Origin: Sinorhizobium sp. RAC02
Lineage (GTDB): Bacteria > Pseudomonadota > Alphaproteobacteria > Rhizobiales > Rhizobiaceae
Length of the DNA stretch: 64,000 nt
Direction of reading: 5' to 3'
NCBI RefSeq assembly: GCF_001713395.1
Contig: NZ_CP016450.1
Location: 2,170,001 to 2,234,000, forward strand
The translations under genes and the position numbers were made by a program. The notes beneath the pieces are model-generated. The model was not told where the DNA came from, ran no database searches, and was given only the letters and a program-made list of their open reading frames with translations. This document shows, in pieces, positions 1 through 64,000 of the stretch; the first letter of the stretch is position 1; each line of letters opens with the position of its first letter.

Positions 1-180
1 CCTGCCTTTGATCTGCGCAGCGTGGTATCCTTCACGCTCACGCCGACGGCCAACGGCACGCTTCTGCGCATGGAGCAGACAGGCTTCCGGCCGGAACAGA
101 AGCAGGCCTTCGGTGGCGCCCGCCACGGCTGGCAGGCGCATTTCACGAACCTCGAACGGGTTCTGGCGGGACTGGAATAA
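1..180 (+). CDS. SRPBCC/AHSA1-family protein, C-terminal fragment
   Basis: The first 59 codons are the 3' end of a gene that begins before the window; the frame closes with TAA at 178-180. The visible peptide contains the terminal pattern of the AHSA1/SRPBCC (Bet v1-like) fold: a strand ending in LRMEQTGF, then a helix with GARHGWQAHFTNLERVL. The final amphipathic helix with W and LE(R/K)xL is typical of the family. These are ligand-binding helix-grip proteins, often stress- or toxin-related, with no predictable ligand here. It reads into a small membrane protein 13 bases downstream, so the two probably share a transcript. Confidence 0.75.
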   Translation, partial: PAFDLRSVVSFTLTPTANGTLLRMEQTGFRPEQKQAFGGARHGWQAHFTNLERVLAGLE

Positions 181-193
181 GGGAGGAACGGCA

Positions 194-400
194 ATGCGCT
201 GGAACATGCGGATCCGCCAGGTTCACCGCTGGCTGTCGATCGTCTTCACGCTCGCCGTGATCATCAACATCGCGGCGATGACGCAGACGGAGCCGGCCAT
301 CTGGGTCGGCCTGCTTGCGCTCTTCCCCCTCATCCTGCTGTTGCTCAGCGGGCTCTACCTGTTCGCCCTGCCCTATCTGGCCCGGGCACAGCGGAGCTAG
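194..400 (+). CDS. small two-helix membrane protein
   Basis: Encodes 68 residues with a basic N-terminus (MRWNMRIRQVHRW) followed by two hydrophobic stretches (about residues 16-30 and 36-60) separated by a short TQTEPA loop, so a two-TM inner-membrane protein is expected. A good ribosome-binding site (GGGAGGAA) lies 6 bases before ATG at 194. It sits between the SRPBCC fragment and a DUF1801 gene, 9 bases from the latter, which suggests one operon. I do not recognise a named family; small proteins of this shape follow AHSA1 genes in several proteobacteria, but the function is unknown. Confidence 0.7.
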   Translation: MRWNMRIRQVHRWLSIVFTLAVIINIAAMTQTEPAIWVGLLALFPLILLLLSGLYLFALPYLARAQRS

Positions 401-409
401 GAGGACCTC

Positions 410-832
410 ATGGCAGACAAGACACCGGAAAAGCCCGGGCTTCTCTCGGGCGGCAATCCGCAGATTGCCAAAGGCTACGGCGATGGCCCGATCCAGGCCT
501 ATATCGCCGCCATGCCCGGCTGGAAGAGCGATGTCGGCCGCAGGCTCGATGCGTTGATCGAGAAAAGCGTACCGAATGTCTACAAGGCGGTGAAATGGAA
601 CTCACCGTTCTACGGCATCGAGGGCGAAGGCTGGTTTCTCGGCTATCACTGCTTTGCGAAATACATCAAGCTGACGTTCTTTCGCGGCACCTCGCTCGAT
701 CCGGTGCCGCCGGTCGCCTCCAAGACGCCGGAAACGCGGTACTTTCACATTCATGAGGATGACGATCTCGACGAGGCGCAGCTTGCCAGCTGGATCAGGC
801 AGGCGAGTGAGCTTCCCGGCGAGCGGCTGTAG
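410..832 (+). CDS. DUF1801 domain protein (YdhG-like)
   Basis: A 140-residue soluble protein. The central block with YIAAMPGWK, LDALI, KWNSPFYG and a later IKLTFFRG is the DUF1801/YdhG fold, a small domain of unknown biochemical role related to the frataxin-like fold. The start at 410 is preceded by GGAGG with correct spacing. It is followed 19 bases later by a second DUF1801 gene of similar length, so the two are probably paralogues in one operon. The family is found in many soil bacteria and nothing in the sequence names a substrate. Confidence 0.75.
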   Translation: MADKTPEKPGLLSGGNPQIAKGYGDGPIQAYIAAMPGWKSDVGRRLDALIEKSVPNVYKAVKWNSPFYGIEGEGWFLGYHCFAKYIKLTFFRGTSLDPVPPVASKTPETRYFHIHEDDDLDEAQLASWIRQASELPGERL

Positions 833-851
833 GAAACGAGAGGATACAACC

Positions 852-1256
852 ATGGACCAGGCCAGCAGCGAAACGGAATCCCCTTCCAGGCAGATCGACA
901 AGAGGATCGCAGACCTCGCCGACTGGCGCGGCGGGACGCTCGCCCGGCTGCGCGCGCTGGTGAAGGAGGCGGACCCCGAGGTCGTCGAGGAGTGGAAGTG
1001 GCGCGGCGTTCCGGTCTGGGAGCACGACGGCATCATCTGCACCGGTGAGACTTACAAGGCGGTGGTGAAGATGACCTTTGCCAAGGGTGCGTCGGTCGAG
1101 GATCCGGCGGGCCTGTTCAATTCCAGTCTCGAAGGCAACACGCGGCGCGCCATCGATTTCCGTGAGGGCGAAGCGATCAACGAAGAGGCCTTGAAAGCGC
1201 TGATCCGCGCGGCCGTCGCCCTCAATCAGTCGTCACGCGCAGGCAAGAAGAAGTAG
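852..1256 (+). CDS. DUF1801 domain protein, second copy
   Basis: A 134-residue protein with a DUF1801 core: RLRALVKEADPEVVEEWKWRGVPVW, then ICTGETYKAVVKMTFAKGAS and a C-terminal basic tail (AGKKK). The EEWKW(R)G(V)P pattern is the counterpart of VKWNSPFY in the upstream paralogue. ATG at 852 follows an AGAGGATA ribosome-binding site. Last gene of the small upstream operon; a 257-base gap then precedes dxs. Function unknown. Confidence 0.75.
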   Translation: MDQASSETESPSRQIDKRIADLADWRGGTLARLRALVKEADPEVVEEWKWRGVPVWEHDGIICTGETYKAVVKMTFAKGASVEDPAGLFNSSLEGNTRRAIDFREGEAINEEALKALIRAAVALNQSSRAGKKK

Positions 1257-1513
1257 CCCGCTTCGCTCTCACAAAAAATTGCGCTCCTGCAACAGGGTCC
1301 AACGCTGTCTGCAAAATGCCCGAATTGCCGGACAGAAGGCGGCCCTGCGTCGGTTTGCATAGTATCAATCCGGCGAAATACGCTCTAGACTTGCTGAAAC
1401 GGTTGAAATCGCGCGCCGCATTCTGCATGTGACAGGCTAGCGCACTATATAGACCGCATGCCCGGGCCGTGTCTCCGCAAGGGAGCCATCGCCAGCGGGC
1501 GTGACAACGAGGC

Positions 1514-3439
1514 ATGAGAGTGACACAAACGCCAGCCACCCCGCTGCTCGACAAGGTTCGCATTCCCGCAGACCTGAAGGCCGTCGACGATCGTGACCTG
1601 CCGCAACTCGCCAGCGAGCTTCGCGCGGAAATGATCGATGCCGTGTCGCGCACCGGCGGGCACCTTGGCGCAGGCCTCGGCGTGGTGGAACTGACCATCG
1701 CCATTCACAAGGTTTTTGACACGCCGAAGGACCGGTTGATCTTCGACGTCGGCCACCAGTGCTATCCGCACAAGATCCTCACCGGCCGGCGCGACCGCAT
1801 CCGCACGCTGCGCCAGGAAGACGGCCTGTCCGGCTTCACCCGCCGCGCGGAAAGCGAATACGACCCGTTCGGCGCCGCCCATTCCTCCACCTCGATTTCC
1901 GCCGGCCTCGGCATGGCGGTGGCGGCCGATCTTTCCGGCGACCACCGCAATGTCATCGCCGTCATCGGCGATGGCGCGATGTCCGCCGGCATGGCCTACG
2001 AGGCGCTGAACAATGCCGGTGCGCTCGATGCGCGCCTCATCGTCATCCTCAACGACAACGACATGTCGATCGCCCCGCCGACCGGCGCGATGAGCGCCTA
2101 TCTCGCGCGCCTCGCCTCCGGCCGCACCTATATGGGCTTCCGCGATTTCGGCAAGAAACTGACGGCCTATCTCGGAAAGAAGGTCGACCGCGCCATCACC
2201 CGTGCCGTCGAGCATGCGCGCGGTTATGTCACCGGCGGCACACTCTTCGAGGAAATGGGTTTCTACCATATCGGCCCGATCGACGGTCATTCCTTCGAGC
2301 ATCTGCTGCCGGTGCTGCGCAATGTGCGCGACAATTCCAAGGGCCCTGTGCTGATCCACGTCGTCACCCAGAAGGGCAAGGGCTATCCGCCGGCCGAAGC
2401 CGCCGCCGACAAGTATCACGGCGTCAACACGTTTGACGTCATCACCGGCGCGCAGGCCAAGGCCAAGCCGAATGCGCCGGCCTATACCTCCGTCTTCGCC
2501 GAAGCGCTGGTGCAGGAAGCCGGTTTCGACGAGAAGATCGTCGCCGTTACCGCCGCCATGCCGAACGGCACCGGCCTCGACAAGCTGGCCGCCGCCTATC
2601 CGGCCCGCACCTTCGATGTCGGCATTGCCGAGCAGCATGCGGTGACCTTCGCCGCCGGCCTTGCGGCCGAGGGCTACAAGCCGTTCTGCGCTCTCTACTC
2701 CACCTTCCTGCAACGCGGCTACGACCAGGTCGTGCACGATGTGGCCATCCAGGGCCTGCCGGTGCGTTTCCCGATCGACCGCGCCGGCTTCGTCGGTGCC
2801 GATGGCCCGACCCATGCCGGCTCCTTCGACACGACCTATCTCGCGACGCTGCCCGGCTTCGTGGTGATGGCCGCCGCCGACGAGGCGGAGCTGAAGCACA
2901 TGGTGCGCACGGCAGCCGCCTATGACGACGGCCCGATTTCCTTCCGCTATCCGCGCGGCGAAGGCGTCGGTGTCGAAATGCCGGTGCGTGGCGAAATCCT
3001 CGAAATCGGCAAGGGCCGCGTCGTCAAGCAGGGCACCAAGGTCGCCCTCCTCTCCTTCGGCACGCGGCTCGCCGACTGTTTGCTAGCGGCCGAAGACCTC
3101 GATGCCGCCGGGCTTTCCACCACGGTTGCCGATGCGCGCTTCGCAAAGCCGCTCGACCACGACCTGATCCGCCAGCTTGCACGCCACCACGAGGTGCTGA
3201 TCACCATCGAGGAAGGCGCGGTCGGCGGCTTCGGCAGCCATGTGCTGCAGTTCCTCGCCATGGAGGGTCTGCTCGACCACGGCCTGAAGGTGCGCCCGCT
3301 GGTGCTGCCGGATATCTGGATGGAACAGGCCAAGCCCGATGCCATGTATGCCAAGGCCGGCCTCGACCGCGCCGGCATCGTCTCCACCGTCTTCCAGGCG
3401 CTCGGCCAGAAGGCCGTGGATGTCGTGGCGGCCGGCTGA
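1514..3439 (+). CDS. dxs: 1-deoxy-D-xylulose-5-phosphate synthase
   Basis: A 641-residue cytosolic thiamine-diphosphate enzyme that condenses pyruvate and glyceraldehyde-3-phosphate, the entry step of the MEP isoprenoid pathway. Visible signatures are GHQCYPHK (about 80-87), the ThDP motif [16 protein letters not shown] (152-167) with DND at 181-183, the catalytic-Glu segment [15 protein letters not shown] near residue 370, and [15 protein letters not shown] in the pyrimidine domain. Length matches the family. The ATG at 1514 follows ACGAGG. The 257-base upstream gap holds a -10-like CTATAT at 1445-1450 without a convincing -35. Later pathway genes ispE and ispB are 48-52 kb into the window. 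Ends 12 bases from the convergent Clp-N gene. Confidence 0.97.
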
Positions 3440-3451
3440 TCGCCGGTTCGG

Positions 3452-3964
3452 CTATCCCTGCACGTCTCGGATGATGCGGTCCGCCGCGTCCTGAAGCGCC
3501 TTTGCATCTATGCCCATGACGCGCAACGTCCGCGCTGCAACGCCATGCGGCATGCCGGCCACGACCGACACGACGTGGGCGCCGAGCAGGGGATTGTGCT
3601 CCTTGCGCCCCTCCGCCAGACGCTGCATGACCGCCTGGCCCGATGGCGCCGCATCGAATACCCCATGCCGGGAGGGCAGCGGCTCGGGCTCCGCCGCATG
3701 CACCGACACCGCTGGATCGAGGCCGACCAGCCGGAGCGCCTCGCCATACTGACGCTCGATCGCCGGCCGGAAGCCGGCGGCATCGGCGCCGACCGCCTCG
3801 AACGCCCGCCGGGCGGTCCCATCCGGCAGGTCGAGTGCCGCGAGCATAAAATGCTCCGCTCCGGGCTCGCGCTGCTGGTCTTGTCTTGCGTGCTGTTCCG
3901 CCTGCTCGCACAAGGCCCTGATCGTGCTCATGCTTTCAAAGCGAGCCTTGATCCGATTGAACAT
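3452..3964 (-). CDS. stand-alone Clp N-domain protein
   Basis: A 170-residue protein carrying two Clp repeat (Clp_N) units without any AAA+ ATPase module. Unit 1 spans roughly residues 17-75 (QAEQHARQD, GAEHFMLAALDL, AFEAVGADAAGF); unit 2 spans 108-168 (AVMQRLAEGRKEHNPLLGAHVV, RTLRVMGIDAKAL). The G-A-E-H-x-(L)AAL and L..MGID patterns match the substrate/adaptor-binding N-domain of ClpA/ClpC. Without an ATPase it cannot unfold proteins; an adaptor, decoy or sensor role is inference. It follows the small HTH gene by 11 bases on the same strand, so they are almost certainly co-transcribed. Confidence 0.7.
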   Translation of the reverse strand: MFNRIKARFESMSTIRALCEQAEQHARQDQQREPGAEHFMLAALDLPDGTARRAFEAVGADAAGFRPAIERQYGEALRLVGLDPAVSVHAAEPEPLPSRHGVFDAAPSGQAVMQRLAEGRKEHNPLLGAHVVSVVAGMPHGVAARTLRVMGIDAKALQDAADRIIRDVQG

Positions 3965-3975
3965 GGGTTATCCTC

Positions 3976-4197
3976 CTATGGGGAATCATCACTCGCGACG
4001 ATGTCCGAGAGCCGTTTATGGGCAGCCTGCTTGGTGACGCCGAGCGCCTGCGCGATCCGCGCCCAGGACCAGCCCTGTCGCAAGGCCGACCGCACGGTAC
4101 GCCGCTCCAGTCCGTCCGCGAGGCGACGGAGCGCGATCACCGCCGCCAAGGCGGTCTCCGGGTCTTCGGGATCGGGCAGGCTGCTGATATCGACCAT
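3976..4197 (-). CDS. small helix-turn-helix protein
   Basis: A 73-residue protein whose C-terminal half is a helix-turn-helix: ALRQGWSWARIAQALGVTKQAAHKRLS, with the recognition helix VTKQAAHKRL. The N-terminal part (PEDPETALAAVIALRRLADGLERR) is a predicted helix that could dimerise. The ATG at 4197 lies one base from a palindrome (CGTCAA-N6-TTGACG), so the operator overlaps its ribosome-binding site (AAGG). This strongly suggests autoregulation. It leads a two-gene unit with the Clp-N protein. Comparable HTH plus Clp-N pairs are known to me in other bacteria, but their function is not established. Confidence 0.75.
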   Translation of the reverse strand: MVDISSLPDPEDPETALAAVIALRRLADGLERRTVRSALRQGWSWARIAQALGVTKQAAHKRLSDIVASDDSP

Positions 4198-4198
4198 T

Positions 4199-4244
4199 CG
4201 TCAACCTTAGTTGACGATGAGGCGTCCGTCAATGATGGTTGACG
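4199..4244 (-). promoter_or_regulatory. tandem operator CGTCAA-N6-TTGACG
   Basis: Two perfect palindromes of the same form, CGTCAA-N6-TTGACG, lie at 4199-4216 and 4227-4244, 28 bases apart start to start. The first extends to seven-base arms (CGTCAAC/GTTGACG). They sit directly upstream of the HTH gene on the minus strand; the proximal one covers its ribosome-binding site. The most economical reading is a pair of binding sites for the HTH protein itself. Binding has not been shown; the repeat is read directly from the sequence. Confidence 0.7.
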
Positions 4245-4272
4245 AAATACCCACCCTGCAAGGAAGCCCTGC

Positions 4273-5283
4273 CTACTGGGCGCCGCTCGGCTTCAGCAGC
4301 AGGATTTCGATATCCTTGTCCGGCGAGAAATCCTTTGCCTTCATCTCGAAGGTCGTCGGGCCGGTCTTCTTCACGCCCTCGCCGCAGAAGCTGACGAGGT
4401 TTTCCGCAGCCCCCTTGTCGATGGTCAGCGAAAAGTCCTTGATCGGGCCGTTCCAGTTGGCGCCGGTGGTCAGGATGTAGGAAATCCAGCTCTCGGTGAG
4501 ATAGGGTTTACCGGCCTGCATGTCTTTTTCGGCTTGTTCGGCGCGGCGCACGATGCTGTCTTCGATGCAGTAGCGCTTCACATAGTCCTCATAGCGCTCG
4601 CCCTTCGCCTTGCCCTCTTCCAGGAAGGAAATGCCGACCGTGCCGCCGACGCTCGGCCTGTAGCGATGCTGCACCTTCACCTCCCTTCCGGAAGGGAAAG
4701 TCGTGCGCCACCAGTAGACGGATTTCAGCGACCAGAGCGGCGTGCGGTAGTCCTTCATGCCGGTGCCGTCGTCGTCATAGGTGTCGATGAAGATCAGGCC
4801 CCGGGCGATCCAGTCCGCTGCCACGTCGTCCGGCAGTTTCTTCAACGCTTCCTTCGTCGCCTTGGCGTAGGGCAGCAGCGAAATACCTTGCGCCTTCAGG
4901 TCCTCGGTCACGTCGATGTCGGAGGCATAGGCGCGCTGCTGGAGATTTGTGGTGACCGCCTTGCCATCCTGCGACGCCGTGAAGGCGAGGTAGTTGTCCG
5001 TCTCGAAATCGTCGATCGCGATGTTGGCATAGGGATCGCCGCCGATATCGGGCATCGGGAAGGCGACGAGGCCGGAGACCTCCTTGCCTGACGTGTTGGT
5101 GAACACGTAGTCGACGCGGATTTCCTGCGGCGAGATGAACAGCGCCTCGCTCGTCATCTCCACGTCCGGCGTGCGCACGAAGGTCAGCCCGCCGGTCTTC
5201 AGCTCCGCCATCGTATCGTTGGCAAAGGCCGGCGCGGCCGAGAGGGCAAGGAGAAGCGGTAGAAGGCGCAGAGCATTTTTCAT
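4273..5283 (-). CDS. DUF4424 family secreted protein
   Basis: A 336-residue protein with a clear signal peptide (MKNALRLLPLLLALSAAPAFA) and a mature part rich in beta-strand patterns. The early segment NDTMAELKTGGLTF followed by EMTSEALFISP is the hallmark of DUF4424, and the single conserved YCIED/SYILTTGANW region supports it. Start taken at the ATG at 5283 because it gives an intact signal peptide; a longer in-frame start at 5340 adds 19 residues unlike a leader. A periplasmic or outer-surface location is inferred. It lies 75 bases upstream of the HTH gene on the same strand, beyond the operator, so probably a separate unit. Function unknown. Confidence 0.75.
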   Translation of the reverse strand: MKNALRLLPLLLALSAAPAFANDTMAELKTGGLTFVRTPDVEMTSEALFISPQEIRVDYVFTNTSGKEVSGLVAFPMPDIGGDPYANIAIDDFETDNYLAFTASQDGKAVTTNLQQRAYASDIDVTEDLKAQGISLLPYAKATKEALKKLPDDVAADWIARGLIFIDTYDDDGTGMKDYRTPLWSLKSVYWWRTTFPSGREVKVQHRYRPSVGGTVGISFLEEGKAKGERYEDYVKRYCIEDSIVRRAEQAEKDMQAGKPYLTESWISYILTTGANWNGPIKDFSLTIDKGAAENLVSFCGEGVKKTGPTTFEMKAKDFSPDKDIEILLLKPSGAQ

Positions 5284-5578
5284 GGGCGTCCTCGAAGCAT
5301 TGGTGCGGGCGATATGAGCCGAATTCCTTGGCTGCGGCAAGCCGAAGGCGCGATGCCAGCACAGCCCCGTTTCGCGCCTTCAAAGACGGGAATCACATTT
5401 GTGCGTGACAAGGTGTTTCAACACGCTACGATTGCACAACAGCTTTAAAGCGCTTGATAACACTGAACCCGAAAGACCACGCCCTTCCAGACATCGGCCT
5501 CTATGATGCTGATGTCACCCACCTCCAACGCCCTTCCCTGTCGCGTCGTGAAATCGGAATCCATCAAAGGACAAGGCT

Positions 5579-6037
5579 ATGAACGCTAACCGAATTCGTC
5601 ATCTGTTTCTCGCTGCGCCACTGATCATCGCCGGCATGGTTCCCGCCTTTGCCGATGAAAGCAGCGTCAATCAGTCGATTGATCAACTGCTGGGAGATCA
5701 CACGAAGTACCAGGCGGTCATCATCGCCCTGCAAAAGGCTGTCGCAGCACAGGATGCCAAAGGCGTCGCCGCAATGGTGAGCTACCCGATCGGCGTCAAG
5801 ATCAACGGCAAGGAAACCAACGTCAAATCCGCAGCCGCGTTCGAGAAACACTATAGCGGCATCATCACCCCCCGCATTGCCAAGGCGGTCACCGACCAGA
5901 AGTATGGCGATCTCTTCGTCAACTATCAGGGCGTCATGTTCGGCGACGGCCAGGTCTGGATTAGCGGCATCTGCACGGACAATGACTGCAAGAATTTTGA
6001 TGTGAAGGTGGAGACCATCCAGGACGGCCCAAACTAA
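5579..6037 (+). CDS. secreted hypothetical protein
   Basis: A 152-residue protein with a Sec signal peptide ending near PAFA (residue 22). The mature part has a helix with YQAVIIALQKAVAAQDAKGVAAM and then MVSYPIGVKINGKE, resembling small NTF2-like or SnoaL-like folds in length and order, though I cannot assign it. Two cysteines near the end (ICTDNDCKNF) could form a disulfide in the periplasm. A good ribosome-binding site (AAAGGACAAGG) precedes ATG at 5579. It stands alone, diverging from DUF4424 across a 295-base gap in which I see no clear feature. Confidence 0.65.
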   Translation: MNANRIRHLFLAAPLIIAGMVPAFADESSVNQSIDQLLGDHTKYQAVIIALQKAVAAQDAKGVAAMVSYPIGVKINGKETNVKSAAAFEKHYSGIITPRIAKAVTDQKYGDLFVNYQGVMFGDGQVWISGICTDNDCKNFDVKVETIQDGPN

Positions 6038-6301
6038 ACCGCGCCATCTGATCGGGCGCGCGTGCCGCGGTTTGAACGCCCGCCGCATTCGCAGAAGAAC
6101 GTTTTTGATGGAGCCTTAGAAACCGGTCACGGCGAACCCGGCCGCGCTACCGCAGTTCGCCGTCCAGCCTGCAGCACACGGTGCACGCTTTCTCAACCAT
6201 GCCGTTTTGCCACCCCGTAACCACGTCCCTTGGGCGTCCGGAAACCTCCGGCTGTTATGAGTTGCAGCAACGACAAGAACGACCGGACAGGGATTTCCAT
6301 C

Positions 6302-6574
6302 ATGCGATATGCGTTGCTTGCGGCTCTTGCCGCCACGCTTTGCCATGCCTCCATCGCAGCCGCCGAAGAGCGGCCAGCGCACGACCCCGCCATCGAGGCG
6401 GCGGCGATCGCCATCCTGCAGAAGAAGCTGCCGGATATTCGCAAGACGCATGATATCGGCGATGATCCGGGGTTCGTGCGCGAAGCCCGGCCCGAGATGC
6501 AGCCGCAGGGCATTTCCGCGCTCGCCGACCTCGATTCGCTGGCTGGTTTCGCGGGCCGCATCATCTGGCTCTGA
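6302..6574 (+). CDS. small secreted hypothetical protein
   Basis: Ninety residues: a signal peptide (MRYALLAALAATLCHASIAAA) and a short charged mature part with EAAAIAILQKKLPDIRKTHDI. No family recognised. The start at 6302 is chosen because it gives the leader; upstream in-frame codons read into non-leader sequence. It is followed 13 bases after the stop by a strong hairpin terminator shared with the convergent chemoreceptor gene. Upstream gap 6038-6301 holds a weak GC hairpin near 6042-6065 without a T-run. Confidence 0.55.
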   Translation: MRYALLAALAATLCHASIAAAEERPAHDPAIEAAAIAILQKKLPDIRKTHDIGDDPGFVREARPEMQPQGISALADLDSLAGFAGRIIWL

Positions 6575-6587
6575 GCCCTGTTCCAAG

Positions 6588-6619
6588 CAAAACGCCCCGC
6601 TTATCACCGGGGCGTTTTG
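6588..6619. terminator. bidirectional rho-independent terminator
   Basis: A perfect 12-bp stem (CAAAACGCCCCG / CGGGGCGTTTTG) with an 8-base loop lies between the convergent genes ending at 6574 (+) and 6635 (-). The A/T-rich stem base supplies a T-run on both strands, so it can end both transcripts. Confidence 0.9.
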
Positions 6620-6634
6620 TTGGTTTCCATCGTG

Positions 6635-8824
6635 TTAGAATTCCGTCCATTCCTGTGCGACAGCGGTATTTCCGCGAGCCGCCGGTGCGGATCGGTAGGC
6701 GGGCCGTGCCGCCGTCTCCATCTGGCGATGGACGGCGCGCAAGTCGCGCGCTCCGGTGTCGTTGGCGGCATTGGGCAGCGCGAAACGGGAAATCTGCTCG
6801 CGCAGCCGCACGGCTTCGTTGGCGAGAGACGCGCTGGCGGCATTCGTCTCCTCCACCATCGCGGCGTTGCGCTGCGTCACCTGGTCCATCTGGTTGACGG
6901 CGGTGTTCACCTCGCTGAGGCCGACCGACTGCTCGCGGGCGGAAATGGCAATGGCATCCATGTGCTGGTTGATGGTCCCGACATGCAGGCCGATCGCCTG
7001 GAGCGAGGCGCCGGTATCCTGTACCAGTCGCACGCCGCCCTCGACCTCGGTGCTGGACTTGCGGATGAGTTCCTTGATCTCGCGAGCGGCCTGGGCCGAA
7101 CGCTGCGCCAACTCCCGCACCTCCTGCGCCACCACGGCAAAGCCCTTGCCCGCCTCGCCAGCCCGTGCCGCCTCGACGCCGGCATTGAGGGCGAGCAGGT
7201 TGGTCTGGAAGGCGATCTCGTCGATCACGCCGATGATGTTGGAAATCTGGCCGGACGAGTGCTCGATGCGCTTCATCGCCTCGATGGCACCGGCGACGAT
7301 CTCGCCGGATTTCTGGGCGCTGCGGTTGGCTTCGCCGGCAACGGTGCGCGCCTCGTCGGCCCGCTTCGCCGAATTGGCGACGTTGGCGGTGATCTCGTCG
7401 AGGGCGGCCGCGGTCTCTTCCAGCGAGGCCGCCTGCTGCTCGGTGCGCTTGGAAAGGTCGTCGGCGCTCATGCTGATTTCGCGCGAGCCGTTGTCGATCG
7501 AGCCGCTCGAGGCTGCCACCGCGCCAAGTGTCTCGCCAAGCTGGGCGACCGCCGTGTTGAGGTCGTGGCGCAACTGCTCGAAATCCGGGGCGAAGGATTC
7601 GGTGAGCTGGAAGCTGAGATCGCCGGCAGCCAGGCGGCGCAGGCCGCCGGCAAGGCCGGATGTCGCCTGCTGGAGCCGCGCCTGGGCGGCGGCCTCCGCA
7701 TCTTCCTGCAAGCGAATCCGCTCCGCTTCGGCCCGGCTGCGGTTTTCCGCAGCTTCCGCTTCCAGCCGGCGATTGGCGATGGCGGCCTGGCGGAAGACTT
7801 CCACCGCGCCGGCCATCTCGCCGATCTCGTCGCGGCGGCCGGCATAGGGGATGGCCGAAGCCGTGTCGCCGCCAGCAAGCAGCGTCATCGCCTTCGTTGT
7901 GGCGACGATCGGCCGGGAGACCGAGCGGCCGATGAGAAGGACCGTCGCGGCAATGGCGGCGATGGCCGCGAGGATTGCGGCAATCGCGATGCTACGGGTC
8001 TTGGCGAGGGCAGCCGCGCTGTCCGCCTCGGCCTTCGCCTTGTCGCTCGCAATGCCGGATGCCATCTGGTCGAAGATCGGTTCGACGGCGGCGAAGGCGT
8101 CGGAAACGTCCTTGCTGGCGGCGGCTTCCGTGCCAGCGATGGCGGCATAGTCATCGAAGGCCTTGCCGTAGTCGTCGAGCGCCTTGAGGATCGCCGCCTG
8201 GTTTGCCGCGCCGCCGAATTTTTCGGCCGGCGTCTTGGCAAAGGCCGCGCGCTCTTCCGCATGCTTGGCGAGGTATTTCGCATCGCGCCGCATGATAAAA
8301 TCCTTCTCATGGCGGCGCATTGTCAGCATGCTCGCCTGAAGGCCCTTGTCATCGACGGATTTCAGCAGTTCCTCGATGGAGTGCACCGCCGCGCGCATGG
8401 CGCCTTCGCGACCCGAGGACGGATCGAGGCCGAGCGCGATGCTGGCCTCGGCGAGCGTTGCAAAGCTTTGCTGATAGGTGGTGTAGCCGTCGGAAATCTT
8501 CTGGAGGTCGGCGCGGGTCGCGGGGTTCTCGACAAGACCACCCAGCGTGGCGAGCGTCGTTTCCGCGCGGGCAGAAATCTCCTTGTGGGCGGCGACGTAT
8601 TTTTCATCGCGCCGCAGCAGAAAATCCTTTTCGGCCCGGCGGTTTTGCAGGAACTCGATCTCCAGCGCGCGCAGCTCCGTCTCGGCGCTGCGATGGCGCT
8701 CGACCCTTGTGCGATAGTCATCGGCGATGCGCTGCTCGACGGAAAAGATGCCGACGATAAGAAGAATGCCCGCGACGGCAATCGGCGCCATCAGGCCGAT
8801 CCGGTGGGACAGACGTAGGGTCAT
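6635..8824 (-). CDS. methyl-accepting chemotaxis protein, HBM sensor type
   Basis: A 729-residue chemoreceptor. TM1 is near residues 11-30. The periplasmic region contains two copies of the helical-bimodular signature, [12 protein letters not shown] and [12 protein letters not shown], which marks the HBM sensor domain (known in family members to bind small organic acids). A second TM and HAMP domain follow, then the signalling hairpin with [27 protein letters not shown] tip ([19 protein letters not shown]). The protein ends in EWTEF, fitting the xWxxF pentapeptide that tethers CheR/CheB. ATG at 8824 follows AAGGAG. A longer start at 8863 is less likely. Ligand not predictable from sequence alone. 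Confidence 0.92.
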
Positions 8825-9070
8825 GCGTGCTCCTTGCGCCCGCTCGCCACGGGTCCAATCCACAAAAATGTTCGAAAAGTCCCCGTCGCATGGGGCCAGG
8901 CACCGGCCTCATGCCAGCATATGCTTAATGAATCCTGACTGTCATAATTTAAGGAAACGTGAATGTAGGATTGCCGCTTCTTGTGTTTCCGTTCGCCCTC
9001 AACGAATCATGTGGGGTGGAATGCGCTGGACGGGGCTTGCCACCCGCGACGCAAGGCGTCATGAGAGGCA

Positions 9071-9823
9071 ATGTCCCAACCTGTAGAAACCATCCGCCTC
9101 GACCAGCTCCTGCTGAATGCCGGCCTCGTTGCCAGCCGTTCGCGGGCGCGCGATGCAATTTCGCGCGGCACCGTGCGTGTCAACGGCCGCGTCGTCACCA
9201 AGCCAAGCTCCACCTTCCCCGCCTCCGCCGTCATCGAGATCGACGATCCCGCCCAGGCCTATGTCTCGCGCGCGGCGCTGAAGCTGAAGGCTGCGCTCGA
9301 CGCATTCGGGCTTGATCCCACAGGCCTCGACTGTCTCGACATCGGCGCCTCGACGGGCGGCTTCACGGATATCCTGCTGGAGCGCGGTGCTGCGCATGTC
9401 ATCGCGGTCGATGTCGGCCATGATCAGCTTCACCCGCGGCTGCGGGCCGACGAGCGCATCACCAATTACGAAGGCCTGAACGCCCGCGTGCTCGAGGAAG
9501 ACCATCTCGAAGACCGCACGATCGGCGCGGTCGTCTCCGACGTCTCCTTCATCTCGCTGAAGCTGGCGCTGCCGCCGGCCCTGACCTTCGCCGAACCGGG
9601 CGCTTTCTGCGTGCTGCTCGTCAAGCCGCAGTTCGAGGCCGGCCGCGAGGCGATCAGCAAGGCGGGGCTTCTCAAGGATCCGGACAGCGCGCCGGCGGTT
9701 GCGGCCGAGCTGGAACGCTGGCTCACGGAAGACATGGGCTGGCAGAGCCTCGGCCTCATCCCCTCGCCCATTACCGGCGGTGACGGCAATGTCGAGTTCC
9801 TTCTCGGAGGCCGCAAGCCATGA
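9071..9823 (+). CDS. tlyA: TlyA-family rRNA 2'-O-methyltransferase
   Basis: A 250-residue protein with an N-terminal S4 RNA-binding domain (RLDQLLLNAGLVASRSRARDAI, about residues 9-68) and a FtsJ/RrmJ-type methyltransferase domain: SAM motif DIGASTGGFTDILLERGA and DVSFISL, LLVKPQFE. TlyA enzymes 2'-O-methylate cytidines in 16S and 23S rRNA; some homologues are annotated as hemolysins. Its stop overlaps the start of the next methyltransferase by four bases (ATGA), so the two are translationally coupled. In relatives tlyA lies near dxs, which fits its position here although several accessory genes intervene. Confidence 0.9.
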   Translation: MSQPVETIRLDQLLLNAGLVASRSRARDAISRGTVRVNGRVVTKPSSTFPASAVIEIDDPAQAYVSRAALKLKAALDAFGLDPTGLDCLDIGASTGGFTDILLERGAAHVIAVDVGHDQLHPRLRADERITNYEGLNARVLEEDHLEDRTIGAVVSDVSFISLKLALPPALTFAEPGAFCVLLVKPQFEAGREAISKAGLLKDPDSAPAVAAELERWLTEDMGWQSLGLIPSPITGGDGNVEFLLGGRKP

Positions 9824-11070
9824 CGACGGAGACGCTCACCATCGCCCGTCTCGGCAGTGGCGGCGACGGGATAGCCGAGACGACGGACGGTCCGGTCTAT
9901 GTGCCCTTCACCCTGCCCGGCGAGACGGTCGCCGTCGCCCGCGTGAAGAGCCACGGCACCATCATGTCCATGTCAGTCACCTCGCCCGACCGGGTCGAGC
10001 CGCCCTGCGTGCATTTCGGCCCTGATGGCAAGAACGGCACCTGCGGCGGCTGCACCTTGCAGCATGCGGGCGATGCGCTCTATCACGATTTCAAGCGTAA
10101 CCTCGTCGTGCAGGCCCTCAAGTCGAAGGGCCTGACACCGGAAGTGGCGCCGCTGGTCATTGCCCGCCCGGGCGAACGCCGCCGCGTCGTCTTCACCGCG
10201 CGCAAGACGGAAAAAGGCGTGCTGCTCGGCTTCAACCAGGCCGGCAGCCATCATATCGTCTCGATCGACCACTGTCCGATCAGCAGTGACGGCATCATCT
10301 CCCAGCTCGAGGCAATCCGCCGGGTCGCCGGCGCCATCGCGACCTCGGCCGAGCCGTTCCGCGTGACCGTGCTTGAAACCGCCCCCGGCCTCGACCTCGC
10401 CTTCGAAGGCGTGAAGAAGGTGGGAGACAAGGAGCGCCGCGCCGTCACCGAATGCGTGCTCTCGCTGCGCAGCATCGCGCGCGTTTCCAGCGACGGTGAA
10501 ATCCTCATCGAGCCCCAGAAACCGGAGATCGATTTCGCCGGAGTGCGCGTCTCGCCGCCCGCTGGCGGTTTCACGCAGGCGACGAAGCCCGCCGAGGATG
10601 CCATGTCCGAACTGGTGCTGGCGGCCCTCGGCAAGGCCAAGCGCGTTGCCGACCTGTTCGCCGGCTCCGGCACGTTTGCCTTGCGCATCGCCCGGCAGGC
10701 CAAGGTGCATGCGGTGGAAGGCGAGGAGAAGGCGCTGAAGGCGCTGGATCATGCTGCCCGCAACACGCAGGGCCTGAAGCCCGTGACGGTGGAAAGGCGC
10801 GACCTCTTCCGCCGACCGCTGATGGCCTCAGAACTGAAGGTCTACGACGCCGTCGTGTTCGATCCGCCGCGCGCGGGGGCGGAAGACCAGTGCAAGGAAC
10901 TCGCCCGGTCCGGCGTGAAGACCATCGTCGCCGTGTCGTGCAATCCCGTCAGCCTTGCCCGCGACCTCGCGATCCTGACGGCCGCCGGCTACCGCATTCG
11001 TATCGTGACGCCAATCGACCAGTTCCTCTGGTCGGCCCATGTCGAGGCCGTGGCGGTGCTGCAGAAGTAA
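9820..11070 (+). CDS. class I SAM-dependent RNA methyltransferase (TrmA/RlmD family)
   Basis: A 416-residue RNA m5U-methyltransferase-like protein. It begins with a TRAM-like segment (IARLGSGGDGIAE, YVPFTLPGETV), followed by a cysteine cluster CxxxxxxCGGC (near HFGPDGKNGTCGGCTLQH) that fits an iron-sulfur site of the RlmC/RlmD type. The C-terminal methyltransferase has DLFAGSGTFAL (SAM) and VFDPPRAGAEDQ plus the catalytic Cys motif VAVSCNP. Targets in rRNA or tRNA cannot be chosen from sequence; RlmD-like is the best guess. Four-base overlap with tlyA. Confidence 0.88.
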   Translation: MTTETLTIARLGSGGDGIAETTDGPVYVPFTLPGETVAVARVKSHGTIMSMSVTSPDRVEPPCVHFGPDGKNGTCGGCTLQHAGDALYHDFKRNLVVQALKSKGLTPEVAPLVIARPGERRRVVFTARKTEKGVLLGFNQAGSHHIVSIDHCPISSDGIISQLEAIRRVAGAIATSAEPFRVTVLETAPGLDLAFEGVKKVGDKERRAVTECVLSLRSIARVSSDGEILIEPQKPEIDFAGVRVSPPAGGFTQATKPAEDAMSELVLAALGKAKRVADLFAGSGTFALRIARQAKVHAVEGEEKALKALDHAARNTQGLKPVTVERRDLFRRPLMASELKVYDAVVFDPPRAGAEDQCKELARSGVKTIVAVSCNPVSLARDLAILTAAGYRIRIVTPIDQFLWSAHVEAVAVLQK

Positions 11071-11131
11071 CCAGGCATTCTGCCGTTCCATTGTGCACGA
11101 CGCGCTCCAGCGGCGGCTAAACCTTCCCCGC

Positions 11132-11830
11132 TCAGGGCCTTGGAACGAGGCCGTCGAGCAGGAAGTCGAGGCCTTTTCGGAAAGCGCCGTCCCAATCGTT
11201 ATCCAACAGCAGACGCGAGCGTTCGATCGTCGGGTACTGTTCGCCGAGACGTGTCAGGCGCTGCTGCGCGGCGGCCTTGTCGTCGTCCGAAAGGTTGAAG
11301 CTCGCCCGGGTGATGGTGGCGCCCATCACATAGTTCCAGAGCGACCATATCGCGGCGTTCAGGTCTGTCTCCGCGACACCGGCCGCGGACAAGGCTTTGC
11401 TCAGCAATTCCAGTCGAGCGAGGATGTTCGGGCCAAGTGCCCGGCGCGGCAGCAGCGATGCCGACCAGGGATGGCGCAGCATGCTGGCGCGCCAGTCTTC
11501 CAGCATGTGAACGACATCGCCGCGCCAGTCTTGTGTGTCGGCCAGTTGCGCCGGCCCGCGATAATCCAGCACCGAATCGAGCGCCAGATCGAAAACCTTC
11601 TCCTTGTTGTCGACGTGCCAATAGAGGCTCATCGCGCCTGCGCCGAGGCGATCGGCCAGGCGGCGCATTTTCAAGCCCTCGATGCCTTCGGCGTCCAGCA
11701 GGTCGACCGCGGTCGCCACGATCCGGTCCAGGGAGAGAGGCGGTTCAGTGCGCGGTTCCTGCGCGGGCTGCGGTGTCGCCTCTGCCGGTTGAAATCCCTT
11801 GCCCCGAGCGCCGCTGCGTTTGGTTGTCAT
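11132..11830 (-). CDS. TetR-family transcriptional regulator
   Basis: A 232-residue repressor. After a basic, proline-rich N-terminus the HTH spans about residues 40-85: LDRIVATAVDLLDAEGIEG, MRRLADRLGAGAMSLYWHVDNKEK, the recognition helix pattern AMSLYWHV being typical of TetR-class proteins with a tetracycline-repressor-like C-terminal domain. The start at 11830 follows AGGAAAG; a frame extension to 11962 would cross the operator and is unlikely to be translated. It is divergent from the Rid-like gene, and the shared 189-base gap contains a double palindrome that it probably binds. Confidence 0.88.
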   Translation of the reverse strand: MTTKRSGARGKGFQPAEATPQPAQEPRTEPPLSLDRIVATAVDLLDAEGIEGLKMRRLADRLGAGAMSLYWHVDNKEKVFDLALDSVLDYRGPAQLADTQDWRGDVVHMLEDWRASMLRHPWSASLLPRRALGPNILARLELLSKALSAAGVAETDLNAAIWSLWNYVMGATITRASFNLSDDDKAAAQQRLTRLGEQYPTIERSRLLLDNDWDGAFRKGLDFLLDGLVPRP

Positions 11831-11899
11831 CCGACTTTCCTGCTGATCAGACCATCGATTTAAGCCGACAAGAATCGAATGTCGATTCCGAGCGATTGA

Positions 11900-11941
11900 C
11901 TCGTACGATGTACGATGCAATTTAATCGTACATCGTACGAG
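11900..11941. promoter_or_regulatory. double TetR operator
   Basis: A perfect inverted repeat with 17-base arms (CTCGTACGATGTACGAT and its reverse complement) and an 8-base spacer. Each arm itself contains a 15-base palindrome TCGTAC-N3-GTACGA (11901-11915 and 11926-11940), centres 25 bases apart. That looks like two adjacent TetR-dimer sites. It lies in the divergent gap, 70 bases from the tetR start and 78 bases from the Rid-like start, placed to control both promoters. Confidence 0.85.
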
Positions 11942-12019
11942 AAAATTTGGAAATGCGTTCAATCAACCCGGCCGGCCACGAGATACCATTGCTCGGAGCT
12001 CCCGGAGCCAGGAAAAAAC

Positions 12020-12502
12020 ATGTCACGCACAATCAGGCAGCTGCTTATCGGAGGGCTACTCATCATGACCACGGGCATTTCCACGACGGCGACAGCGAGT
12101 GATCTCAAGCTGACCATCGTCAATCCGCAAAACCTCTACGATCCGACGCCGAATGGCTACAGCACGGCGGTGATCGTGCCCGGCAACGCCCGGATCGCCT
12201 ATATTTCAGGACAGGGCGGCCAGGACAGCACCGGCGCTTTGTCGCCGGACTTTGCCGTCCAGGTTCAGCAGGCCTACGCGAACCTGCGCACTGCCCTCGA
12301 CGCGCTGGGCGCAAAGCCGGATCAGGTCGCCAAGCTCACGGTCTTTGTCGTCGATCACGACATGTCCAAGCTTGAGGTGCTGACCAGAAACGTCAAGGAG
12401 ATGTTCGGTGCGGCGCTGCCAGCACAGACACTGATCCCCGTTCCCAAACTTGCGATCGACCCCATGCTCTTCGAGGTCGAGGCCGTCGTCGTCCTGGAGT
12501 AA
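12020..12502 (+). CDS. secreted Rid (YjgF/YER057c) family protein
   Basis: A 160-residue protein with a signal peptide (basic start, hydrophobic IGGLLIMTTGIS, cleavage near ATAS) followed by a single RidA-type domain (NPQNLYDP, IAYISGQGG, QVQQAYANLRTALDALGA, TVFVVD, LFEVEAVVVLE). Cytosolic RidA deaminates reactive enamines using an Arg in the P-A-R motif; here the motif is LPAQTLIPV, so that Arg is Gln and deaminase activity is doubtful. The C-terminal Glu is kept. Such Arg-less forms belong to the Rid1-3-like groups. ATG at 12020 follows AGGA. Divergent TetR gene and operator indicate inducible expression. Confidence 0.85.
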   Translation: MSRTIRQLLIGGLLIMTTGISTTATASDLKLTIVNPQNLYDPTPNGYSTAVIVPGNARIAYISGQGGQDSTGALSPDFAVQVQQAYANLRTALDALGAKPDQVAKLTVFVVDHDMSKLEVLTRNVKEMFGAALPAQTLIPVPKLAIDPMLFEVEAVVVLE

Positions 12503-12518
12503 AGCCTTCCGCAATGAA

Positions 12519-12548
12519 CAAAGGCCCGGGATCGCTCCCGGGCCTTTG
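12519..12548. terminator. bidirectional rho-independent terminator
   Basis: A perfect 13-bp stem (CAAAGGCCCGGGA / TCCCGGGCCTTTG) with a TCGC tetraloop between the convergent Rid-like gene (ends 12502) and the chemoreceptor (ends 12567). TTTGTTT follows on the plus strand. Confidence 0.9.
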
Positions 12549-12566
12549 TTTCTGAGATTCAGCCGA

Positions 12567-14660
12567 TCATGCCGCCCGGCGCACCGGGTTGGCGACATAG
12601 GTTGCGCCACCCTGGCCGAGCCGGAACTGCGCCAGCAGCGCGTTGAGGGCTGCGGCCTCGGCGGCGAGGCCGTGGCTCGCGGCGGTCTGTTCCTCCACCA
12701 TGGCGGCGTTCTGCTGCGTGCCCTGGTCCATCGTGTTGACGGCGGTGTTGATTTCCTGGAGACCCGTCGACTGCTCGCGGGCAGCGGTGACGATGGCGTT
12801 GACGTGGCCGTTGATCTCCTGCACCTCGCGCACGATGGCTTCGAGGGCAGCACCCGTCTCATCGACCAGCGAGACGCCGGAGCGGACCTGATCGCTGGAC
12901 GTGGTGATCAGCGCCTTGATCTCCTTCGCCGCATTGGCGGAGCGCTGGGCAAGCTCGCGCACCTCCTGTGCGACGACCGCAAAGCCCTTGCCGGCTTCAC
13001 CGGCACGTGCCGCTTCCACGCCGGCATTCAGCGCCAAGAGGTTGGTCTGGAAGGCGATGTCGTCGATCACGCCGATGATGTTGGTGATCTCGCTCGAGGA
13101 CCTTTCGATGCCCTGCATGGCCGAGACGGCGCGACGCACCACCTCGCCCGACTTTTCGGCACCGGTGCGGGTGCGCGAGACCAGCGAGCCGACCTCTTCC
13201 GCGCGGCGGGTGGAATCCTTCACGGTGGTGGTGATCTCCTCCAGCGCGGCGGCGGTCTCCTCGACGGAGGCGGCCTGCTGCTCCGTGCGGCGGGCGAGGT
13301 CGTCGGCGGCCGTGCGGATTTCCATGGCGCCGGCGTCGATGGCGCGGGCGTTCTGGCCGACCGTCGTCATCGCCGTGTGCAGCTTGGTGACGGAGTGGTT
13401 GAAGTCGGTGCGCAGGCGATCGAGATGGCCGGCGAAGGGGGCATCGATGCGGTGGGCGAGATCGCCCTCCGCCAGCCGACCCAGGCCGTCCGCCAGCGCT
13501 TCGACGGCGTGGTGGATTTCGGCGGCTTCGCGGGCCTTGGCTGCCTCGCGCTCGCGGCGTTCGCTTTCGGACAGCACGCGGCCCTCCTCGGCGGCATTTT
13601 CGAGGCGGGTGCGCTCGATGGCATTGTCGCGGAAGACGGCGACGGCCGCGGCCATGCGGCCGATCTCGTCGGTGCGGTCCTGGCCGGGGATTTCCGTACG
13701 CACGTCACCCGAAGCGAGCTTGTCCATGGCGAGGGTCATCTCCTTGACCGGGCGCACGACGAGGCGCGACAGCACGGTGGCGAGGAAGCCCATCATGACG
13801 ATGACCGCAAGCACGGTGGCGATCGTCGCGGCGATGCGGAACTGGTCGATAGCCGCGAAAGCCATGCCGCTGTCGATGGTGAAACCGAGATACCATTCCA
13901 CCGACGGCAGGCCGGTGACCGGCACGAAGGAGACCAGCACCGGCTTGCCGGCATAGGTCGTGTGCGCGATGCCGCCGCCGATGGCGGGCGTCGCCTCTGG
14001 GAAGGCATCGCCAAGCGTCTTGGTGACGAGCGCCTTGTCCTGGTGGACGAGAACCTGACCGTCCTTGTTGACCAGAAAGGCGAAGCCCATGCCGCCGAGA
14101 TCGACCGAATTGACCATCTCGACGAGGGATTTCAGCGAAAAGTCGCTGCCGGCGACACCGACGAGCGTGCCATCGCGCTTGACCGGCACGGCGGCGCTGA
14201 TGATCAGGTCGTTGGTGGAGGCGTCGATATAGGGCTCCGTCAGCACGCTGCCGTTCGCCTTGACGGCATCCTGATACCAGGGACGCTGGCGCGGGTCGTA
14301 GCCCTCCGGCATCTCCGACTTCGGCCATTGGGTGAAGATGCCCGCTTCGTCGCCGACATAGGTGGTCATGAACTGGCCGACCAGCACGTCGTTTTGCAGC
14401 ACTGCCTCGATGCCGGCGGGATCGGCGGCCTTGCCAGCGGCATTGCCCGCCATTTCGGTCAGCGCCACGCGGGCGTTCAGCCAGTTGGCAATGCTTTGGG
14501 CCGCCTGCTTGCCGGAACTGTCGATGCTTTCCTCGACGGAATTCGTCAGCACGCTGCGTTGCAGGCTATCGATATAGACGGAGAAGCCGGTAAAGGCGGC
14601 AATAACGACGAGAGACGCGACGACGAGGATGCGCGTCATCAGATTGGAGCGCTTGGACAT
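12567..14660 (-). CDS. methyl-accepting chemotaxis protein, dCache sensor type
   Basis: A 697-residue chemoreceptor. TM1 is near residues 10-28. The periplasmic part carries a double-Cache domain: [12 protein letters not shown] (the dCache_1 signature), [16 protein letters not shown] and VAGSDFSL. A second TM (about 286-306) leads to HAMP and the signalling domain with [19 protein letters not shown]. dCache_1 receptors commonly sense amino acids or related amines, but the ligand is not determined. Unlike the other receptor in this window it ends in PVRRAA, with no xWxxF tether. ATG at 14660 follows AAGGAA. A CtrA-type box lies 142 bases upstream. Confidence 0.92.
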
Positions 14661-14801
14661 GGGGCGCGATGTTCCTTCGGGGCGCGCTCCGCCAGAGGGC
14701 GGTAACGCGATGCTGAACGGCATGCCGGAGGGCGAGGATCGGACGCATCATGCGGCCGCCGGCAGGACGCCGGAGAGTGGCCGCACCATAGGAAAACGTG
14801 T

Positions 14802-14816
14802 TTAAGAGCCTGTTAA
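14802..14816. promoter_or_regulatory. candidate CtrA box TTAA-N7-TTAA
   Basis: TTAA (14802-14805), seven bases, TTAA (14813-14816): an exact match to the core of the alphaproteobacterial CtrA site. It is in the 199-base gap upstream of the dCache chemoreceptor (start 14660). CtrA commonly controls motility and chemotaxis genes in this class. Short AT-rich motifs occur by chance, so this is a proposal only. Confidence 0.4.
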
Positions 14817-14859
14817 AATTGACAGACCACAAATCGCAAACGGCTTGCCGGATGCCCCC

Positions 14860-15615
14860 TCAGCGCCGTGCCATGAAGGCCTCGAAGGCGGCGCGGGCTT
14901 CCGGGCTTTTCAGCTGTGCCGCGAAGTGCCCCGCCTCCTCGTCGATCCGGGCGGCGACGTCGGCCCGGTCGCCACGGATGAGGTTTCGCGCGATGGCGAG
15001 CGCCTGCGGGGGCTTGGCGGCCAAGCGCTTTGCGGCCGCCAGCGCCTGCTCCTCCACCGCGGCCGGCTCGACGACGGCGTAGATGAGCCCGGCATCCCGT
15101 GCAGCTGTCGCAGAAAAACCGTCACCCGCAGCAAGCAGTGCGAAGGCGCGCTGGTGACCCATCAGGCGTGGCGCAAACAGGCTGGAGGCCGCTTCCGGCA
15201 CCAGCGCCAGATCGACGAAGGGCGTGCGGAATTCTGTGCGGATCGAGGCATAGGTCAGGTCGCAATGCAGATGGATCGTCGTGCCGATACCGATCGCCAG
15301 GCCATCGACGCCGGAAACGAGCGGCTTCGTATGGGCGGCGAGCGCATGGAGAAAGTCTATGACCTCGCGACCCATCGTGCCGCCCATGGCAAACGCCATG
15401 AAATCGTTGAGGTCGTTGCCGGCGGAAAAGCAGCCTTCCGAGCCGAGGAAGACGGTGGCGCGCACGCTTTCATCCGCGTCACCCGCCTTCAGCGCGTCCG
15501 TCATCGCCTGGTACATGGCGCGTGTGATGGCGTTCTTCTTTTCCACGCGGTTGAGGCGGATTACCTGCACACCGGGAGCATTTTCCGGGCGTTCGATCAG
15601 AATATGGTCGGTCAT
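14860..15615 (-). CDS. enoyl-CoA hydratase/isomerase family protein
   Basis: A 251-residue crotonase. Visible are NRVEKKNAI near the N-terminus, the oxyanion-hole region GSEGCFSAGNDLNDF, and LVSGVDGLAIGIGTTIHLHCDL, the second oxyanion segment. In the usual catalytic site (E/D at the third segment) the sequence is FVDLALVPEAASS, lacking a Glu pair typical of hydratases, so isomerase or another crotonase activity is possible. ATG at 15615 follows an AAGGAAAAA site and lies 10 bases after the acyl-CoA dehydrogenase stop, so the two form an operon for acyl-CoA (fatty acid or branched-chain) oxidation. Confidence 0.85.
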   Translation of the reverse strand: MTDHILIERPENAPGVQVIRLNRVEKKNAITRAMYQAMTDALKAGDADESVRATVFLGSEGCFSAGNDLNDFMAFAMGGTMGREVIDFLHALAAHTKPLVSGVDGLAIGIGTTIHLHCDLTYASIRTEFRTPFVDLALVPEAASSLFAPRLMGHQRAFALLAAGDGFSATAARDAGLIYAVVEPAAVEEQALAAAKRLAAKPPQALAIARNLIRGDRADVAARIDEEAGHFAAQLKSPEARAAFEAFMARR

Positions 15616-15625
15616 GCTTTTTCCT

Positions 15626-17398
15626 TCAGCCCAGAACCGTACGCGCCGCCGCAAGGCTTGCGGCACCGCTCATGACACGGTCCTTGAGCGCGACCGTTTC
15701 CCCGATGACATTTTCCGCGGCAAAGCGGCAGAGGGCTGCGCGTTCCGAATTGCGACCGTCGCCGCCATCGGCGAGCGCGCCCTTGGCGAGATAGGCGCCG
15801 GTCAGCACCAGACCGAAGAGCCGTTGATACGGCGTGGCGCCGGCCAGCGCTTCGGCCTGCTTGCCCTCGGCGAGCGTGGCAAGCAGCCATTCGGTGGCGG
15901 CTTCGAGGTCTGCGATGCTGGCTTCCAGGCGCGCGCCGGTGTCGCCGAGTTCAGGCGTGTTCGCCGCGCGGGCCCTCGCTGCAATGTCGCGCAGTTCGGC
16001 GATGAAGCCGCGGATGTGACTACCCTCGGCGAGCGGCAGCTTGCGGGTCACGAGGTCGATGGCCTGGATGCCGTTCGTGCCCTCGTAGATCGGCGCGATA
16101 CGGGCGTCGCGATAGAGGCGAGCGGCACCCGTCTCCTCGATGAAGCCCATGCCGCCATGCACCTGCACGCCAAGCGAGGAGACATCGACACCGGCATCAG
16201 TGGCAAAGCTTTTCGCGATGGGGGTGAGCAGGCTGGCGCGGTCGGTCCAGTGTTCTGCATCATCGCCATGCGACAGATCGACGGCGTGGGCGCAGGCATA
16301 GGTGATGGCCCGCGCACCCTGGGTCAGCACCTTCATGGTCAGCAGCATGCGGGCGACGTCCGGGTGCTCGATGATCGGGCTCATGCCGGCCCCCTGCCAG
16401 CCGGGTGCCTTGCCCTGCGTGCGCTCCTTGGCATAGGCGATCGCCTTCTGCGTCGCGGCTTCGGCAATCGCCACGCCCTGCATGCCGACGGCAAGGCGGG
16501 CGTTGTTCATCATGGTGAACATGCAGGCAAGGCCGCGGTTCTCCTCGCCGATCAGCCAGCCGATGGCGCCCGGCTCGTCACCGAAGCGGCCGTCGCCGTA
16601 GATCATGGTGCAGGTCGGCGAAGCGTGGATGCCGAGCTTGTGTTCGATGGAATGGCAATGCGCATCGTTGCGAGGCCCCAGCGAACCGTCTTCGTTCACG
16701 AGGAATTTCGGCACCAGGAAGAGCGAGATGCCGCGCGTGCCGGCCGGCGCATCCGGCAGGCGGGCAAGCACCAGATGCACGATGTTGTCGGTAAAATCGT
16801 GTTCGCCATAGGTGATGAAGATCTTCTGGCCAAAGAGACGGTAGGTGCCGTCGTCGCGGCGTTCGGCGCGGGTCTTCATGACGCCGAGATCCGAGCCGGC
16901 ATGCGGTTCGGTGAGATTCATCGAACCCATCCATTCACCCGAGACCATTTTGGGCAGATAGGTGCTCTTGAGGTGGTCGGAACCGTGCGCCGTCAGCGCC
17001 TCGATCGCGCCGATCGTCAGCGTCGGGCCGATCGCGAAAGCCATCGAGCCGCTGTTCCACATTTCAAGCGCTGCGACATGCAGCATGTGCGGCAGGCCCT
17101 GGCCGCCGAAGTCCGGCGAGGCCGTCAGCGAGTTCCAGCCGCCTTCCGCCCAGGCCTTGTAGAGCGCCGGCCAGCCATCGGGCATGGAGACGTTGCCGTC
17201 GACGAAACGCGCACCTTGCGTGTCACCGATCGCCGCGAGCGGCGCGACTTCCTCGGTCGCGAACCGGCCGGCTTCTGACAGGATGGCATCGACGAGGTCG
17301 TCGGTGAGGTCGCCGAGATGGCCCCCGTCAAGCGCCGGCGTCAGCCCCGCGACGTGTTTCAGCGTGAACGCAATCTCCTCGACCGGCGCCTTGTACAT
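15626..17398 (-). CDS. acyl-CoA dehydrogenase, long (DmdC-like) form
   Basis: A 590-residue FAD flavoprotein, longer than the ~380-residue short-chain enzymes. Signatures include [20 protein letters not shown] (FAD/substrate loop), [35 protein letters not shown] and [13 protein letters not shown], with the catalytic Glu expected in YEGTNGIQ. The extra C-terminal helical domain (residues about 470-590) is the ACAD C-terminal extension seen in DmdC/AidB-like and long-chain members. The substrate is not defined; DmdC-type 3-methylthiopropionyl-CoA or a fatty acyl-CoA are alternatives. First gene of an operon with the crotonase; a 30-base palindrome lies 62 bases upstream. Confidence 0.9.
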
Positions 17399-17459
17399 CT
17401 CTATCCTCCTCCATGCGCCCTCCCCGAACGAGCGGGCACGGCGATTTGCTGGCGGGCAG

Positions 17460-17489
17460 ATTATTGATTTTTACGTAAACGTCAATAAT
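17460..17489. promoter_or_regulatory. palindromic operator upstream of the acyl-CoA dehydrogenase
   Basis: A 30-base near-perfect palindrome centred between 17474 and 17475: outer arms ATTATTGA / TCAATAAT and inner TTTACGTAAA, with only a two-base mismatch step between them. It sits 62-91 bases before the start of the acyl-CoA dehydrogenase. The ACGT-centred form recalls sites of MerR-type (LiuR-like) regulators of acyl-CoA catabolism; that assignment is inference and no such regulator gene is in the window. Confidence 0.55.
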
Positions 17490-17584
17490 GCAGACCAAAG
17501 CCTGAAATGCAAAAAGGCCGGCCGGTTGGTGAACCGGTCGACCTGTTTGCTGTGCCGGGACACCGGCAACTTTATGTAAGCCCA

Positions 17585-18151
17585 TCAGCTATACGGCGAA
17601 ATGCACTGCTGGCGCGGGCCGTTGTAAGGCTGGAACGTGTTGTCGTATGCGCGGTAGGAACGATAGCGATTGGCGCACCAGTTCACATGCGAACCGCCGC
17701 CGACATAACCGCGGTCGTTGGCAATCGCGCCACCGATAATGGCACCGGCGCCAAACGCTGCGAGCGGGAACCAGTAGCCATCATGATAGCGGTAGCCGCG
17801 CCGCTGGTAACGATATCCGCGGTGGCCGCCGTACCAACCACGACGATCGCCGCGGTCACGCCAGCCGACATGTCGATTCCGGTCCCATCTACGGCCCTCC
17901 CGCCAGCCGCGATCACCGCGCCATCCGCGGTCACCACGCCAGCCGCGATCGCCGCGCCATCCGCGATCGCCACGTTTGATCCAGCGACGGTGATCGCGAT
18001 CACGCACCAATTGCACATCGCTTCCGCCGGTGGACGTGATGGGCTGGCTGACGGAACTCGCCACCGGCATCGCGTTTGCGGGCACGACGGGCGTTGCGGC
18101 AAACAAAGCCGACATCGCCACGACGATAACTTTTCTCAGCAACTTCATCAC
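17585..18151 (-). CDS. BA14K family protein with GDRGWR repeats
   Basis: A 188-residue secreted protein. A signal peptide ([19 protein letters not shown]) is followed by a low-complexity Arg/Gly/Trp region with four exact GDRGWR repeats (residues 61-84), a hydrophobic glycine stretch ([17 protein letters not shown]), and a C-terminal BA14K module: [30 protein letters not shown]14K is an immunoreactive lectin-like protein first described in Brucella; relatives are common in rhizobia. The two cysteines probably pair. Start may be Met1 or Met2 (18148). Monocistronic. Confidence 0.85.
17900..17971. repeat. four tandem 18-bp units in the BA14K gene
   Basis: Four in-frame 18-base units encoding GDRGWR. 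The units differ at a few third positions (CGATC/CGGTC), so they are not freshly duplicated. Copy number may vary between strains. Confidence 0.8.
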
Positions 18152-18272
18152 ACTTCTCCCTAATCAATGCCTCTCAAGCCTTGCTCAAACGGCAATTTGA
18201 ACCTGGAACGCCTTGGAGTCCCTTTCGTTCCATATGTGTTTGTCGGCCTTCCTATTCAATGCGCCGCCAGCA

Positions 18273-18288
18273 TTAGCGCTCCATTAAC
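18273..18288 (+). promoter_or_regulatory. candidate CtrA box TTAG-N7-TTAAC
   Basis: TTAG at 18273, seven bases, TTAAC at 18284: one mismatch to TTAA-N7-TTAAC, ending 57 bases before the lysozyme start. Cell-cycle control of a peptidoglycan hydrolase by CtrA would make sense, but this is sequence resemblance only. Confidence 0.35.
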
Positions 18289-18344
18289 CATGTCTGTCGC
18301 ACCATGCTCGCTTGCGGAGGCGTGAGGATCGAACAGGAGCGTCC

Positions 18345-19436
18345 ATGAACCCCAAGCATCTTTCCGGGCTGGCCGCCCTCATGGCGCTAGCGGCCCTGTC
18401 TTTTCCCGCCAAGGCAGCGGATGTGGAACCGTGGAAGACGCCGGAAAACGCCATCGTCATCGACGCCTACGAGCTGAACGAGATCGACTGGTCCGAAATG
18501 CTGTCCGACAAGCGCATCGCCGGCTTCATCTCGAAAGCCTCCGACGGCCTGCCGGAGAGCTATAGCTGCAAGGGCGAGCATAGCGGCGACACGGTGGCGC
18601 ACTGCAAGACCATGTGGCGCAAATATGCTGTGAGCCGCGAACTCTACGAAACGCGCCGCCTGCTTGCCCGCGCCAAAGGGCTGCTGTGGGGCGCCTATCA
18701 CCTCGCCCGCCCTGGCAACCCGATCGATCAGGCAAATCATTTCCTCGACTATGCCAAGCCGCAGGACGACGAGATGATGGTGCTCGACATCGAGGGCATC
18801 GATGCGGAAAACTATATGTCGCTCGAGGATGCGCAGATCTTTGCCGGCCATGTGAAGACGCGCACCGGCCGCTACCCGGTGCTCTATACCAACCATTCCA
18901 CCGCCCGGTACATCGCGCTCAACCGCGACACATACCGCATCCTCTCTCGCCTGCCGCTCTGGTATGCCCGCTACAAGCCCGGTATCGAGGGCGCATTCCC
19001 GATGGGCAACTGGGACAATTATGCGCTCTGGCAGTTCTCCGCCGCCGCGAACTGCTCCAAGCGCCGCTGCCCCTATCGCGTCAAGGGTGCGGAAAACGAC
19101 ATCGACGTCAACGTCGCGCCGATGACCAGGGCAGAGCTGCAAAAGGCCTGGACGTTCGGCGCCCTGCTGCCGGAAAAGCCCTTCGAGCCGCTGGATGAGA
19201 TGCTCACCGCGTCCATCCCGACGGGCGGCGCACTCAACGCCACGGCCGAAGCGACCGCCTCTGTCGGCACGGCCGCCCAGACGGCCGGCATCGTCACGCT
19301 CGCCGGCGGCAAGACACCATTTCCGGTGACGGTCAGCGCAGAGGTTCGCGCCGGCATTATGGCGAACGGCACCACGACCACCCTGCTCGGGCCTCGCGTG
19401 GTCGAGGTTACACCGATGAACTACCAGGATTTCTGA
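18345..19436 (+). CDS. GH25 family lysozyme-like protein
   Basis: A 363-residue secreted protein. Signal peptide 1-24 (ending FPAKA), then a GH25 (N-acetylmuramidase, TIM-barrel) domain: VIDAYELNEIDW, GFISKASDG, GLLWGAYHLARPG, MMVLDIEGID (the catalytic D-x-E), PVLYTNHSTAR, LPLWYARY and YALWQFS. Family members cleave the beta-1,4 bond of peptidoglycan. The C-terminal 100 residues (TASIPTGG...VEVTPMNYQDF) are low-complexity and of unknown role. ATG at 18345 follows AACAGGAG. A CtrA-like box precedes it. Next gene, a phosphatase, starts 32 bases downstream. Confidence 0.88.
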   Translation: MNPKHLSGLAALMALAALSFPAKAADVEPWKTPENAIVIDAYELNEIDWSEMLSDKRIAGFISKASDGLPESYSCKGEHSGDTVAHCKTMWRKYAVSRELYETRRLLARAKGLLWGAYHLARPGNPIDQANHFLDYAKPQDDEMMVLDIEGIDAENYMSLEDAQIFAGHVKTRTGRYPVLYTNHSTARYIALNRDTYRILSRLPLWYARYKPGIEGAFPMGNWDNYALWQFSAAANCSKRRCPYRVKGAENDIDVNVAPMTRAELQKAWTFGALLPEKPFEPLDEMLTASIPTGGALNATAEATASVGTAAQTAGIVTLAGGKTPFPVTVSAEVRAGIMANGTTTTLLGPRVVEVTPMNYQDF

Positions 19437-19468
19437 GGGCCAGCCCGCAGCCCCGCAAGAGCGTCCGA

Positions 19469-20122
19469 ATGAGCTATACGTTCGCCGTTGGCGACATTCA
19501 CGGCTGTATCGATCCGCTGAACAGGCTGCTCGCCCGGATCGACGGCTATGCCGCGTCGGGCACGGTGGTCTTTCTCGGTGACTACATCGATCGCGGGCCG
19601 GACAGCCGCGCGGTGCTCGACCGGCTGATGGCCGGCCCCTCCGCCAATTTCCGGTGGATATGCCTGATGGGCAACCATGAGGACATGATGTGCGGGGCCT
19701 ATGACGGGCGCAGCGACCGCGACTGGTGGCTCGACAATGGCGGCCTTGAAACCGAAATGTCGTTCGGCGGCAAGGTGCCGGCCGGCTGTCTCGACTGGGC
19801 GGCAAAGCTGCCGCTCATGCATATCGACGCGCGCAGGCTGTTCGTCCATGCCGGCGTATCCCCCGCCTTCCCGCTGGATCGGCAAAGCAGGCGCGACCTG
19901 CTGTGGCTACGGTTTCGATCCGATGAGCCAGAAGACTATTGGGGCAGGCACCTGGTCCACGGCCACACGCCATCGAAATACAACCCCCAGACCGTTGGCA
20001 ATCGCACGAATGTCGATGGCGCCTGCGTGTTCGGCGGCAAGCTCGTCTGTGCGGTTTTCGACGACGACATCGCCGGTGCACCGATCGACTTCATCGAAGT
20101 CGCGGCCACCGACGATGGATAG
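19469..20122 (+). CDS. PPP-family serine/threonine protein phosphatase
   Basis: A 217-residue metallophosphoesterase with all di-metal motifs in order: GDIHG (8-12), GDYIDRG (37-43), GNHED (68-72), LFVHAGV (126-132) and LVHGHTP (163-169). This is the bacterial PrpA/PrpB-like bis-metal phosphatase group acting on phosphoproteins (or on dinucleoside tetraphosphates in ApaH relatives; the length and VHAGV/HGHTP favour PrpA). No ribosome-binding site stands out. It follows the lysozyme gene by 32 bases and is convergent with the reductase gene, 15 bases away. Confidence 0.9.
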   Translation: MSYTFAVGDIHGCIDPLNRLLARIDGYAASGTVVFLGDYIDRGPDSRAVLDRLMAGPSANFRWICLMGNHEDMMCGAYDGRSDRDWWLDNGGLETEMSFGGKVPAGCLDWAAKLPLMHIDARRLFVHAGVSPAFPLDRQSRRDLLWLRFRSDEPEDYWGRHLVHGHTPSKYNPQTVGNRTNVDGACVFGGKLVCAVFDDDIAGAPIDFIEVAATDDG

Positions 20123-20137
20123 GTCGAGTACCGTCCG

Positions 20138-21241
20138 TCACGCCTCGATCGACACGTCGCCGATCGGCCGCGAGCAGCAGGCGAGGATGTAGCCCTCCTC
20201 GATCTCGTCGTCGAGAATGCCGCCATTGTGGCGCATGTCCACGTCGCCGGAAATCTTCAGGACACGGCAGGTGCCGCACAGGCCGCCCTCGCAGGCCGCA
20301 CCGATGCGCACGCCGGCGGCGCGCGCCGTCTGCAGGATCGTCTGGCCGGGCGGGCATTTGCCTTCCTTGCCGGCCATGGTGAAGGAGATGGTGGCCACCG
20401 CATTGGCATCGACCTCGATCTCGCCGGCGCCGGCACGGATGGCGATCTCCTCCGGTGCCGGTGCTGCTGCCGGCTGGAAGCTCTCCTCGTGGTAGCGCTC
20501 CATGTTGAAGCCGCAGACCTTCAGCATATCCCTGACGCCGCGCATGAACGGTTCCGGGCCGCAGCAGAAGACGGTGCGGTCGCGGAAATCCGGGGCGAGC
20601 AGCGACAGACGCGCCGCGTCGATGCGGCCGCGCAGGCCATGCCAGCCATCGCGCGGATTGTGGCCCTCGACGACGAAACCGAGTGCCAGGTTCGGCATGT
20701 GGGCCGCCAGACATTCGAGTTCGGCCTTGAACAGCAGGTCGTCCGGCCTGCGCGCGCAGGTGACGAAGGCGACGTCCGACTGCGGTGCGCAATCCGACAT
20801 CCAGCGGGTCATCGACATCATTGGCGTGACGCCGGAGCCGGCCGAGATGAAGAGGTATTTTTCAGCGGGATAGCGCACGAAGGAAAAGTCGCCGAGCGGT
20901 CCGAAGGCCTTCAGCTTCATGCCCGGCTTCAGATGATCGAACATCCACCGCGTGCCGATCGAGCTCTTCTGCGCCTTCACCGTCACGGCGACGGAGAAAG
21001 GCCGCGAGGGCGTCGAGGACAGCGTGTAGGTGCGCATCACCGGCTCGTCTTCGGAGACGGGCAGCTCCAGAGTGACGAACTGGCCCGGCAGATACCGGAA
21101 CCAGTTGTCGCGATCCGAACGGAAGGTGAAGGTCATCACATCCGTCGTCTCGACGGTCGCGGCAACGCATTCGAGAAGGTTGTGGCGATCGTGCCAGGGA
21201 TTGAGTTCGTCGAAATGGCGGAAATGGCTGGCGATCGTCAT
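20138..21241 (-). CDS. gbcB: Rieske-oxygenase partner reductase (GbcB-like)
   Basis: A 367-residue flavin/iron-sulfur electron-transfer protein. FAD-binding RTYTLSSTPS (70-79), NAD(P) region with SAGSGVTPMMS and CCGPEPFM, and a C-terminal plant-type [2Fe-2S] ferredoxin: CEGGLCGTC plus a distal Cys in ACCSRP. It supplies electrons to the oxygenase encoded immediately upstream (1-base gap). The hybrid arrangement (flavoprotein + C-terminal ferredoxin) is that of glycine betaine demethylase reductase GbcB and stachydrine-type reductases; the exact substrate of the pair is inferred from family only. Same B12-riboswitch-led transcript. Confidence 0.82.
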   Translation of the reverse strand: MTIASHFRHFDELNPWHDRHNLLECVAATVETTDVMTFTFRSDRDNWFRYLPGQFVTLELPVSEDEPVMRTYTLSSTPSRPFSVAVTVKAQKSSIGTRWMFDHLKPGMKLKAFGPLGDFSFVRYPAEKYLFISAGSGVTPMMSMTRWMSDCAPQSDVAFVTCARRPDDLLFKAELECLAAHMPNLALGFVVEGHNPRDGWHGLRGRIDAARLSLLAPDFRDRTVFCCGPEPFMRGVRDMLKVCGFNMERYHEESFQPAAAPAPEEIAIRAGAGEIEVDANAVATISFTMAGKEGKCPPGQTILQTARAAGVRIGAACEGGLCGTCRVLKISGDVDMRHNGGILDDEIEEGYILACCSRPIGDVSIEA

Positions 21242-21242
21242 C

Positions 21243-22487
21243 TCACGCCACCCGCGACAGCGGTTGCTTGGCGCCGTCGAGCCGTTCGATCATGAAATTG
21301 GCGTACCATTCGACGAACTGCATGACGCCACCTTCATCTTCCGGCGAATAAGGTCCGGGCTGGTAGGCCGGCGAGCGGATGCCGAAGGCATTTTCCTCGA
21401 CGATCCGGCGGTCCTGGTCGTTGGTCTCGGTCCAGACATGGGTGAGTTCGTCGAGACGGTAATCGACGCCTTCCACGGCATCCTTGTTGACCAGCCACTT
21501 CGTCGTGACCTGCGTCAGTTCGGGCCCTAGCGGCAGCACGCGGAAGGTGATGGCGTGGTCGGCCAGCACGTGGTTCCACGTCGTCGGGTAGTGGAAGAGC
21601 AGCAGCGTGCCGATATGGCTTTCCAGCACGTCGCTCGACAGCGGGCGTGCAACGGCGCGCGCGCCCGACATGGTATAGCTCTCCGCATCCTGGATCAGCG
21701 GCATGCGGGCGGCGCGGAACTGGCCGGTCGGCGACATGCGGAATTCGCTCGGCAGGCCGGCGGTCTCGCACTTCGCCCAATGCTCGGCGATGACCGGATC
21801 ATCCTTGGCGCCCTGCACGCCGGTGGCGCTCGGCGCTTCCGGATAGGTGCGGCAGAGTTCCGGATGGTTGGCGGCACAGTGGTAGCACTCGCGGTTGTTT
21901 TCCCAGACGAGCTTCCAGTTGCCCTTTTCGATGATCGTGCTTTCGAAGGCGACCTTGGTCTCCCCGAGGCGGTGACGGGCGAGATAGGGCTCGACCATGG
22001 CGCGGAACGGCGCAAAATCCGGAGCCTCATCGGCAAGGCAGATGAAGATGTAGCCGCCGACGGTCTCGCAATGCATGCGCTTCAGGCTATGCTGCGTCCT
22101 GTCGAAATCCTCCGCCATGTGACGGGCGAAGAGCAGCGAGCCGTCGAGTTCGTAGGTCCACTGGTGGTAGGGACAGACGAGTTTGGCCGACGAACCCTTG
22201 TTCTGGGTGCAGACGCGCGAGCCGCGGTGGCGGCAGGAATTGTGTAGCGCGCGCACCGTGCCCGAGCGGTCGCGGGTGATGACGACGGGATAATCGCCGA
22301 CCTGCACGGTGAAATAGTTGCCGGCCTTGGGGATCTCGCAGTCATGGCCGATGAACAGCCAGTCGCGATACCAGATCGTCTCCAGATCGAGCTTGTAGTG
22401 GTCTTGGTCGATGTAGAAGGCCTGCTCGAGGCTGTAGCCGTCGCGCCGGTTCTTGAGCTTGCGGAGCACGTCGCTGCGAATGTCCAT
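21243..22487 (-). CDS. gbcA: Rieske oxygenase alpha subunit (GbcA-like)
   Basis: A 414-residue Rieske non-heme iron oxygenase. The [2Fe-2S] motif is CRHRGSRVC with a second pair CPYH (about residues 85-108). The mononuclear iron site region is ENNRECYHCAANHPEL, and a later His/Asp segment is present. Closest family by motif and partner is glycine betaine monooxygenase GbcA (converts betaine to dimethylglycine and formaldehyde); related demethylases act on carnitine- or stachydrine-like compounds, so the substrate is provisional. ATG at 22487 follows GAGGATCC. Its leader contains a cobalamin riboswitch, unusual for this enzyme class. Confidence 0.82.
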   Translation of the reverse strand: MDIRSDVLRKLKNRRDGYSLEQAFYIDQDHYKLDLETIWYRDWLFIGHDCEIPKAGNYFTVQVGDYPVVITRDRSGTVRALHNSCRHRGSRVCTQNKGSSAKLVCPYHQWTYELDGSLLFARHMAEDFDRTQHSLKRMHCETVGGYIFICLADEAPDFAPFRAMVEPYLARHRLGETKVAFESTIIEKGNWKLVWENNRECYHCAANHPELCRTYPEAPSATGVQGAKDDPVIAEHWAKCETAGLPSEFRMSPTGQFRAARMPLIQDAESYTMSGARAVARPLSSDVLESHIGTLLLFHYPTTWNHVLADHAITFRVLPLGPELTQVTTKWLVNKDAVEGVDYRLDELTHVWTETNDQDRRIVEENAFGIRSPAYQPGPYSPEDEGGVMQFVEWYANFMIERLDGAKQPLSRVA

Positions 22488-22519
22488 GCCGGATCCTCAG
22501 AATATCCAAATTATTGCCA

Positions 22520-22566
22520 CGCAATTCCGAACGGAAAACCGCTTCACACTTTTCCTGGAACTGCTT
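22520..22566. repeat. rhizobial interspersed palindrome, copy A
   Basis: Reads CGCAATTCCG..ACGGAAAACCGC..CACTTTTCCTGGAACTGCT, a variant of a repeat seen at 23801, 32490, 63310 and 63620 in this window. Copy A lies in the leader of the Rieske oxygenase, between the riboswitch and the start codon. Confidence 0.7.
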
Positions 22567-22649
22567 TCGGATGAGGCGCACAGAAGGAGACGGCATCCAC
22601 GCGGCAAGCCGCACGGAGTGCACGCTTCCCGGCCGCCCGCCGCAGCCAG

Positions 22650-22890
22650 TCACGATCGTTTCTCCAGGCTGGTTTCCGGGCTGAGGAGTGTTCTTGTCGG
22701 GCCATGACCGCGTCCAAAAAGTCGAAAACCTTTCGGGGTCATGCCTTCCGAACCAGTGCAGCGCCTTCCCAGACCTCCCGTCCAGTGGCTTCTGCTGCAC
22801 CTTGCTCCAACACCGTTGCGGGGGCAGCGCCGGAATTCAACCGGCTTCCCAATTCTCCACCCTCCCTGAGGAATGGCACCTTGAGTGTTC
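22650..22890 (-). ncRNA. cobalamin (B12) riboswitch
   Basis: Read on the minus strand, the conserved parts occur in the right order: GGTGCC (around 22879), GGGAAGCCGGTT, GCTGCCCCCGCAACGG (the conserved L5/core), AGCCACTGG (the B12-box region), GGGAAGGC, then CCGGAAACCAGCCTGG near 22665. This is the adenosylcobalamin riboswitch pattern of proteobacteria. It is followed by about 160 bases of leader, including a GC-rich hairpin (near 22596-22610) and repeat copy A, before the GbcA-like gene. Normally B12 binding lowers expression; here that would repress the demethylase when B12 is plentiful. Boundaries are approximate. Confidence 0.92.
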
Positions 22891-23182
22891 CTATCTAAAC
22901 GCAAGAATCGTCGCGCAACATGTCGGAAAACGACATGGCCTCCTGATTTGACGACAGCTGTTTCCAGAAGAGCCAGGGCGTGGCGGGGTAACTTTCTCCA
23001 GTCATACCAAAGCGATATGCCTAATTTTTCGGCGCATTGCCTCGACAATGGCGATGCTGTGGCCAAGCATCACACGCTTGTCATATTGCGACCACGATGT
23101 TGCCGGGACAGGAATTGGGAGTGCGACAGCAAGGATTGCTTAACGACGTTTTCCTAAACTCGTCTGCGATCAGGGCGCGAGG
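22891..23182. other. promoter region, riboswitch leader to DUF gene
   Basis: Together with the leader (22488-22890) this makes a 695-base stretch without a coding gene. 22891-23182 should hold the minus-strand promoter of the riboswitch transcript and the plus-strand promoter of the gene at 23183. I see no strong palindrome or terminator in it. Confidence 0.5.
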
Positions 23183-23803
23183 ATGGAGTGCCGCCACGTG
23201 CAGCAGACGAAATTTCGATATTACGACGCCGTTGCCTACAAGCGTGCGAACCCGCCGAAAGCAGCCGTACACACGCAATTTCTCCGGACCGGCCGTATCG
23301 ACCGCGACGTCAGCTGGAGCCCAAGCGAGAAGCGTTACCTCTCCTATCAGGAAGTGGCCGAGCGCACCGGCCGCAAGCTGGAGCGGGCGGGCAGCGTCAC
23401 CCATGACCGTATCAACGGCTTTCATGAGACGATCCAGTTTCCCAAGCTGATCTTCCACCGCACGCTGGCCGAGACGCCGCATCTCGGCTACTGCCACATC
23501 ACGGTGGCCAATTCCCGCTTTGCGGAATTCCCGAACGTGCAATGGGCCTTCTACATGACCAATTTCCGTGCCGAGATCGGCGACGGGGAACAGTTCTTCG
23601 CCGGCATTTCGAAGAAGCCGGGCCGCATGTATTTCGCCATCGCGATCACCCCGACGGAAGAGGAAGGCCGCCTCACCATCGACCGCAAGGTGCGCGGCAA
23701 CGGCGTGATCTTCCGCACCGACGACCCGAAACTTGCCATGAAGAACGTGCTGATGCTCGGTGCCCGCAACGAGGCGCTCCGCAAGATCATCCGCGCGCTT
23801 TAG
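23183..23803 (+). CDS. conserved hypothetical protein (probably DUF6656)
   Basis: A 206-residue protein, basic N-terminal half (KFRYYDAVAYKRANPPKAAVH), a central HLGYCHITVANSRFAEFPNVQWAFYMTNF block, and a C-terminal part with FAIAITPTEEEGRLTIDRKVRGNG. No signal peptide or TM. It resembles a rhizobial-restricted family I recall as DUF6656, an assignment I cannot check here. The ATG at 23183 follows GCGAGG. Its stop codon lies inside an interspersed palindrome that also overlaps the stop of the convergent GGDEF gene. Confidence 0.6.
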   Translation: MECRHVQQTKFRYYDAVAYKRANPPKAAVHTQFLRTGRIDRDVSWSPSEKRYLSYQEVAERTGRKLERAGSVTHDRINGFHETIQFPKLIFHRTLAETPHLGYCHITVANSRFAEFPNVQWAFYMTNFRAEIGDGEQFFAGISKKPGRMYFAIAITPTEEEGRLTIDRKVRGNGVIFRTDDPKLAMKNVLMLGARNEALRKIIRAL

Positions 23804-23852
23804 AGCATTTCCGGGGATAGAACCGCGGCGCACCCTCGCTGGAATTGCTCTA
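23801..23852. repeat. interspersed palindrome, copy E, between convergent genes
   Basis: Inverted ends TAGAGCATTTCC and GGAATTGCTCTA bracket a variable centre (rich in CGCGGCGCAC). It contains the stop codons of both convergent neighbours (TAG at 23801-23803; the GGDEF stop at 23850-23852), so it may serve as a two-way transcript-end hairpin. Confidence 0.7.
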
Positions 23853-24908
23853 GGACGCCCGGTACAGCATCCATTCCTTGCCGACCGGCACTTCGTCGCC
23901 GCGACCGTAGACGACGACGAGATCACCCCCGGCGCCCTTCGCCTCCAGAAGCGCCCGGTCGCAGGCCGATGCGAGGTCGAGCGCGCTGTCGGCGCGGTCC
24001 GACATGCACACACCGGCTGACAAGGTCAGATGGCCGAGATTGCGGCCGGTGCGGGGGTCGCGGAGCGCAACCGTCTGGAACGCTGCGCGCAACAGATCGA
24101 CAAGCCGTGTCACCTCGCCCTCGTCCGACGTCTGGAACAGGAAGCCGAAGCGCAGGCCGTCGAAGCGCACGGCGAGATCGTTGGCCGGAAATACCTGGCG
24201 GATGAGACCGCCGTAGAAGGTGACGAGATGGTCCGAAAGGGCCTCGATCTGGGCCGGCGAGAAACGGCGATCGGCATCGACCTCGGCGACGACGACGCCA
24301 CAAAGCATCGGCAGGTCCGGATTGGCATAGACCCGGGCGAGCGCCTTGTTGAAGGCGCGGCGGTTGCCGAGTTTCGTCGGCGGATCGATGAATTTCATCG
24401 CCTCGAAATCCGCCATCTCCTTCTGGATGCCTTCCATGACGGCCGATTGCGCGGCGACCTTTGCGGCCATTTCCGCCGTGTGGCTGACGCGCTGTTCGGT
24501 CGCGCGTTGCAGGGCCTCGAGCGAGCCGCCGAGCATATCCACCCCGCCCGCTTTTTGAATGACCTGCGAGGCCTCGCCGATCAGCCGGCCATAGTCGGAA
24601 AGCGACGTCCGCTCCTGGCTGAGCAGGTCCATGAAATTGCTCATCTCGCCGCTGATCGCACCGGCGGAGCGTTGCAGCACGCCGGCCTCATGCTGGTGGG
24701 GCAGGTACTTCCGGCCGAGTTCATCGAGCATGGCCTGGGTCTTGTACTTGCCGAGCGCCACGAAATCGCGCACCAGATCCGGATTGGCGCCGGCATAGGC
24801 CTCGTAGACCAGTTCATAATTACGCGGCAGGCCATCGATGCCCATCTGCTTCATGGCCGTTGCGACGCGCAGGGCGATGTCGGTCGTCGAGGATTTCTTG
24901 TGAGTCAT
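23850..24908 (-). CDS. degenerate GGDEF-domain protein
   Basis: A 352-residue protein. The N-terminal two-thirds is helical (TTDIALRVATAMKQMGIDGLPRNYELVYEAY; heptad-like RATEQRVSHTAEMAAKVAAQSAV), then a GGDEF domain begins at DPPTKLGNRRAFNKALARV. The metal/GTP motif is changed: where GGDEF is expected the sequence reads DGLRF (AVRFDGLRFGFLF), so diguanylate cyclase activity is probably lost. Late-domain landmarks (LTLSAGVCMS, ALLEAKGAGGD) are kept. Start at 24908 chosen for its position after a GGTGCGGGG-rich leader; 25031 gives a longer version. May act as a sensor or partner rather than a cyclase. Confidence 0.8.
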   Translation of the reverse strand: MTHKKSSTTDIALRVATAMKQMGIDGLPRNYELVYEAYAGANPDLVRDFVALGKYKTQAMLDELGRKYLPHQHEAGVLQRSAGAISGEMSNFMDLLSQERTSLSDYGRLIGEASQVIQKAGGVDMLGGSLEALQRATEQRVSHTAEMAAKVAAQSAVMEGIQKEMADFEAMKFIDPPTKLGNRRAFNKALARVYANPDLPMLCGVVVAEVDADRRFSPAQIEALSDHLVTFYGGLIRQVFPANDLAVRFDGLRFGFLFQTSDEGEVTRLVDLLRAAFQTVALRDPRTGRNLGHLTLSAGVCMSDRADSALDLASACDRALLEAKGAGGDLVVVYGRGDEVPVGKEWMLYRAS

Positions 24909-25069
24909 CTGGTGCGGGGACCTGCGTGCGGGAGTGTTCACCTCACCCATAGCAGGCCGCTCTTTCGACCCCTCTAACCCGATCATTCGAATTTTAAGCA
25001 ATCCGCCTGTGCCCTTGGCATTTGCCGCCAAAGCCCTGTAAAGGAGGCCGGAAACGACGGAAGGGCGAC

Positions 25070-26044
25070 ATGGCTTACATCGTGGATACGCGGACGGAAC
25101 CGGAGGTGGCGCTGGCGCGAGCCTCGGAGGTGCTGAGCCGCGGCGTGCCGGTCGCGATCCCTACGGAAACGGTCTACGGCCTTGCCGCCGACGCCACCAA
25201 TCCGCTGGCGATCACCCGCATCTATGAGATGAAGGGGCGACCGCGCTTCAATCCGCTGATCTGCCACATGGCCGATCTTGCCATGGCAGAGCAACATGCC
25301 TTCTTTGATCCGCTGTCGCGCCAGATTGCAGAGGCCTTCTGGCCCGGCCCGCTGACCCTCATTCTGCCGATCCGGCCGGAGAGCGCCATCCACCCGCTGG
25401 CGCGCGCGGGGCTCGATACGGTCGGCATCCGCGTGCCGACGGGTTTTTCCAGCCGGCTGCTTGCCGCCTTCGGCCGGCCGCTGGCGGCCCCCAGCGCCAA
25501 CACCTCCGGCCGTATCAGCCCGACGACCGCCCGGCATGTCGCCGAGGATTTTGGCGCGCGGCTGGAGCTGGTGCTCGATGCCGGGCCGGCCGTGGTTGGG
25601 CTTGAATCCACCATCCTCAAGGTCGAGGGCGAGACGATCCGGCTGCTCAGGCCCGGCGGGCTGGATGCGGCCGAGGTTGAACGCGTCACCGGCCGCCCGG
25701 TGCTGCGCAACGACACGGCGGGCGCCACGATCGAGGCGCCAGGCATGCTCGCCTCGCATTATGCGCCCGACGCGCCTGTGCGGCTCGATGCCCGTGACGT
25801 GCGGCCGGGCGAAGTGCTGATCCGCTTCGGCGGCAGGGCGCTTCCCGGCGAGGCCGATGCGGCGCTCGTGCTGGACTTGAGCCCCAGCGGTGATCTCGCG
25901 GAAGCCGCCGCCAATCTATTCGGCTATATGAAACAGGCGGATGCCACGGGCGCAGGCTCGATTGCATTTTCGCCGATCCCTTCGGATGGCCTCGGCGAGG
26001 CGATCAACGACCGTTTGCAGCGCGCGGCCGCCCCGCGCGGCTAA
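25070..26044 (+). CDS. tsaC: L-threonylcarbamoyladenylate synthase (Sua5 type)
   Basis: A 324-residue YrdC/Sua5 protein that makes threonylcarbamoyl-AMP from threonine, bicarbonate and ATP for tRNA t6A37. Motifs: VAIPTETVYGLAADA, IYEMKGRPRFNPLICH, VGIRVPTGFSSR, and AAPSANTSGRISPT (S-x-N binding loop). The C-terminal extension (PGMLASHYAPDAPVRL onward) is the Sua5-specific domain, so Sua5-like length rather than short TsaC. ATG at 25070 after GGAAGGG. Followed 13 bases later by an FAD-linked dehydrogenase gene, likely co-transcribed. Confidence 0.93.
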   Translation: MAYIVDTRTEPEVALARASEVLSRGVPVAIPTETVYGLAADATNPLAITRIYEMKGRPRFNPLICHMADLAMAEQHAFFDPLSRQIAEAFWPGPLTLILPIRPESAIHPLARAGLDTVGIRVPTGFSSRLLAAFGRPLAAPSANTSGRISPTTARHVAEDFGARLELVLDAGPAVVGLESTILKVEGETIRLLRPGGLDAAEVERVTGRPVLRNDTAGATIEAPGMLASHYAPDAPVRLDARDVRPGEVLIRFGGRALPGEADAALVLDLSPSGDLAEAAANLFGYMKQADATGAGSIAFSPIPSDGLGEAINDRLQRAAAPRG

Positions 26045-26057
26045 AAAGGAAGACGTG

Positions 26058-27488
26058 ATGGCCCAGGCAACGCTTTCTCCCGACCTGATCGCCCGTTTCG
26101 CCGCCATTACCGGCGAGACCTATGCGCTCACCGAAGACCGGGACATCGCCCCCTATCTCATCGAGAGCCGCGGGCTCTATCATGGTACGGCGCCGCTGGT
26201 GCTGCGGCCCGGTTCCGTTGAAGAGGTCTCGGCCATCCTGGCGCTCGCCACCGAAACCCGCACGGCCATCGTGCCGCAGGGCGGTAACACCGGCCATGTC
26301 GGCGGAGCCGCACCACGCGAGGGCGCAGCAGATGTCGTGCTGTCGCTATCCCGCCTCAACCGCATCCGCGATGTCGATCCGGTCGGCAATGTCATCGTTG
26401 CGGATGGCGGCGCGGTGCTGGCAGACATCCAGAAGGCGGCGGAAGCAGTCGACCGGCTGTTTCCGCTGTCGCTCGGCTCGGAAGGCTCGTGCCAGATCGG
26501 CGGCAACCTTTCCACCAATGCCGGGGGCACTGCCGTGCTCGCCTATGGCAATATGCGCCAGCTGTGCCTCGGCCTCGAAGTCGTGCTACCGACCGGCGAG
26601 GTTTGGAACGGCCTGCGCCGCCTCAAGAAGGACAATACGGGCTACGACCTGCGCGATCTCTTCATCGGCGCGGAAGGCACGCTCGGCATCATTACCGGGG
26701 CGGTGCTCAAGCTTTTCCCGCGGCCCCTTGGTCACGAGGTCGCCTTTGCCGGTTTGAAATCGGTAGCGGATGCCCTCACCCTCTTCGAGCGCGCCTCAAG
26801 CCGTTGCGGCCCTGCCCTCACCGGCTTCGAACTGATGCCGCGCCTCGGTGTCGATTTCACCACACGCCATATTCCGGGCGTGCGCGATCCGCTCGCCACC
26901 CGGCATGACTGGTATGTCCTCATCGACATCTCCACCTCCGACGACGCAGAGGCGGCGACGCGCATGATGGAGGCGCTGCTGTCCGAAGGCATCGAGGCGG
27001 GGCTTGTCGAAAATGCGGTGGTCGCCTCCAGCGAAGAGCAGCGCCGGGCGCTCTGGCACATGCGCGAAAGCATGTCGCCGGCACAGAAGCCGGAGGGCGG
27101 CTCGATCAAGCACGACGTCTCCGTGCCGGTCTCGGCTATTCCGGCGTTCATGGCGGAGGCGGACGCTGCGGTGATGGCGGCCATTCCGGGAGCGCGCATC
27201 TGCTCGTTCGGCCACATGGGCGACGGCAATATCCACTACAACATCTCGCAGCCCGTCGGCGCTGACAAACAGGCCTTCCTTGACCGCTGGCGCGAGATCA
27301 ACCACCTCGTGCACGGCATCGTGCTGAACTACAACGGCTCGATTTCCGCCGAGCATGGCATCGGCCAGTTGAAGCGCGACGAGCTGGCGGAGGTCCGCGC
27401 ACCGATCGAGATGGACCTGATGCGAAGGGTGAAGCGATCCTTCGACCCTGCCGGCATCATGAACCCCGGCAAGGTCGTCAACGCCTGA
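26058..27488 (+). CDS. FAD-binding 2-hydroxyacid oxidoreductase (GlcD/D2HGDH-like)
   Basis: A 476-residue flavoprotein. FAD_binding_4 landmarks PQGGNTGHVGGA (about 75-86), LGSEGSCQIGGNLSTNAGGTAV and GAEGTLGIITGAVLKLFPRP are followed by the FAD-oxidase_C domain with SFGHMGDGNIHYNIS and NGSISAEHGIGQLKR. This arrangement matches D-2-hydroxyglutarate/D-lactate dehydrogenases feeding electrons to the chain; the substrate (2-hydroxyglutarate, D-lactate or glycolate) is not fixed. Convergent with the DUF1217 gene, only 4 bases apart. Confidence 0.9.
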   Translation: MAQATLSPDLIARFAAITGETYALTEDRDIAPYLIESRGLYHGTAPLVLRPGSVEEVSAILALATETRTAIVPQGGNTGHVGGAAPREGAADVVLSLSRLNRIRDVDPVGNVIVADGGAVLADIQKAAEAVDRLFPLSLGSEGSCQIGGNLSTNAGGTAVLAYGNMRQLCLGLEVVLPTGEVWNGLRRLKKDNTGYDLRDLFIGAEGTLGIITGAVLKLFPRPLGHEVAFAGLKSVADALTLFERASSRCGPALTGFELMPRLGVDFTTRHIPGVRDPLATRHDWYVLIDISTSDDAEAATRMMEALLSEGIEAGLVENAVVASSEEQRRALWHMRESMSPAQKPEGGSIKHDVSVPVSAIPAFMAEADAAVMAAIPGARICSFGHMGDGNIHYNISQPVGADKQAFLDRWREINHLVHGIVLNYNGSISAEHGIGQLKRDELAEVRAPIEMDLMRRVKRSFDPAGIMNPGKVVNA

Positions 27489-27492
27489 GGGA

Positions 27493-29817
27493 TCAGCTGC
27501 CGCCGGTGCGCAGCTGCGCCAGCGACATCATCAGGTCGGCGCTGATGCCAGCATTGCCGGAGCCGGTCAGCACCGAAAGGGCGGGATCGGTCGTGCTCTG
27601 ATTGTCCAAGTCGTAGAGCACGGAGAACTTCACGATCATCTTGGAGACCTTCTCCGGATCCTGCAGGTCCTCCAGCTCGAGATAACGGTTGATCATGTCG
27701 GCCTGGGCGTCGATATCCGCGCTGCCGATTTCGTCGGGCAGCTGATAGAGCACCTTGAAGACCTCGAAGAGCGCATCGTCGGCAAGAAGATCGTAGGCGC
27801 TCGAGATCGTATCTGCCTTGCGCTCGAAATAAAGCGCGAGGCGCACGCCGGCATTGTCGTTGCCGGCCTCCTCCTCCAGCATCTGGCGCACATAACTGTC
27901 GAGCGTCTCGTAAATGCCGCGGCGCGACTGGATCTGCGCATCGTCCGGCCGCTCGACAAGCCCTTCGGCGTTGAAGTTGAACGAGGCGACGATCTTGCGA
28001 TAGGAGCGGTCGGCCTGCTGGTTCACGAAGCTCTTCGGATCGTCGAGATCTGAAGTGAAAATCTTCGCCATGAACTCGGCATCGACGCTGGCTGGATCGA
28101 TATTGTTGGCTTCCAGAACGAAAGCGACGAGGCGCGGATCGGACAGGAATTCCTTGACGGAATCGATCTTCTGCATCTGGACGGAGTAATATTTGGCCTC
28201 TTCCTCGGCCAGCTTGCGGTCATCCTCCGTTCCGAAACGGGATTTCTCCACCACATAGCCGCGAGACATGACGAGGATTTCGGATTCGGACTGCGCCAGT
28301 TTCGGCTGGGTGATATTACCGTCCGACCCGAAATTGAACGCCTTGGCGAGCTCCACGTAACGCTCGTCGTCGAGCTGGTACACATAGCTTTTCGGATCGT
28401 TGAGGTCGCTCTTCAGCACATTCTTGATCGTCAGCGCCGAGACCTTCGTCGGATCGATGCCGAAGGCTTTCAACGCGAAGTCGTAGACCGTCGCCTCGCC
28501 GATAAAGTCCTTCACGGACTTCACAGCGCCGATCTGGCCTTTGAAACGCTTGATGGCGGTTTCGTCCGCCTCGTCGTCCTTGTCGTTGTAACGAACCATG
28601 TAGCCGCGCGCGGTCGTCGCGGTCTGGGCGGCGGTCTGCGGCGTGTCGCCGGCCGCCAGCGTTCCGTCTTCCTGGAAATTGAAGGCGGCGCGCAGCGCAA
28701 CGTACTTTTCCTTGTCGGCACCGCCGAACATGTTGATGTAGCTCGTCGCATTGTTCGGGTCAGCGTCGCTGGTGATGATGTTGCGCAGCGTCAGGCTGCC
28801 GACGGACACCTTGTCGAGATCGAAGGCGACCTTGAGGTAGGCGACTATGCGCGGATCGGCGATGAGTTCGTTTGCCGTCGTGATGCTGCCGATCTGGCTT
28901 TCGAAATACTCCTTGTTCATCAGCGCAGCCGCCGTCGTCACGCGCGGATTGGAGAGCGTGTAGAGTTCGTTCGTGCCCTTCTTCTGGTCGGCGTCCTGCA
29001 CGGTGCCGGCCGTCGCCGTGCCGTCCGTGTTGAAGTTGAACGCATCCGCCAGCGCACGGTATTTGTCGACATTGCTGATGATGGCGATCTGGCGGTTGAT
29101 CTCCGCCTTGAGCTGGGTGATGCGCGGCTGGTTGGCGGGGGTCGATTCCAGCCCTGCCAGTTCGTCACTCGCCGCCTGTCGCGCCGCGGCAGCCGCCGTC
29201 GCCTTGGCCTCGAATTCCGTATTGAAATAGCTCGCCGGATCGTTGCGATCGCTGGACAGAACGCCCTTGATCGCCGCGCGCGAATAGTTCGCCGGGTCGA
29301 TGCCGAAGGAGGTGAACACGTAGTTGCGCAGGCGTTCGTTGTTGAGCAGTTTGTCGACGCTCGTCACCGTATCGATGACGATGTTGTAGTAGCGGGTTTC
29401 TTCCTTGATCACGTCTCCCGCATTGGCGGCAGTCGCGGAATAGAGGCCGATGATCTCATCGAGCTGCACCTCGGTCTGCGCCACGGCGGTGGCGCCGGTG
29501 AAGCTGAAGGCGGTGGCAAAGTCGCGGTAGCGCGTATCGGTCAGCATGTTCACGAAGCTGTTGGCGTCCGAGATATCGCTATCCAGCACCTTGCGCATGA
29601 AGGCCTTGGCGTAGGTCATCTCTTCCAGGCCGTGGGCTTTCATGGCGTAGGAATAGAGCCGGTAGTCGTCGAGGAACTCATCGACGGTCGACACCTTGCC
29701 GATGTTCTCCTTGTAATACGCCGCCTCGCGCGCCGTCGTCGTCTCGCTCGCCGTGCGGTCCAGCGACGTCAACATATCGCGCGCGATGAGGTTGTAGCTC
29801 GTATAGGTGGACAGCAT
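27493..29817 (-). CDS. large DUF1217 protein
   Basis: A 774-residue protein built from about six degenerate ~130-residue repeats. Each repeat has a start like (E)xYY...I.kV.SVdeFL.D.rl..., then KA.GiDp, and ends in D..DPkSYVN...D.RY..l..AFNF; clear ends are SDISDANSFVNML, SDRNDPASYF, SDLNDPKSYVYQL and SDLDDPKSFVNQQ. DUF1217 proteins are alphaproteobacterial and several lie near flagellar loci, so a link to motility or the cell surface is possible but unproven. No signal peptide. The start at 29817 excludes an upstream stretch with no family similarity. Lower GC in its later repeats is not marked. Confidence 0.75.
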   Translation of the reverse strand: MLSTYTSYNLIARDMLTSLDRTASETTTAREAAYYKENIGKVSTVDEFLDDYRLYSYAMKAHGLEEMTYAKAFMRKVLDSDISDANSFVNMLTDTRYRDFATAFSFTGATAVAQTEVQLDEIIGLYSATAANAGDVIKEETRYYNIVIDTVTSVDKLLNNERLRNYVFTSFGIDPANYSRAAIKGVLSSDRNDPASYFNTEFEAKATAAAAARQAASDELAGLESTPANQPRITQLKAEINRQIAIISNVDKYRALADAFNFNTDGTATAGTVQDADQKKGTNELYTLSNPRVTTAAALMNKEYFESQIGSITTANELIADPRIVAYLKVAFDLDKVSVGSLTLRNIITSDADPNNATSYINMFGGADKEKYVALRAAFNFQEDGTLAAGDTPQTAAQTATTARGYMVRYNDKDDEADETAIKRFKGQIGAVKSVKDFIGEATVYDFALKAFGIDPTKVSALTIKNVLKSDLNDPKSYVYQLDDERYVELAKAFNFGSDGNITQPKLAQSESEILVMSRGYVVEKSRFGTEDDRKLAEEEAKYYSVQMQKIDSVKEFLSDPRLVAFVLEANNIDPASVDAEFMAKIFTSDLDDPKSFVNQQADRSYRKIVASFNFNAEGLVERPDDAQIQSRRGIYETLDSYVRQMLEEEAGNDNAGVRLALYFERKADTISSAYDLLADDALFEVFKVLYQLPDEIGSADIDAQADMINRYLELEDLQDPEKVSKMIVKFSVLYDLDNQSTTDPALSVLTGSGNAGISADLMMSLAQLRTGGS

Positions 29818-30100
29818 CGGCAACTCTTCCTTCGTGGCAACGGCAGGCCAATCGAAGGCTATTTTCGCGCGCGAGGCTTGTCCCGGCCTTTCGGGAGCGT
29901 GGGACACCTGCGGGCCGCAGCGTTCACCTTCCCTAAACCCTACGCCGTGCGGTTTTGCTAACCATCGGGAAGCGCAAAGTTTTCTTAACCGCAATTTTTA
30001 AGCGGCGAGGAAGGGGCCCCGCCTATTCTCCCCCTCAGAGGACGCAAAGTCCCAATGAGAAGACCGGATAGGGCTCTCAAGGAAAACAAGGGCGAAAGAC

Positions 30101-30664
30101 ATGCTGAATACCGTTTCCAAGCCGGCATGGGCCGGCAACACGCTCCGGCTCGATCCCAAGCGCTTCCCGCAGCAGGTGACATTCGAGCTGCGTGGCGAAG
30201 GAACCGATGCCACCATCACCCTCGACGAGCGTGGCGCCGTGCTGCGCAAGGTTCTGCCGTCGAGCGGCCTGCCGCTTTCGATCGCACTGCCGGCCCGCGC
30301 CTTCAAGGGTGTTGCCGCCCGCGCCATCGACCACGGCAACGGCGACGTGACCGTTACCCTCGAATTGCATCACCCCGACCCGGACCTCTGCATTCCGCTG
30401 CTCGTGGCGCATGATCTCTGCGATATCGCCGCCGACTGGCGCAGCTGGGCGGAAGCCTATCGCATTCCGATGCTGATGGTCGAAGCCGATGGCATCGCCC
30501 GGCCGCTCGACGACAACCTGACCGTCGGCAGCCGCCCCGCCAAGCCGCGCCGCCGCCACTCCTATTTCGCGGATCGCCGCCCGCGCTTCCTCGTGCGCCG
30601 CACGACGGGCAAGCTTGGCGTCCAGATGAAGATCGACGGTCGGGAAATCATCGCCCGGCGTTGA
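30101..30664 (+). CDS. DUF6101-like protein
   Basis: A 187-residue soluble protein with LDPKRFPQQVTFELRG and an immunoglobulin-like strand pattern (VTVTLELHHPDPDLCIPLL), then a central DIAADWRSWAEAYRIPMLMVE block and a basic, Arg-rich tail (RRRHSYFADRRPRFLVRR). I recall it as an alphaproteobacterial family DUF6101; the number is uncertain. Start ATG at 30101 after GGCGAAAGAC. A strong terminator hairpin follows 28 bases after its stop. Confidence 0.65.
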   Translation: MLNTVSKPAWAGNTLRLDPKRFPQQVTFELRGEGTDATITLDERGAVLRKVLPSSGLPLSIALPARAFKGVAARAIDHGNGDVTVTLELHHPDPDLCIPLLVAHDLCDIAADWRSWAEAYRIPMLMVEADGIARPLDDNLTVGSRPAKPRRRHSYFADRRPRFLVRRTTGKLGVQMKIDGREIIARR

Positions 30665-30692
30665 TGCCTGACGAAGACATGACCTCCAGAAG

Positions 30693-30722
30693 AGCCGGCC
30701 GTTCCCTGCGGCCGGCTTTTTC
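30693..30722 (+). terminator. rho-independent terminator
   Basis: AGCCGGCCG / CGGCCGGCT with a 7-base loop, followed by a T-run (five T's). It ends the DUF6101-like transcript. Confidence 0.85.
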
Positions 30723-30820
30723 GTGCCCTGTTCCCTCCGGAACACTTTTCACGCGCCCGGCGTGGGAAACAGCGTTCAACACAGCGGCAAAGCCCGCACG
30801 AACGCAAGGGACCGATCATC

Positions 30821-30991
30821 ATGGCAAAGCTCTTCACCACCCTCCTCGTCCAGATCCGCAAGGCCGACGCAGCTCTCATCGAGCGCGGCCGCCCACCGCG
30901 CCGGGGTTTCGAGATCGCGATGCATCCGGCGACTTTGCGCCGCTCGGAAGAGCGGCCGCATGTGGGCGCGCGCTCGCCCCGTTACCGCTAG
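30821..30991 (+). CDS. short basic peptide gene
   Basis: A 56-codon frame (ATG at 30821, TAG at 30989-30991) with an AAGGGACCG ribosome-binding site. The peptide begins MAKLFTTLLVQIRKADAALIERG, an amphipathic helix, and then becomes arginine-rich (PPRRGFEIAMHP, SEERPHVGARSPRYR). No family recognised. Coding preference looks like its neighbours (C/G at third positions). It sits between the terminator and cfa, in an otherwise empty gap. Moderate chance that it is a real small gene. Confidence 0.45.
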   Translation: MAKLFTTLLVQIRKADAALIERGRPPRRGFEIAMHPATLRRSEERPHVGARSPRYR

Positions 30992-31104
30992 GCCGCGCGC
31001 CGGCCAATGCGGTCGCCATTTGTCCGACGCCTGCCCGCAGCGGTTGACATCCGGCAGTGAAACAGCGCAATTGCACTCCGGTTTGAAACGTCGGAAAGTC
31101 TTGT

Positions 31105-32478
31105 ATGTCTCGGGAACTCGGTACGCAGCGTGAGCTGGAAGCAACCAAAGCAGTTATCGGAGAGCTGGCCAAGCATCTCAACGTCAATATCTGCCTTGAG
31201 CTCTGGGATGGCACGGTCATCCCGCTCGGCAAGGACGCCCAGGACGAAATTCGTTTCGTCGTCGCTTCCGCCAACGTGCTTCGCCGCCTGCTGCGCGAAC
31301 CCTCGCTGATCAGCGTCGCCGAACTCTACGCCACGGGCGATCTCGATATCGTCGGCGCCAACCCGGTCGATGCGATGCGCGGCGTGGATCATCTCCAGTT
31401 CCTGCGGCTTCCCAAGAAGGTCAACAAGGCGCGGCTCCTGAAAATGGCCCTGCCCATCCTGCTCAAGAGCTATTCGGCTTCGTCCTTCGTCAAGCGCTTC
31501 ACCAAGAAGGCGGGCGCCACCCCGACCAGCGGGCGAGACGACAAGGAGATGATCGGCTTCCACTACGATCTTTCCAACGAGTTCTACAGCCTCTTCCTCG
31601 ACGAGGAGATGGTCTATTCGTCGGCCTATTTCCCGACGCCCGATGCCACGCTCGACGAAGCACAGCTCAACAAGCTGGACCTTATCTGCCGCAAGCTGCG
31701 CCTGGCGCCGGGCGATCGTCTGTTCGACCCGGGCTGCGGCTGGGGCGGCCTCCTGTGCTACGCGGCAAAGCATTACGGCGTCGACGCCTATGGCACGACG
31801 CTGTCCACCGAACAGTTTGACTTCGTCAACGCCAAGATCGCCAAGATGGGCCTGGGCGACAAGGTCAAGATCGAGCTGCGCGATTGCCGCAGCATCTCCG
31901 ACGACAAGATCTTCGACAAGATCGCGCAGGTGGAGATGATCGAGCATGTCGGCATCGCCAACCACCACGATTTCTATCGATACCTGCGCAAGCACATGCG
32001 CCCGCGTGGCGTTTATTTCGGCCAGGCAAGCTTCCGGCGGAACACCGAGCGGCCGGAGGACTTTCCAAAACTCACGCCCTACATGCAGTTCATCGTCAAA
32101 TACATTTTCCCCGGCGGCGAGCTTGACCATGTCGGCATGACCACCGGCGCCCTGGAACGGGCAGGCTTCGAGGTCCACGAGGTCGAGGCCGTGCGCGAGC
32201 ATTTCGGCTACACGACGGAACATTGGGTCCGTCGTCTCTATGACCGCAAGGAAGAGGGTGCGGCTCTGGTCGGCATGCCGCAGACGCGTATCTGGCTGCT
32301 GTATCTGTCGCTTTGCGCGCTGTCCTTCCACCGTGGCGCGTTGAACGCGTTCCAGGTCGTTGCCACCAGCCGCCATTCCGGTGCATCCGGTGTCGGCTTC
32401 GACCGTACGACGGAATATGGCGGCGCCCGCCGCGTCGGGACCGAAGCCACGTCCGAAAGTGCGCTGAAGACCGCCTGA
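31105..32478 (+). CDS. cfa: cyclopropane-fatty-acyl-phospholipid synthase
   Basis: A 457-residue protein of the CFA synthase/mycolic acid methyltransferase family, which adds a methylene from SAM across a lipid double bond. Landmarks: VAELYATGDLDIVG near residue 75, FHYDLSNEFYSLFLDEEMVYSSAYF (residues about 152-176), the SAM motif DPGCGWGGLLCYAAKHYG, AQVEMIEHVG and FFPGGELDHVGM-type FPGGELDH. The ATG at 31105 has only a weak ribosome-binding site. C-terminal tail (about 30 residues after FHRGALNAFQ) is low-complexity. Convergent with ubiA across repeat copy B. Confidence 0.92.
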   Translation: MSRELGTQRELEATKAVIGELAKHLNVNICLELWDGTVIPLGKDAQDEIRFVVASANVLRRLLREPSLISVAELYATGDLDIVGANPVDAMRGVDHLQFLRLPKKVNKARLLKMALPILLKSYSASSFVKRFTKKAGATPTSGRDDKEMIGFHYDLSNEFYSLFLDEEMVYSSAYFPTPDATLDEAQLNKLDLICRKLRLAPGDRLFDPGCGWGGLLCYAAKHYGVDAYGTTLSTEQFDFVNAKIAKMGLGDKVKIELRDCRSISDDKIFDKIAQVEMIEHVGIANHHDFYRYLRKHMRPRGVYFGQASFRRNTERPEDFPKLTPYMQFIVKYIFPGGELDHVGMTTGALERAGFEVHEVEAVREHFGYTTEHWVRRLYDRKEEGAALVGMPQTRIWLLYLSLCALSFHRGALNAFQVVATSRHSGASGVGFDRTTEYGGARRVGTEATSESALKTA

Positions 32479-32489
32479 ATTAATGGTCT

Positions 32490-32541
32490 TGCGCAGTTGG
32501 GAACGTAAAACCGCTGCGCAGTTTTGCCGGAATTGCTCTAA
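32490..32541. repeat. interspersed palindrome, copy B, between convergent genes
   Basis: GCGCAGTTGGGAACGTAAAA .. CCGGAATTGCTCTA, the clearest full-length member of the family in this window. It lies between the convergent cfa (+, stop 32478) and ubiA (-, stop 32538) genes, overlapping the ubiA stop. Confidence 0.7.
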
Positions 32542-33491
32542 GCGAAGGGCAGCGCGGCAACGAGGCCCAGGAACAGAATCAGCCCGACGACACCGTTGAA
32601 CTTGAACAGTGCCAGGCACTGTTCGGGATCATCGATGTCGAGCGTGGCAATCTGCCAGGCGAGCATGATGCCGGCGGCGACAAGGCCGAGCCAGGCGACA
32701 AGACCGACACCGGTGAGCCAGAACGACAGCGCGATCAGCGCCACCGTCAGGCCATAGAGCCCCATCAGCCACTGCGCCGTATTCTCGCCGAACAGCCGCG
32801 CGGTGGAGCGCACGCCGATCAGCGCGTCGTCTTCCTTGTCCTGATGGGCATAGATCGTGTCATAGCCGATCGTCCAGGCGATGGCGGCTATGTAGAGCGC
32901 GATAGAGGCGCTCGAAATCTCCGAAAACTCCGCCGCCCAACCCATCAGCGCGCCCCAGGAAAAGGCCATGCCGAGGAAGAATTGCGGCCAGTCGGTGAAG
33001 CGCTTGGCAAAGGGATAGATCGCGACGATCGCCAGCGACGCGACGCCGAGCACGATGGCGAAAAGATTGAACTGCAGCAACACGACAAGGCCGACAAGCG
33101 CCTGCAGCGCCATGAAGATCTTCGCCTGCCGGCGCGTGACGCGGCCCGACGGCAGCGGGCGCGAGCGGGTGCGGGCGACCGCCTGATCGATATCGTGGTC
33201 GACGAGATCGTTATAGGTGCAGCCGGCGCCGCGCATGGCGACGGCGCCGATGAAGAACAGCAGGAGATGCGTGACGAAACGCGTCAGATCGAACGTGCCG
33301 ACCGCCGCCGAAAGGTTGGCCGCCAGCGCCGTCGACCAGAGGCAGGGCAAGAGCAGGAGTTGCCAGCCGATCGGCCGGTCCCAGCGCGCAAGCTGTGCAT
33401 AGGGCCAGGCGGCGCGCGGCAGCGCGCGGTAGACCCAGTTGTTGGACGGCGCATCGGCGACGCGGCCGGAATCGGACGGAGAGGTGATCAT
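32538..33491 (-). CDS. ubiA: 4-hydroxybenzoate polyprenyltransferase
   Basis: A 317-residue membrane prenyltransferase that joins a polyprenyl chain (made by IspB) to 4-hydroxybenzoate in ubiquinone synthesis. It carries the two aspartate motifs: NDLVDHDID (in GAGCTYNDLVDHDIDQAVARTRSRPL) and a second, YDTIYAHQDKEDD. Nine-odd hydrophobic helices follow. Start: ATG at 33491 has an AGGGGG directly touching it; a TTG at 33506 with GGCGAGG spaced correctly gives MRSRGMITS and may be the true start. With ispB at 48936 this is one of several quinone/isoprenoid genes here. Confidence 0.92.
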   Translation of the reverse strand: MITSPSDSGRVADAPSNNWVYRALPRAAWPYAQLARWDRPIGWQLLLLPCLWSTALAANLSAAVGTFDLTRFVTHLLLFFIGAVAMRGAGCTYNDLVDHDIDQAVARTRSRPLPSGRVTRRQAKIFMALQALVGLVVLLQFNLFAIVLGVASLAIVAIYPFAKRFTDWPQFFLGMAFSWGALMGWAAEFSEISSASIALYIAAIAWTIGYDTIYAHQDKEDDALIGVRSTARLFGENTAQWLMGLYGLTVALIALSFWLTGVGLVAWLGLVAAGIMLAWQIATLDIDDPEQCLALFKFNGVVGLILFLGLVAALPFA

Positions 33492-33547
33492 CCCCCTAGA
33501 TCGCAAGCGGCCTCGCCACGGTCAAGCCGGCACGAAGCCGCAGCCGG

Positions 33548-34351
33548 TTACGGCAACGTGAAATCGAAGCGGTAGGTGGCGGAGAGGCCGATCAGGAACT
33601 GGTTCTTGTCGCCGCGCTCCTTGACGAGGCTCGACTTCGCGGCATCACCGACGAGGCGCTTGTATTCGGCAAAGGCGCTGGTCTCGATCTTCTCGTTGAC
33701 CTGCCAGGTGATGGCGGCACCGGCACCAACCGAATGGATACCGCCATCCGGATCGAAAGCGTCAAGGCCGGATTCTGCGACCTGGCTTGGCTTCACGCCG
33801 TAGTAGGTGTCCATATAGTCGTTCGAGGCGATCGTGACACGCGGGCCCGCCGAGAGGCGCACGTCCGGCCGCACGTCGACGAAGGCGTCGGCCGAAATGT
33901 CCGCGACAATGCCGTCATGGCTGCGGATGCCGTGACGCACTTCGCCGCGCACGCGCAGCCAGTCGGTCGGGTAGGCTTCAGCGAACGCGCCGAGTTCGCC
34001 GCCGAACTTTACCGGGGTCAGGCCCTTGAGGTCGTCGGAATCGCCGTCGTCACGCGACATGACCAGCTTGCCGGTCGCGCCGGCGCGAAAACCGCCATTG
34101 TCGATGAGCGCGAAGGACGGGTTGTCGTTGCGCGAGGAGAAACGCACGGTGCTGCCGGCCTTGCCGAGCGAGATCATCGGAGTGACCTGGAACAGGTACT
34201 TCTTGGCGCCTTCGTAGTCCGGGGCGGCAAAGCCGGCAGCGCCGACCTTCAGATACCAGTCACCGGACCAGAAATAATCGCCGGCAAAGGCGCTTGCAGG
34301 CGCAAACAACAGGGCGGCCGCAGTCATTGCGGTCGAAACACGGATACGCAA
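33548..34351 (-). CDS. MipA/OmpV family outer-membrane protein
   Basis: About 267 residues with a signal peptide (RVSTAMTAAALLFAPASAFA) and a beta-barrel-like mature part: GDWYLKVGAAGFAAPDYEGAK, LSAGPRVTIASNDYMDTYYGV, and a final aromatic YRFDFTLP. These match MipA/OmpV scaffold or porin-like proteins. The best start is a TTG at 34351, preceded by GAGG at proper spacing and giving a clean leader; an ATG at 34417 adds 22 residues and lacks a ribosome-binding site. Stand-alone gene. Confidence 0.82.
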   Translation of the reverse strand: MRIRVSTAMTAAALLFAPASAFAGDYFWSGDWYLKVGAAGFAAPDYEGAKKYLFQVTPMISLGKAGSTVRFSSRNDNPSFALIDNGGFRAGATGKLVMSRDDGDSDDLKGLTPVKFGGELGAFAEAYPTDWLRVRGEVRHGIRSHDGIVADISADAFVDVRPDVRLSAGPRVTIASNDYMDTYYGVKPSQVAESGLDAFDPDGGIHSVGAGAAITWQVNEKIETSAFAEYKRLVGDAAKSSLVKERGDKNQFLIGLSATYRFDFTLP

Positions 34352-34521
34352 AACTAAAATCCTCGCTTCACCGGCAGACCCGCCGCGGGCTGCCGAAACC
34401 TTTGATTTGGTGAACATTAGCCGCGTTTCATTACCGTTTCGCTAACCATCGTTCAGACCACGAAGCCGGAACGATTCGCTCCAGTCTGCGTTTTTTAAGA
34501 GACGAAACAAGGAGTTTTCCC

Positions 34522-34761
34522 ATGACCATCAGCACGATGGAGCTGAAGCTGAACGCGATCCGCACAGATACCGGCCTCTCCCGCAAGGAAAAGATCGAAA
34601 AACTGGAAAAGCTGCGTACCGAAGCCCGCGCCCTCCAGCGCGCCGCCACCGAAAGCGCCATGGTCGAGGACGACGGCTGGTACGAGGACGTGCACCTGAT
34701 CGACACCGAGCTGGAAAACCTCGGCCGTAGCGTGGAGGAAAAGGGCGCGGCGACGCTCTGA
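34522..34761 (+). CDS. small helical hypothetical protein
   Basis: Seventy-nine residues, strongly helical and charged, with a coiled-coil-like stretch [26 protein letters not shown]. Start ATG at 34522 after AAGGAG. It sits 76 bases before purD and may share its transcript. No family recognised. Confidence 0.65.
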
Positions 34762-34837
34762 CGCCCCGCAGCCCTTGACCTTTCGGCCTCGCCCGCTTAA
34801 CCCGCCTCACAACCAAGGACGGATCGAGGGTGCGGGC

Positions 34838-36109
34838 ATGAAGGTTCTGTTGATCGGATCGGGCGGACGCGAGCACGCCCTTGCCTGGAAGCTGGCGCAA
34901 TCGCCCCTTCTTGAGACGCTCTATGCGGCGCCTGGCAATCCTGGTATCGCCGAATGCGCGACGCTCGTTTCCCTTGATATCGACGACCATGCCGCCGTCT
35001 CGGCCTTCTGCAAGGACAATGGCGTGAGTTTTGTCGTGGTCGGGCCTGAAGCCCCGCTGGTCGCCGGCATTGCCGATGTGTTGCGCGCCGATGGCATCGA
35101 TGTTTTCGGCCCCTCCGCGGCCGCGGCCCAGCTTGAGGGCTCCAAGGGTTTCACCAAGGACCTCTGCGCCAAATACGACATCCCGACCGGCGCCTACCAG
35201 CGCTTTACCGATGCCGCTTCGGCTAAAGACTATGTCAACGCACAAGGTGCGCCGATCGTCATCAAGGCCGACGGGCTTGCCGCCGGCAAGGGCGTAACCG
35301 TCGCCATGACGCTCGACGAGGCGCTTGCCGCCGTCGACGACTGTTTTGACGGCGCGTTCGGCGCTGCAGGCGCTGAAGTCGTCGTGGAAGCCTTTCTCGA
35401 TGGCGAAGAGGCAAGCTTCTTCTGCCTCTGCGACGGCGTGAATACTCTGCCGCTTGCCTCCGCCCAGGATCACAAGCGCGTCGGCGACGGCGATAGCGGC
35501 CCGAACACCGGCGGCATGGGCGCCTATTCGCCGGCCCCGGTGATGACATCAGACATGGTCGAGCGCACGATGAAGGAGATCATCGAACCGACGATCCGCG
35601 GCATGGCGGCGGATGGCCATCCATTCCAGGGCGTGCTCTTCGCCGGGCTGATGATCACCGCCAAAGGTCCTGAACTCATCGAATACAATGCACGGTTCGG
35701 CGATCCGGAATGCCAGGTGCTGATGATGCGGCTTGAAAGCGATCTGCTGCCGATCCTGCATGCGGCGGCGATCGGCCGGCTCGACAAGGTTTCCGCCGAA
35801 TGGCGCGATGCGCCGGCGCTGACCGTCGTCATGGCTTCGAAGGGCTATCCGGGCAGCTATGAGAAGAACACGCCGATTCTGTCGCTCCCGGCGGACGACG
35901 AAGGCACCAAGGTGTTTCATGCCGGCACAGCCCTGAAGGACGGCACATTGGTCGCGACCGGCGGGCGCGTGCTCAATGTCACGGCGGTTGCAGGTACCGT
36001 TGCAGACGCTCAAAAGGCCGCCTATCAGGCGCTCGACCGGGTAAAATGGGACAACGGCTTCTGCCGCCGCGATATCGGCTGGCGCGCCGTCGCCCGCGAA
36101 CAGGCCTGA
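34838..36109 (+). CDS. purD: phosphoribosylamine-glycine ligase
   Basis: A 423-residue ATP-grasp enzyme (GAR synthetase), third step of purine synthesis. Signatures: [55 protein letters not shown] (ATP-grasp), [24 protein letters not shown], and [14 protein letters not shown]. Length matches the family. The start at 34838 is an ATG after GGGTGCGGGC, weak site; the frame is open for 21 codons upstream but without family similarity. Confidence 0.97.
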
Positions 36110-36213
36110 AGCGGGCGGTAAAAATCGCCCGGTCGTTCAAATTTTACCATATCCCCTGACGGGACCGTAACCGGCGGGCGCTATTCTCCTCCCATGATTA
36201 GGGAGAACCGTTG

Positions 36214-36690
36214 ATGCGTACCCTGCTGCCGACCCTTGCCTTCGTGCTTCTTGCCGCCCCCGCTTTTGCCGGGTCCTTCGAACCTGTTGCCAAGGCCGCA
36301 TCCGCAGGCACCAGCATCGAGACGATCACCTGCAACGACTGCCCGCCCTTGAAGCCGAAACGCTCGCTCGACACCTACCATGTCGACTCAATCGAGCCCG
36401 GCACGCAGAAGGTCGAGATCCGCGAAGCGGACGGCGAGCGCAAGATCTTCCGCACCGAGGCCTGGATGGGCGGTTCGCCCGTGCTCTTCGTCAGCAAGGC
36501 GCCGGCCGAGACAGTGCAGGCGGCAGAGGTTGAAAAGCCGGTGGAGGAGAACGCCACGGCGACGGAAACCGTCGATGCCAGCGCCAAGACGAGCGCCGTG
36601 GACGAGACCGCTGCGCACAAGGCAGCGACGGCGACGATGGCCTCCTCACGCGAGTTTGATCCATCGAAGTTTGCACTTCGGCTCAATTGA
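36214..36690 (+). CDS. HPE1-like secreted protein
   Basis: A 158-residue protein with a signal peptide (LLPTLAFVLLAAPAFA), then TITCNDCPPLKPK, GTQKVEIREADGERKIFRTEAWMGGSPVLFVSK, and a low-complexity Ala/Thr/Glu tail (residues about 95-140). This resembles the short family named after the Liberibacter effector HPE1, widespread in non-pathogenic rhizobia, so a plant-effector role should not be assumed. Start at the ATG at 36214 (TTG at 36211 also possible). A single conserved CxxC sits near residue 40. Confidence 0.6.
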   Translation: MRTLLPTLAFVLLAAPAFAGSFEPVAKAASAGTSIETITCNDCPPLKPKRSLDTYHVDSIEPGTQKVEIREADGERKIFRTEAWMGGSPVLFVSKAPAETVQAAEVEKPVEENATATETVDASAKTSAVDETAAHKAATATMASSREFDPSKFALRLN

Positions 36691-36699
36691 CCCCATATT

Positions 36700-36784
36700 G
36701 GAGGGACCCTGCCCTTCAGTCCCTCCAGGCTGTTGGATCCGTGAAAACGGACGTTTTGCGCCCCTGACCTCAAGCGGGGGCGCA
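36700..36784. other. convergent gap with two stem-loops
   Basis: Between the HPE1-like gene (ends 36690) and DUF523 (ends 36791). Stem 1: GGAGGGAC (36700-36707) with GTCCCTCC (36719-36726). Stem 2: TGCGCCCC (36757-36764) with GGGGCGCA (36777-36784). Neither has a T-run, so they may be transcript-end hairpins rather than classical terminators. Confidence 0.5.
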
Positions 36785-36790
36785 GGCGTG

Positions 36791-37285
36791 TTAGCCGCCC
36801 TCTCCGAGATTACACGCGAGTTGCTCGACCTCCCGGTCGGAATAGACGGCAATGCCGTTCCGGCGCAGCAGCGCCGCCGTCACGCCCTGCCCCGCATGCC
36901 GCACACCGGAAAAGCTGCCATCATAGACGAAGCCGGACCCGCAGGACGGGCTGCCATCGATGAGCAGCGCATGCCGGCAGCCGTTCTCCCGCGCCACATC
37001 GAGCGCGGTCTGCGCACCGGCGATATAGGCCGCGGAGACGTCGCCGCCGGATAATTCCAGCACCCGCGCCCGTCCGTCGAGCACGTCGTCGCCGTCCAAA
37101 CCGTTTTCGATTTCCGCCGGCGGCCGCGGCACCTGGAAGCCGCCCGCCAGCTCCGGACAGAGCGTGACCAGCCGCCCCTCCGCCTTCCAGCGATCGACAG
37201 CGTCATGCACCAGCGGTTTCGCCGAGCCGTTGTAGCGCACCGGCAGGCCGGCAAGGCAGGCACTGATGAGGATCTTTCCGGCCAT
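36791..37285 (-). CDS. DUF523 family protein
   Basis: A 164-residue protein with the DUF523 pattern: KILISACLAGLPVRYNG near the N-terminus, LCPELAGGF, ALLIDGSPSCGSGFVYDG (a Cys-containing motif) and GVTAALLRRNGIAVYSD. Cysteines in ISACL and PSCGS suggest metal or iron-sulfur binding, function unknown. Starts 13 bases after the glyS stop, so it is on the same transcript. Confidence 0.85.
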   Translation of the reverse strand: MAGKILISACLAGLPVRYNGSAKPLVHDAVDRWKAEGRLVTLCPELAGGFQVPRPPAEIENGLDGDDVLDGRARVLELSGGDVSAAYIAGAQTALDVARENGCRHALLIDGSPSCGSGFVYDGSFSGVRHAGQGVTAALLRRNGIAVYSDREVEQLACNLGEGG

Positions 37286-37298
37286 CAGCGCCCGTCCC

Positions 37299-39608
37299 TC
37301 ACCCCGCGATCTTCGAGAAATCCGCAACCGTGCCGGTCGCCGCGCGGATGGCGGCGAGGAGAGCGAGGCGGTTGGCGCGGATAGCCGGGTCCTCGTCATT
37401 GACGAGCACGTCGTTGAAGAACTGATCGACCGGCGCACGCAGCGTGGACAGTGCTTCCATCGCGGAGCGGAAATCCTCCTGTGCAACGGCGGCAGCCGCG
37501 TCACGCGAGGCAATTTCGACAGCAGCGTAGAGCGCCTTTTCCGCATCGAGCTTCAGCAGATCGGCCGAGACCGCGCCTTCGACGACAGTGCCCTTCTTCT
37601 CTTCCGCTGCCAGAAGCTGCGTGGCGCGCTTGGTGCCGGCGAGCAGGTTCTGCCCCTCTTCCGAGGTGATGAACGCCGTCAGCGCCTCGACACGGCGGGC
37701 GACCATCAACAGATCATCGGCCTCCGGCGTCAGCACGGCGTCGATCAGGTCATGGCGCGCGCCCATGTCGCGGAGGTACACCTTGAGGCGATCCTGGAAG
37801 AAGGCCAGGAGATCGTGCTGCACATCCAGTGCGGTACCGAACAATCCGTGCTCGATATCATCGATCGTGCTGGAAGCGTCATCCCAAGCGTCTGCCGGCG
37901 GGTCGAGCCCGTCAGTCTCGATTTTTTCTTCCTGACGGCGACGGAACGCCAACGCGGCATCAGCGCCGGCCAAAACTCTCAGCTGCTGTTCAAAGTTCTC
38001 AAAAATGAACCTTGCGAAAGATTGATCAAGGAGATTGAGGCGCAATCCTCGTTCCAAGAAAATCCGAACTGTACCCAGCGCGGCACGGCGAAGGGCATAG
38101 GGGTCCTTGGAGCCGGTGGGCTTCTCATCGATCGCCCAGAAGCCGATCAGCGTGTCGAGCTTGTCGGCAAGCGCCACGGTGAGGCCGATCTTGCCAGCGG
38201 GTACGCGGTCGGACGGGCCCTGCGGTTTGTAATGATCTTCAATCGCTTCGGCGACAGCCGCGTCCTCGCCCTGCAGCGCCGCGTATTTGCGGCCCATGAT
38301 GCCCTGGAGTTCCGGGAATTCGCCGACGGCTTCCGTGCGCAGGTCCGCCTTTGCGAGCACCACGGCGCGGTCGACGAGCGCAGCATCGGCACCGGTGACC
38401 TTCGCGAGTTCAGCGGCAAGCCTGCGGATGCGCGCGACGCGCTCGCCCTGCGTGCCGAGCTTGGCGTGGAACGTCACGTTCAGCGCATCGAGCTTGGCCA
38501 TGCGCTGGTCGAGCGGCTTTTTCAGGTCGAGGTCGAACTTTTCCGCCGAGGCCTTGAGGGTGTCGAGGTCCGGCAGGTCGCCTTGGTCGCGCAGCCAGAA
38601 ATGCTTGGCGTCCGAAAGACGCGCGCGCACGACCTTGCCGTTGCCGTGCACGATCTCCTTGCCGCCGTCCTTCGCCTCGATATTGGCGATGAGGATGAAG
38701 TGGTTGGAGAGCGTGTCGGCGCCCGGCTTGCGGGTGACGAAACACTTCTGGTTCGTCTTGATCGTCAGGCGGATAATTTCCGACGGGATCGCCAAAAACT
38801 CTTCCTCGAAGGTGCCCATCAGCACCTGCGGCCATTCGACGAGGCCCGAAACTTCTTCCAGCAGGCCCTCGTCCTCGACCAGTTCGAGGCCGTTGGCGAA
38901 GGCGATATTGTTGGCGTCGGTGGCGATGATCTGCTTGCGGCGCTCGGCATCGAGCACGACCTTCGCCTTCTCCAGATTGGCGGCGTAATCCTCGAAGCGG
39001 CGCACGGTGATCGGCTCGGGCGCATGGAAGCGGTGGCCGTAGGTAACATTGCCGGCAACGAGCCCATCGACCTCGAAGGGCACGACGCGAGTTTCTTCCG
39101 TTTCCGAGCCGAAGGTGCAGACGATCGATTGCAGCGGGCGCACCCAGCGCAGCGCACCGGGTTTCGCCGAGGCGACACCGGAGCGCATCGACTTCGGCCA
39201 GGGGAAATTGCGGATGATGCCGGGCATGACGTCCGCGATGATCTCGTCGGCCGGACGGCCGGGCTTCACGAGATGGGCAACATAGAAATCGCCCTTCTTC
39301 GGATCGCTGTGCACATGGGCTTCGGAGACCGAGGCGAGCCCCGCCTTGCGCAGAAAGCCCTGGATCGCCTGCTCGGGTGCTGACGTTGCCGGCCCCTTGA
39401 TATCCTCGCGCACGTCGCTGGAGCGGGCATTGAGGCCACGGATATCGAGCGTCAGACGCCGCGGCGTCCAGTATTCGCGGACACCCTCATAGGTCAGGCC
39501 CGCTTCCACCAGCGCGTCGGTGACAAGCTTCTTCAGGTCACCCGCCGCCTTGCGCTGCATGCGGGCGGGAATTTCCTCGGAGCGGAGTTCAAGCAGGAGA
39601 TCGGGCAT
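37299..39608 (-). CDS. glyS: glycyl-tRNA synthetase beta subunit
   Basis: A 769-residue beta subunit of the alpha2-beta2 GlyRS, which recognises tRNA-Gly. Family blocks are present: [15 protein letters not shown] (start), [57 protein letters not shown] and, near the end, RPDQFF-like [24 protein letters not shown] with HD-type and anticodon-binding parts. About 80 residues longer than E. coli GlyS (689); the excess lies after [16 protein letters not shown], in a lower-GC stretch near 37900-38070. Start at ATG 39608. The alpha subunit gene glyQ is about 4.7 kb away on the same strand. Confidence 0.95.
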
Positions 39609-39699
39609 GGGGTTCAACAAACACTTGATTTTTCAACTGGCCGGGACTTAGCAAGCCCCATGCGAATTGTCATCCGGTGATTGCCTGAAAACGCCTCTT

Positions 39700-39999
39700 T
39701 CAGGCCGCGTCATGAACGGGAATGCGTGCAATATCGGCCTTCTTGCGCTCCGCTTCGATCTTCAACTCATAAGCCGTCTGTAAATTCATCCAGAATTCGG
39801 GCGTCGTGCCGAAAAACTTGGCGAGGCGAAGCGCCGTATCGGAGGTGATGCCGACACGGCCGGAAACGATGCGCTCGACTCGCGTCCGCGGCACGTTCAA
39901 TTTACCTGCAAGCGCGCCCGCGCTCATCTCCAGCGGGGCAAGATAGAGATCGTTCAGGATTTCCCCCGGGTGGATCGGCGGCAGCTTTGGCGAGACCAT
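39700..39999 (-). CDS. higA: HigA-type antitoxin
   Basis: A 99-residue XRE-type antitoxin: the HigA motif PPIHPGEIL is followed by an HTH (MSAGALAGKLNVPRTRVERIVSGRVGITSDTALRLAKFFGTTPEFWMNLQ). ATG at 39999 after AGGA; one codon upstream (GTG) could also start. It follows higB by 15 bases, the toxin-first order typical of HigBA. Confidence 0.9.
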   Translation of the reverse strand: MVSPKLPPIHPGEILNDLYLAPLEMSAGALAGKLNVPRTRVERIVSGRVGITSDTALRLAKFFGTTPEFWMNLQTAYELKIEAERKKADIARIPVHDAA

Positions 40000-40014
40000 C
40001 ACACATTCCTATCT

Positions 40015-40296
40015 TCAATGATAATCGACAATCTCAACATCCTCAGGCCCGGCCGCCGTCCAGCGAAAACAGATATGCCATTGCCTGTTGATGCGGATCG
40101 AATGTTGCCCTTCCCGATCGCCCGCCAGTTTTTCCAGCCGGTTACCGGGTGGTGACCGAAGATCTTCAATCGGTACCGCGGCGTGCAGCACAGTGAGCAA
40201 TTGCTGGGCGCGTCGAACGAGTTCAGGAGGAAATCCCTTCTTCACCGAACTATCGGCGACCATTTCGACAAGCTTGCCCCGGAATGCCCTGATCAT
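40015..40296 (-). CDS. higB: HigB-type toxin (RelE superfamily)
   Basis: A 93-residue HigB/RelE-like mRNA interferase: RKLVEM-like FRGKLVEM start, then LVRRAQQLLTVLHAAVPIEDL, PPGNRLEKLAGDREGQHSIRINRQWHICFRW, the ..QHSIRINRQWRICF.. block being diagnostic. The toxin comes first, antitoxin second. A palindrome TGTATCA-N5-TGATACA lies 18 bases upstream of the start. Confidence 0.9.
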   Translation of the reverse strand: MIRAFRGKLVEMVADSSVKKGFPPELVRRAQQLLTVLHAAVPIEDLRSPPGNRLEKLAGDREGQHSIRINRQWHICFRWTAAGPEDVEIVDYH

Positions 40297-40313
40297 TTCA
40301 GCGCCTCCACACT

Positions 40314-40332
40314 TGTATCACTGAATGATACA
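40314..40332 (-). promoter_or_regulatory. higBA operator palindrome
   Basis: TGTATCA (40314-40320), five bases, TGATACA (40326-40332): perfect inverted repeat 18 bases from the higB start codon. Such a repeat is where HigA or the HigBA complex is expected to bind for autorepression. Confidence 0.75.
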
Positions 40333-40360
40333 TCCGTCCACTGCATGGATTACGGCAGAC

Positions 40361-42298
40361 CTACCATCCGCCGCCACCGCCTCCACCGCCTCCACCACCG
40401 GAGGAGCCGCCACCGCCGCCCGACGAGAAGCCGGAGGACGAGCTTTTCGGCGGGTCGGGCAATGAGGAGGTCATGGTGCCGGCCATGGAGCCGGCGAAGC
40501 CGCCCATGCGGTCGGTGAAATTGCCGGAGGAGAGGCTGTCGCCGTGGTACCAGACGGGCTGGTAGGTGGCGGCGGCACCGGCGGCGGCCGCGGCGAGGAG
40601 CCAATGGTCGAATGTCTCCGACCAGGGTTTTTCCACGCCGAGCGCCACGGCATAGGGCAGCAGCGTCTCGAAATGGCGGGGCGACATTTCTGGCGCGCCG
40701 GCCATGTTCATGCGGTCTTTTTCGGCGAGCGTCAGGTATTGGCGCAGGCCCGCAATGCCGTCCATCATCTTGCGGCCGAGCGGTGTGGGCGCGCCCATCA
40801 GGAAGAAAAAGACGAGATTGGTGACGACGATGCCGCCGATGGCGGCAAACAGCGGCAACTGGCCGGTTGCAGCACCAGTGGCAAACAGTGCGAGCACGAT
40901 GCCGCCGAAGACCGTGAGGAAGACGAAGCTGATGAAGGCGATGATGGCGACCGCAAAAATGCGCGCGCCGAGCGACTTCGAGCGCCTGAAATTCTGGCCG
41001 AGCGCGACCGCGAAGATCGACACGAACACCGAGGCAAAGACCGGCAGGATGACGAGCACGATGCCCTCCTCCGGCAGCGAGCCGAAGACCAGCAGGCCGG
41101 CCAGGCAGGCAAGCGACAGCAGGATGCCGCCGATCGCCTGCGGCCAGTTGGCGAGGTAATATTTGCGCCGGTGCTCCTTTTCCATGGCATCGCGGAAATC
41201 GCCGCCGAGTGTCTGCACCCGCTTGCCGTTCGACTTGTCAATGGCAAGGCTCGTGCCGGCAGCACCCAGCGCGCCGAGCAGCACCTTTTCACCCGTCGGC
41301 AGGTCACCGGCTGTCTTGTCCGCGCGGGTGACGACAATCGATTTTTTCAGGTCCTGAAGCTCGACCAACCCCTTGACCGCAAGGTTGAGGAAGGAGGCCG
41401 AAATCGCCGTCCAGCCCTGCCCGCCAAACCCCTTCTCGTCGATATAGTTGACGAGTGCGGGCGACATGCCCTCCGGCGCATCCCAGCGCGGCACGACGAC
41501 GCCGCGCGGCGGATCGCGCCCAACGGAAAGCCAGGCCCACAGATAATAGCCGACGACGAGGACGAGGCCGCCGAAGGCGAGGAAAAGATTGCGGTTGTCC
41601 TGGAAAAAGAGTGCCCGCTCCTCCTCCGGCGTCGGGCGGCTGATGCTGCCGGCCGGCATTTTCACGCCGATCGTCAGGCCCTCCTGGGCCGCCAGTTCGC
41701 GCGTCGTTACGAAGCTTGCCTGATTGCCGCGGTTTTCCGCGCGCGCATCCTTGCCCGTTGCACCAAGCGGGCCGGTAAAGACGGTCAGTTCCTCGGCGCG
41801 CACACCCTCCGGCAGGGTCACCGTTGCACTCGCGCGATGGATGGGAAAGGCCCATTCGGTGCCGGTGACATTCCAGAACAGTTCATCATGCGTGTCGAAG
41901 AAGCGGATCTGCCGGGTCGTCTCGTAGGTCAGCCGGTACTGGTGGAAACCGGGATCGAGCAGCACGTCCGCCGAGCCGAAATAGATGCGGATGCCGCGGC
42001 GGATGCTTTCCGTGCGGTAGGGTTCCGGTCGGCCGTCGCGCTCGACGCTGAGGATCTTGAAGCCGACCTCGCGCTCCCGCCCTTCGGCATCGACGAAGGT
42101 CAGTGGGAAATCGCGGTAGATGCCGCGGCGGATCTGGTTGCCCTCGGCATAGACGCGGATCGTTTCCGTCACCGTCAGCGTGCCGTTCTTGGCAAGCGCG
42201 ATATCGGAATGGTAGCGGTCGAAATACTCTTCCGCCCGGGCGGCACCCCCGACCAGAAGGCAAAGCCACAGCGTCAGGAGAGCGGCAATCCGCATCAT
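40361..42298 (-). CDS. DUF2207 membrane protein
   Basis: A 645-residue protein. A signal peptide (ALLTLWLCLLVGGAARA) precedes a DUF2207 periplasmic domain (YFDRYHSDIALAKNGTLTVTETIRVYAEGNQIRRGIYRDFPL; GTEWAFPI). Two TM pairs lie further on (near 235-255 and 390-480). The C-terminus is extremely glycine/serine-rich (SGFSSGGGGGSSGGGG-type). Start is one of two adjacent ATGs at 42298 and 42295. It follows lemA by 14 bases; lemA with DUF2207 is a recurrent pair of unknown function. Confidence 0.82.
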   Translation of the reverse strand: MMRIAALLTLWLCLLVGGAARAEEYFDRYHSDIALAKNGTLTVTETIRVYAEGNQIRRGIYRDFPLTFVDAEGREREVGFKILSVERDGRPEPYRTESIRRGIRIYFGSADVLLDPGFHQYRLTYETTRQIRFFDTHDELFWNVTGTEWAFPIHRASATVTLPEGVRAEELTVFTGPLGATGKDARAENRGNQASFVTTRELAAQEGLTIGVKMPAGSISRPTPEEERALFFQDNRNLFLAFGGLVLVVGYYLWAWLSVGRDPPRGVVVPRWDAPEGMSPALVNYIDEKGFGGQGWTAISASFLNLAVKGLVELQDLKKSIVVTRADKTAGDLPTGEKVLLGALGAAGTSLAIDKSNGKRVQTLGGDFRDAMEKEHRRKYYLANWPQAIGGILLSLACLAGLLVFGSLPEEGIVLVILPVFASVFVSIFAVALGQNFRRSKSLGARIFAVAIIAFISFVFLTVFGGIVLALFATGAATGQLPLFAAIGGIVVTNLVFFFLMGAPTPLGRKMMDGIAGLRQYLTLAEKDRMNMAGAPEMSPRHFETLLPYAVALGVEKPWSETFDHWLLAAAAAGAAATYQPVWYHGDSLSSGNFTDRMGGFAGSMAGTMTSSLPDPPKSSSSGFSSGGGGGSSGGGGGGGGGGGW

Positions 42299-42312
42299 AG
42301 GGGACCCCAAAT

Positions 42313-42861
42313 CTAGAACTTTACGGTCGGCACGGCCCGGTCGGCCGGGTTTTCGATCTCGAAATAGGGCGCCTTGATGAATTTGAAGAGGCTGGCAACA
42401 AGGTTCGACGGGAAGCTTTCGACCTTGACGTTGAGATCGCGGGCGGCACCGTTGTAGTAGCGGCGCGACATCTGGATCTCGTCCTCCAGCGTTTCCAGCG
42501 ACTGCTGCAACTCGGCGAAGTTCTCGTTGGCCTTTAGGTCCGGATAGGCCTCGGCAAGGGCGAAGATGCGGCCGAGCGCCTGGCTGAGCAGGCCTTCCGC
42601 CTGGGCGCGGCCGGCGACATCGCCTGCTGGCACGGCCTGCGCCTGGTTGCGCAGCTCGACGACCTTTTCCAGCGTCTCCTTCTCGTGGCTCGCGTAGCCC
42701 TTCACGGTCTCGATGAGGTTGGGAATGAGATCGGCGCGGCGCTTCAGCTGCACGTCGATGCCGGACCAGGACTCTTCCTTCACCTGCCGGGCACGCACCA
42801 GGCCGTTGTAGATGATGATGGCGTAGATGACGACCACCGCCGCGATTGCCAGACCGATCAT
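42313..42861 (-). CDS. lemA: LemA family protein
   Basis: A 182-residue membrane-anchored protein: N-terminal TM (IGLAIAAVVVIYAIIIYNGLV), then the LemA coiled region VDVQLKRRADLIPNLIETVKGY (seen here as GIDVQLKRRADLIPNLIETVKGY split), ..EIQMSRRYYNGAARDLNVKVESFPSNLVA. Unknown biochemical role. First gene of a unit with DUF2207. Confidence 0.92.
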   Translation of the reverse strand: MIGLAIAAVVVIYAIIIYNGLVRARQVKEESWSGIDVQLKRRADLIPNLIETVKGYASHEKETLEKVVELRNQAQAVPAGDVAGRAQAEGLLSQALGRIFALAEAYPDLKANENFAELQQSLETLEDEIQMSRRYYNGAARDLNVKVESFPSNLVASLFKFIKAPYFEIENPADRAVPTVKF

Positions 42862-42923
42862 GACGTTCTCCGCTCCTTCTGTGTGTTGCGTGTGAACTTA
42901 GCATTCGCGCTGGCGCAGGAAAG

Positions 42924-42996
42924 CCCCCCTCACCCGCCTGCCGGCACCTTCTCCCCGCTGGGGAGAAGGTGGCCCGAAAGGGCCGGATGAGGGGCC
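42924..42996. repeat. rhizobial hairpin repeat
   Basis: A strong imperfect palindrome: CCCCTCACCCG..CTTCTCCCC GCTG GGGAGAAGG..GGCCGGATGAGGGG. This is a well-known rhizobial interspersed hairpin family (C-rich ends, CTTCTCCCC/GGGGAGAAG core), between lemA and a small gene. Confidence 0.75.
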
Positions 42997-43084
42997 ACTA
43001 CGCCCCTGTCACCGCGGGAACCGCGCGGCGGCGTGCTTTGCCCGATAGTCGCTCATCAACAACACGAACCCCGAAGCGACCGTC

Positions 43085-43282
43085 ATGAAAGCCCTCGTCC
43101 TCACCATCAACGTTCTCGGTTTCACCGCCCTGTTCCTCGCCTACACGATGGGCGCTACGGTCGACCGTCCGAAGGGTGTACGCCGGGCGCTCCAGACCTA
43201 TGCCGGCCAACTCCCCACCGGTACCTTCCCCACGCTGAAGCCCGTCTGGGAACTCGGCGTGAAGGTCACCACGATCGCTTGA
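43085..43282 (+). CDS. small hydrophobic hypothetical protein
   Basis: Sixty-five residues with a single N-terminal hydrophobic segment (ALVLTINVLGFTALFLAYTMG) that may be a membrane anchor or signal. The rest has no feature I recognise. Start ATG at 43085 has a weak site (GCGACCGTC). Low confidence that it is a functional gene. Confidence 0.5.
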   Translation: MKALVLTINVLGFTALFLAYTMGATVDRPKGVRRALQTYAGQLPTGTFPTLKPVWELGVKVTTIA

Positions 43283-43389
43283 GGCGCCGCTGCCTCCGCC
43301 CGCCACCCTTGCCGAAACGATCCCGCCGGTCATATTGAAACGGCGGTGCCGCCGTTGCGGCCTGCCTGTCCGTGACGGAGGACCATGGG

Positions 43390-44280
43390 ATGAAAACTGT
43401 CGCCGCCGGGTCTCTCGAGATCGCCTATATCGAGGCCGGGCCTGCCGATGGGCCTGCCACCGTGTTGCTGCACGGCTTTCCCTATGATGGACACGCCTAT
43501 GACGCGGTCTGCGAAACGCTTGCCTCAGCCGACCATTGCTGCATCGTGCCGTTCCTACGCGGCTTCGGCGCCACGCGCTTTCTTTCCGCAGAAACGCCCC
43601 GCTCCGGCGAGCAATCGGCGCTCGGCGCGGACCTCCTCGCCCTGCTCGACGCGCTGTCCATCGAAAAGGCCTATCTTGGCGGATACGACTGGGGCGGGCG
43701 CGCCGCCTGCATCGTCTCGGCGCTCTGGCCGGAGCGAGTGCTGGGACTCGTTAGCTGCGGCCAGGGGTATAACATCCAGAACATCGCGCAGGCGGGCACG
43801 CCGGCCGCGCCGGAGGAAGAGGCGCGATACTGGTACCAGTATTATTTTCATTCGGAGCGCGGTCGCAGAGCCTTGCAGGAAAACCGCCAGGGTCTCTGCA
43901 CTTTCATCTGGAAACTCTGGTCACCGACATGGGGTTTCGACGCGGCGACGTTCGACCGCTCGGCGGCCGCCTTCGACAATCCGGATTTCGTCGAGATCGT
44001 CATCCATTCCTACCGGCATCGCTTCGGCGGCATTCCGGGTGATCCGGCGCTGGCGGGCATAGAGGCCCGGCTGGCACGGCAGCCGGATATCACCGTTCCG
44101 ACGATCGTGTTGATGGGGGCCGACGATGGCGTCGACCCCCCCTCGCCCGTCGATCACGACAGGCGGCACTTCACGGCATCTTATGAGCGTCGCATCGTTC
44201 CCGGTGCCGGGCACAACCTGCCGCAGGAAAAGCCGGACGCCTTCGCTCAAGCCGTCCTCGACCTTAGCCGACGACGCTAG
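43390..44280 (+). CDS. alpha/beta hydrolase with aspartate nucleophile
   Basis: A 296-residue alpha/beta hydrolase. Oxyanion motif HGFP (residues about 29-32), the nucleophile elbow GYDWGG (an Asp, not Ser) and late GAGHNLPQEKPDAF with the catalytic His. The Asp nucleophile and WG after it point to the haloalkane dehalogenase / epoxide hydrolase branch, though the substrate is unknown. ATG at 43390 follows GGAGG; a GTG at 43372 gives a six-residue extension. Convergent with glyQ, 7 bases apart. Confidence 0.88.
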   Translation: MKTVAAGSLEIAYIEAGPADGPATVLLHGFPYDGHAYDAVCETLASADHCCIVPFLRGFGATRFLSAETPRSGEQSALGADLLALLDALSIEKAYLGGYDWGGRAACIVSALWPERVLGLVSCGQGYNIQNIAQAGTPAAPEEEARYWYQYYFHSERGRRALQENRQGLCTFIWKLWSPTWGFDAATFDRSAAAFDNPDFVEIVIHSYRHRFGGIPGDPALAGIEARLARQPDITVPTIVLMGADDGVDPPSPVDHDRRHFTASYERRIVPGAGHNLPQEKPDAFAQAVLDLSRRR

Positions 44281-44287
44281 GCACAGA

Positions 44288-45250
44288 TCAAGCCGCGCTC
44301 TTGGTCCAGTTCACGCCGCCGGCATCCGTCAGCAGGAAGGCTTCGCCGCAGGCCTTTGCAAGCGCGCGCACGCGCAGAATGTAGCTCTGGCGCTCGGTGA
44401 CGGAGATCACGCCACGCGCATCCAGCAAGTTGAAGACGTGGCTGGCCTTGATGCATTGGTCATAGGCCGGCAGCACGCATTTGTGCAGGCGCTGGTTATC
44501 CGCATCGCCCGGCGCACCGGCGGCGAGCAGCGCCTGGCACTCCTTCTCCGCATCGATGAAATGGCGGTGCAGCATGGCCGTGTCGGCGAATTCGAAGTTG
44601 TGGCGGGAATATTCCTGCTCGGCCTGCAGGAAGACGTCACCATAGGTGATCTTTTCATCGCCCTCGCGGCCGTTGAAGTTGAGGTCGTAGACATTGTCGA
44701 CGCCCTGCACATACATGGCGAGGCGCTCGAGGCCATAGGTCAGTTCGCCTGCGACCGGCGAGCATTCGATGCCGCAGACCTGCTGGAAATAGGTGAACTG
44801 CGAGACTTCCATGCCGTCGCACCAGCATTCCCAGCCGAGACCCCAGGCGCCGAGCGTCGGGCTTTCCCAGTCGTCCTCGACGAAGCGCACGTCGTGCAGC
44901 AGCGGATCGAGGCCGATGGCAGCGAGCGAGCCGAGATAGAGTTCCTGAAGGTTCGACGGGTTCGGCTTCAGGATGACCTGGTACTGGTAGTAGTGCTGGA
45001 GACGGTTGGGGTTTTCGCCGTAGCGGCCGTCGGACGGGCGGCGCGACGGCTGCACATAGGCGGCGCGCCATGGGCGCGGACCCAACGCCCGCAGCGTCGT
45101 TGCCGGGTGGAACGTGCCCGCACCCACTTCCATGTCATAGGGCTGAAGCACCGCACAGCCCTTGTCCGCCCAATAGGCGTGCAACGTCAGGATCAGCCCC
45201 TGGAAGGAGCGGGTCGGGTTCATGTGGTCAGGCAGGGCGGCAGAGGTCAT
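44288..45250 (-). CDS. glyQ: glycyl-tRNA synthetase alpha subunit
   Basis: A 320-residue catalytic subunit of the tetrameric GlyRS. Signatures: [59 protein letters not shown] (N-terminal, read in pieces), [54 protein letters not shown] (class II motif region). ATG at 45250; an ATG 9 codons later (MNPTRSF) is an alternative start. Its partner glyS is about 4.7 kb downstream, split by higBA, DUF2207/lemA and a hydrolase on the other strand. Confidence 0.96.
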
Positions 45251-45343
45251 CGGTTTCGTCCAGCATTCTTTGGAAAAGCTGGCGGACTGGTGCCACGATG
45301 CGCCCAAGGGGTCAAGGGTTTCGGGCGGCTGCCTGCAATGCGC

Positions 45344-46414
45344 TCAATGCCGTTCGAGCGAACGGAAGAGGCCCGAGCCGGCAACCTGCGTGACGGCCTG
45401 GACCCGCTGGGGTGCCAAATCCGGCACCTGGCTCATCTGCCGACGAAGGCCGCCCGGCACGCGTGAACCGTACCAGGCCGCAAGCACCGGCAGTTCACGG
45501 CGCAACGAACCTGACGCCCGCCAGCCAAGTGCGCGCAGCGCCTGCGTATCGAGCGGCGAGCGGGTGACATTGCCGGGCCGGCCGCCGGTGAAGCTGACGC
45601 CTGCGACGGAGCCCTGAACCGTATCGAGCACCATGCGGGCGATGGAAAGGACATCGTACAGCTCGTCGCCGGCGACGTTGTAGGTGGCGTTTTCCGCGCC
45701 GCTGGAAACGACGGCGCGCAAGGCCGAGCAGACATCCGCGACGGTGACGAAGGCCCGCTTCTGCGCGCCGTCGCCATGCACCGGAAGCGGCCGGCCGACG
45801 GTCGCGAACTCCATGAAGCGCGGCAGCAGCTTTTCCGCGTTCTGGCGCGTGCCGACGATGTTGACCGGGCGCAGTACGCGGATATCGAGATCGAAGGACC
45901 GGCGCAGGCCGGCGATCAGCATCTCCGCGGCGGCCTTGGAGGCGCCGTGCGGATTGTCGGGCAGCAGCGGCGCGAGCTCACCGATCGGCTGGCCGTTGCC
46001 GGCGCCGTAGACTTCGGCGGAACTGATATGGATCATCAGCGGCACGCGGCGGCGGCCCATCGCCTCCACCAGAACCTGGGTGCCGAGCGCATTGGCGAGC
46101 GTGAAGCGTTCCGGCACGGAAAAGGCCCGCTCGACATGGCTTTCGCCCGCCGTATGGACCACGAGATCGGCATCCTTCAAAACCTCGGTCACAAGGTCGA
46201 GATTGCCGACGTCGCCTTCCTGCAACGTCACGCGGCCCGTGCGGAAGGCCGCATCGAGATGCGACATGTCGGCAGCATAGGTGACGGAATCGAGCACGCG
46301 AATGCGCGCATTCGGGCAATGGGCGAGGAGGTCATCGACGATGTGCGAACCGACGAAGCCAGCACCACCCGTCACGACGATGGTGCGAATCCGGTCGAGG
46401 TCGAGCGAGGCCAT
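45344..46414 (-). CDS. RmlB-like epimerase/dehydratase lacking the catalytic tyrosine
   Basis: A 356-residue short-chain dehydrogenase/reductase-type protein. NAD-binding TGGAGFVGSHIVDDLL is intact. The next motif reads HISSAEVYGAG. Where family members have P-Y-S-A-S-K, this protein has P-H-G-A-S-K, so the catalytic Tyr is replaced by His; Lys is kept. This would disable usual epimerase/dehydratase chemistry. Possibly a non-canonical or regulatory relative, or the active site has changed. It is the first of several minus-strand genes leading to glyQ. Upstream gap contains a TTAACC inverted pair. Confidence 0.85.
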   Translation of the reverse strand: MASLDLDRIRTIVVTGGAGFVGSHIVDDLLAHCPNARIRVLDSVTYAADMSHLDAAFRTGRVTLQEGDVGNLDLVTEVLKDADLVVHTAGESHVERAFSVPERFTLANALGTQVLVEAMGRRRVPLMIHISSAEVYGAGNGQPIGELAPLLPDNPHGASKAAAEMLIAGLRRSFDLDIRVLRPVNIVGTRQNAEKLLPRFMEFATVGRPLPVHGDGAQKRAFVTVADVCSALRAVVSSGAENATYNVAGDELYDVLSIARMVLDTVQGSVAGVSFTGGRPGNVTRSPLDTQALRALGWRASGSLRRELPVLAAWYGSRVPGGLRRQMSQVPDLAPQRVQAVTQVAGSGLFRSLERH

Positions 46415-46536
46415 GGTGTACTCCGTTCATTGCAGGCGCATCAGAGGGGCGCCCTCATGGCGACCCTGACCGCTAGATCGGTCTTCCTGCGCGCGAGGGC
46501 AAGTAAAACCCCAGGCTGCATGTGCGTAAATCCGAT

Positions 46537-46561
46537 ATTAACCTTACGTAGAATGGTTAAT
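46537..46561. promoter_or_regulatory. inverted pair ATTAACC-N11-GGTTAAT
   Basis: ATTAACC (46537-46543) and GGTTAAT (46555-46561). The same half-sites with N9 spacing occur at 63534-63562, so this may be a real binding motif (TTAACC is also one half of a CtrA-type site). It lies 123 bases before the epimerase-like gene. Confidence 0.35.
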
Positions 46562-46626
46562 GTACCAGGCCGGCACGAACGGCTCGTTTTGCCGGTCCCA
46601 CGACGACACGCGGCTGTGCCGCAACG

Positions 46627-46818
46627 CTACTCGTCGTCCCGGCGCACGCGGTACTCTCCCGTTTCCGGATCCTTGACGAGCGTGCCGGTTGCGCCGGTGC
46701 GGCGCTCTTCCTGGGCGCGCTTGTTGATCTTGCTCAGCCGCTCGGCATCCGCAATGAACTTGCGGTAGCCGAACCAGGCAACGCCGACGACCAGAAGCAG
46801 AAAGATGAACTGGGCCAT
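46627..46818 (-). CDS. small membrane protein, 63 residues
   Basis: A short gene with an N-terminal TM (QFIFLLLVVGVAWFGYRKF) and a conserved charged tail TLVKDPETGEYRVRRDD. Comparable short proteins are found in other rhizobia next to the S49 peptidase, 27 bases upstream, so it is a likely partner. Function unknown. Confidence 0.7.
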   Translation of the reverse strand: MAQFIFLLLVVGVAWFGYRKFIADAERLSKINKRAQEERRTGATGTLVKDPETGEYRVRRDDE

Positions 46819-46845
46819 AGCCCCTCCCCCAAAAACTATTGCGCC

Positions 46846-47721
46846 TTATCCGGAAAGCCCGAAGCGGCCCCACAGCGCCTTTTCTTCCGCGAGCCCGGCG
46901 ACCGCCGCGACGCCAGCCGAACCTATACGGCCCGCCATGTCCTCGGAAAGCCCCCCGATGCCCGGCGCCTTGCGGCCGAACAGACCCTTGGGCGCCGAAA
47001 CCAGCTCAAGCCGCGTCTTCGGCCCGTAGCGCCGCTTCAACTCCGAACGCATGTCCGAGAGCCCGTCGACGAGGCCGAGCGTCTTCCCCCGGCCGCCGGT
47101 CCAGAACAGGCCGGAAAACAGGTCCGGGTCGTCGGCGAGTTTTGCGCCGCGACGCTCCTTCACCATGTCGATGAAGACCTGGTGGATTTCGAGCTGGAGC
47201 GACTTCAGATACTCGATATCGCTCTCGCGCTCTGGCTGGAATGGATCGAGGATCGCCTTGTTGCTGCCGGCCGTATAGACGCGGCGCTCGACACCGATCT
47301 TCTTCAGCATTTCCGGAAAGCCGAAGCCGCCGGAGACGACGCCGATGGAGCCGACGATCGAGGTGGGGTCGGCAAAGATCTCGTCGCCGGCAAGCGCGAT
47401 CATGTAACCGCCGGACGCCGCGACATCCTCGACGAAGACGAGCACGCGCTTGTTGTTCTCGGCTGCGAGCTCACGAATACGCTGGAAGATCAGGCGCGAC
47501 TGGACCGGCGAGCCACCGGGCGAGTTGATGGAGATCGCCACCGCCGGTGCCTGCTTGTAGGCAAAAGCCTTTTCCAGTGCGGGTGCCGCCGTGGCGAGAT
47601 TGAGCGGCGGCCGAAACTGGCTGCCCGTCGCCATGATCGCTCCGCTCAGCCTGACGACCGGGATTGCGACACCTTCCTTGCGAAATCTCTTCGGCACCAG
47701 CGTCTTCAAAAATCCGGCCAT
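46846..47721 (-). CDS. S49 family peptidase (SppA/SohB-like)
   Basis: A 291-residue protease. The S49 core is visible: VAISINSPGGSPVQS, VEDVAASGGYMIALAGDEIFADPTSIVGSIGV with the catalytic Ser in ASGGY. The half-size length fits a SohB-type single-domain form. These enzymes digest signal peptides or act in membrane protein quality control. No signal peptide was detected; start at 47721 (ATG) is preferred over a longer frame to 47781 that lacks similarity. Confidence 0.9.
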   Translation of the reverse strand: MAGFLKTLVPKRFRKEGVAIPVVRLSGAIMATGSQFRPPLNLATAAPALEKAFAYKQAPAVAISINSPGGSPVQSRLIFQRIRELAAENNKRVLVFVEDVAASGGYMIALAGDEIFADPTSIVGSIGVVSGGFGFPEMLKKIGVERRVYTAGSNKAILDPFQPERESDIEYLKSLQLEIHQVFIDMVKERRGAKLADDPDLFSGLFWTGGRGKTLGLVDGLSDMRSELKRRYGPKTRLELVSAPKGLFGRKAPGIGGLSEDMAGRIGSAGVAAVAGLAEEKALWGRFGLSG

Positions 47722-47793
47722 CACGCGATCCTGTCTCCTGTTTATCTGCCCGGCTGATGTATGCACGACGGGCGAAAACACAATGGCGCGCCC

Positions 47794-48609
47794 TCAAATT
47801 CGGGTTTTTGACAGGCGTGGATAGCTGGCACGGCCATTGTTGAGATCGTTCACGAAGGGCGCGAAGGCATGCTGCGGGCCGTCATGCATCACGAGCGGCA
47901 TGCGCAAGGCAAGGCGCGCGCGCGAACCCTTTATGGCGGTCACGAGGATACGATGGGCGCTTTCGCCCGTGCGGGGGTGGATGGGCGTGATCTCGATGCC
48001 GCCGACGCGGTGGCCGCAGGCGGCAATGATGTCGGCGATCGATTCCGGCCGGGCGATCAGCGAGAGTTGGCCTCCGGGCTTGAGGATGGCGCTTGCCGTC
48101 CTGATCCAGCGCTCGAAGAGGTCATCGTCCATCGCATGCGCCTCCGCCCTCAACGCGTCCGGCGTCCGCCGGTCGGCGCCATCGTTGAAGGGCGGGTTCA
48201 TGATGACGTGGTCGTGCACGTCGTCGGACAAGCCGGCGGCCACGCGTGCCCTGCCGGACAGCGACACATCCGCCTCCAGAACGGAAACACGCCCGGCGAA
48301 GGCCGCATTCGAAGCCAAGGCGACCGACTTGCGGGCGAACTCGGCCATCAGGGGCGAACGCTCAACGAGCAGCACCTCGGCTTTTTCGATGCGCGCGGCA
48401 ACGGCAAGGCCGGCGGCCCCGGCGCCCGCGCCAAGATCCGCCACCCGCATCGGCCCGTCGCCGGCGACGAGGGCAGCAAGCAGCATCGCATCCATGCCGG
48501 AGCGGTGCCCTATGCCCTTCGGCTGGACGACGTGGAACCGGCCGTAGTGGAAGGCATCGACGGTTTCGGTGACAGCCGTCTGCGCGAACGTCGGGCCGGC
48601 ATCGCTCAC
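47794..48609 (-). CDS. tRNA1(Val) N6-adenine methyltransferase-like (TrmN6)
   Basis: A 271-residue Rossmann methyltransferase. Motif I is VADLGAGAGAAGLAVA; the amino-methyltransferase motif NPPFNDG (as NPPF) identifies N6-adenine-type chemistry. The QPKGIGHRSGMDAMLLAALV segment near the N-terminus is typical of TrmN6/YfiC proteins. Overlaps the DUF2007 gene by four bases, so translationally coupled. Confidence 0.88.
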   Translation of the reverse strand: MSDAGPTFAQTAVTETVDAFHYGRFHVVQPKGIGHRSGMDAMLLAALVAGDGPMRVADLGAGAGAAGLAVAARIEKAEVLLVERSPLMAEFARKSVALASNAAFAGRVSVLEADVSLSGRARVAAGLSDDVHDHVIMNPPFNDGADRRTPDALRAEAHAMDDDLFERWIRTASAILKPGGQLSLIARPESIADIIAACGHRVGGIEITPIHPRTGESAHRILVTAIKGSRARLALRMPLVMHDGPQHAFAPFVNDLNNGRASYPRLSKTRI

Positions 48610-48827
48610 GGGCGCAGCTCCGCCGCCAACCCCGCATCCTGGAAAATCTGCCGTGCCTCATCCTCCCGGTCGATCTCGACCAGGAAGCGGCGCGGCAGCA
48701 TGCCGAGAGAGCCTTCGAGGATACTCATCGCCTCGTCGGCGATCAGGCAATGGATGCCGGCTTCCTTCATCAGGCTTTCCGCAAAGGAAAGCAGCACGGC
48801 GTCGTTGGTACGGATCAGTTCGATCAT
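48606..48827 (-). CDS. DUF2007 protein
   Basis: A 73-residue DUF2007 (putative signal transducing, PII-like-fold) protein: IRTNDAVLLSFAESLMKEAGIHCLIADEAMSILEGSLGMLPRRFLVEIDREDEARQIF (read in segments), ending with an ILE.G.L..P-type strand. ATG at 48827. Four-base overlap with the trmN6-like gene downstream. Divergent from ispB. Confidence 0.82.
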   Translation of the reverse strand: MIELIRTNDAVLLSFAESLMKEAGIHCLIADEAMSILEGSLGMLPRRFLVEIDREDEARQIFQDAGLAAELRP

Positions 48828-48935
48828 TCCGGTCTTTTTCCAGCCATTATTGCCGAGGCGGGACAATTCGCCTCTTGCCGCAGCAAGCCTCGCTTTCTAT
48901 TGTCTTTCAACAAAAATGAACAGGAGTCCGGGCAT

Positions 48936-49952
48936 TTGGGCGTCGTGATACCGCTTGAAGAAGGCAAAAACAAACAGGCGTCGGTCAAGCCGCTCGTCGA
49001 CCTCACGAAGGCCGACATGGAGCGGGTGAACCAGCTCATCCTGTCGAAGGCCGGTTCCGACGTGCAGATGATTCCGGAGGTTGCCAACCACCTGATCTCG
49101 TCCGGTGGCAAGCGCTTGCGCCCCATGCTGACGCTCGCCTCGGCCGCGATGTTCGGCTACGACGGCGACCATCACATCAAGCTCGCGACCAGCGTCGAGT
49201 TCATGCACACGGCAACGCTTTTGCATGACGACGTGGTGGACGAAAGCGACCTGCGCCGCGGCAAATCGACCGCGCGCATGATCTGGGGCAACCAGGCGAG
49301 CGTGCTCGTCGGCGACTTCCTGCTCGGCCAGGCCTTCAAGATGATGGTCGAGGTCGGCTCGCTGGAGGCGCTCGACGTGCTGTCGACGGCTGCGACCGTG
49401 ATCGCCGAAGGCGAGGTGCTGCAGCTCTCCGTCGCCAAGAACATGGAGACGACCGAGGACGACTATCTGCAGGTCATTCGCGCCAAGACAGCCGCACTCT
49501 TTGCCGCGGCCGCCGAAGTCGGCCCGATCATCGCCAGCACGACCAAGGCGGAGCGCAATGCGCTGAAATCCTACGGCATGAATCTCGGCCTCGCCTTCCA
49601 GCTCGTCGACGACGCGCTGGATTACGGCGGCAAGGCCGCCGACCTCGGCAAGAACACTGGCGACGATTTCCGCGAAGGCAAGATCACGCTGCCGGTCATT
49701 CTCGCCTGGCGCCGCGGCACGGCGGAAGACCGCGCCTTCTGGCGGGACGCCATCGAAGGCGGCCAGAGCGACGACGCCAATCTGGAACGTGCGTTCGGCC
49801 TGATCACCCGCTATGGTGGCCTGACGGACACGATCGCTCGCGCCCAGCACTACGGCATGATCGCCCGCGATGCGCTCGCCCCCCTGCCGGCCAGCCCCTG
49901 GAAGAACGCGCTGCTCGAAGTCATCGACTTCTCCATCGCCCGCGTCAGCTGA
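48936..49952 (+). CDS. ispB: polyprenyl diphosphate synthase
   Basis: A 338-residue trans-prenyltransferase making the long polyprenyl chain used by UbiA for ubiquinone. Both Asp-rich motifs are present: DDVVDE in LLHDDVVDESDLRRG and DDALDYGGK, with GGKRLRPML near the N-terminus. Chain length (octa or deca) cannot be told from sequence. The best start is a TTG at 48936, with AGGAG ten bases before; the peptide begins GVVIPLEE. Divergent from DUF2007. Confidence 0.94.
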   Translation: MGVVIPLEEGKNKQASVKPLVDLTKADMERVNQLILSKAGSDVQMIPEVANHLISSGGKRLRPMLTLASAAMFGYDGDHHIKLATSVEFMHTATLLHDDVVDESDLRRGKSTARMIWGNQASVLVGDFLLGQAFKMMVEVGSLEALDVLSTAATVIAEGEVLQLSVAKNMETTEDDYLQVIRAKTAALFAAAAEVGPIIASTTKAERNALKSYGMNLGLAFQLVDDALDYGGKAADLGKNTGDDFREGKITLPVILAWRRGTAEDRAFWRDAIEGGQSDDANLERAFGLITRYGGLTDTIARAQHYGMIARDALAPLPASPWKNALLEVIDFSIARVS

Positions 49953-50115
49953 TCGGGACAGCCCAAAACGGTCCGGCAGGATTTTCTTGCCGCACCGCGC
50001 CAAAAAAGCCATTCTCTACCGTCATGAGTCCGTGACTGATTTGGGCGCCATCGTGGCAGGATTTGTCATGCACGGCTTCCGGGGCTTATTTCATTCCTGC
50101 TGGAAAGGCATTTTG

Positions 50116-51957
50116 ATGCGGCATTCCCTTCTCCTTCGGCTTCTTTCCGGCGTGGCGATTGCGGCCAGCCTCGTGCTGACCGGCCCGCTCGCGGCCTTCG
50201 CGGAGGAAAAGCCCGCAGCGGTTGCCGCCGAGGAAACGCCGTTCGACCCCTTGGGTGTCAACACCTTCTCCGGCGCGTTCCTCGCCGCCCGCACGGCGGA
50301 TTTCGACAAGGACTACGAGACCGCCGTCACGCTGTACAAGATCGCGCTGCAGTTCGACCCGACCAACCCGGATGTCAAGCAGCGGCTGATGATCACCCAG
50401 CTGATGAACGGCGATTTCGAGGAAGGCGTGAAGCTCGCCGACACGCTGAAGAACGATTCGTCCGTCGAGCGCATCACCTCCGTCGTGCGCGGCATGGAGG
50501 CGATCCGCAAACGGGAATACAAGAGCGCGGAAAAGATCCTCGTCTACAAGGGGCCGAACGACCTCGACAAGATGATGAACGACCTGCTGCTCGCCTGGGC
50601 CAAGTTCGGCGACGGCAAGTCGAAGGAGGCGCTCAAGCTGATCAACGGGATGGAAGGGCCTGAATGGCTTGCCATCTTCAAGAACTACCATGCCGGCGCG
50701 CTCGCTGCCGCGGCCGGTGACAAGGCGACCGCGCGCGCACGCCTCAACGAGGCGATCCTCGACCGCAACGGTGCCGGTGCGGCACCCGACACGTTCATTC
50801 GTGCCGTCATGGCGCTCGCCCGCCTCGAAGCGCGCGAAGGCAACAAGCAGAAGGCGCTCGATGCGATTTCGGTCGGTGACAACTTCATCACCAGCTACGC
50901 ACCGCTGAAGGCGCTGCGCCAGAGCATCGACGCCGGCGAAAAGCAGGAACAGCAGGTGCGCACGGCCGCGCAAGGTGCCGCCGCCGTGCTGTTCTCGATC
51001 GGTGGGGCGCTCAACCGCGATGGCGCGGAAGACATCGTCTCGCTCTATCTCCAGGTCGCGCGCGCGCTGGACCCGGACAGCGACGACATGCTGGTGCTGC
51101 TCGGCGGCCTCGCCGAAAACCAGAAGAAGCCGCAAAAGGCGATCGACTATTATCGTGCCGTGCCGGAAAAGTCGCCGATGCGGCGTATTTCCGAGCTGCA
51201 ACTCGGCCTCAACCTCGCCGATACCGGCAAGGTCCCGGAGGCCAAGAAGCATCTTCAGGAACTGATCGATGCCGATCCCGCGGATCTGCGCAGCTATCTG
51301 GCACTTGGCAGCGTGCTTTCGGACGCCAAGGACTACAAGGACATGGCGGTGCTTTACGACCGCGCTGTCGAGGCGATCGGTTCGGTTCCGACACGCAACC
51401 ACTGGAGTGTCTTCTTCCAGCGCGGCATCGCCTATGAGCGGCTGAAGGAGTGGGAGAAGGCCGAGCCGAACTTCCGCAAAGCGCTGGAGCTGAACCCCGA
51501 GCAGCCGCAGGTGCTGAACTATCTGGGTTACTCCTGGGTGGACATGAACAAGAACCTCGACGAGGGCCTGGACATGATCCGTCGTGCCGTCACCCTCAAG
51601 CCCGATGACGGCTACATCGTCGATTCGCTCGGCTGGGCCTACTTCCGCCTGAACCGCTTCTCGGATGCTGTGGCGGAACTGGAGCGTGCGGCGGAGCTGA
51701 AGGCCGGCGACCCGACGATCAACGACCACCTGGGTGACGCCTACTGGCGCGTCGGCCGCAAGCTGGAGGCGACCTTCCAGTGGAACCGCGCGCTTGGCCT
51801 GAAGCCGGAAGAAGCGGAAATCCCGAAGATTAAGCTGAAGGTCGAGAACGGCCTGCCGGAACTGAAGAAGACCGAGCCCGCCTCCGCCGAAGCGAAGGAT
51901 GAAAAGCCGGTGCAGAATGTCTCTCCGGAAGGCGCTGCCACAGACCGCAAGTCGTAA
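50116..51957 (+). CDS. tetratricopeptide-repeat protein
   Basis: A 613-residue secreted TPR protein. The ATG at 50116 gives a leader (LLLRLLSGVAIAASLVLTGPLAAFA) and follows GGAAAGG. The rest is a series of TPR-like helices: AVTLYKIALQFDPTNPDVKQRL; YERLKEWEKAEPNFRKALELNPEQPQVLNYLGYSWVD; AYFRLNRFSDAVAELERAAELKAGDPTINDHLGDAYW. The C-terminal tail is Lys/Glu/Ala-rich. The stop TAA abuts the ispE start. Binding partner unknown. Confidence 0.88.
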   Translation: MRHSLLLRLLSGVAIAASLVLTGPLAAFAEEKPAAVAAEETPFDPLGVNTFSGAFLAARTADFDKDYETAVTLYKIALQFDPTNPDVKQRLMITQLMNGDFEEGVKLADTLKNDSSVERITSVVRGMEAIRKREYKSAEKILVYKGPNDLDKMMNDLLLAWAKFGDGKSKEALKLINGMEGPEWLAIFKNYHAGALAAAAGDKATARARLNEAILDRNGAGAAPDTFIRAVMALARLEAREGNKQKALDAISVGDNFITSYAPLKALRQSIDAGEKQEQQVRTAAQGAAAVLFSIGGALNRDGAEDIVSLYLQVARALDPDSDDMLVLLGGLAENQKKPQKAIDYYRAVPEKSPMRRISELQLGLNLADTGKVPEAKKHLQELIDADPADLRSYLALGSVLSDAKDYKDMAVLYDRAVEAIGSVPTRNHWSVFFQRGIAYERLKEWEKAEPNFRKALELNPEQPQVLNYLGYSWVDMNKNLDEGLDMIRRAVTLKPDDGYIVDSLGWAYFRLNRFSDAVAELERAAELKAGDPTINDHLGDAYWRVGRKLEATFQWNRALGLKPEEAEIPKIKLKVENGLPELKKTEPASAEAKDEKPVQNVSPEGAATDRKS

Positions 51958-52857
51958 ATGCAACGCGCCGACAGCCTGCCGGGCTTTGCCGTCATCGAGC
52001 AGGCCCCGGCCAAGATCAACCTCGCGCTCGCCGTTGTCGGCCAGCGCGAGGATGGCTACCATCTCCTCGACAGCCTGGTGACCTTCACCGCCTTCGGCGA
52101 CCGTATCGGCCTGTCGCCGGCGGCGGAAGATCGTCTCACGCTCTCCGGCCGTTTTGGCGATGCGCTTGCGGCTGACGCCGACAACCTCGTCGCCCGCGCT
52201 CGCGACCGGTTGCGTGCTGCCCTGGCCGAAGCCGGCCGGGTGGCTCCCCCGGTCCACATCCACCTCGAAAAGAACCTTCCCATCGCCTCCGGTATCGGTG
52301 GCGGTTCGGCGGATGCCGCCGCCACGTTGCGCGGTCTTCTCACGCTGTGGCAGGCTGACGTGCCGAAGACCGAGCTTGATGACATCGCACTCGGCCTCGG
52401 CGCCGATGTGCCGATGTGCCTTGCCAGCCGGCCGCTCGTCGCCCGCGGCATTGGCGAGGACATCACGCCGGTGCCGATGCCATCCCTGCCCATGGTGCTC
52501 GCCAACCCGCTCGTCGGGGTCTCGACGCCCGCTGTCTTCAAGGCACTGGCCTCGAAAAACAATCCGCCGCTCGTTCTCGACGTGGCGCCCGTCGACTGGC
52601 CGGCGGCGATCAGCCTGTTACGCAACGACCTGGAGCCCCCTGCCCGCGCGCTTTGCCCCGACATCGCCGCGATCTCCGAAAGCCTCGCCGCCACCGGCGC
52701 GACCCTGGTGCGCATGTCCGGTTCCGGCGCGACCTGTTTCGCGCTATACCCTTCCGATCAGGCGGCAGAAGCCGCGGCGACGGCGCTCTTGCGCCTGCAC
52801 CCGTCCTGGTTCTTCACCGCCACCCGCACGCTTGGAGCCGATGATGGCACACATTGA
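51958..52857 (+). CDS. ispE: 4-diphosphocytidyl-2-C-methyl-D-erythritol kinase
   Basis: A 299-residue GHMP kinase of the MEP pathway. APAKINLAL, KNLPIASGIGGGSADAAATLRGL (the ATP-binding glycine-rich motif) and MSGSGATCFAL are diagnostic. The ATG immediately follows the TAA of the TPR gene. With dxs and ispB it ties the window to isoprenoid synthesis. Confidence 0.95.
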   Translation: MQRADSLPGFAVIEQAPAKINLALAVVGQREDGYHLLDSLVTFTAFGDRIGLSPAAEDRLTLSGRFGDALAADADNLVARARDRLRAALAEAGRVAPPVHIHLEKNLPIASGIGGGSADAAATLRGLLTLWQADVPKTELDDIALGLGADVPMCLASRPLVARGIGEDITPVPMPSLPMVLANPLVGVSTPAVFKALASKNNPPLVLDVAPVDWPAAISLLRNDLEPPARALCPDIAAISESLAATGATLVRMSGSGATCFALYPSDQAAEAAATALLRLHPSWFFTATRTLGADDGTH

Positions 52858-53392
52858 CGAGACGAGGCCTTTTCTCCCGGTCGGCATCGCCGTGCTCACG
52901 GTCTCGGACACCCGCACGCCCGAAACGGATCGCTCCGGCGACACGCTCGTCGCCCGCATCGAGGAAGCCGGCCACCGCCTTATCGCACGCGCCATCGTGC
53001 CGGACGATATCGCTGCGATCCGCGCGCAGGTGGAGGCCTGGACACGCGATACCGCCGTGGACGTCGTCATCACCACCGGCGGCACGGGCTTTACCGGCCG
53101 CGACGTGACGCCTGAAGCGCTGGAACCGATCTTCGAAAAGCGCATGGACGGGTTTTCCGCGGTTTTTCACCGCATTTCCTACGACAAGATCGGCACATCG
53201 ACGATCCAGTCACGCGCGACCGGCGGCGTGCTGAACGCCACCTTCATCTTCGTTCTGCCCGGCTCACCCGGCGCCTGCAAGGATGCCTGGGACGGCATAT
53301 TGAAAGCGCAGCTCGACTATCGCCACATGCCCTGCAACTTCGTGGAAATCATGCCGCGCCTCGACGAGCACCTGAAGCGCACCGCGGGCTGA
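52844..53392 (+). CDS. moaB: molybdenum cofactor biosynthesis protein B
   Basis: A 182-residue MoaB/Mog family protein (molybdopterin adenylyltransferase-like). Landmarks: GIAVLTVSDTRTPETDRSGD, VVITTGGTGFTGRDVTPEA and FVLPGSPGACKDAWDGIL. ATG at 52844 overlaps the ispE tail by 14 bases, so translation is coupled; an adjacent ATG at 52841 is too close to the ribosome-binding site. Confidence 0.93.
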   Translation: MAHIDETRPFLPVGIAVLTVSDTRTPETDRSGDTLVARIEEAGHRLIARAIVPDDIAAIRAQVEAWTRDTAVDVVITTGGTGFTGRDVTPEALEPIFEKRMDGFSAVFHRISYDKIGTSTIQSRATGGVLNATFIFVLPGSPGACKDAWDGILKAQLDYRHMPCNFVEIMPRLDEHLKRTAG

Positions 53393-53470
53393 CCTGTTCC
53401 ATAGGGCACTGCGCGCCGCTTTCGCCGCGCCTATGACTCTCCCGGCAACAGAGAGACGAGGAGAGCGAAC

Positions 53471-54463
53471 ATGGCACGCACGATCACCGGAACCAATGGC
53501 GCAGACCGCATCGTCCAGGGCGGCAGCAGCGACAATATCGAACTGACCATCCGGGCGCTGGTCGGCGACGACACCATCATCCTCAACCGCACCGACGACT
53601 TCGGCGGCCGCAACAGCGTCGATGCGGGCGCGGGCAACGACAGTGTTGTCAACATGAAGGAGGATGGCAATGTCATCCTTCTCGGCGCCGGCAACGACAC
53701 CTATGTCGGCACGGGCTTCGGCTCCTTCTCCAGCGAACGCGCCGACCTCGTGCGGGCTGGCGACGGCAACGACAAGATCGTCGTCAGCACTTTCAAGAGT
53801 ACCTATCTCGGCGAGGCCGGCAATGACAGCTTCTTCTCCGTCGGCCAGCAGAACATCTTCAATGGCGGCAGCGGCGTCGATTCGATCAGCTTCCTGCCCC
53901 GCGACGACGATACGGTCTTGGGTGGCTCCGGCGTCGGTATCGACCTACAGCAAGGGCTCGCCCAGACAGCCGCCAACCGCTTCGAGACTCTGATCAGCAT
54001 CGAGAATGCGGAAGGCACCAATGCCGGCGACGCGCTGTTCGGCTCCAACGTCAATAACGTGCTCAGCGGCCTTGCCGGCGACGATTCGATTGCCGGCCGC
54101 GGCGGCAACGACGTGCTGGTCGGCGGCCTCGGCCACGATCTCCTGCAGGGCGATGGCGGCGCCGACCGCTTCGACTTCAACTTCCGCGCCGAATCGGCCG
54201 TCGGCGCCAACCGCGACGTCGTGCTCGACTTCAATCGCAGCCAGGGTGACCGGATCGACGTGCGCGACATCGACGCAAACACCACCCAAGCCGGCAACCA
54301 GGCCTTCACCTTCATCGGGGACAGCAATTTTTCGAGCAGCGCCGGCCAGCTTCGTTTCAAGGACGGCATCGTTTCCGGCGACATCACCGGCGACGGACGC
54401 GCCGATTTCCAGATCGGGGTGCAGGGCATCAGCGCTATGGTTGCGAGCGATTTCCTGCTCTAA
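53471..54463 (+). CDS. RTX-type calcium-binding repeat protein
   Basis: A 330-residue protein with RTX nonapeptide repeats: DAGAGNDSV, LLGAGNDTY, AGDGNDKI, LSGLAGDDSIAGRGGNDVLVGGLGHDLLQGDGGADRFDF. These GGxGxDxUx units bind calcium after export. No Sec signal; C-terminal region (ASDFLL) may carry a type I secretion signal. No ABC exporter or HlyD-type adaptor is encoded near it, so the export partner must be elsewhere. Start ATG at 53471 follows GAGGAGAG. Confidence 0.9.
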   Translation: MARTITGTNGADRIVQGGSSDNIELTIRALVGDDTIILNRTDDFGGRNSVDAGAGNDSVVNMKEDGNVILLGAGNDTYVGTGFGSFSSERADLVRAGDGNDKIVVSTFKSTYLGEAGNDSFFSVGQQNIFNGGSGVDSISFLPRDDDTVLGGSGVGIDLQQGLAQTAANRFETLISIENAEGTNAGDALFGSNVNNVLSGLAGDDSIAGRGGNDVLVGGLGHDLLQGDGGADRFDFNFRAESAVGANRDVVLDFNRSQGDRIDVRDIDANTTQAGNQAFTFIGDSNFSSSAGQLRFKDGIVSGDITGDGRADFQIGVQGISAMVASDFLL

Positions 54464-54493
54464 GACGTCGGTCGTCCGGCCGCCCTACGCCCG

Positions 54494-55027
54494 TCAAACC
54501 ACGACTTGCGCCCGCATGGCCTTCACCGCCCATGCGGGCACGATTTCCGCAACGAGCGTGCGCGAGCGTTTGCCCGCCGCGATATCGGCAAGCGCCATGC
54601 CGGTGCGTATGGACGCCAAAACCTGTTGCTTGGTGACGAGATAACCCTGCTCCAGCGGCGGGATTTTTCGGCCAACACGTTGGAAGAACGGCCGGCGATG
54701 GCTGCGCGAGCCGAGGAACCGCGCCGGGCCGGCATTGACCGAGACATGGTCGACGATCGCATCGACCCAACCCGTCATTGGCCGGGCACCAGGCTCCAGC
54801 AGCAGCAGCCAGTCGCCGCGGGCGGAGCGCATCACATCCTTGATATCCCAGCTCGTCAGGAAGCGGCAGCCCGCCGCATCCGCCACCATGGCGGAGCCGT
54901 CGCGCGAGCCGTGGTCGAGCACGATCACGTCGCGCACCACGCCCTCGACGGCGCCCGCGACCAGCGCGGACAATGTCTGCGCCAGTTCCGCCTCGTTGTC
55001 CCGGCATTCCATGATGATTGTCAGCAT
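54494..55027 (-). CDS. family 2 glycosyltransferase-like protein
   Basis: A 177-residue GT2-like protein: N-terminal MLTIIMECRDNEAELAQTLSAL, VIVLDHGSRDGSAMVADAAGC (the nucleotide-binding D-x-G-S-x-D-G motif), and ARGDWLLLLEPGARPMTGW. It is shorter than active GT2 enzymes and lacks a clear DxD and ED/QxxRW, so may be a truncated or non-catalytic form. ATG at 55027 has an overlapping site (AAGGGG adjacent). Convergent with the RTX gene. Confidence 0.75.
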   Translation of the reverse strand: MLTIIMECRDNEAELAQTLSALVAGAVEGVVRDVIVLDHGSRDGSAMVADAAGCRFLTSWDIKDVMRSARGDWLLLLEPGARPMTGWVDAIVDHVSVNAGPARFLGSRSHRRPFFQRVGRKIPPLEQGYLVTKQQVLASIRTGMALADIAAGKRSRTLVAEIVPAWAVKAMRAQVVV

Positions 55028-55201
55028 CCCCTTCAATACCGCAATGCAACATCGATTTCCACCGCACCTCGCCCGGCATCTCGCCGCATGGTTAGGCGGC
55101 ATGGTTAGCGCCGGGCGGAAATTTGTTCTTGCATTGTTCTCATTCCCGCGATAGGAATATAGTCACTGAAGCAGGGGCGGGATCGCCTCGCGGAGACAGC
55201 C

Positions 55202-56359
55202 ATGAACGATCTTGCTGACCTCAGGCAGGGTGCACTAGCGCCCGGCCACACGAAAGACGTTGCCGAAGCGCTGTTGACACAGACCGGCATGCGCATCGAA
55301 GTGGATCGCCGGCGCGGCCGCGGCGCCGGGCTGAATTTCACCGGCCGGTTCGAGCCTGTGACACGCGAAGGGTTCGACGACGGCTGGCAGACGCTGGAGG
55401 AATTGCCGCCCTTCCGCACGGAAGTCCAGATCGAGAAACCGCGCACCATCATCACCCGCAACGATTCACCCGACATCCCCTTCGACCGTTCGATCAATCC
55501 CTATCGCGGCTGCGAACACGGCTGCATCTACTGCTTTGCCCGGCCGTCGCATGCTTTCATGGGTCTTTCCGCCGGGCTCGATTTCGAGGCAAAGCTGTTC
55601 GCCAAGCCGGATGCGCCGAAGCTGTTGGAACGGGAGCTCTCCAAGCCGGGTTACAAGCCGCGCGTCATAGCCATCGGCACCAACACCGATCCCTACCAGC
55701 CGATCGAGAAGGAATGGCGCATCATGCGCCAGATCCTCGAGGTGCTGGACAAGGCCAATCACCCGGTTTCGATCGTCACCAAGTCGGCCATGGTCATGCG
55801 CGACATCGACATTCTCTCCCGCATGGCGGCGCGCGGCCTCGCCTGGGTCGGCATGTCTGTCACCACGCTCGACCGCAAGCTCGCCCGCACCATGGAACCG
55901 CGTGCTGCGACCCCGCCGCGCCGGCTGGAGACGATCCGCGCACTTTCCGAAGCCGGCATCCCGACCGCCATCATGATGGCGCCGATCATTCCCGGCCTCA
56001 ACGACCACGAAATCGAACGCGTGCTGGATTCGGGCAAGGCGGCCGGCGCGGTGGAGGCGAGCTACGTGCTGCTGCGCCTGCCGCTGGAGGTCAGCCCGCT
56101 CTTCCGCGACTGGCTGCTACGCAACTATCCGGATCGCTATCGCCACGTCATGTCGCTGGTGCGCTCCATGCGCGGTGGCAAGGATTACGACGCCGAGTTC
56201 GGCAAGCGCATGAAGGGCGCCGGCCCCTATGCCTGGCAGATCGCCCGGCGTTTCGAGATGGCAGGCAAGCGGCTGGGATTGACCCGCACCCGCCGCAGCC
56301 TCGCCAGCGACCAGTTCGTACCGCCGTCAGGCAGCGGGGTGCAACTGTCCTTGCTCTGA
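55202..56359 (+). CDS. PA0069-family radical SAM protein
   Basis: A 385-residue radical SAM enzyme. The Fe-S motif C-x3-C-x2-C reads CEHGCIYC within NPYRGCEHGCIYCFARPSH; SAM-binding IGTNTDPYQPIEK follows and VTKSAMVMRDID and APIIPGLNDHEIERVL further on. The family (PA0069, SPL-like) resembles spore photoproduct lyase relatives; reaction unknown. ATG at 55202 after GGAGACAGCC. Confidence 0.88.
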   Translation: MNDLADLRQGALAPGHTKDVAEALLTQTGMRIEVDRRRGRGAGLNFTGRFEPVTREGFDDGWQTLEELPPFRTEVQIEKPRTIITRNDSPDIPFDRSINPYRGCEHGCIYCFARPSHAFMGLSAGLDFEAKLFAKPDAPKLLERELSKPGYKPRVIAIGTNTDPYQPIEKEWRIMRQILEVLDKANHPVSIVTKSAMVMRDIDILSRMAARGLAWVGMSVTTLDRKLARTMEPRAATPPRRLETIRALSEAGIPTAIMMAPIIPGLNDHEIERVLDSGKAAGAVEASYVLLRLPLEVSPLFRDWLLRNYPDRYRHVMSLVRSMRGGKDYDAEFGKRMKGAGPYAWQIARRFEMAGKRLGLTRTRRSLASDQFVPPSGSGVQLSLL

Positions 56360-56630
56360 TGCTTGAGCGCAGGGCGGGGTTCGACCAGCTTCCCCGTTCG
56401 GCACCCTGACAAGACGGCCTGTCCCACGGCAAGTAAAGCCAAGGCCTGCATACCGCCAAAGCCGCGGCCATGGTTTGAAAATTCTGCGCAGCTTCCTTGG
56501 GCCGGACGGCTCGGGAAAAGGCGCCATCCTCTTCCGGTCCGTCTTCCCCGGGCGCACCGGTTGCTCCTCCGGCACTTGCCTCCTGCCGGAGGGCTTGCAG
56601 GGAATCGGACGGATGTGCGAGGCTCGCCGC

Positions 56631-57281
56631 ATGTCCCGTGTCGCATCCTCCGATTCCCGCCTTCTTTTCGACCTGCCCGAAGGGCCGGACTTCTCGATGG
56701 AGCTTGCTGCCCGCAAGCGCGGCCTCTGGCCGGTCGCCGGCACGGACGAGGCCGGCCGCGGGCCGCTCGCCGGGCCTGTGGTGGCCGCAGCGGTGGTGCT
56801 GGATCCGGAGAACATTCCAGACGGGCTTAATGATTCGAAACAGTTGAGCGCGGCAAAACGCGAATTCCTCTTCACGCTCATCATGCAATCGGCCTTCGTT
56901 TCGGTCGCCTCCAGCTGTTCACGCCGCATCGACGTCATCGATATCCGCAAGGCAAGCCTCGACGCCATGCGCCGCGCCGTCGCGGGTCTTGAGGTCAAGG
57001 CGCAACTCGTGCTCGCCGATGGTCGCGACGTGCCGCCCGGCCTCGCTTGCGAGGGCCGCGCCGTCGTCAAGGGCGACGCCCGCTCGCTCTCCATCGCCGC
57101 CGCTTCCATCGTCGCCAAGGTGATGCGCGACCGCATGATGGCCCGCGCCGAAGCCACCTTCCCCGGCTACGGCTTCGCCCTCCACGCCGGCTACGCTACC
57201 CAGGTCCACCGCGATGCCATCGAATCCATCGGCCCCTGCCGCCTGCACCGCATGAGTTTCCGCCCGCTCCGGCAGGAGTGA
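56631..57281 (+). CDS. rnhB: ribonuclease HII
   Basis: A 216-residue endonuclease that removes ribonucleotides and RNA primers from DNA:RNA hybrids. Active site [19 protein letters not shown] (Asp-Glu), [15 protein letters not shown] and [16 protein letters not shown] (catalytic Asp) are all present. ATG at 56631 follows GAGG; an earlier ATG at 56613 is possible. It lies 271 bases after the radical SAM gene; I see no feature in that gap. Confidence 0.95.
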
Positions 57282-57300
57282 CGTTGAGAAACCGTCAGCT

Positions 57301-57996
57301 TTAGGATCGACCTTCGGGTGTTGTCCGCTTCGTCATCCATTTCGCCATAAGCTGGCCGCTGCCGGCGGAAAAGTGCGTATCGAGGACCGCCGATTTCACG
57401 ATGCGATCGGCCCGGAAATGCCGATAGTCCCCGCGCAGTTCACACCACGCCGCAATCAGCGTGACATCGACATAGTAAACCGTGGCGACCGGCCAGATCG
57501 TGCGCTGCGTACGGCGATTTTGCTCATCTCGATAGGTGATTCGGATTTTCCGGCAGTCACGGATTGCGTTGCGGACGTCGAGCAACTCAATCCCTTCTGG
57601 CCGAACCGTATCACCTTCAGACACGAAAAACCGGGGCGAGAGCAAATAGCTGCGAAGATCTCCCGGGATCGTGTGCTGGAGTTTGCTCAGCACGCTTTCG
57701 GCGGCGTCCTGCAGTTTGCGGTCGCGAATGCGGTGGACCAGATGAGCGCCGAGCGTAATGGCCTCCACTTCCTCTACCGTGAACATCAAGGGCGGCAGGT
57801 CGAAGCCTCTGCGCAGCAGATAGCCGAGACCGGGTGCACCTTCGATCGGGATACGCCGCGCCTGCAAGGTGGCGATGTCGCGATAGATGGTGCGCGTCGT
57901 CACCTCCAGCCGCTCGGCCAGCGCGGCAGCCGTCGTCGGCTGCGACGTTCCGCGCAGTGCCTGGATGATGTCGAACAGGCGGTCGGCGCGGCGCAT
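57301..57996 (-). CDS. YafY-type regulator (HTH + WYL)
   Basis: A 231-residue transcription factor: HTH_11-like N-terminal domain (RLFDIIQALRGTSQPTTAAALAERLEVTTRTIYRDIATLQARRIPIEG) and a C-terminal WYL-type region (PPLMFTVEEVEAITLGAHLV; ..IRITYRDEQNRRTQRTIWPVATVYYVDVTLIAAWCELRGDYRHFRADRI). Divergent from the DMT gene; operator in the 81-base gap. WYL regulators sense nucleic-acid or stress signals, but YafY members mostly control nearby transporters. Confidence 0.9.
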   Translation of the reverse strand: MRRADRLFDIIQALRGTSQPTTAAALAERLEVTTRTIYRDIATLQARRIPIEGAPGLGYLLRRGFDLPPLMFTVEEVEAITLGAHLVHRIRDRKLQDAAESVLSKLQHTIPGDLRSYLLSPRFFVSEGDTVRPEGIELLDVRNAIRDCRKIRITYRDEQNRRTQRTIWPVATVYYVDVTLIAAWCELRGDYRHFRADRIVKSAVLDTHFSAGSGQLMAKWMTKRTTPEGRS

Positions 57997-58016
57997 GGTC
58001 AGAGCTCCTCAACACC

Positions 58017-58036
58017 ACTGACAAAACGGTGTCAGT
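58017..58036. promoter_or_regulatory. operator ACTGACA-N6-TGTCAGT
   Basis: Perfect 7-base inverted repeat in the divergent gap between the YafY-type gene (start 57996) and the DMT exporter gene (start 58078), about 20 and 42 bases from the two starts. Its ACTGACA half-site is the type seen at YafY-like regulators (recalled, not checked). Confidence 0.75.
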
Positions 58037-58077
58037 AGCATCGGTCTATAGAGCATCCAAAGCAAGGGAGGGACAGG

Positions 58078-58974
58078 ATGCAGGACGACCAAAACAGAGG
58101 ACTGGGCACCGTGTTGATCATCGGCTCGGCGGTTGCCTACAGCTTGTCGGGTTATTTCACCAGGCTCATCCCGTTGGACGTATGGACGATCCTGTTCTGG
58201 CGCGGACTGTTCGGCGGCCTCACCATCGCGGTCTTTATTGCCTGGCACCATCGGCACGGCCTGTGGGGCGTGGTCCGGGCCGTGGGCATGCCAGGTCTCT
58301 GGGTGACGGTCCTGTCCACCGTCGCGACGATCTGCTTCATCAGCGCGCTTCGCCTCGCTCCGGTCGCCGATGTGATGGCGATCCATGCGGCCATCCCCTT
58401 CATGACGGCCGTCCTGGCGCTCGTCTTCACGGGCGAGCGGGAAGGCTGGAGCACATGGGGAGCGAGTGTCGCCGCCCTGATCGGCGTGATGATCATCGTC
58501 AACCCACAGGCGTCGGGCGGGCACCTGGCGGGCTACGCCTTCGCCGCGACGATGGCACTGTCCTATGCGGCCATGATGGTGATCATCCGCAAGAACCGGC
58601 ACGTCTCGATGCTGCCCGCAGCCTGTCTCTCGGCCTTGCTTTGCGCGCTCGTGGCTTTGCCGTTCGGGCGGCCTATGGCTGTCTCGACGACGGTGATGAT
58701 CGACCTGATGCTGTTCGGGACCGTGCAGTTCGGCCTTGGTCTCTTGCTGATGACGGTCGGCACGCGGTTGATCTCGGCCACCCGTTCGGCCCTCATTGGC
58801 AGCATGGAAAATCCGCTCGCACCGCTATGGGTGTGGCTCGCCTTTGGGGAGCAACCGCTAACCGCCACCTGGATCGGCGGCGGCCTGGTGATGGCGGCGG
58901 TGATCTTCGACGTTCTCTTGAAATCAAGGCATAGGCGGCGCGCCATTGCATCAACCAGCATGACGGAGGCGTAG
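58078..58974 (+). CDS. DMT superfamily (EamA) transporter
   Basis: A 298-residue inner-membrane protein with ten hydrophobic helices in two EamA halves: LGTVLIIGSAVAYSLSGYFTR, GMPGLWVTVLSTVATICFISAL, GASVAALIGVMIIVN; second half LAGYAFAATMALSYAAMMVIIR, ALIGSMENPLAPLWVWLAFGEQP, and IGGGLVMAAVIFDVLL. EamA proteins export metabolites such as amino acids; substrate unknown. Its divergent YafY-type regulator probably controls it. Followed by a shared terminator with the atp operon. Confidence 0.92.
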   Translation: MQDDQNRGLGTVLIIGSAVAYSLSGYFTRLIPLDVWTILFWRGLFGGLTIAVFIAWHHRHGLWGVVRAVGMPGLWVTVLSTVATICFISALRLAPVADVMAIHAAIPFMTAVLALVFTGEREGWSTWGASVAALIGVMIIVNPQASGGHLAGYAFAATMALSYAAMMVIIRKNRHVSMLPAACLSALLCALVALPFGRPMAVSTTVMIDLMLFGTVQFGLGLLLMTVGTRLISATRSALIGSMENPLAPLWVWLAFGEQPLTATWIGGGLVMAAVIFDVLLKSRHRRRAIASTSMTEA

Positions 58975-58991
58975 TGGCAGGCGCAAACAGC

Positions 58992-59021
58992 AAAAAGGCC
59001 GGCATTGCTGCCGGCCTTTTT
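58992..59021. terminator. bidirectional rho-independent terminator
   Basis: Perfect 13-bp stem AAAAAGGCCGGCA / TGCCGGCCTTTTT with a TTGC loop. It sits between the convergent DMT gene (ends 58974) and atpF (ends 59043) and has T-runs on both strands. Confidence 0.92.
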
Positions 59022-59042
59022 AAATCACGCTCTGCAAGACCC

Positions 59043-59528
59043 TCAGTTGAGGCGGGTCTTTACTTCGCTGATGGCGTTGTCGAACAGCGACTTGCCGGTG
59101 GCGGCATCGGCCTTGGCGGCGATGACCTTCTCGGCGGCTGCGACTGCGAGGTCGACGGCAGCGGCGCGAACGGCGTTGATCGCGTCGGCTTCCGCCTGCT
59201 TGATCTTCTGCTCGGAGAGCGCCGTGCGGCGGGTGACGTATTCCTCGGTCTTCTGCTTGGCTTCCGCGGTCAGCAGGCTCGCCTCGCGCTCAGCGGCGGC
59301 GACGATGCTGGCGGCTTCCGCCTCGGCATCCTTGCGCTTGCGCTGGTACTCGGCGAGCAGGTGCTGGGCTTCCTCACGAAGACGCTTGGCTTCCGCCAGC
59401 TCGTTCTGGATCTTTTCAGCGCGGGCGTCGAGGCCCTTGGCCATCATGCCCGGAACCTTGAGGTAGGCGATGAGGGCCAGGAACAGGATGAGGCCGACAA
59501 AGGCATAGAATGTTGCGTCGAATGCCAT
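59043..59528 (-). CDS. atpF: ATP synthase F0 subunit b
   Basis: A 161-residue peripheral-stalk subunit: one N-terminal TM (ATFYAFVGLILFLALIAYLKV) and a long alpha-helical charged stalk with AEAKRLREEAQHLLAEYQRKRKDAEAEAAS. It pairs with the b' subunit encoded just upstream. Gap to b' is 10 bases. Last gene of the atpI-B-E-F'-F operon. Confidence 0.94.
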   Translation of the reverse strand: MAFDATFYAFVGLILFLALIAYLKVPGMMAKGLDARAEKIQNELAEAKRLREEAQHLLAEYQRKRKDAEAEAASIVAAAEREASLLTAEAKQKTEEYVTRRTALSEQKIKQAEADAINAVRAAAVDLAVAAAEKVIAAKADAATGKSLFDNAISEVKTRLN

Positions 59529-59538
59529 GGTGCGCTCC

Positions 59539-60192
59539 TTACTTGCCTGCGGCCGATTTGACGGCCGAAGCGACTTCGGCCTTGGTGGCCTTGGCGCCGA
59601 TCAGCTGCTCGACGACGGCTGCCGTGGTTTCCTCGGCAATCGTGCCGACATCGGCAAGCGCCTTGGCCTTGATCTCGGCGATGCGGGTTTCGGCACCGGC
59701 GATCTTGTCCTGCAAGGAGGCTTCGATCTTGGCGCGTTCGGCGTCGGCGCGGGCCTTGGCTTCGTCGCGGGCGGTCGAAGCGATCGCGTTGCCCTTGGTG
59801 CGGGCGCTCGCAAGCTCCTGCTCGTAGGACGCAATCGCGGCATCCGCTTCGGCCTTCAGGCGCGACGCTTCGTCGAGATCCTGAGCGATGCGGTCATGAC
59901 GGGTCTCAAGGATGCCGCCGATGCGCGGAATGACAACCTTCGACATGAGAAGATAGAAAAGACCGAAGGTGATCGCGAGCCACAGGAGCTGCGATGCGAA
60001 CGTGGTCTGGTCGAACGGCGGGAAGACGCCGGAACCGGCTTCTTCGCCATGGGCAACACCCGTTTCGGTGTGCACTTCGCCTGCCGGCTGAGCCGCATGC
60101 GTATCCGCAGGGGTCTCATGCGTTGTCGCAGGAGTTTCCGCCTGGGCGATTTCGAAAGGGGTGGACTCGGCCGACGCCAAGGTCACAGACAT
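59539..60192 (-). CDS. atpG: ATP synthase F0 subunit b'
   Basis: A 217-residue b' subunit with an unusual long N-terminal extension (about 55 residues, Thr/Ala/Glu/His-rich) before the TM ([21 protein letters not shown]), then the stalk ([24 protein letters not shown]). Alphaproteobacterial F0 has two different b-type subunits, and this is the diverged one (sometimes atpX or atpF2). Start ATG at 60192. Confidence 0.93.
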
Positions 60193-60238
60193 GCTGACCT
60201 CCAGGGGGCATTCTCAAATCTTGTACGAAACGTACGAT

Positions 60239-60266
60239 GGACCACGGCCCTTGCGGGCCATGGTCC
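60239..60266 (-). other. intercistronic hairpin after atpE
   Basis: GGACCACGGCCC (60239-60250), TTGC loop, GGGCCATGGTCC (60255-60266): twelve-pair stem with one mismatch (G-U). It lies between atpE (ends 60282) and atpG (start 60192). There is no T-run. An mRNA-stabilising or processing role, helping to give the high c-subunit stoichiometry, is plausible. Confidence 0.6.
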
Positions 60267-60281
60267 AGTCCTCAGCCGGTA

Positions 60282-60509
60282 TTAGACGGCGAAGAGGAGG
60301 AGGAGAGCGATGAGCAGCGAGAAGATGCCCAGAGCTTCCGTAACGGCGAAGCCGAATACGAGACGGCCGAACTGGCTGTCAGCAGCAGACGGATTGCGCA
60401 GAGCGCCGGCAAGGTAGCTGCCGAAGATGTTGCCGAGGCCGAGAGCCGTGCCGGCGAGACCGAACGTGGCAAGACCTGCGCCGATGAACTTTGCTGCTTC
60501 CGCTTCCAT
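60282..60509 (-). CDS. atpE: ATP synthase F0 subunit c
   Basis: A 75-residue proteolipid: two TM helices, [26 protein letters not shown] (with GxGxGxG-type glycines) and [22 protein letters not shown], with a polar loop RNPSAADSQ. The proton-carrying carboxylate is the Glu in TEALG. ATG at 60509 with a GGAG site. Hairpin after its stop. Confidence 0.97.
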
Positions 60510-60575
60510 GTTGAACTCCTTGAATGGGATGTTGCGGCTTATGAGCGGCGCCCGAGGGCGCCAACGACTGTTTCC

Positions 60576-61328
60576 TTAGTGACCACCCGGATGCACGGCA
60601 TCGTTGAGGTACATGCATGTCAGAACTGCGAAGACATAGGCCTGCAGGAACGACACGAGGAATTCGAGACCGGTCAGGGCGACGGTCATGAGGAGGGGCA
60701 GGATCGAACCGACCACACCGACGGCGCCGAGGGCGCTGAGCGAGGTGACGAAGCCGGCGAAGACCTTGAGCGTGATGTGACCCGCCAGCATATTGGCGAA
60801 AAGACGGATCGAGAGGCTGATCGGACGCGAGAGAAACGAGATGACCTCGATCGTGACGACCAGCGGAAGAAGCATGCCGGGAACGCCGGACGGCACGAAG
60901 AGCTTGAGGAAGCCGAAACCGTGCTTGTAGAAACCGTAGACCACGACCGTGCCGATGACGAGCATGGCGAGTGCGAAGGTGACGATGATCTGGCTGGTGA
61001 CGGTGAAGAAGTACGGCACCATGCCGAGCATGTTGGCGGTCAGCACGAACATGAAGAGCGAGAAGACGAACGGGAAGAACTTCATCCCGTGGCTGCCCGC
61101 CCCTTCCCGGAGCATCGAGGCGATGAACTCATAGGACATTTCAGAAACCGACTGCATGCGGCTCGGAACGAGGCCGCGCTGGCCGGTCGTGAAGTAGAGG
61201 AAGCCGATGCCGGCGGCCACGGTGGCGACCATGAACAGCGAAGCGTTGGTGAACGAGAAATCGATGCCACCGATTTCGATCGGAACAATCTTGTTGACCA
61301 GGAACTGATGGGTCGGATCGTTTGACAC
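60576..61328 (-). CDS. atpB: ATP synthase F0 subunit a
   Basis: A 250-residue membrane subunit of the proton channel. GTG start (61328) preceded by GAGAGA. Landmarks: [19 protein letters not shown] (essential Arg), [27 protein letters not shown] (read in part) and several TM segments. First large gene of the F0 operon after atpI. Confidence 0.96.
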
Positions 61329-61426
61329 CGCGTATCTCTCTCGCTTGCCCGCCTTGCGGCGGAAGTCACCCCTGGAGCCTATCCATTTTTCTTCGAAAAA
61401 CGAAAAGGCTCTATCTCATTATTCCG

Positions 61427-61474
61427 CACAATTCCGATGATAACCGCTACGCGCTTTTCCCGGTCTTGCTTGCC
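61427..61474. repeat. degenerate interspersed palindrome, copy F
   Basis: GCACAATTCCGATGATAACCGC..GCGCTTTTCCCGG..TTGCTT between atpI and atpB: a weak copy of the family seen at 22520, 23801, 32490 and 63620. Confidence 0.5.
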
Positions 61475-61485
61475 GAACAGTCCCC

Positions 61486-61881
61486 TCAGGCACCGTCCTT
61501 CGTCTTGGTTTCGTCCCGTCCGCCTGCGGCCTTGCCGGGCTCACGGCCGGCCAGCCTGTCGACGGGATGGGGCGATGCCACCATGCCAGCCGCGCGCATG
61601 ACGTTCAGAACGCCGGCACAGAAGCCAAGGAGCAGAAGAATGATCATCCCCCACGGCCGTGTACCCGCAAAATGGTCCAAAAGATAGCCCAGAAGCGCCC
61701 CGACAATGACGGCCGCGACGAACTCGCTCGAGAGCTTCATGGCAACCGCGTAGCCCTTGCGGCTTTCGGATGCCCGTGCCTCGGCGGCTGCTTCCGCCCC
61801 GTCGTCCTTGCGCCGTTCCGCGAGTTCCGCGTCCAGGCGTTTCAGCCGGTCTTCCAGACTTTCCTTTTGCTGATCGGTCAT
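61486..61881 (-). CDS. atpI: AtpI/AtpZ-like ATP synthase assembly protein
   Basis: A 131-residue protein with a charged N-terminus (DQQKESLEDRLKRLDAELAERRK) and two TM segments with a GxxLGYLLDHFAGTRPWGMIILLLLGFCAGVLNV-type core; it is the usual first gene of alphaproteobacterial atp operons. It helps c-ring assembly. Start ATG at 61881 preceded by GAGGAGC; a longer frame to 61932 is less likely. Confidence 0.88.
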   Translation of the reverse strand: MTDQQKESLEDRLKRLDAELAERRKDDGAEAAAEARASESRKGYAVAMKLSSEFVAAVIVGALLGYLLDHFAGTRPWGMIILLLLGFCAGVLNVMRAAGMVASPHPVDRLAGREPGKAAGGRDETKTKDGA

Positions 61882-62161
61882 GGCACGCTCCTCGCTCGCT
61901 TTCCCGCGAAGCTTTCGCCCCATTGCGGACATATTGAAGGCTAGGATTCAAGCCATATCCGACCCCTTTCGAAGTCGGCCGCAACATAGTTTTAGGTGCC
62001 AGCATAGTCAAGGCATGGCGGAGCTTTGTGCCGCACCAAATATATTGAGATATATCAATAGATTATGAGGATTCCCACCGTGGCCGCGACAGATCGCCCC
62101 GGGAATCGGGCACGCCGTGGCACAGACTCAGCAAGCCCCGGCCGGCGTCAGACGAAAGCCA

Positions 62162-63313
62162 TCAGCTCCAGCCGCCGCCATAGGTACGGTAGAAGATGTG
62201 CTTGCCGATCTTGGCCACGCGCTTCATCGTGCGGCCCCACGGCGGGTTCACATAGGTCGCGTGATAGTGGGTGGAAGATCCGACCTCCTCGAACCAGATC
62301 TTGCCGGCCGTGACGGCCATGGCGATCTCCTTGGCGGTCTTCCAGTGCCAGGGCGAGAGAATGAGGTCCGGAATGCGGTCGCAGGCAAAGGAGAACTGAC
62401 AGCGGTTGCGCCAGTTTTCGTTCTGGTAGACGACGCCGCAGATCGTGTTCGGATAGGCGGGGTTGCGCACGCGGTTCAGGATGACCTGGGCGACGGCGGC
62501 CTGGCCCTTCAGCTCCTCGCCGCGCGCCTCGAAATAGATACCTTCGGCAAGGCATTTCTGTTCCTTGGCGGTGAAGACCTCGGCCGGCAGCGGGGTCGCG
62601 GCCCAGGCATGATCTTCCGCCGAAATATCGGGAATGAAGCGGCCGAGCTCCTTGTTCGGCTTCAGGATCGAATCGAAGGGTGATTCCCGGGCGTAATCCG
62701 GCTCGACGCGGGCATAGGCGGTCGCCAGAACATCGGCCTTGTCGTTGGTAACGAGGTCCGCGATCATCGGCGAGACGCCGGGGTCCTTGCGTACCGGCGT
62801 CTTCTTGTAGAACGCCGTGGCGATCTCGATTTCCTTGCCGGCGATCTGCGACTTGGCGAAGGCCATACGCTCACCGGTGTCGAAGGCGGGCGAGAGAAGC
62901 GAACTGGTGCGCTCCAGAATCGAGCCTGCGGTAAAATCCTTCGGCGGCAGCACCGGCATGACGGTGACGATTCGGTTCTTCTTGTCGCGACGGTTGACGC
63001 GGTCTTCGTCGGGAATGCCGCCCTGGCCCTTGTGTTCGCTGCGCAAAGCCGCCGAGACGCCGCCCGGCAGCTCGACCCCTGCCCCGCTTTCGACGCCGCC
63101 GGTGGTCATCGCGTCGGCAAACTCGATCTCGACCTCGTGCACGGAGCCGGCCGGCGAACGGGTCAGCACCATGGTCTGGTTGCCACCCTTGCGGTTGAGC
63201 CCGGCGAGGTAGGTGGCGAGGTCCGTATGAGCCGCCTGGGTGGGGAAGCTGGCGACGAGGCCAAGGCCGAGGGCGAGCGGGATTGTCCATTCCCGCCGGG
63301 TTTTTCTGCGCAA
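62162..63313 (-). CDS. SleB-like cell-wall hydrolase
   Basis: A 383-residue secreted protein. A likely leader, (T)IPLALGLGLVASFPTQAA, follows a TTG at 63313 that overlaps a repeat; the larger frame to 63538 has a poor leader and reads through the repeat, so the start is uncertain. The C-terminal third is Hydrolase_2/SleB: EQKCLAEGIYFEARGEELKGQAAVAQVILNRV, CGVVYQNE, CQFSFACD, with the catalytic Glu in EARGE. Cleaves peptidoglycan. The middle (NDKADVLATAYARVEPDYA) is of unknown fold. Confidence 0.8.
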   Translation of the reverse strand: MRRKTRREWTIPLALGLGLVASFPTQAAHTDLATYLAGLNRKGGNQTMVLTRSPAGSVHEVEIEFADAMTTGGVESGAGVELPGGVSAALRSEHKGQGGIPDEDRVNRRDKKNRIVTVMPVLPPKDFTAGSILERTSSLLSPAFDTGERMAFAKSQIAGKEIEIATAFYKKTPVRKDPGVSPMIADLVTNDKADVLATAYARVEPDYARESPFDSILKPNKELGRFIPDISAEDHAWAATPLPAEVFTAKEQKCLAEGIYFEARGEELKGQAAVAQVILNRVRNPAYPNTICGVVYQNENWRNRCQFSFACDRIPDLILSPWHWKTAKEIAMAVTAGKIWFEEVGSSTHYHATYVNPPWGRTMKRVAKIGKHIFYRTYGGGWS

Positions 63314-63664
63314 TTCCGCTGCACATTTCCGCTGGAATTGCTTCAAAGACTCAAGGAAGCCGCCTGTCCCTGCATGACGAATGCTACGCTTACGCAACTG
63401 TCTACTCCGCACGCATGCGCAGGCCCTGCCGCCGATAGACGATCGACGTCTCTTCCTGCCCGGAAATGTTCGTATGGGAGCCCCGCCGCGCCGAAGCACG
63501 GGCCCGAAGCGGCTCGTTGTCAGGGTAAAATGAAGCATTAACCTTGATGCTTGGTTAATGCTGATAAACCGCTTTGGGGGAGGCCATCACCACCCCTTCA
63601 CGATTTCGTCAATGACCGGCGCAATTTCGAACGCAAAACCGCTGTACACTTTTGCCGGAGTTGC
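63314..63664. other. gap between kup and the SleB-like gene
   Basis: 351 bases without a supported gene. It contains a repeat-family copy (63310-63346: GCGCAATTCCGC..GCTGGAATTGCTT), a TTAACC inverted pair at 63534-63562 and repeat copy C (63620-63667). I see no terminator or tRNA. Confidence 0.6.
63534..63562. promoter_or_regulatory. inverted repeat AGCATTAACC-N9-GGTTAATGCT
   Basis: Perfect ten-base inverted arms, with nine-base spacer TTGATGCTT, upstream of the SleB-like gene. It shares half-sites with the 46537 pair. A binding site is likely; the regulator is unknown. Confidence 0.5.
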
Positions 63665-63667
63665 TCA
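63620..63667. repeat. interspersed palindrome, copy C, at the 3' end of kup
   Basis: CGCAATTTCGAACGCAAAACCGC..TGTACACTTTTGCCGGAGTTGCTCA, overlapping the kup stop codon. Confidence 0.65.
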
Positions 63668-64000
63668 GATCACGACATGCGAGCCGAGTTCGACCACGCG
63701 GTTGGTCGGCAGGCGGAAATAGTCGGACGGGTCGGTCGCAAGATTGGCAAGGCCGATGAACAACCGATCCTGCCACATCGGCATGCCGGAGTCAGAATCC
63801 GGCACCAGCTTGCGGCGGCCGAGATAGAACGAGGTCGACATGATGTCGAACTTGTGCCCCGCCTTGCGCATCAGGCCGAGCACCTGCGAGACGTTCTGCG
63901 TTTCCATGAAGCCGAAATGCATTTCGATGCGCGAGAAGCGTTCGGAAATCTTCTCGACCTTGAAGCGCTCGGCACGCGCGACGCGTGGCGTGTTGTTCGT
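63665..64000 (-). CDS. kup: Kup potassium uptake protein, C-terminal fragment
   Basis: The window's right end carries the last 111 codons of a Kup/Trk-type low-affinity K+ transporter, the gene starting beyond 64000. The visible part is the cytoplasmic C-terminal region with RVARAERFKVEKISERFSRIEMHFGFMETQNV and YFLGRR-type SFYLGRRKLVP, ending in GSHVVI. Its stop (63665) sits inside repeat copy C. Confidence 0.9.
   Translation of the reverse strand, partial: TNNTPRVARAERFKVEKISERFSRIEMHFGFMETQNVSQVLGLMRKAGHKFDIMSTSFYLGRRKLVPDSDSGMPMWQDRLFIGLANLATDPSDYFRLPTNRVVELGSHVVI

What the first reader, a model, noticed from the sequence alone, without database searches (positions are those of the whole stretch)
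3452..4244. Small HTH plus AAA-less Clp-N protein with its own tandem operator
Seen directly: a 73-residue HTH gene and a 170-residue protein with two Clp_N units but no ATPase are 11 bases apart, and two perfect palindromes CGTCAA-N6-TTGACG (28 bases apart) lie at the HTH start, one overlapping its ribosome-binding site. Established: Clp N-domains bind adaptors and substrates. Inference: an autoregulated module that tunes ClpA/ClpC function or senses misfolded protein. This is the best candidate here for a poorly described system.
Basis: partly seen in the sequence, partly recalled or inferred. Interest (0 to 1): 0.75.

Follow-up and report, generated by a model that had tools for sequence, protein, structure and literature searches.

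The report
Two-gene ClpC2-like autorepressor with operators
A soil-type bacterium carries a two-gene, apparently self-controlled relative of a mycobacterial protein (ClpC2) that soaks up a protease-targeting antibiotic, and comparing it with relatives, including stand-alone versions in phages, points to the part of the protein that reads the DNA switch.

Summary
A 73-aa HTH gene and a 170-aa Clp_N protein without ATPase lie 11 bases apart behind two palindromes 28 bp apart; 100 shuffles give none. The system is not wholly undescribed: the palindrome is almost letter for letter the published operator of mycobacterial ClpC2 (CGTCAAC-n5-GTTGACG, 1-2 nt before the ORF, often tandem; PMC10030653), an autorepressor and antibiotic sponge. 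Here HTH and Clp_N are two genes and the spacer is n4. Of 398 Pseudomonadota genomes the tandem operator is in 3, the same 3 that hold the HTH gene. All 10 distinct intact proteobacterial pairs read have two sites 28 bp apart. The operator follows the HTH, not Clp_N: 0 of 10 loci with Clp_N but no HTH have it; 21 of 33 distinct phage loci with a stand-alone HTH have a palindrome of its type upstream (29 sites, 0.33 expected). The two ClpC2 crystals should both lack the predicted recognition helix, and their authors placed DNA binding on Clp_N. Best reading: a split ClpC2-type autorepressor/sensor in a host with ClpA and ClpB but no ClpC found. Inducer and Clp_N partner are inferred.

The parts
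3976..4197 (-). HTH protein gene, 73 aa (ClpC2-N-terminal-type helix-turn-helix; predicted HTH helices 45-52 and 56-71, recognition helix about TKQAAHKRL)
3452..3964 (-). AAA-less Clp_N protein gene, 170 aa, two Clp_N repeats, ClpC-NTD type
4199..4216 (.). Proximal operator CGTCAAC-n4-GTTGACG, 1 nt before the HTH start codon
4227..4244 (.). Distal operator, 28 bp upstream (one arm mismatch at the 7th base)
4227..4232 (-). Putative -35 (TTGACG) inside the distal operator
   Evidence: read; not reported by the scan
4204..4209 (-). Putative -10 (TAAGGT) inside the proximal operator, 17 nt from the -35, 6 nt before ATG (leaderless-type)
   Evidence: read; not reported by the scan
3971..3977 (-). 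Shine-Dalgarno-like AGGAGGA of the Clp_N gene, overlapping the HTH stop codon
   Evidence: read

Best explanation
This is a two-gene (split) counterpart of the actinobacterial ClpC2 autorepressor/sponge. SHOWN by sequence: the HTH gene, the Clp_N gene and a tandem operator that also holds promoter-like elements occur together in Proteobacteria of several families; the same half-site stands before fused ClpC2 and before stand-alone phage HTH genes; it is missing from the Clp_N genes without HTH that I read. INFERRED: a dimer of the HTH protein binds both palindromes, covers the -35 and -10 and represses the operon, so the pair is made at low level. The Clp_N protein binds exposed peptide segments or peptide-like ligands in its ClpC-type groove. 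A rise in such ligands relieves repression, most likely because Clp_N contacts the HTH protein in trans (in ClpC2 the link is in cis), and the extra Clp_N soaks the ligand up or holds clients for ClpA/ClpS or ClpB. The HTH, not the Clp_N domain, reads the operator, probably in ClpC2 as well.
For: Operator equal to the published ClpC2 operator in arms, place and tandem form. Two sites 28 bp apart in 10 of 10 distinct intact proteobacterial pairs; HTH identity to the window is 53-85% in the 5 of these 9 relatives measured. Tandem operator in 3 of 398 genomes, the same 3 with the gene, 0 for the reversed control. The split-HTH profile finds fused ClpC2 proteins at E 9e-10 to 9e-9 and 8ADA (Rv2667) at 0.0077. 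0 of 10 loci with Clp_N but no HTH have the operator; 21 of 33 distinct phage HTH-only loci have a palindrome of its type. In Embleya the split HTH has A for K in the recognition helix and 6 of 8 half-sites read xATCAAC instead of xGTCAAC, while fused ClpC2 on the same replicons keeps K and CGTCAAC. R185, blamed for DNA binding in ClpC2, is kept in 0 of 10 split Clp_N proteins and R189 in 1 of 10. HTH fold predicted with mean pLDDT 85.8.
Against: No binding or expression data for this locus. The 8ADA match alone is weak. Taylor et al. report that changing R185/R189 in the ClpC2 Clp_N domain weakens DNA binding, which argues for some role of that domain. In 12 of 33 phage loci no such palindrome was seen. 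Nonomuraea has no site by the pattern used and the decayed Bradyrhizobium copy has none. The split Clp_N is not nearer to the ClpC2 Clp_N domain than to ClpC N-domains, so common descent of that half from ClpC2 is not shown. Of the cyclomarin-contact residues only F96 is kept, in 7 of 10 split proteins; E181 in 1 and F172 in 0 of 10. No evidence for HTH-Clp_N contact in trans, and the host has no ClpC to protect.
Confidence: 0.75

Rival explanations
1. The Clp_N protein itself (or a joint HTH/Clp_N surface) reads the operator, as published for ClpC2, and the HTH protein is mainly a dimerisation part.
For: Published weaker DNA binding of the R185A/R189A ClpC2 variant and 2.0-fold raised expression with the matching M. 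smegmatis variant (PMC10030653).
Against: Operator present before phage HTH genes without Clp_N and absent from 10 of 10 Clp_N loci without HTH; R185 kept in 0 of 10 split Clp_N proteins, R189 in 1 of 10; the authors' own dimerisation-deficient and CTD variants supported the need for the N-terminal dimer.
Confidence: 0.1
2. The Clp_N protein is an adaptor or competitor of host ClpA (or ClpB), tuning substrate choice; the HTH merely sets its dose.
For: Clp N-domains bind adaptors and substrates (established knowledge); host has ClpA with ClpS and ClpB.
Against: Its profile is nearer to ClpC than ClpA N-domains (E 7.5e-15 to about 1e-11 for most isolated ClpC N-domains against 5e-6 for ClpA); patchy presence (4 of 21 in the genus) does not suggest a core regulator of ClpA.
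Confidence: 0.25
3. A toxin-antitoxin-like pair: the HTH is an antitoxin like RelI, which its authors think emerged from ClpC2, and the second gene is its toxin.
For: HTH profile matches RelI (9sdc, E 2.2e-6); small two-gene operon, HTH first.
Against: The partner is a Clp_N protein, not a RelE-type toxin; RelI's authors report no evidence of DNA binding and no inverted repeats upstream.
Confidence: 0.04
4. A decaying remnant of horizontal transfer with no present function.
For: Patchy distribution; a decayed copy exists in Bradyrhizobium sp. C9.
Against: Both ORFs intact; operator spacing kept exactly in 10 of 10 intact proteobacterial pairs; pair at the same place, beside dxs, in four genomes of the genus.
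Confidence: 0.04

Closest known systems
ClpC2 (Rv2667 / M. smegmatis ClpC2), PMC10030653
   Same: Homologous N-terminal part, AAA-less Clp_N part, CGTCAAC..GTTGACG operators (often tandem) 1-2 nt before the start codon over -35/-10, leaderless-type layout
   Different: Two genes instead of one chain; spacer n4 instead of n5; six-residue insertion near the N-terminus of Clp_N in 9 of 10 split proteins aligned; no ClpC found in the host; cyclomarin response unknown
RelI (Rv2664) of the RelS-RelI toxin-antitoxin system, PMC13284704
   Same: Homologous HTH region
   Different: Partner is a RelE-superfamily toxin; no operator found by its authors
PHROG 686 phage HTH proteins (e.g. Arthrobacter phage Decurro; Noely has the same kind of HTH)
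   Same: HTH of the same family with a GTCAAC-n5-GTTGAC palindrome just before the start codon
   Different: No Clp_N gene beside them in the stretches read; other phage HTHs have GTCAAG..CTTGAC instead
ClpC/ClpA N-terminal domain
   Same: Two-repeat Clp_N sequence and model
   Different: No AAA+ modules, so it cannot be an unfoldase

Membership tests
ClpC2 (actinobacterial autorepressor/sponge) | HTH-type N-domain and Clp_N domain in one polypeptide | tested here: not met
   Two ORFs, 11 bases apart; fused in 6 of 6 distinct actinobacterial ClpC2 loci
ClpC2 (actinobacterial autorepressor/sponge) | N-domain homologous to Rv2667 4-72 | tested here: met
   Profile finds fused ClpC2 at E 9e-10 to 9e-9; 8ADA at E 0.0077, weak alone
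ClpC2 (actinobacterial autorepressor/sponge) | Clp_N domain without AAA+ modules | tested here: met
ClpC2 (actinobacterial autorepressor/sponge) | Operator CGTCAAC-n5-GTTGACG 1-2 nt before the ORF, often tandem | tested here: not met
   Arms, place and tandem form met; spacer is n4, not n5
ClpC2 (actinobacterial autorepressor/sponge) | Cyclomarin-contact residues F96, F172, E181 kept | tested here: inconclusive
   Window: F96 kept, F172 column A (an F lies two columns before), E181 column Q; loose alignment in this stretch
ClpC2 (actinobacterial autorepressor/sponge) | Represses itself; ligand lifts repression | not testable with these tools
   needs bench work
Class I Clp unfoldase (ClpA/ClpB/ClpC) | Two AAA+ modules | tested here: not met
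   170 aa, Clp_N only
RelS-RelI toxin-antitoxin | RelE-superfamily toxin beside the HTH | tested here: not met
   Partner is Clp_N
PHROG 686 HTH | Profile match of the HTH | tested here: met
   E 1e-5 for the window HTH (residues 32-62), 1.5e-17 for Decurro
Known anti-phage defence protein | PADLOC profile match | tested here: not met
   No match for either protein at E 0.01

The most novel reading that the evidence does not exclude
ClpC2 is one branch of a broad family of small autorepressors whose HTH reads a palindrome (often tandem) close to the start codon; the sensor is a plug-in that can be fused (ClpC2), encoded by the next gene (this locus) or absent (phages). The published DNA-reading site of ClpC2, on its Clp_N domain, is then misplaced: the HTH recognition helix falls in the stretch that neither crystal contains. 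In ClpC-less Proteobacteria the split module works in trans, as an inducible decoy for peptides or unfolded segments aimed at ClpA or ClpB.
Probability: 0.55. Interest if true: 0.75.

Novelty: new variant of a known kind. Interest (0 to 1): 0.6.

Why it matters
It extends a mycobacterial antibiotic-sponge system to Proteobacteria in a two-gene form, and the separation of the parts acts as a natural experiment: it says which part reads DNA. That gives a direct, cheap test of the ClpC2 induction mechanism, which bears on how bacteria cope with ClpC1-directed peptide antibiotics, and it raises the question of what ligand such a module senses in bacteria that have no ClpC.

Tried and rejected

Rows dropped before counts: L045 (same HTH protein and operators as L009), L028 (same protein and upstream region as L027), of 41 loci, those with too little upstream sequence or duplicate sequences, leaving 33. 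Two of the 33 (L231, the same contig as L035; L198, identical to Decurro's HTH) are members of the query alignment; without them the count is 19 of 31. The 10 loci are 10 chosen from the 30 rows listed (55 records matched); they include ClpC ATPase genes. In the alignment the L019 row holds the wrong frame and is left out of the counts of split Clp_N proteins; L046 and L047 were not in that alignment. One search shows open Clp_N frames in L019, L029 and L045-L047.

Full report
WHAT IS THERE. On the minus strand, a 73-aa HTH gene (3976-4197) is followed after 11 bases by a 170-aa gene (3452-3964). The second protein matches Pfam Clp_N at E=4.8e-13 with two stretches and nothing else; the HTH has only sub-threshold HTH matches. 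Upstream lies a DUF4424 gene, downstream the convergent dxs gene. Two exact CGTCAA-n6-TTGACG palindromes lie at 4199-4216 and 4227-4244; 100 shuffles of the window give none, and the 6.6-Mb genome has 3 sites against 0 for the reversed pattern. With 2 mismatches allowed the two sites are no more than chance, so the evidence is in the exactness and in the relatives. The proximal site ends 1 nt before the start codon. The layout TTGACG-17-TAAGGT-6-ATG puts the -35 in the distal and the -10 in the proximal palindrome; a plain sigma-70 scan did not report it.

THE PUBLISHED MATCH. Taylor et al. 2023 (PMC10030653; I saw the outline, parts 1 and 2 of 8, section 11 and found passages) describe for ClpC2 the operator CGTCAAC-n5-GTTGACG one to two nucleotides before the ORF, repeated upstream in many of the actinobacteria they looked at, overlapping putative -35 and -10, with probably leaderless transcripts. 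ClpC2 represses itself; cyclomarin A binding lifts repression and ClpC2 then sequesters the drug. The window has the same arms, place and tandem form, with n4.

RELATIVES. Clp_N was confirmed by profile. In the table of 13 intact pairs (G1199 left out as a copy of Shinella SUS2), 10 of 10 proteobacterial ones have two sites 28 bp apart with n4; both Embleya have two variant sites 29 bp apart; Nonomuraea has no site by the pattern used. A fourth locus, Bradyrhizobium sp. C9, is decayed and has none. Fused ClpC2 was read in 6 distinct actinobacterial loci from plasmid records: all have n5 sites, 5 of 6 with two by the pattern, Tsukamurella with one and a second imperfect one.

HOW RARE AND HOW SPECIFIC. 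The HTH is in 1 of 151 genomes of the family, 1 of 385 of the class, 2 of 321 of the class of G237 and 4 of 21 of the genus; these sets overlap and three of them include the own genome. Of 398 genomes across the phylum, 5 gave HTH hits, of which 2 weak ones are other proteins. The tandem pattern, searched without any protein, is in 3 of 398, the same three, with 0 in the reversed control. Within the genus the pair sits beside dxs in all four carriers. Of the 20 dxs loci compared, 4 hold the pair, 4 have DUF4424 next to dxs and 1 the MCP gene downstream of it with no pair, and 11 match none of the blocks tested: a local gain or loss. That the genus is Shinella is inferred from a same-genus locus (L045) whose HTH equals that of Shinella sp. 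SUS2.

WHICH PART READS THE DNA. The operator follows the HTH. Ten loci with Clp_N or ClpC but no HTH have no operator (0 of 10). Arthrobacter phages Decurro and Noely, and viral contig L035, carry stand-alone HTH genes with such palindromes 1-2 nt from the start codon. Among 41 viral loci found by protein search, 33 distinct ones could be tested: 21 have a perfect GTCAAx-n4/5-xTTGAC palindrome in the 300 nt before the HTH core, 29 sites where 0.33 are expected from the rest of the same loci; 12 have none. Two of the 21 are query members; without them it is 19 of 31. Some read GTCAAG..CTTGAC, and some lie further from the likely start codon. In Embleya, where the split HTH has A in place of K in the recognition helix, 6 of 8 half-sites are xATCAAC, while the fused paralogue on the same replicon keeps K and CGTCAAC; with two related genomes this is suggestive only.

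CONSEQUENCE FOR CLPC2. The profile of the split HTH matches 8ADA (Rv2667) residues 33-72, E=0.0077, the chain ending at the HTH turn. Counting along that chain gives the D46 and R57 named in the paper. In fused homologues the next residues are [TS]KQAAQ[KQ]R, the recognition helix. The two ClpC2 crystals cover 4-72 and 94-252, so this helix should be in neither; for Rv2667 itself I infer it from homologues. The authors placed DNA binding on R185/R189 of the Clp_N domain; in my alignment R185 is kept in 6 of 6 fused ClpC2 but also in 2 of 5 ClpC or Clp_N-only rows, and in 0 of 10 split Clp_N proteins. The RelI paper of 2026 (PMC13284704; passages only) already notes an HTH region in ClpC2, so the HTH as such is not new; that it reads the operator I did not find in print in the searches (an open-licence library; Hoi et al. 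2023 was not read, only as cited in passages of PMC10864484).

MECHANISM AND LIMITS. Autorepression by the HTH through the tandem operator is very likely (about 0.9). A ligand-sensing or sponge role of Clp_N is a moderate inference (about 0.5). Contact between the two proteins in trans is a guess from ClpC2 by analogy. The module works like ClpC2 but fails two of its defining features (single chain, n5 spacer), so I file it as a variant, not a member.

Noticed in passing
L035:2392-2517 (IMGVR_UViG_3300031902_000417): Five further operator-like palindromes every 27 bp inside an open reading frame of an actinophage-like contig that also has the stand-alone HTH; may be extra repressor sites or a coding repeat.
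   Followed up: partly
L014/L023 and L015/L025: Two Embleya species carry both a split pair and a fused ClpC2 on the same replicon, with different half-sites, as if the two regulators were insulated from each other.
   Followed up: partly
L012:2760-3510 (Bradyrhizobium sp. C9): A decayed copy: Clp_N frame broken, no operators.
   Followed up: partly
L204-L206, L210, L211, L234, L235, L238: Phage HTH genes with other tandem palindromes close to the start codon (GTCAAG..CTTGAC; in L238 TGCAAC- and GGCAAC..GTTGCA-like), suggesting a larger set of repressor specificities.
   Followed up: partly
own genome C1:369851-370084: A second ClpS gene besides the one next to clpA.
   Followed up: no
L072 (Mycobacterium avium plasmid p3-JPH1): A 13-kb mycobacterial plasmid carries an AAA-less Clp_N frame without HTH or operator; similar small plasmids are listed but were not read.
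   Followed up: no
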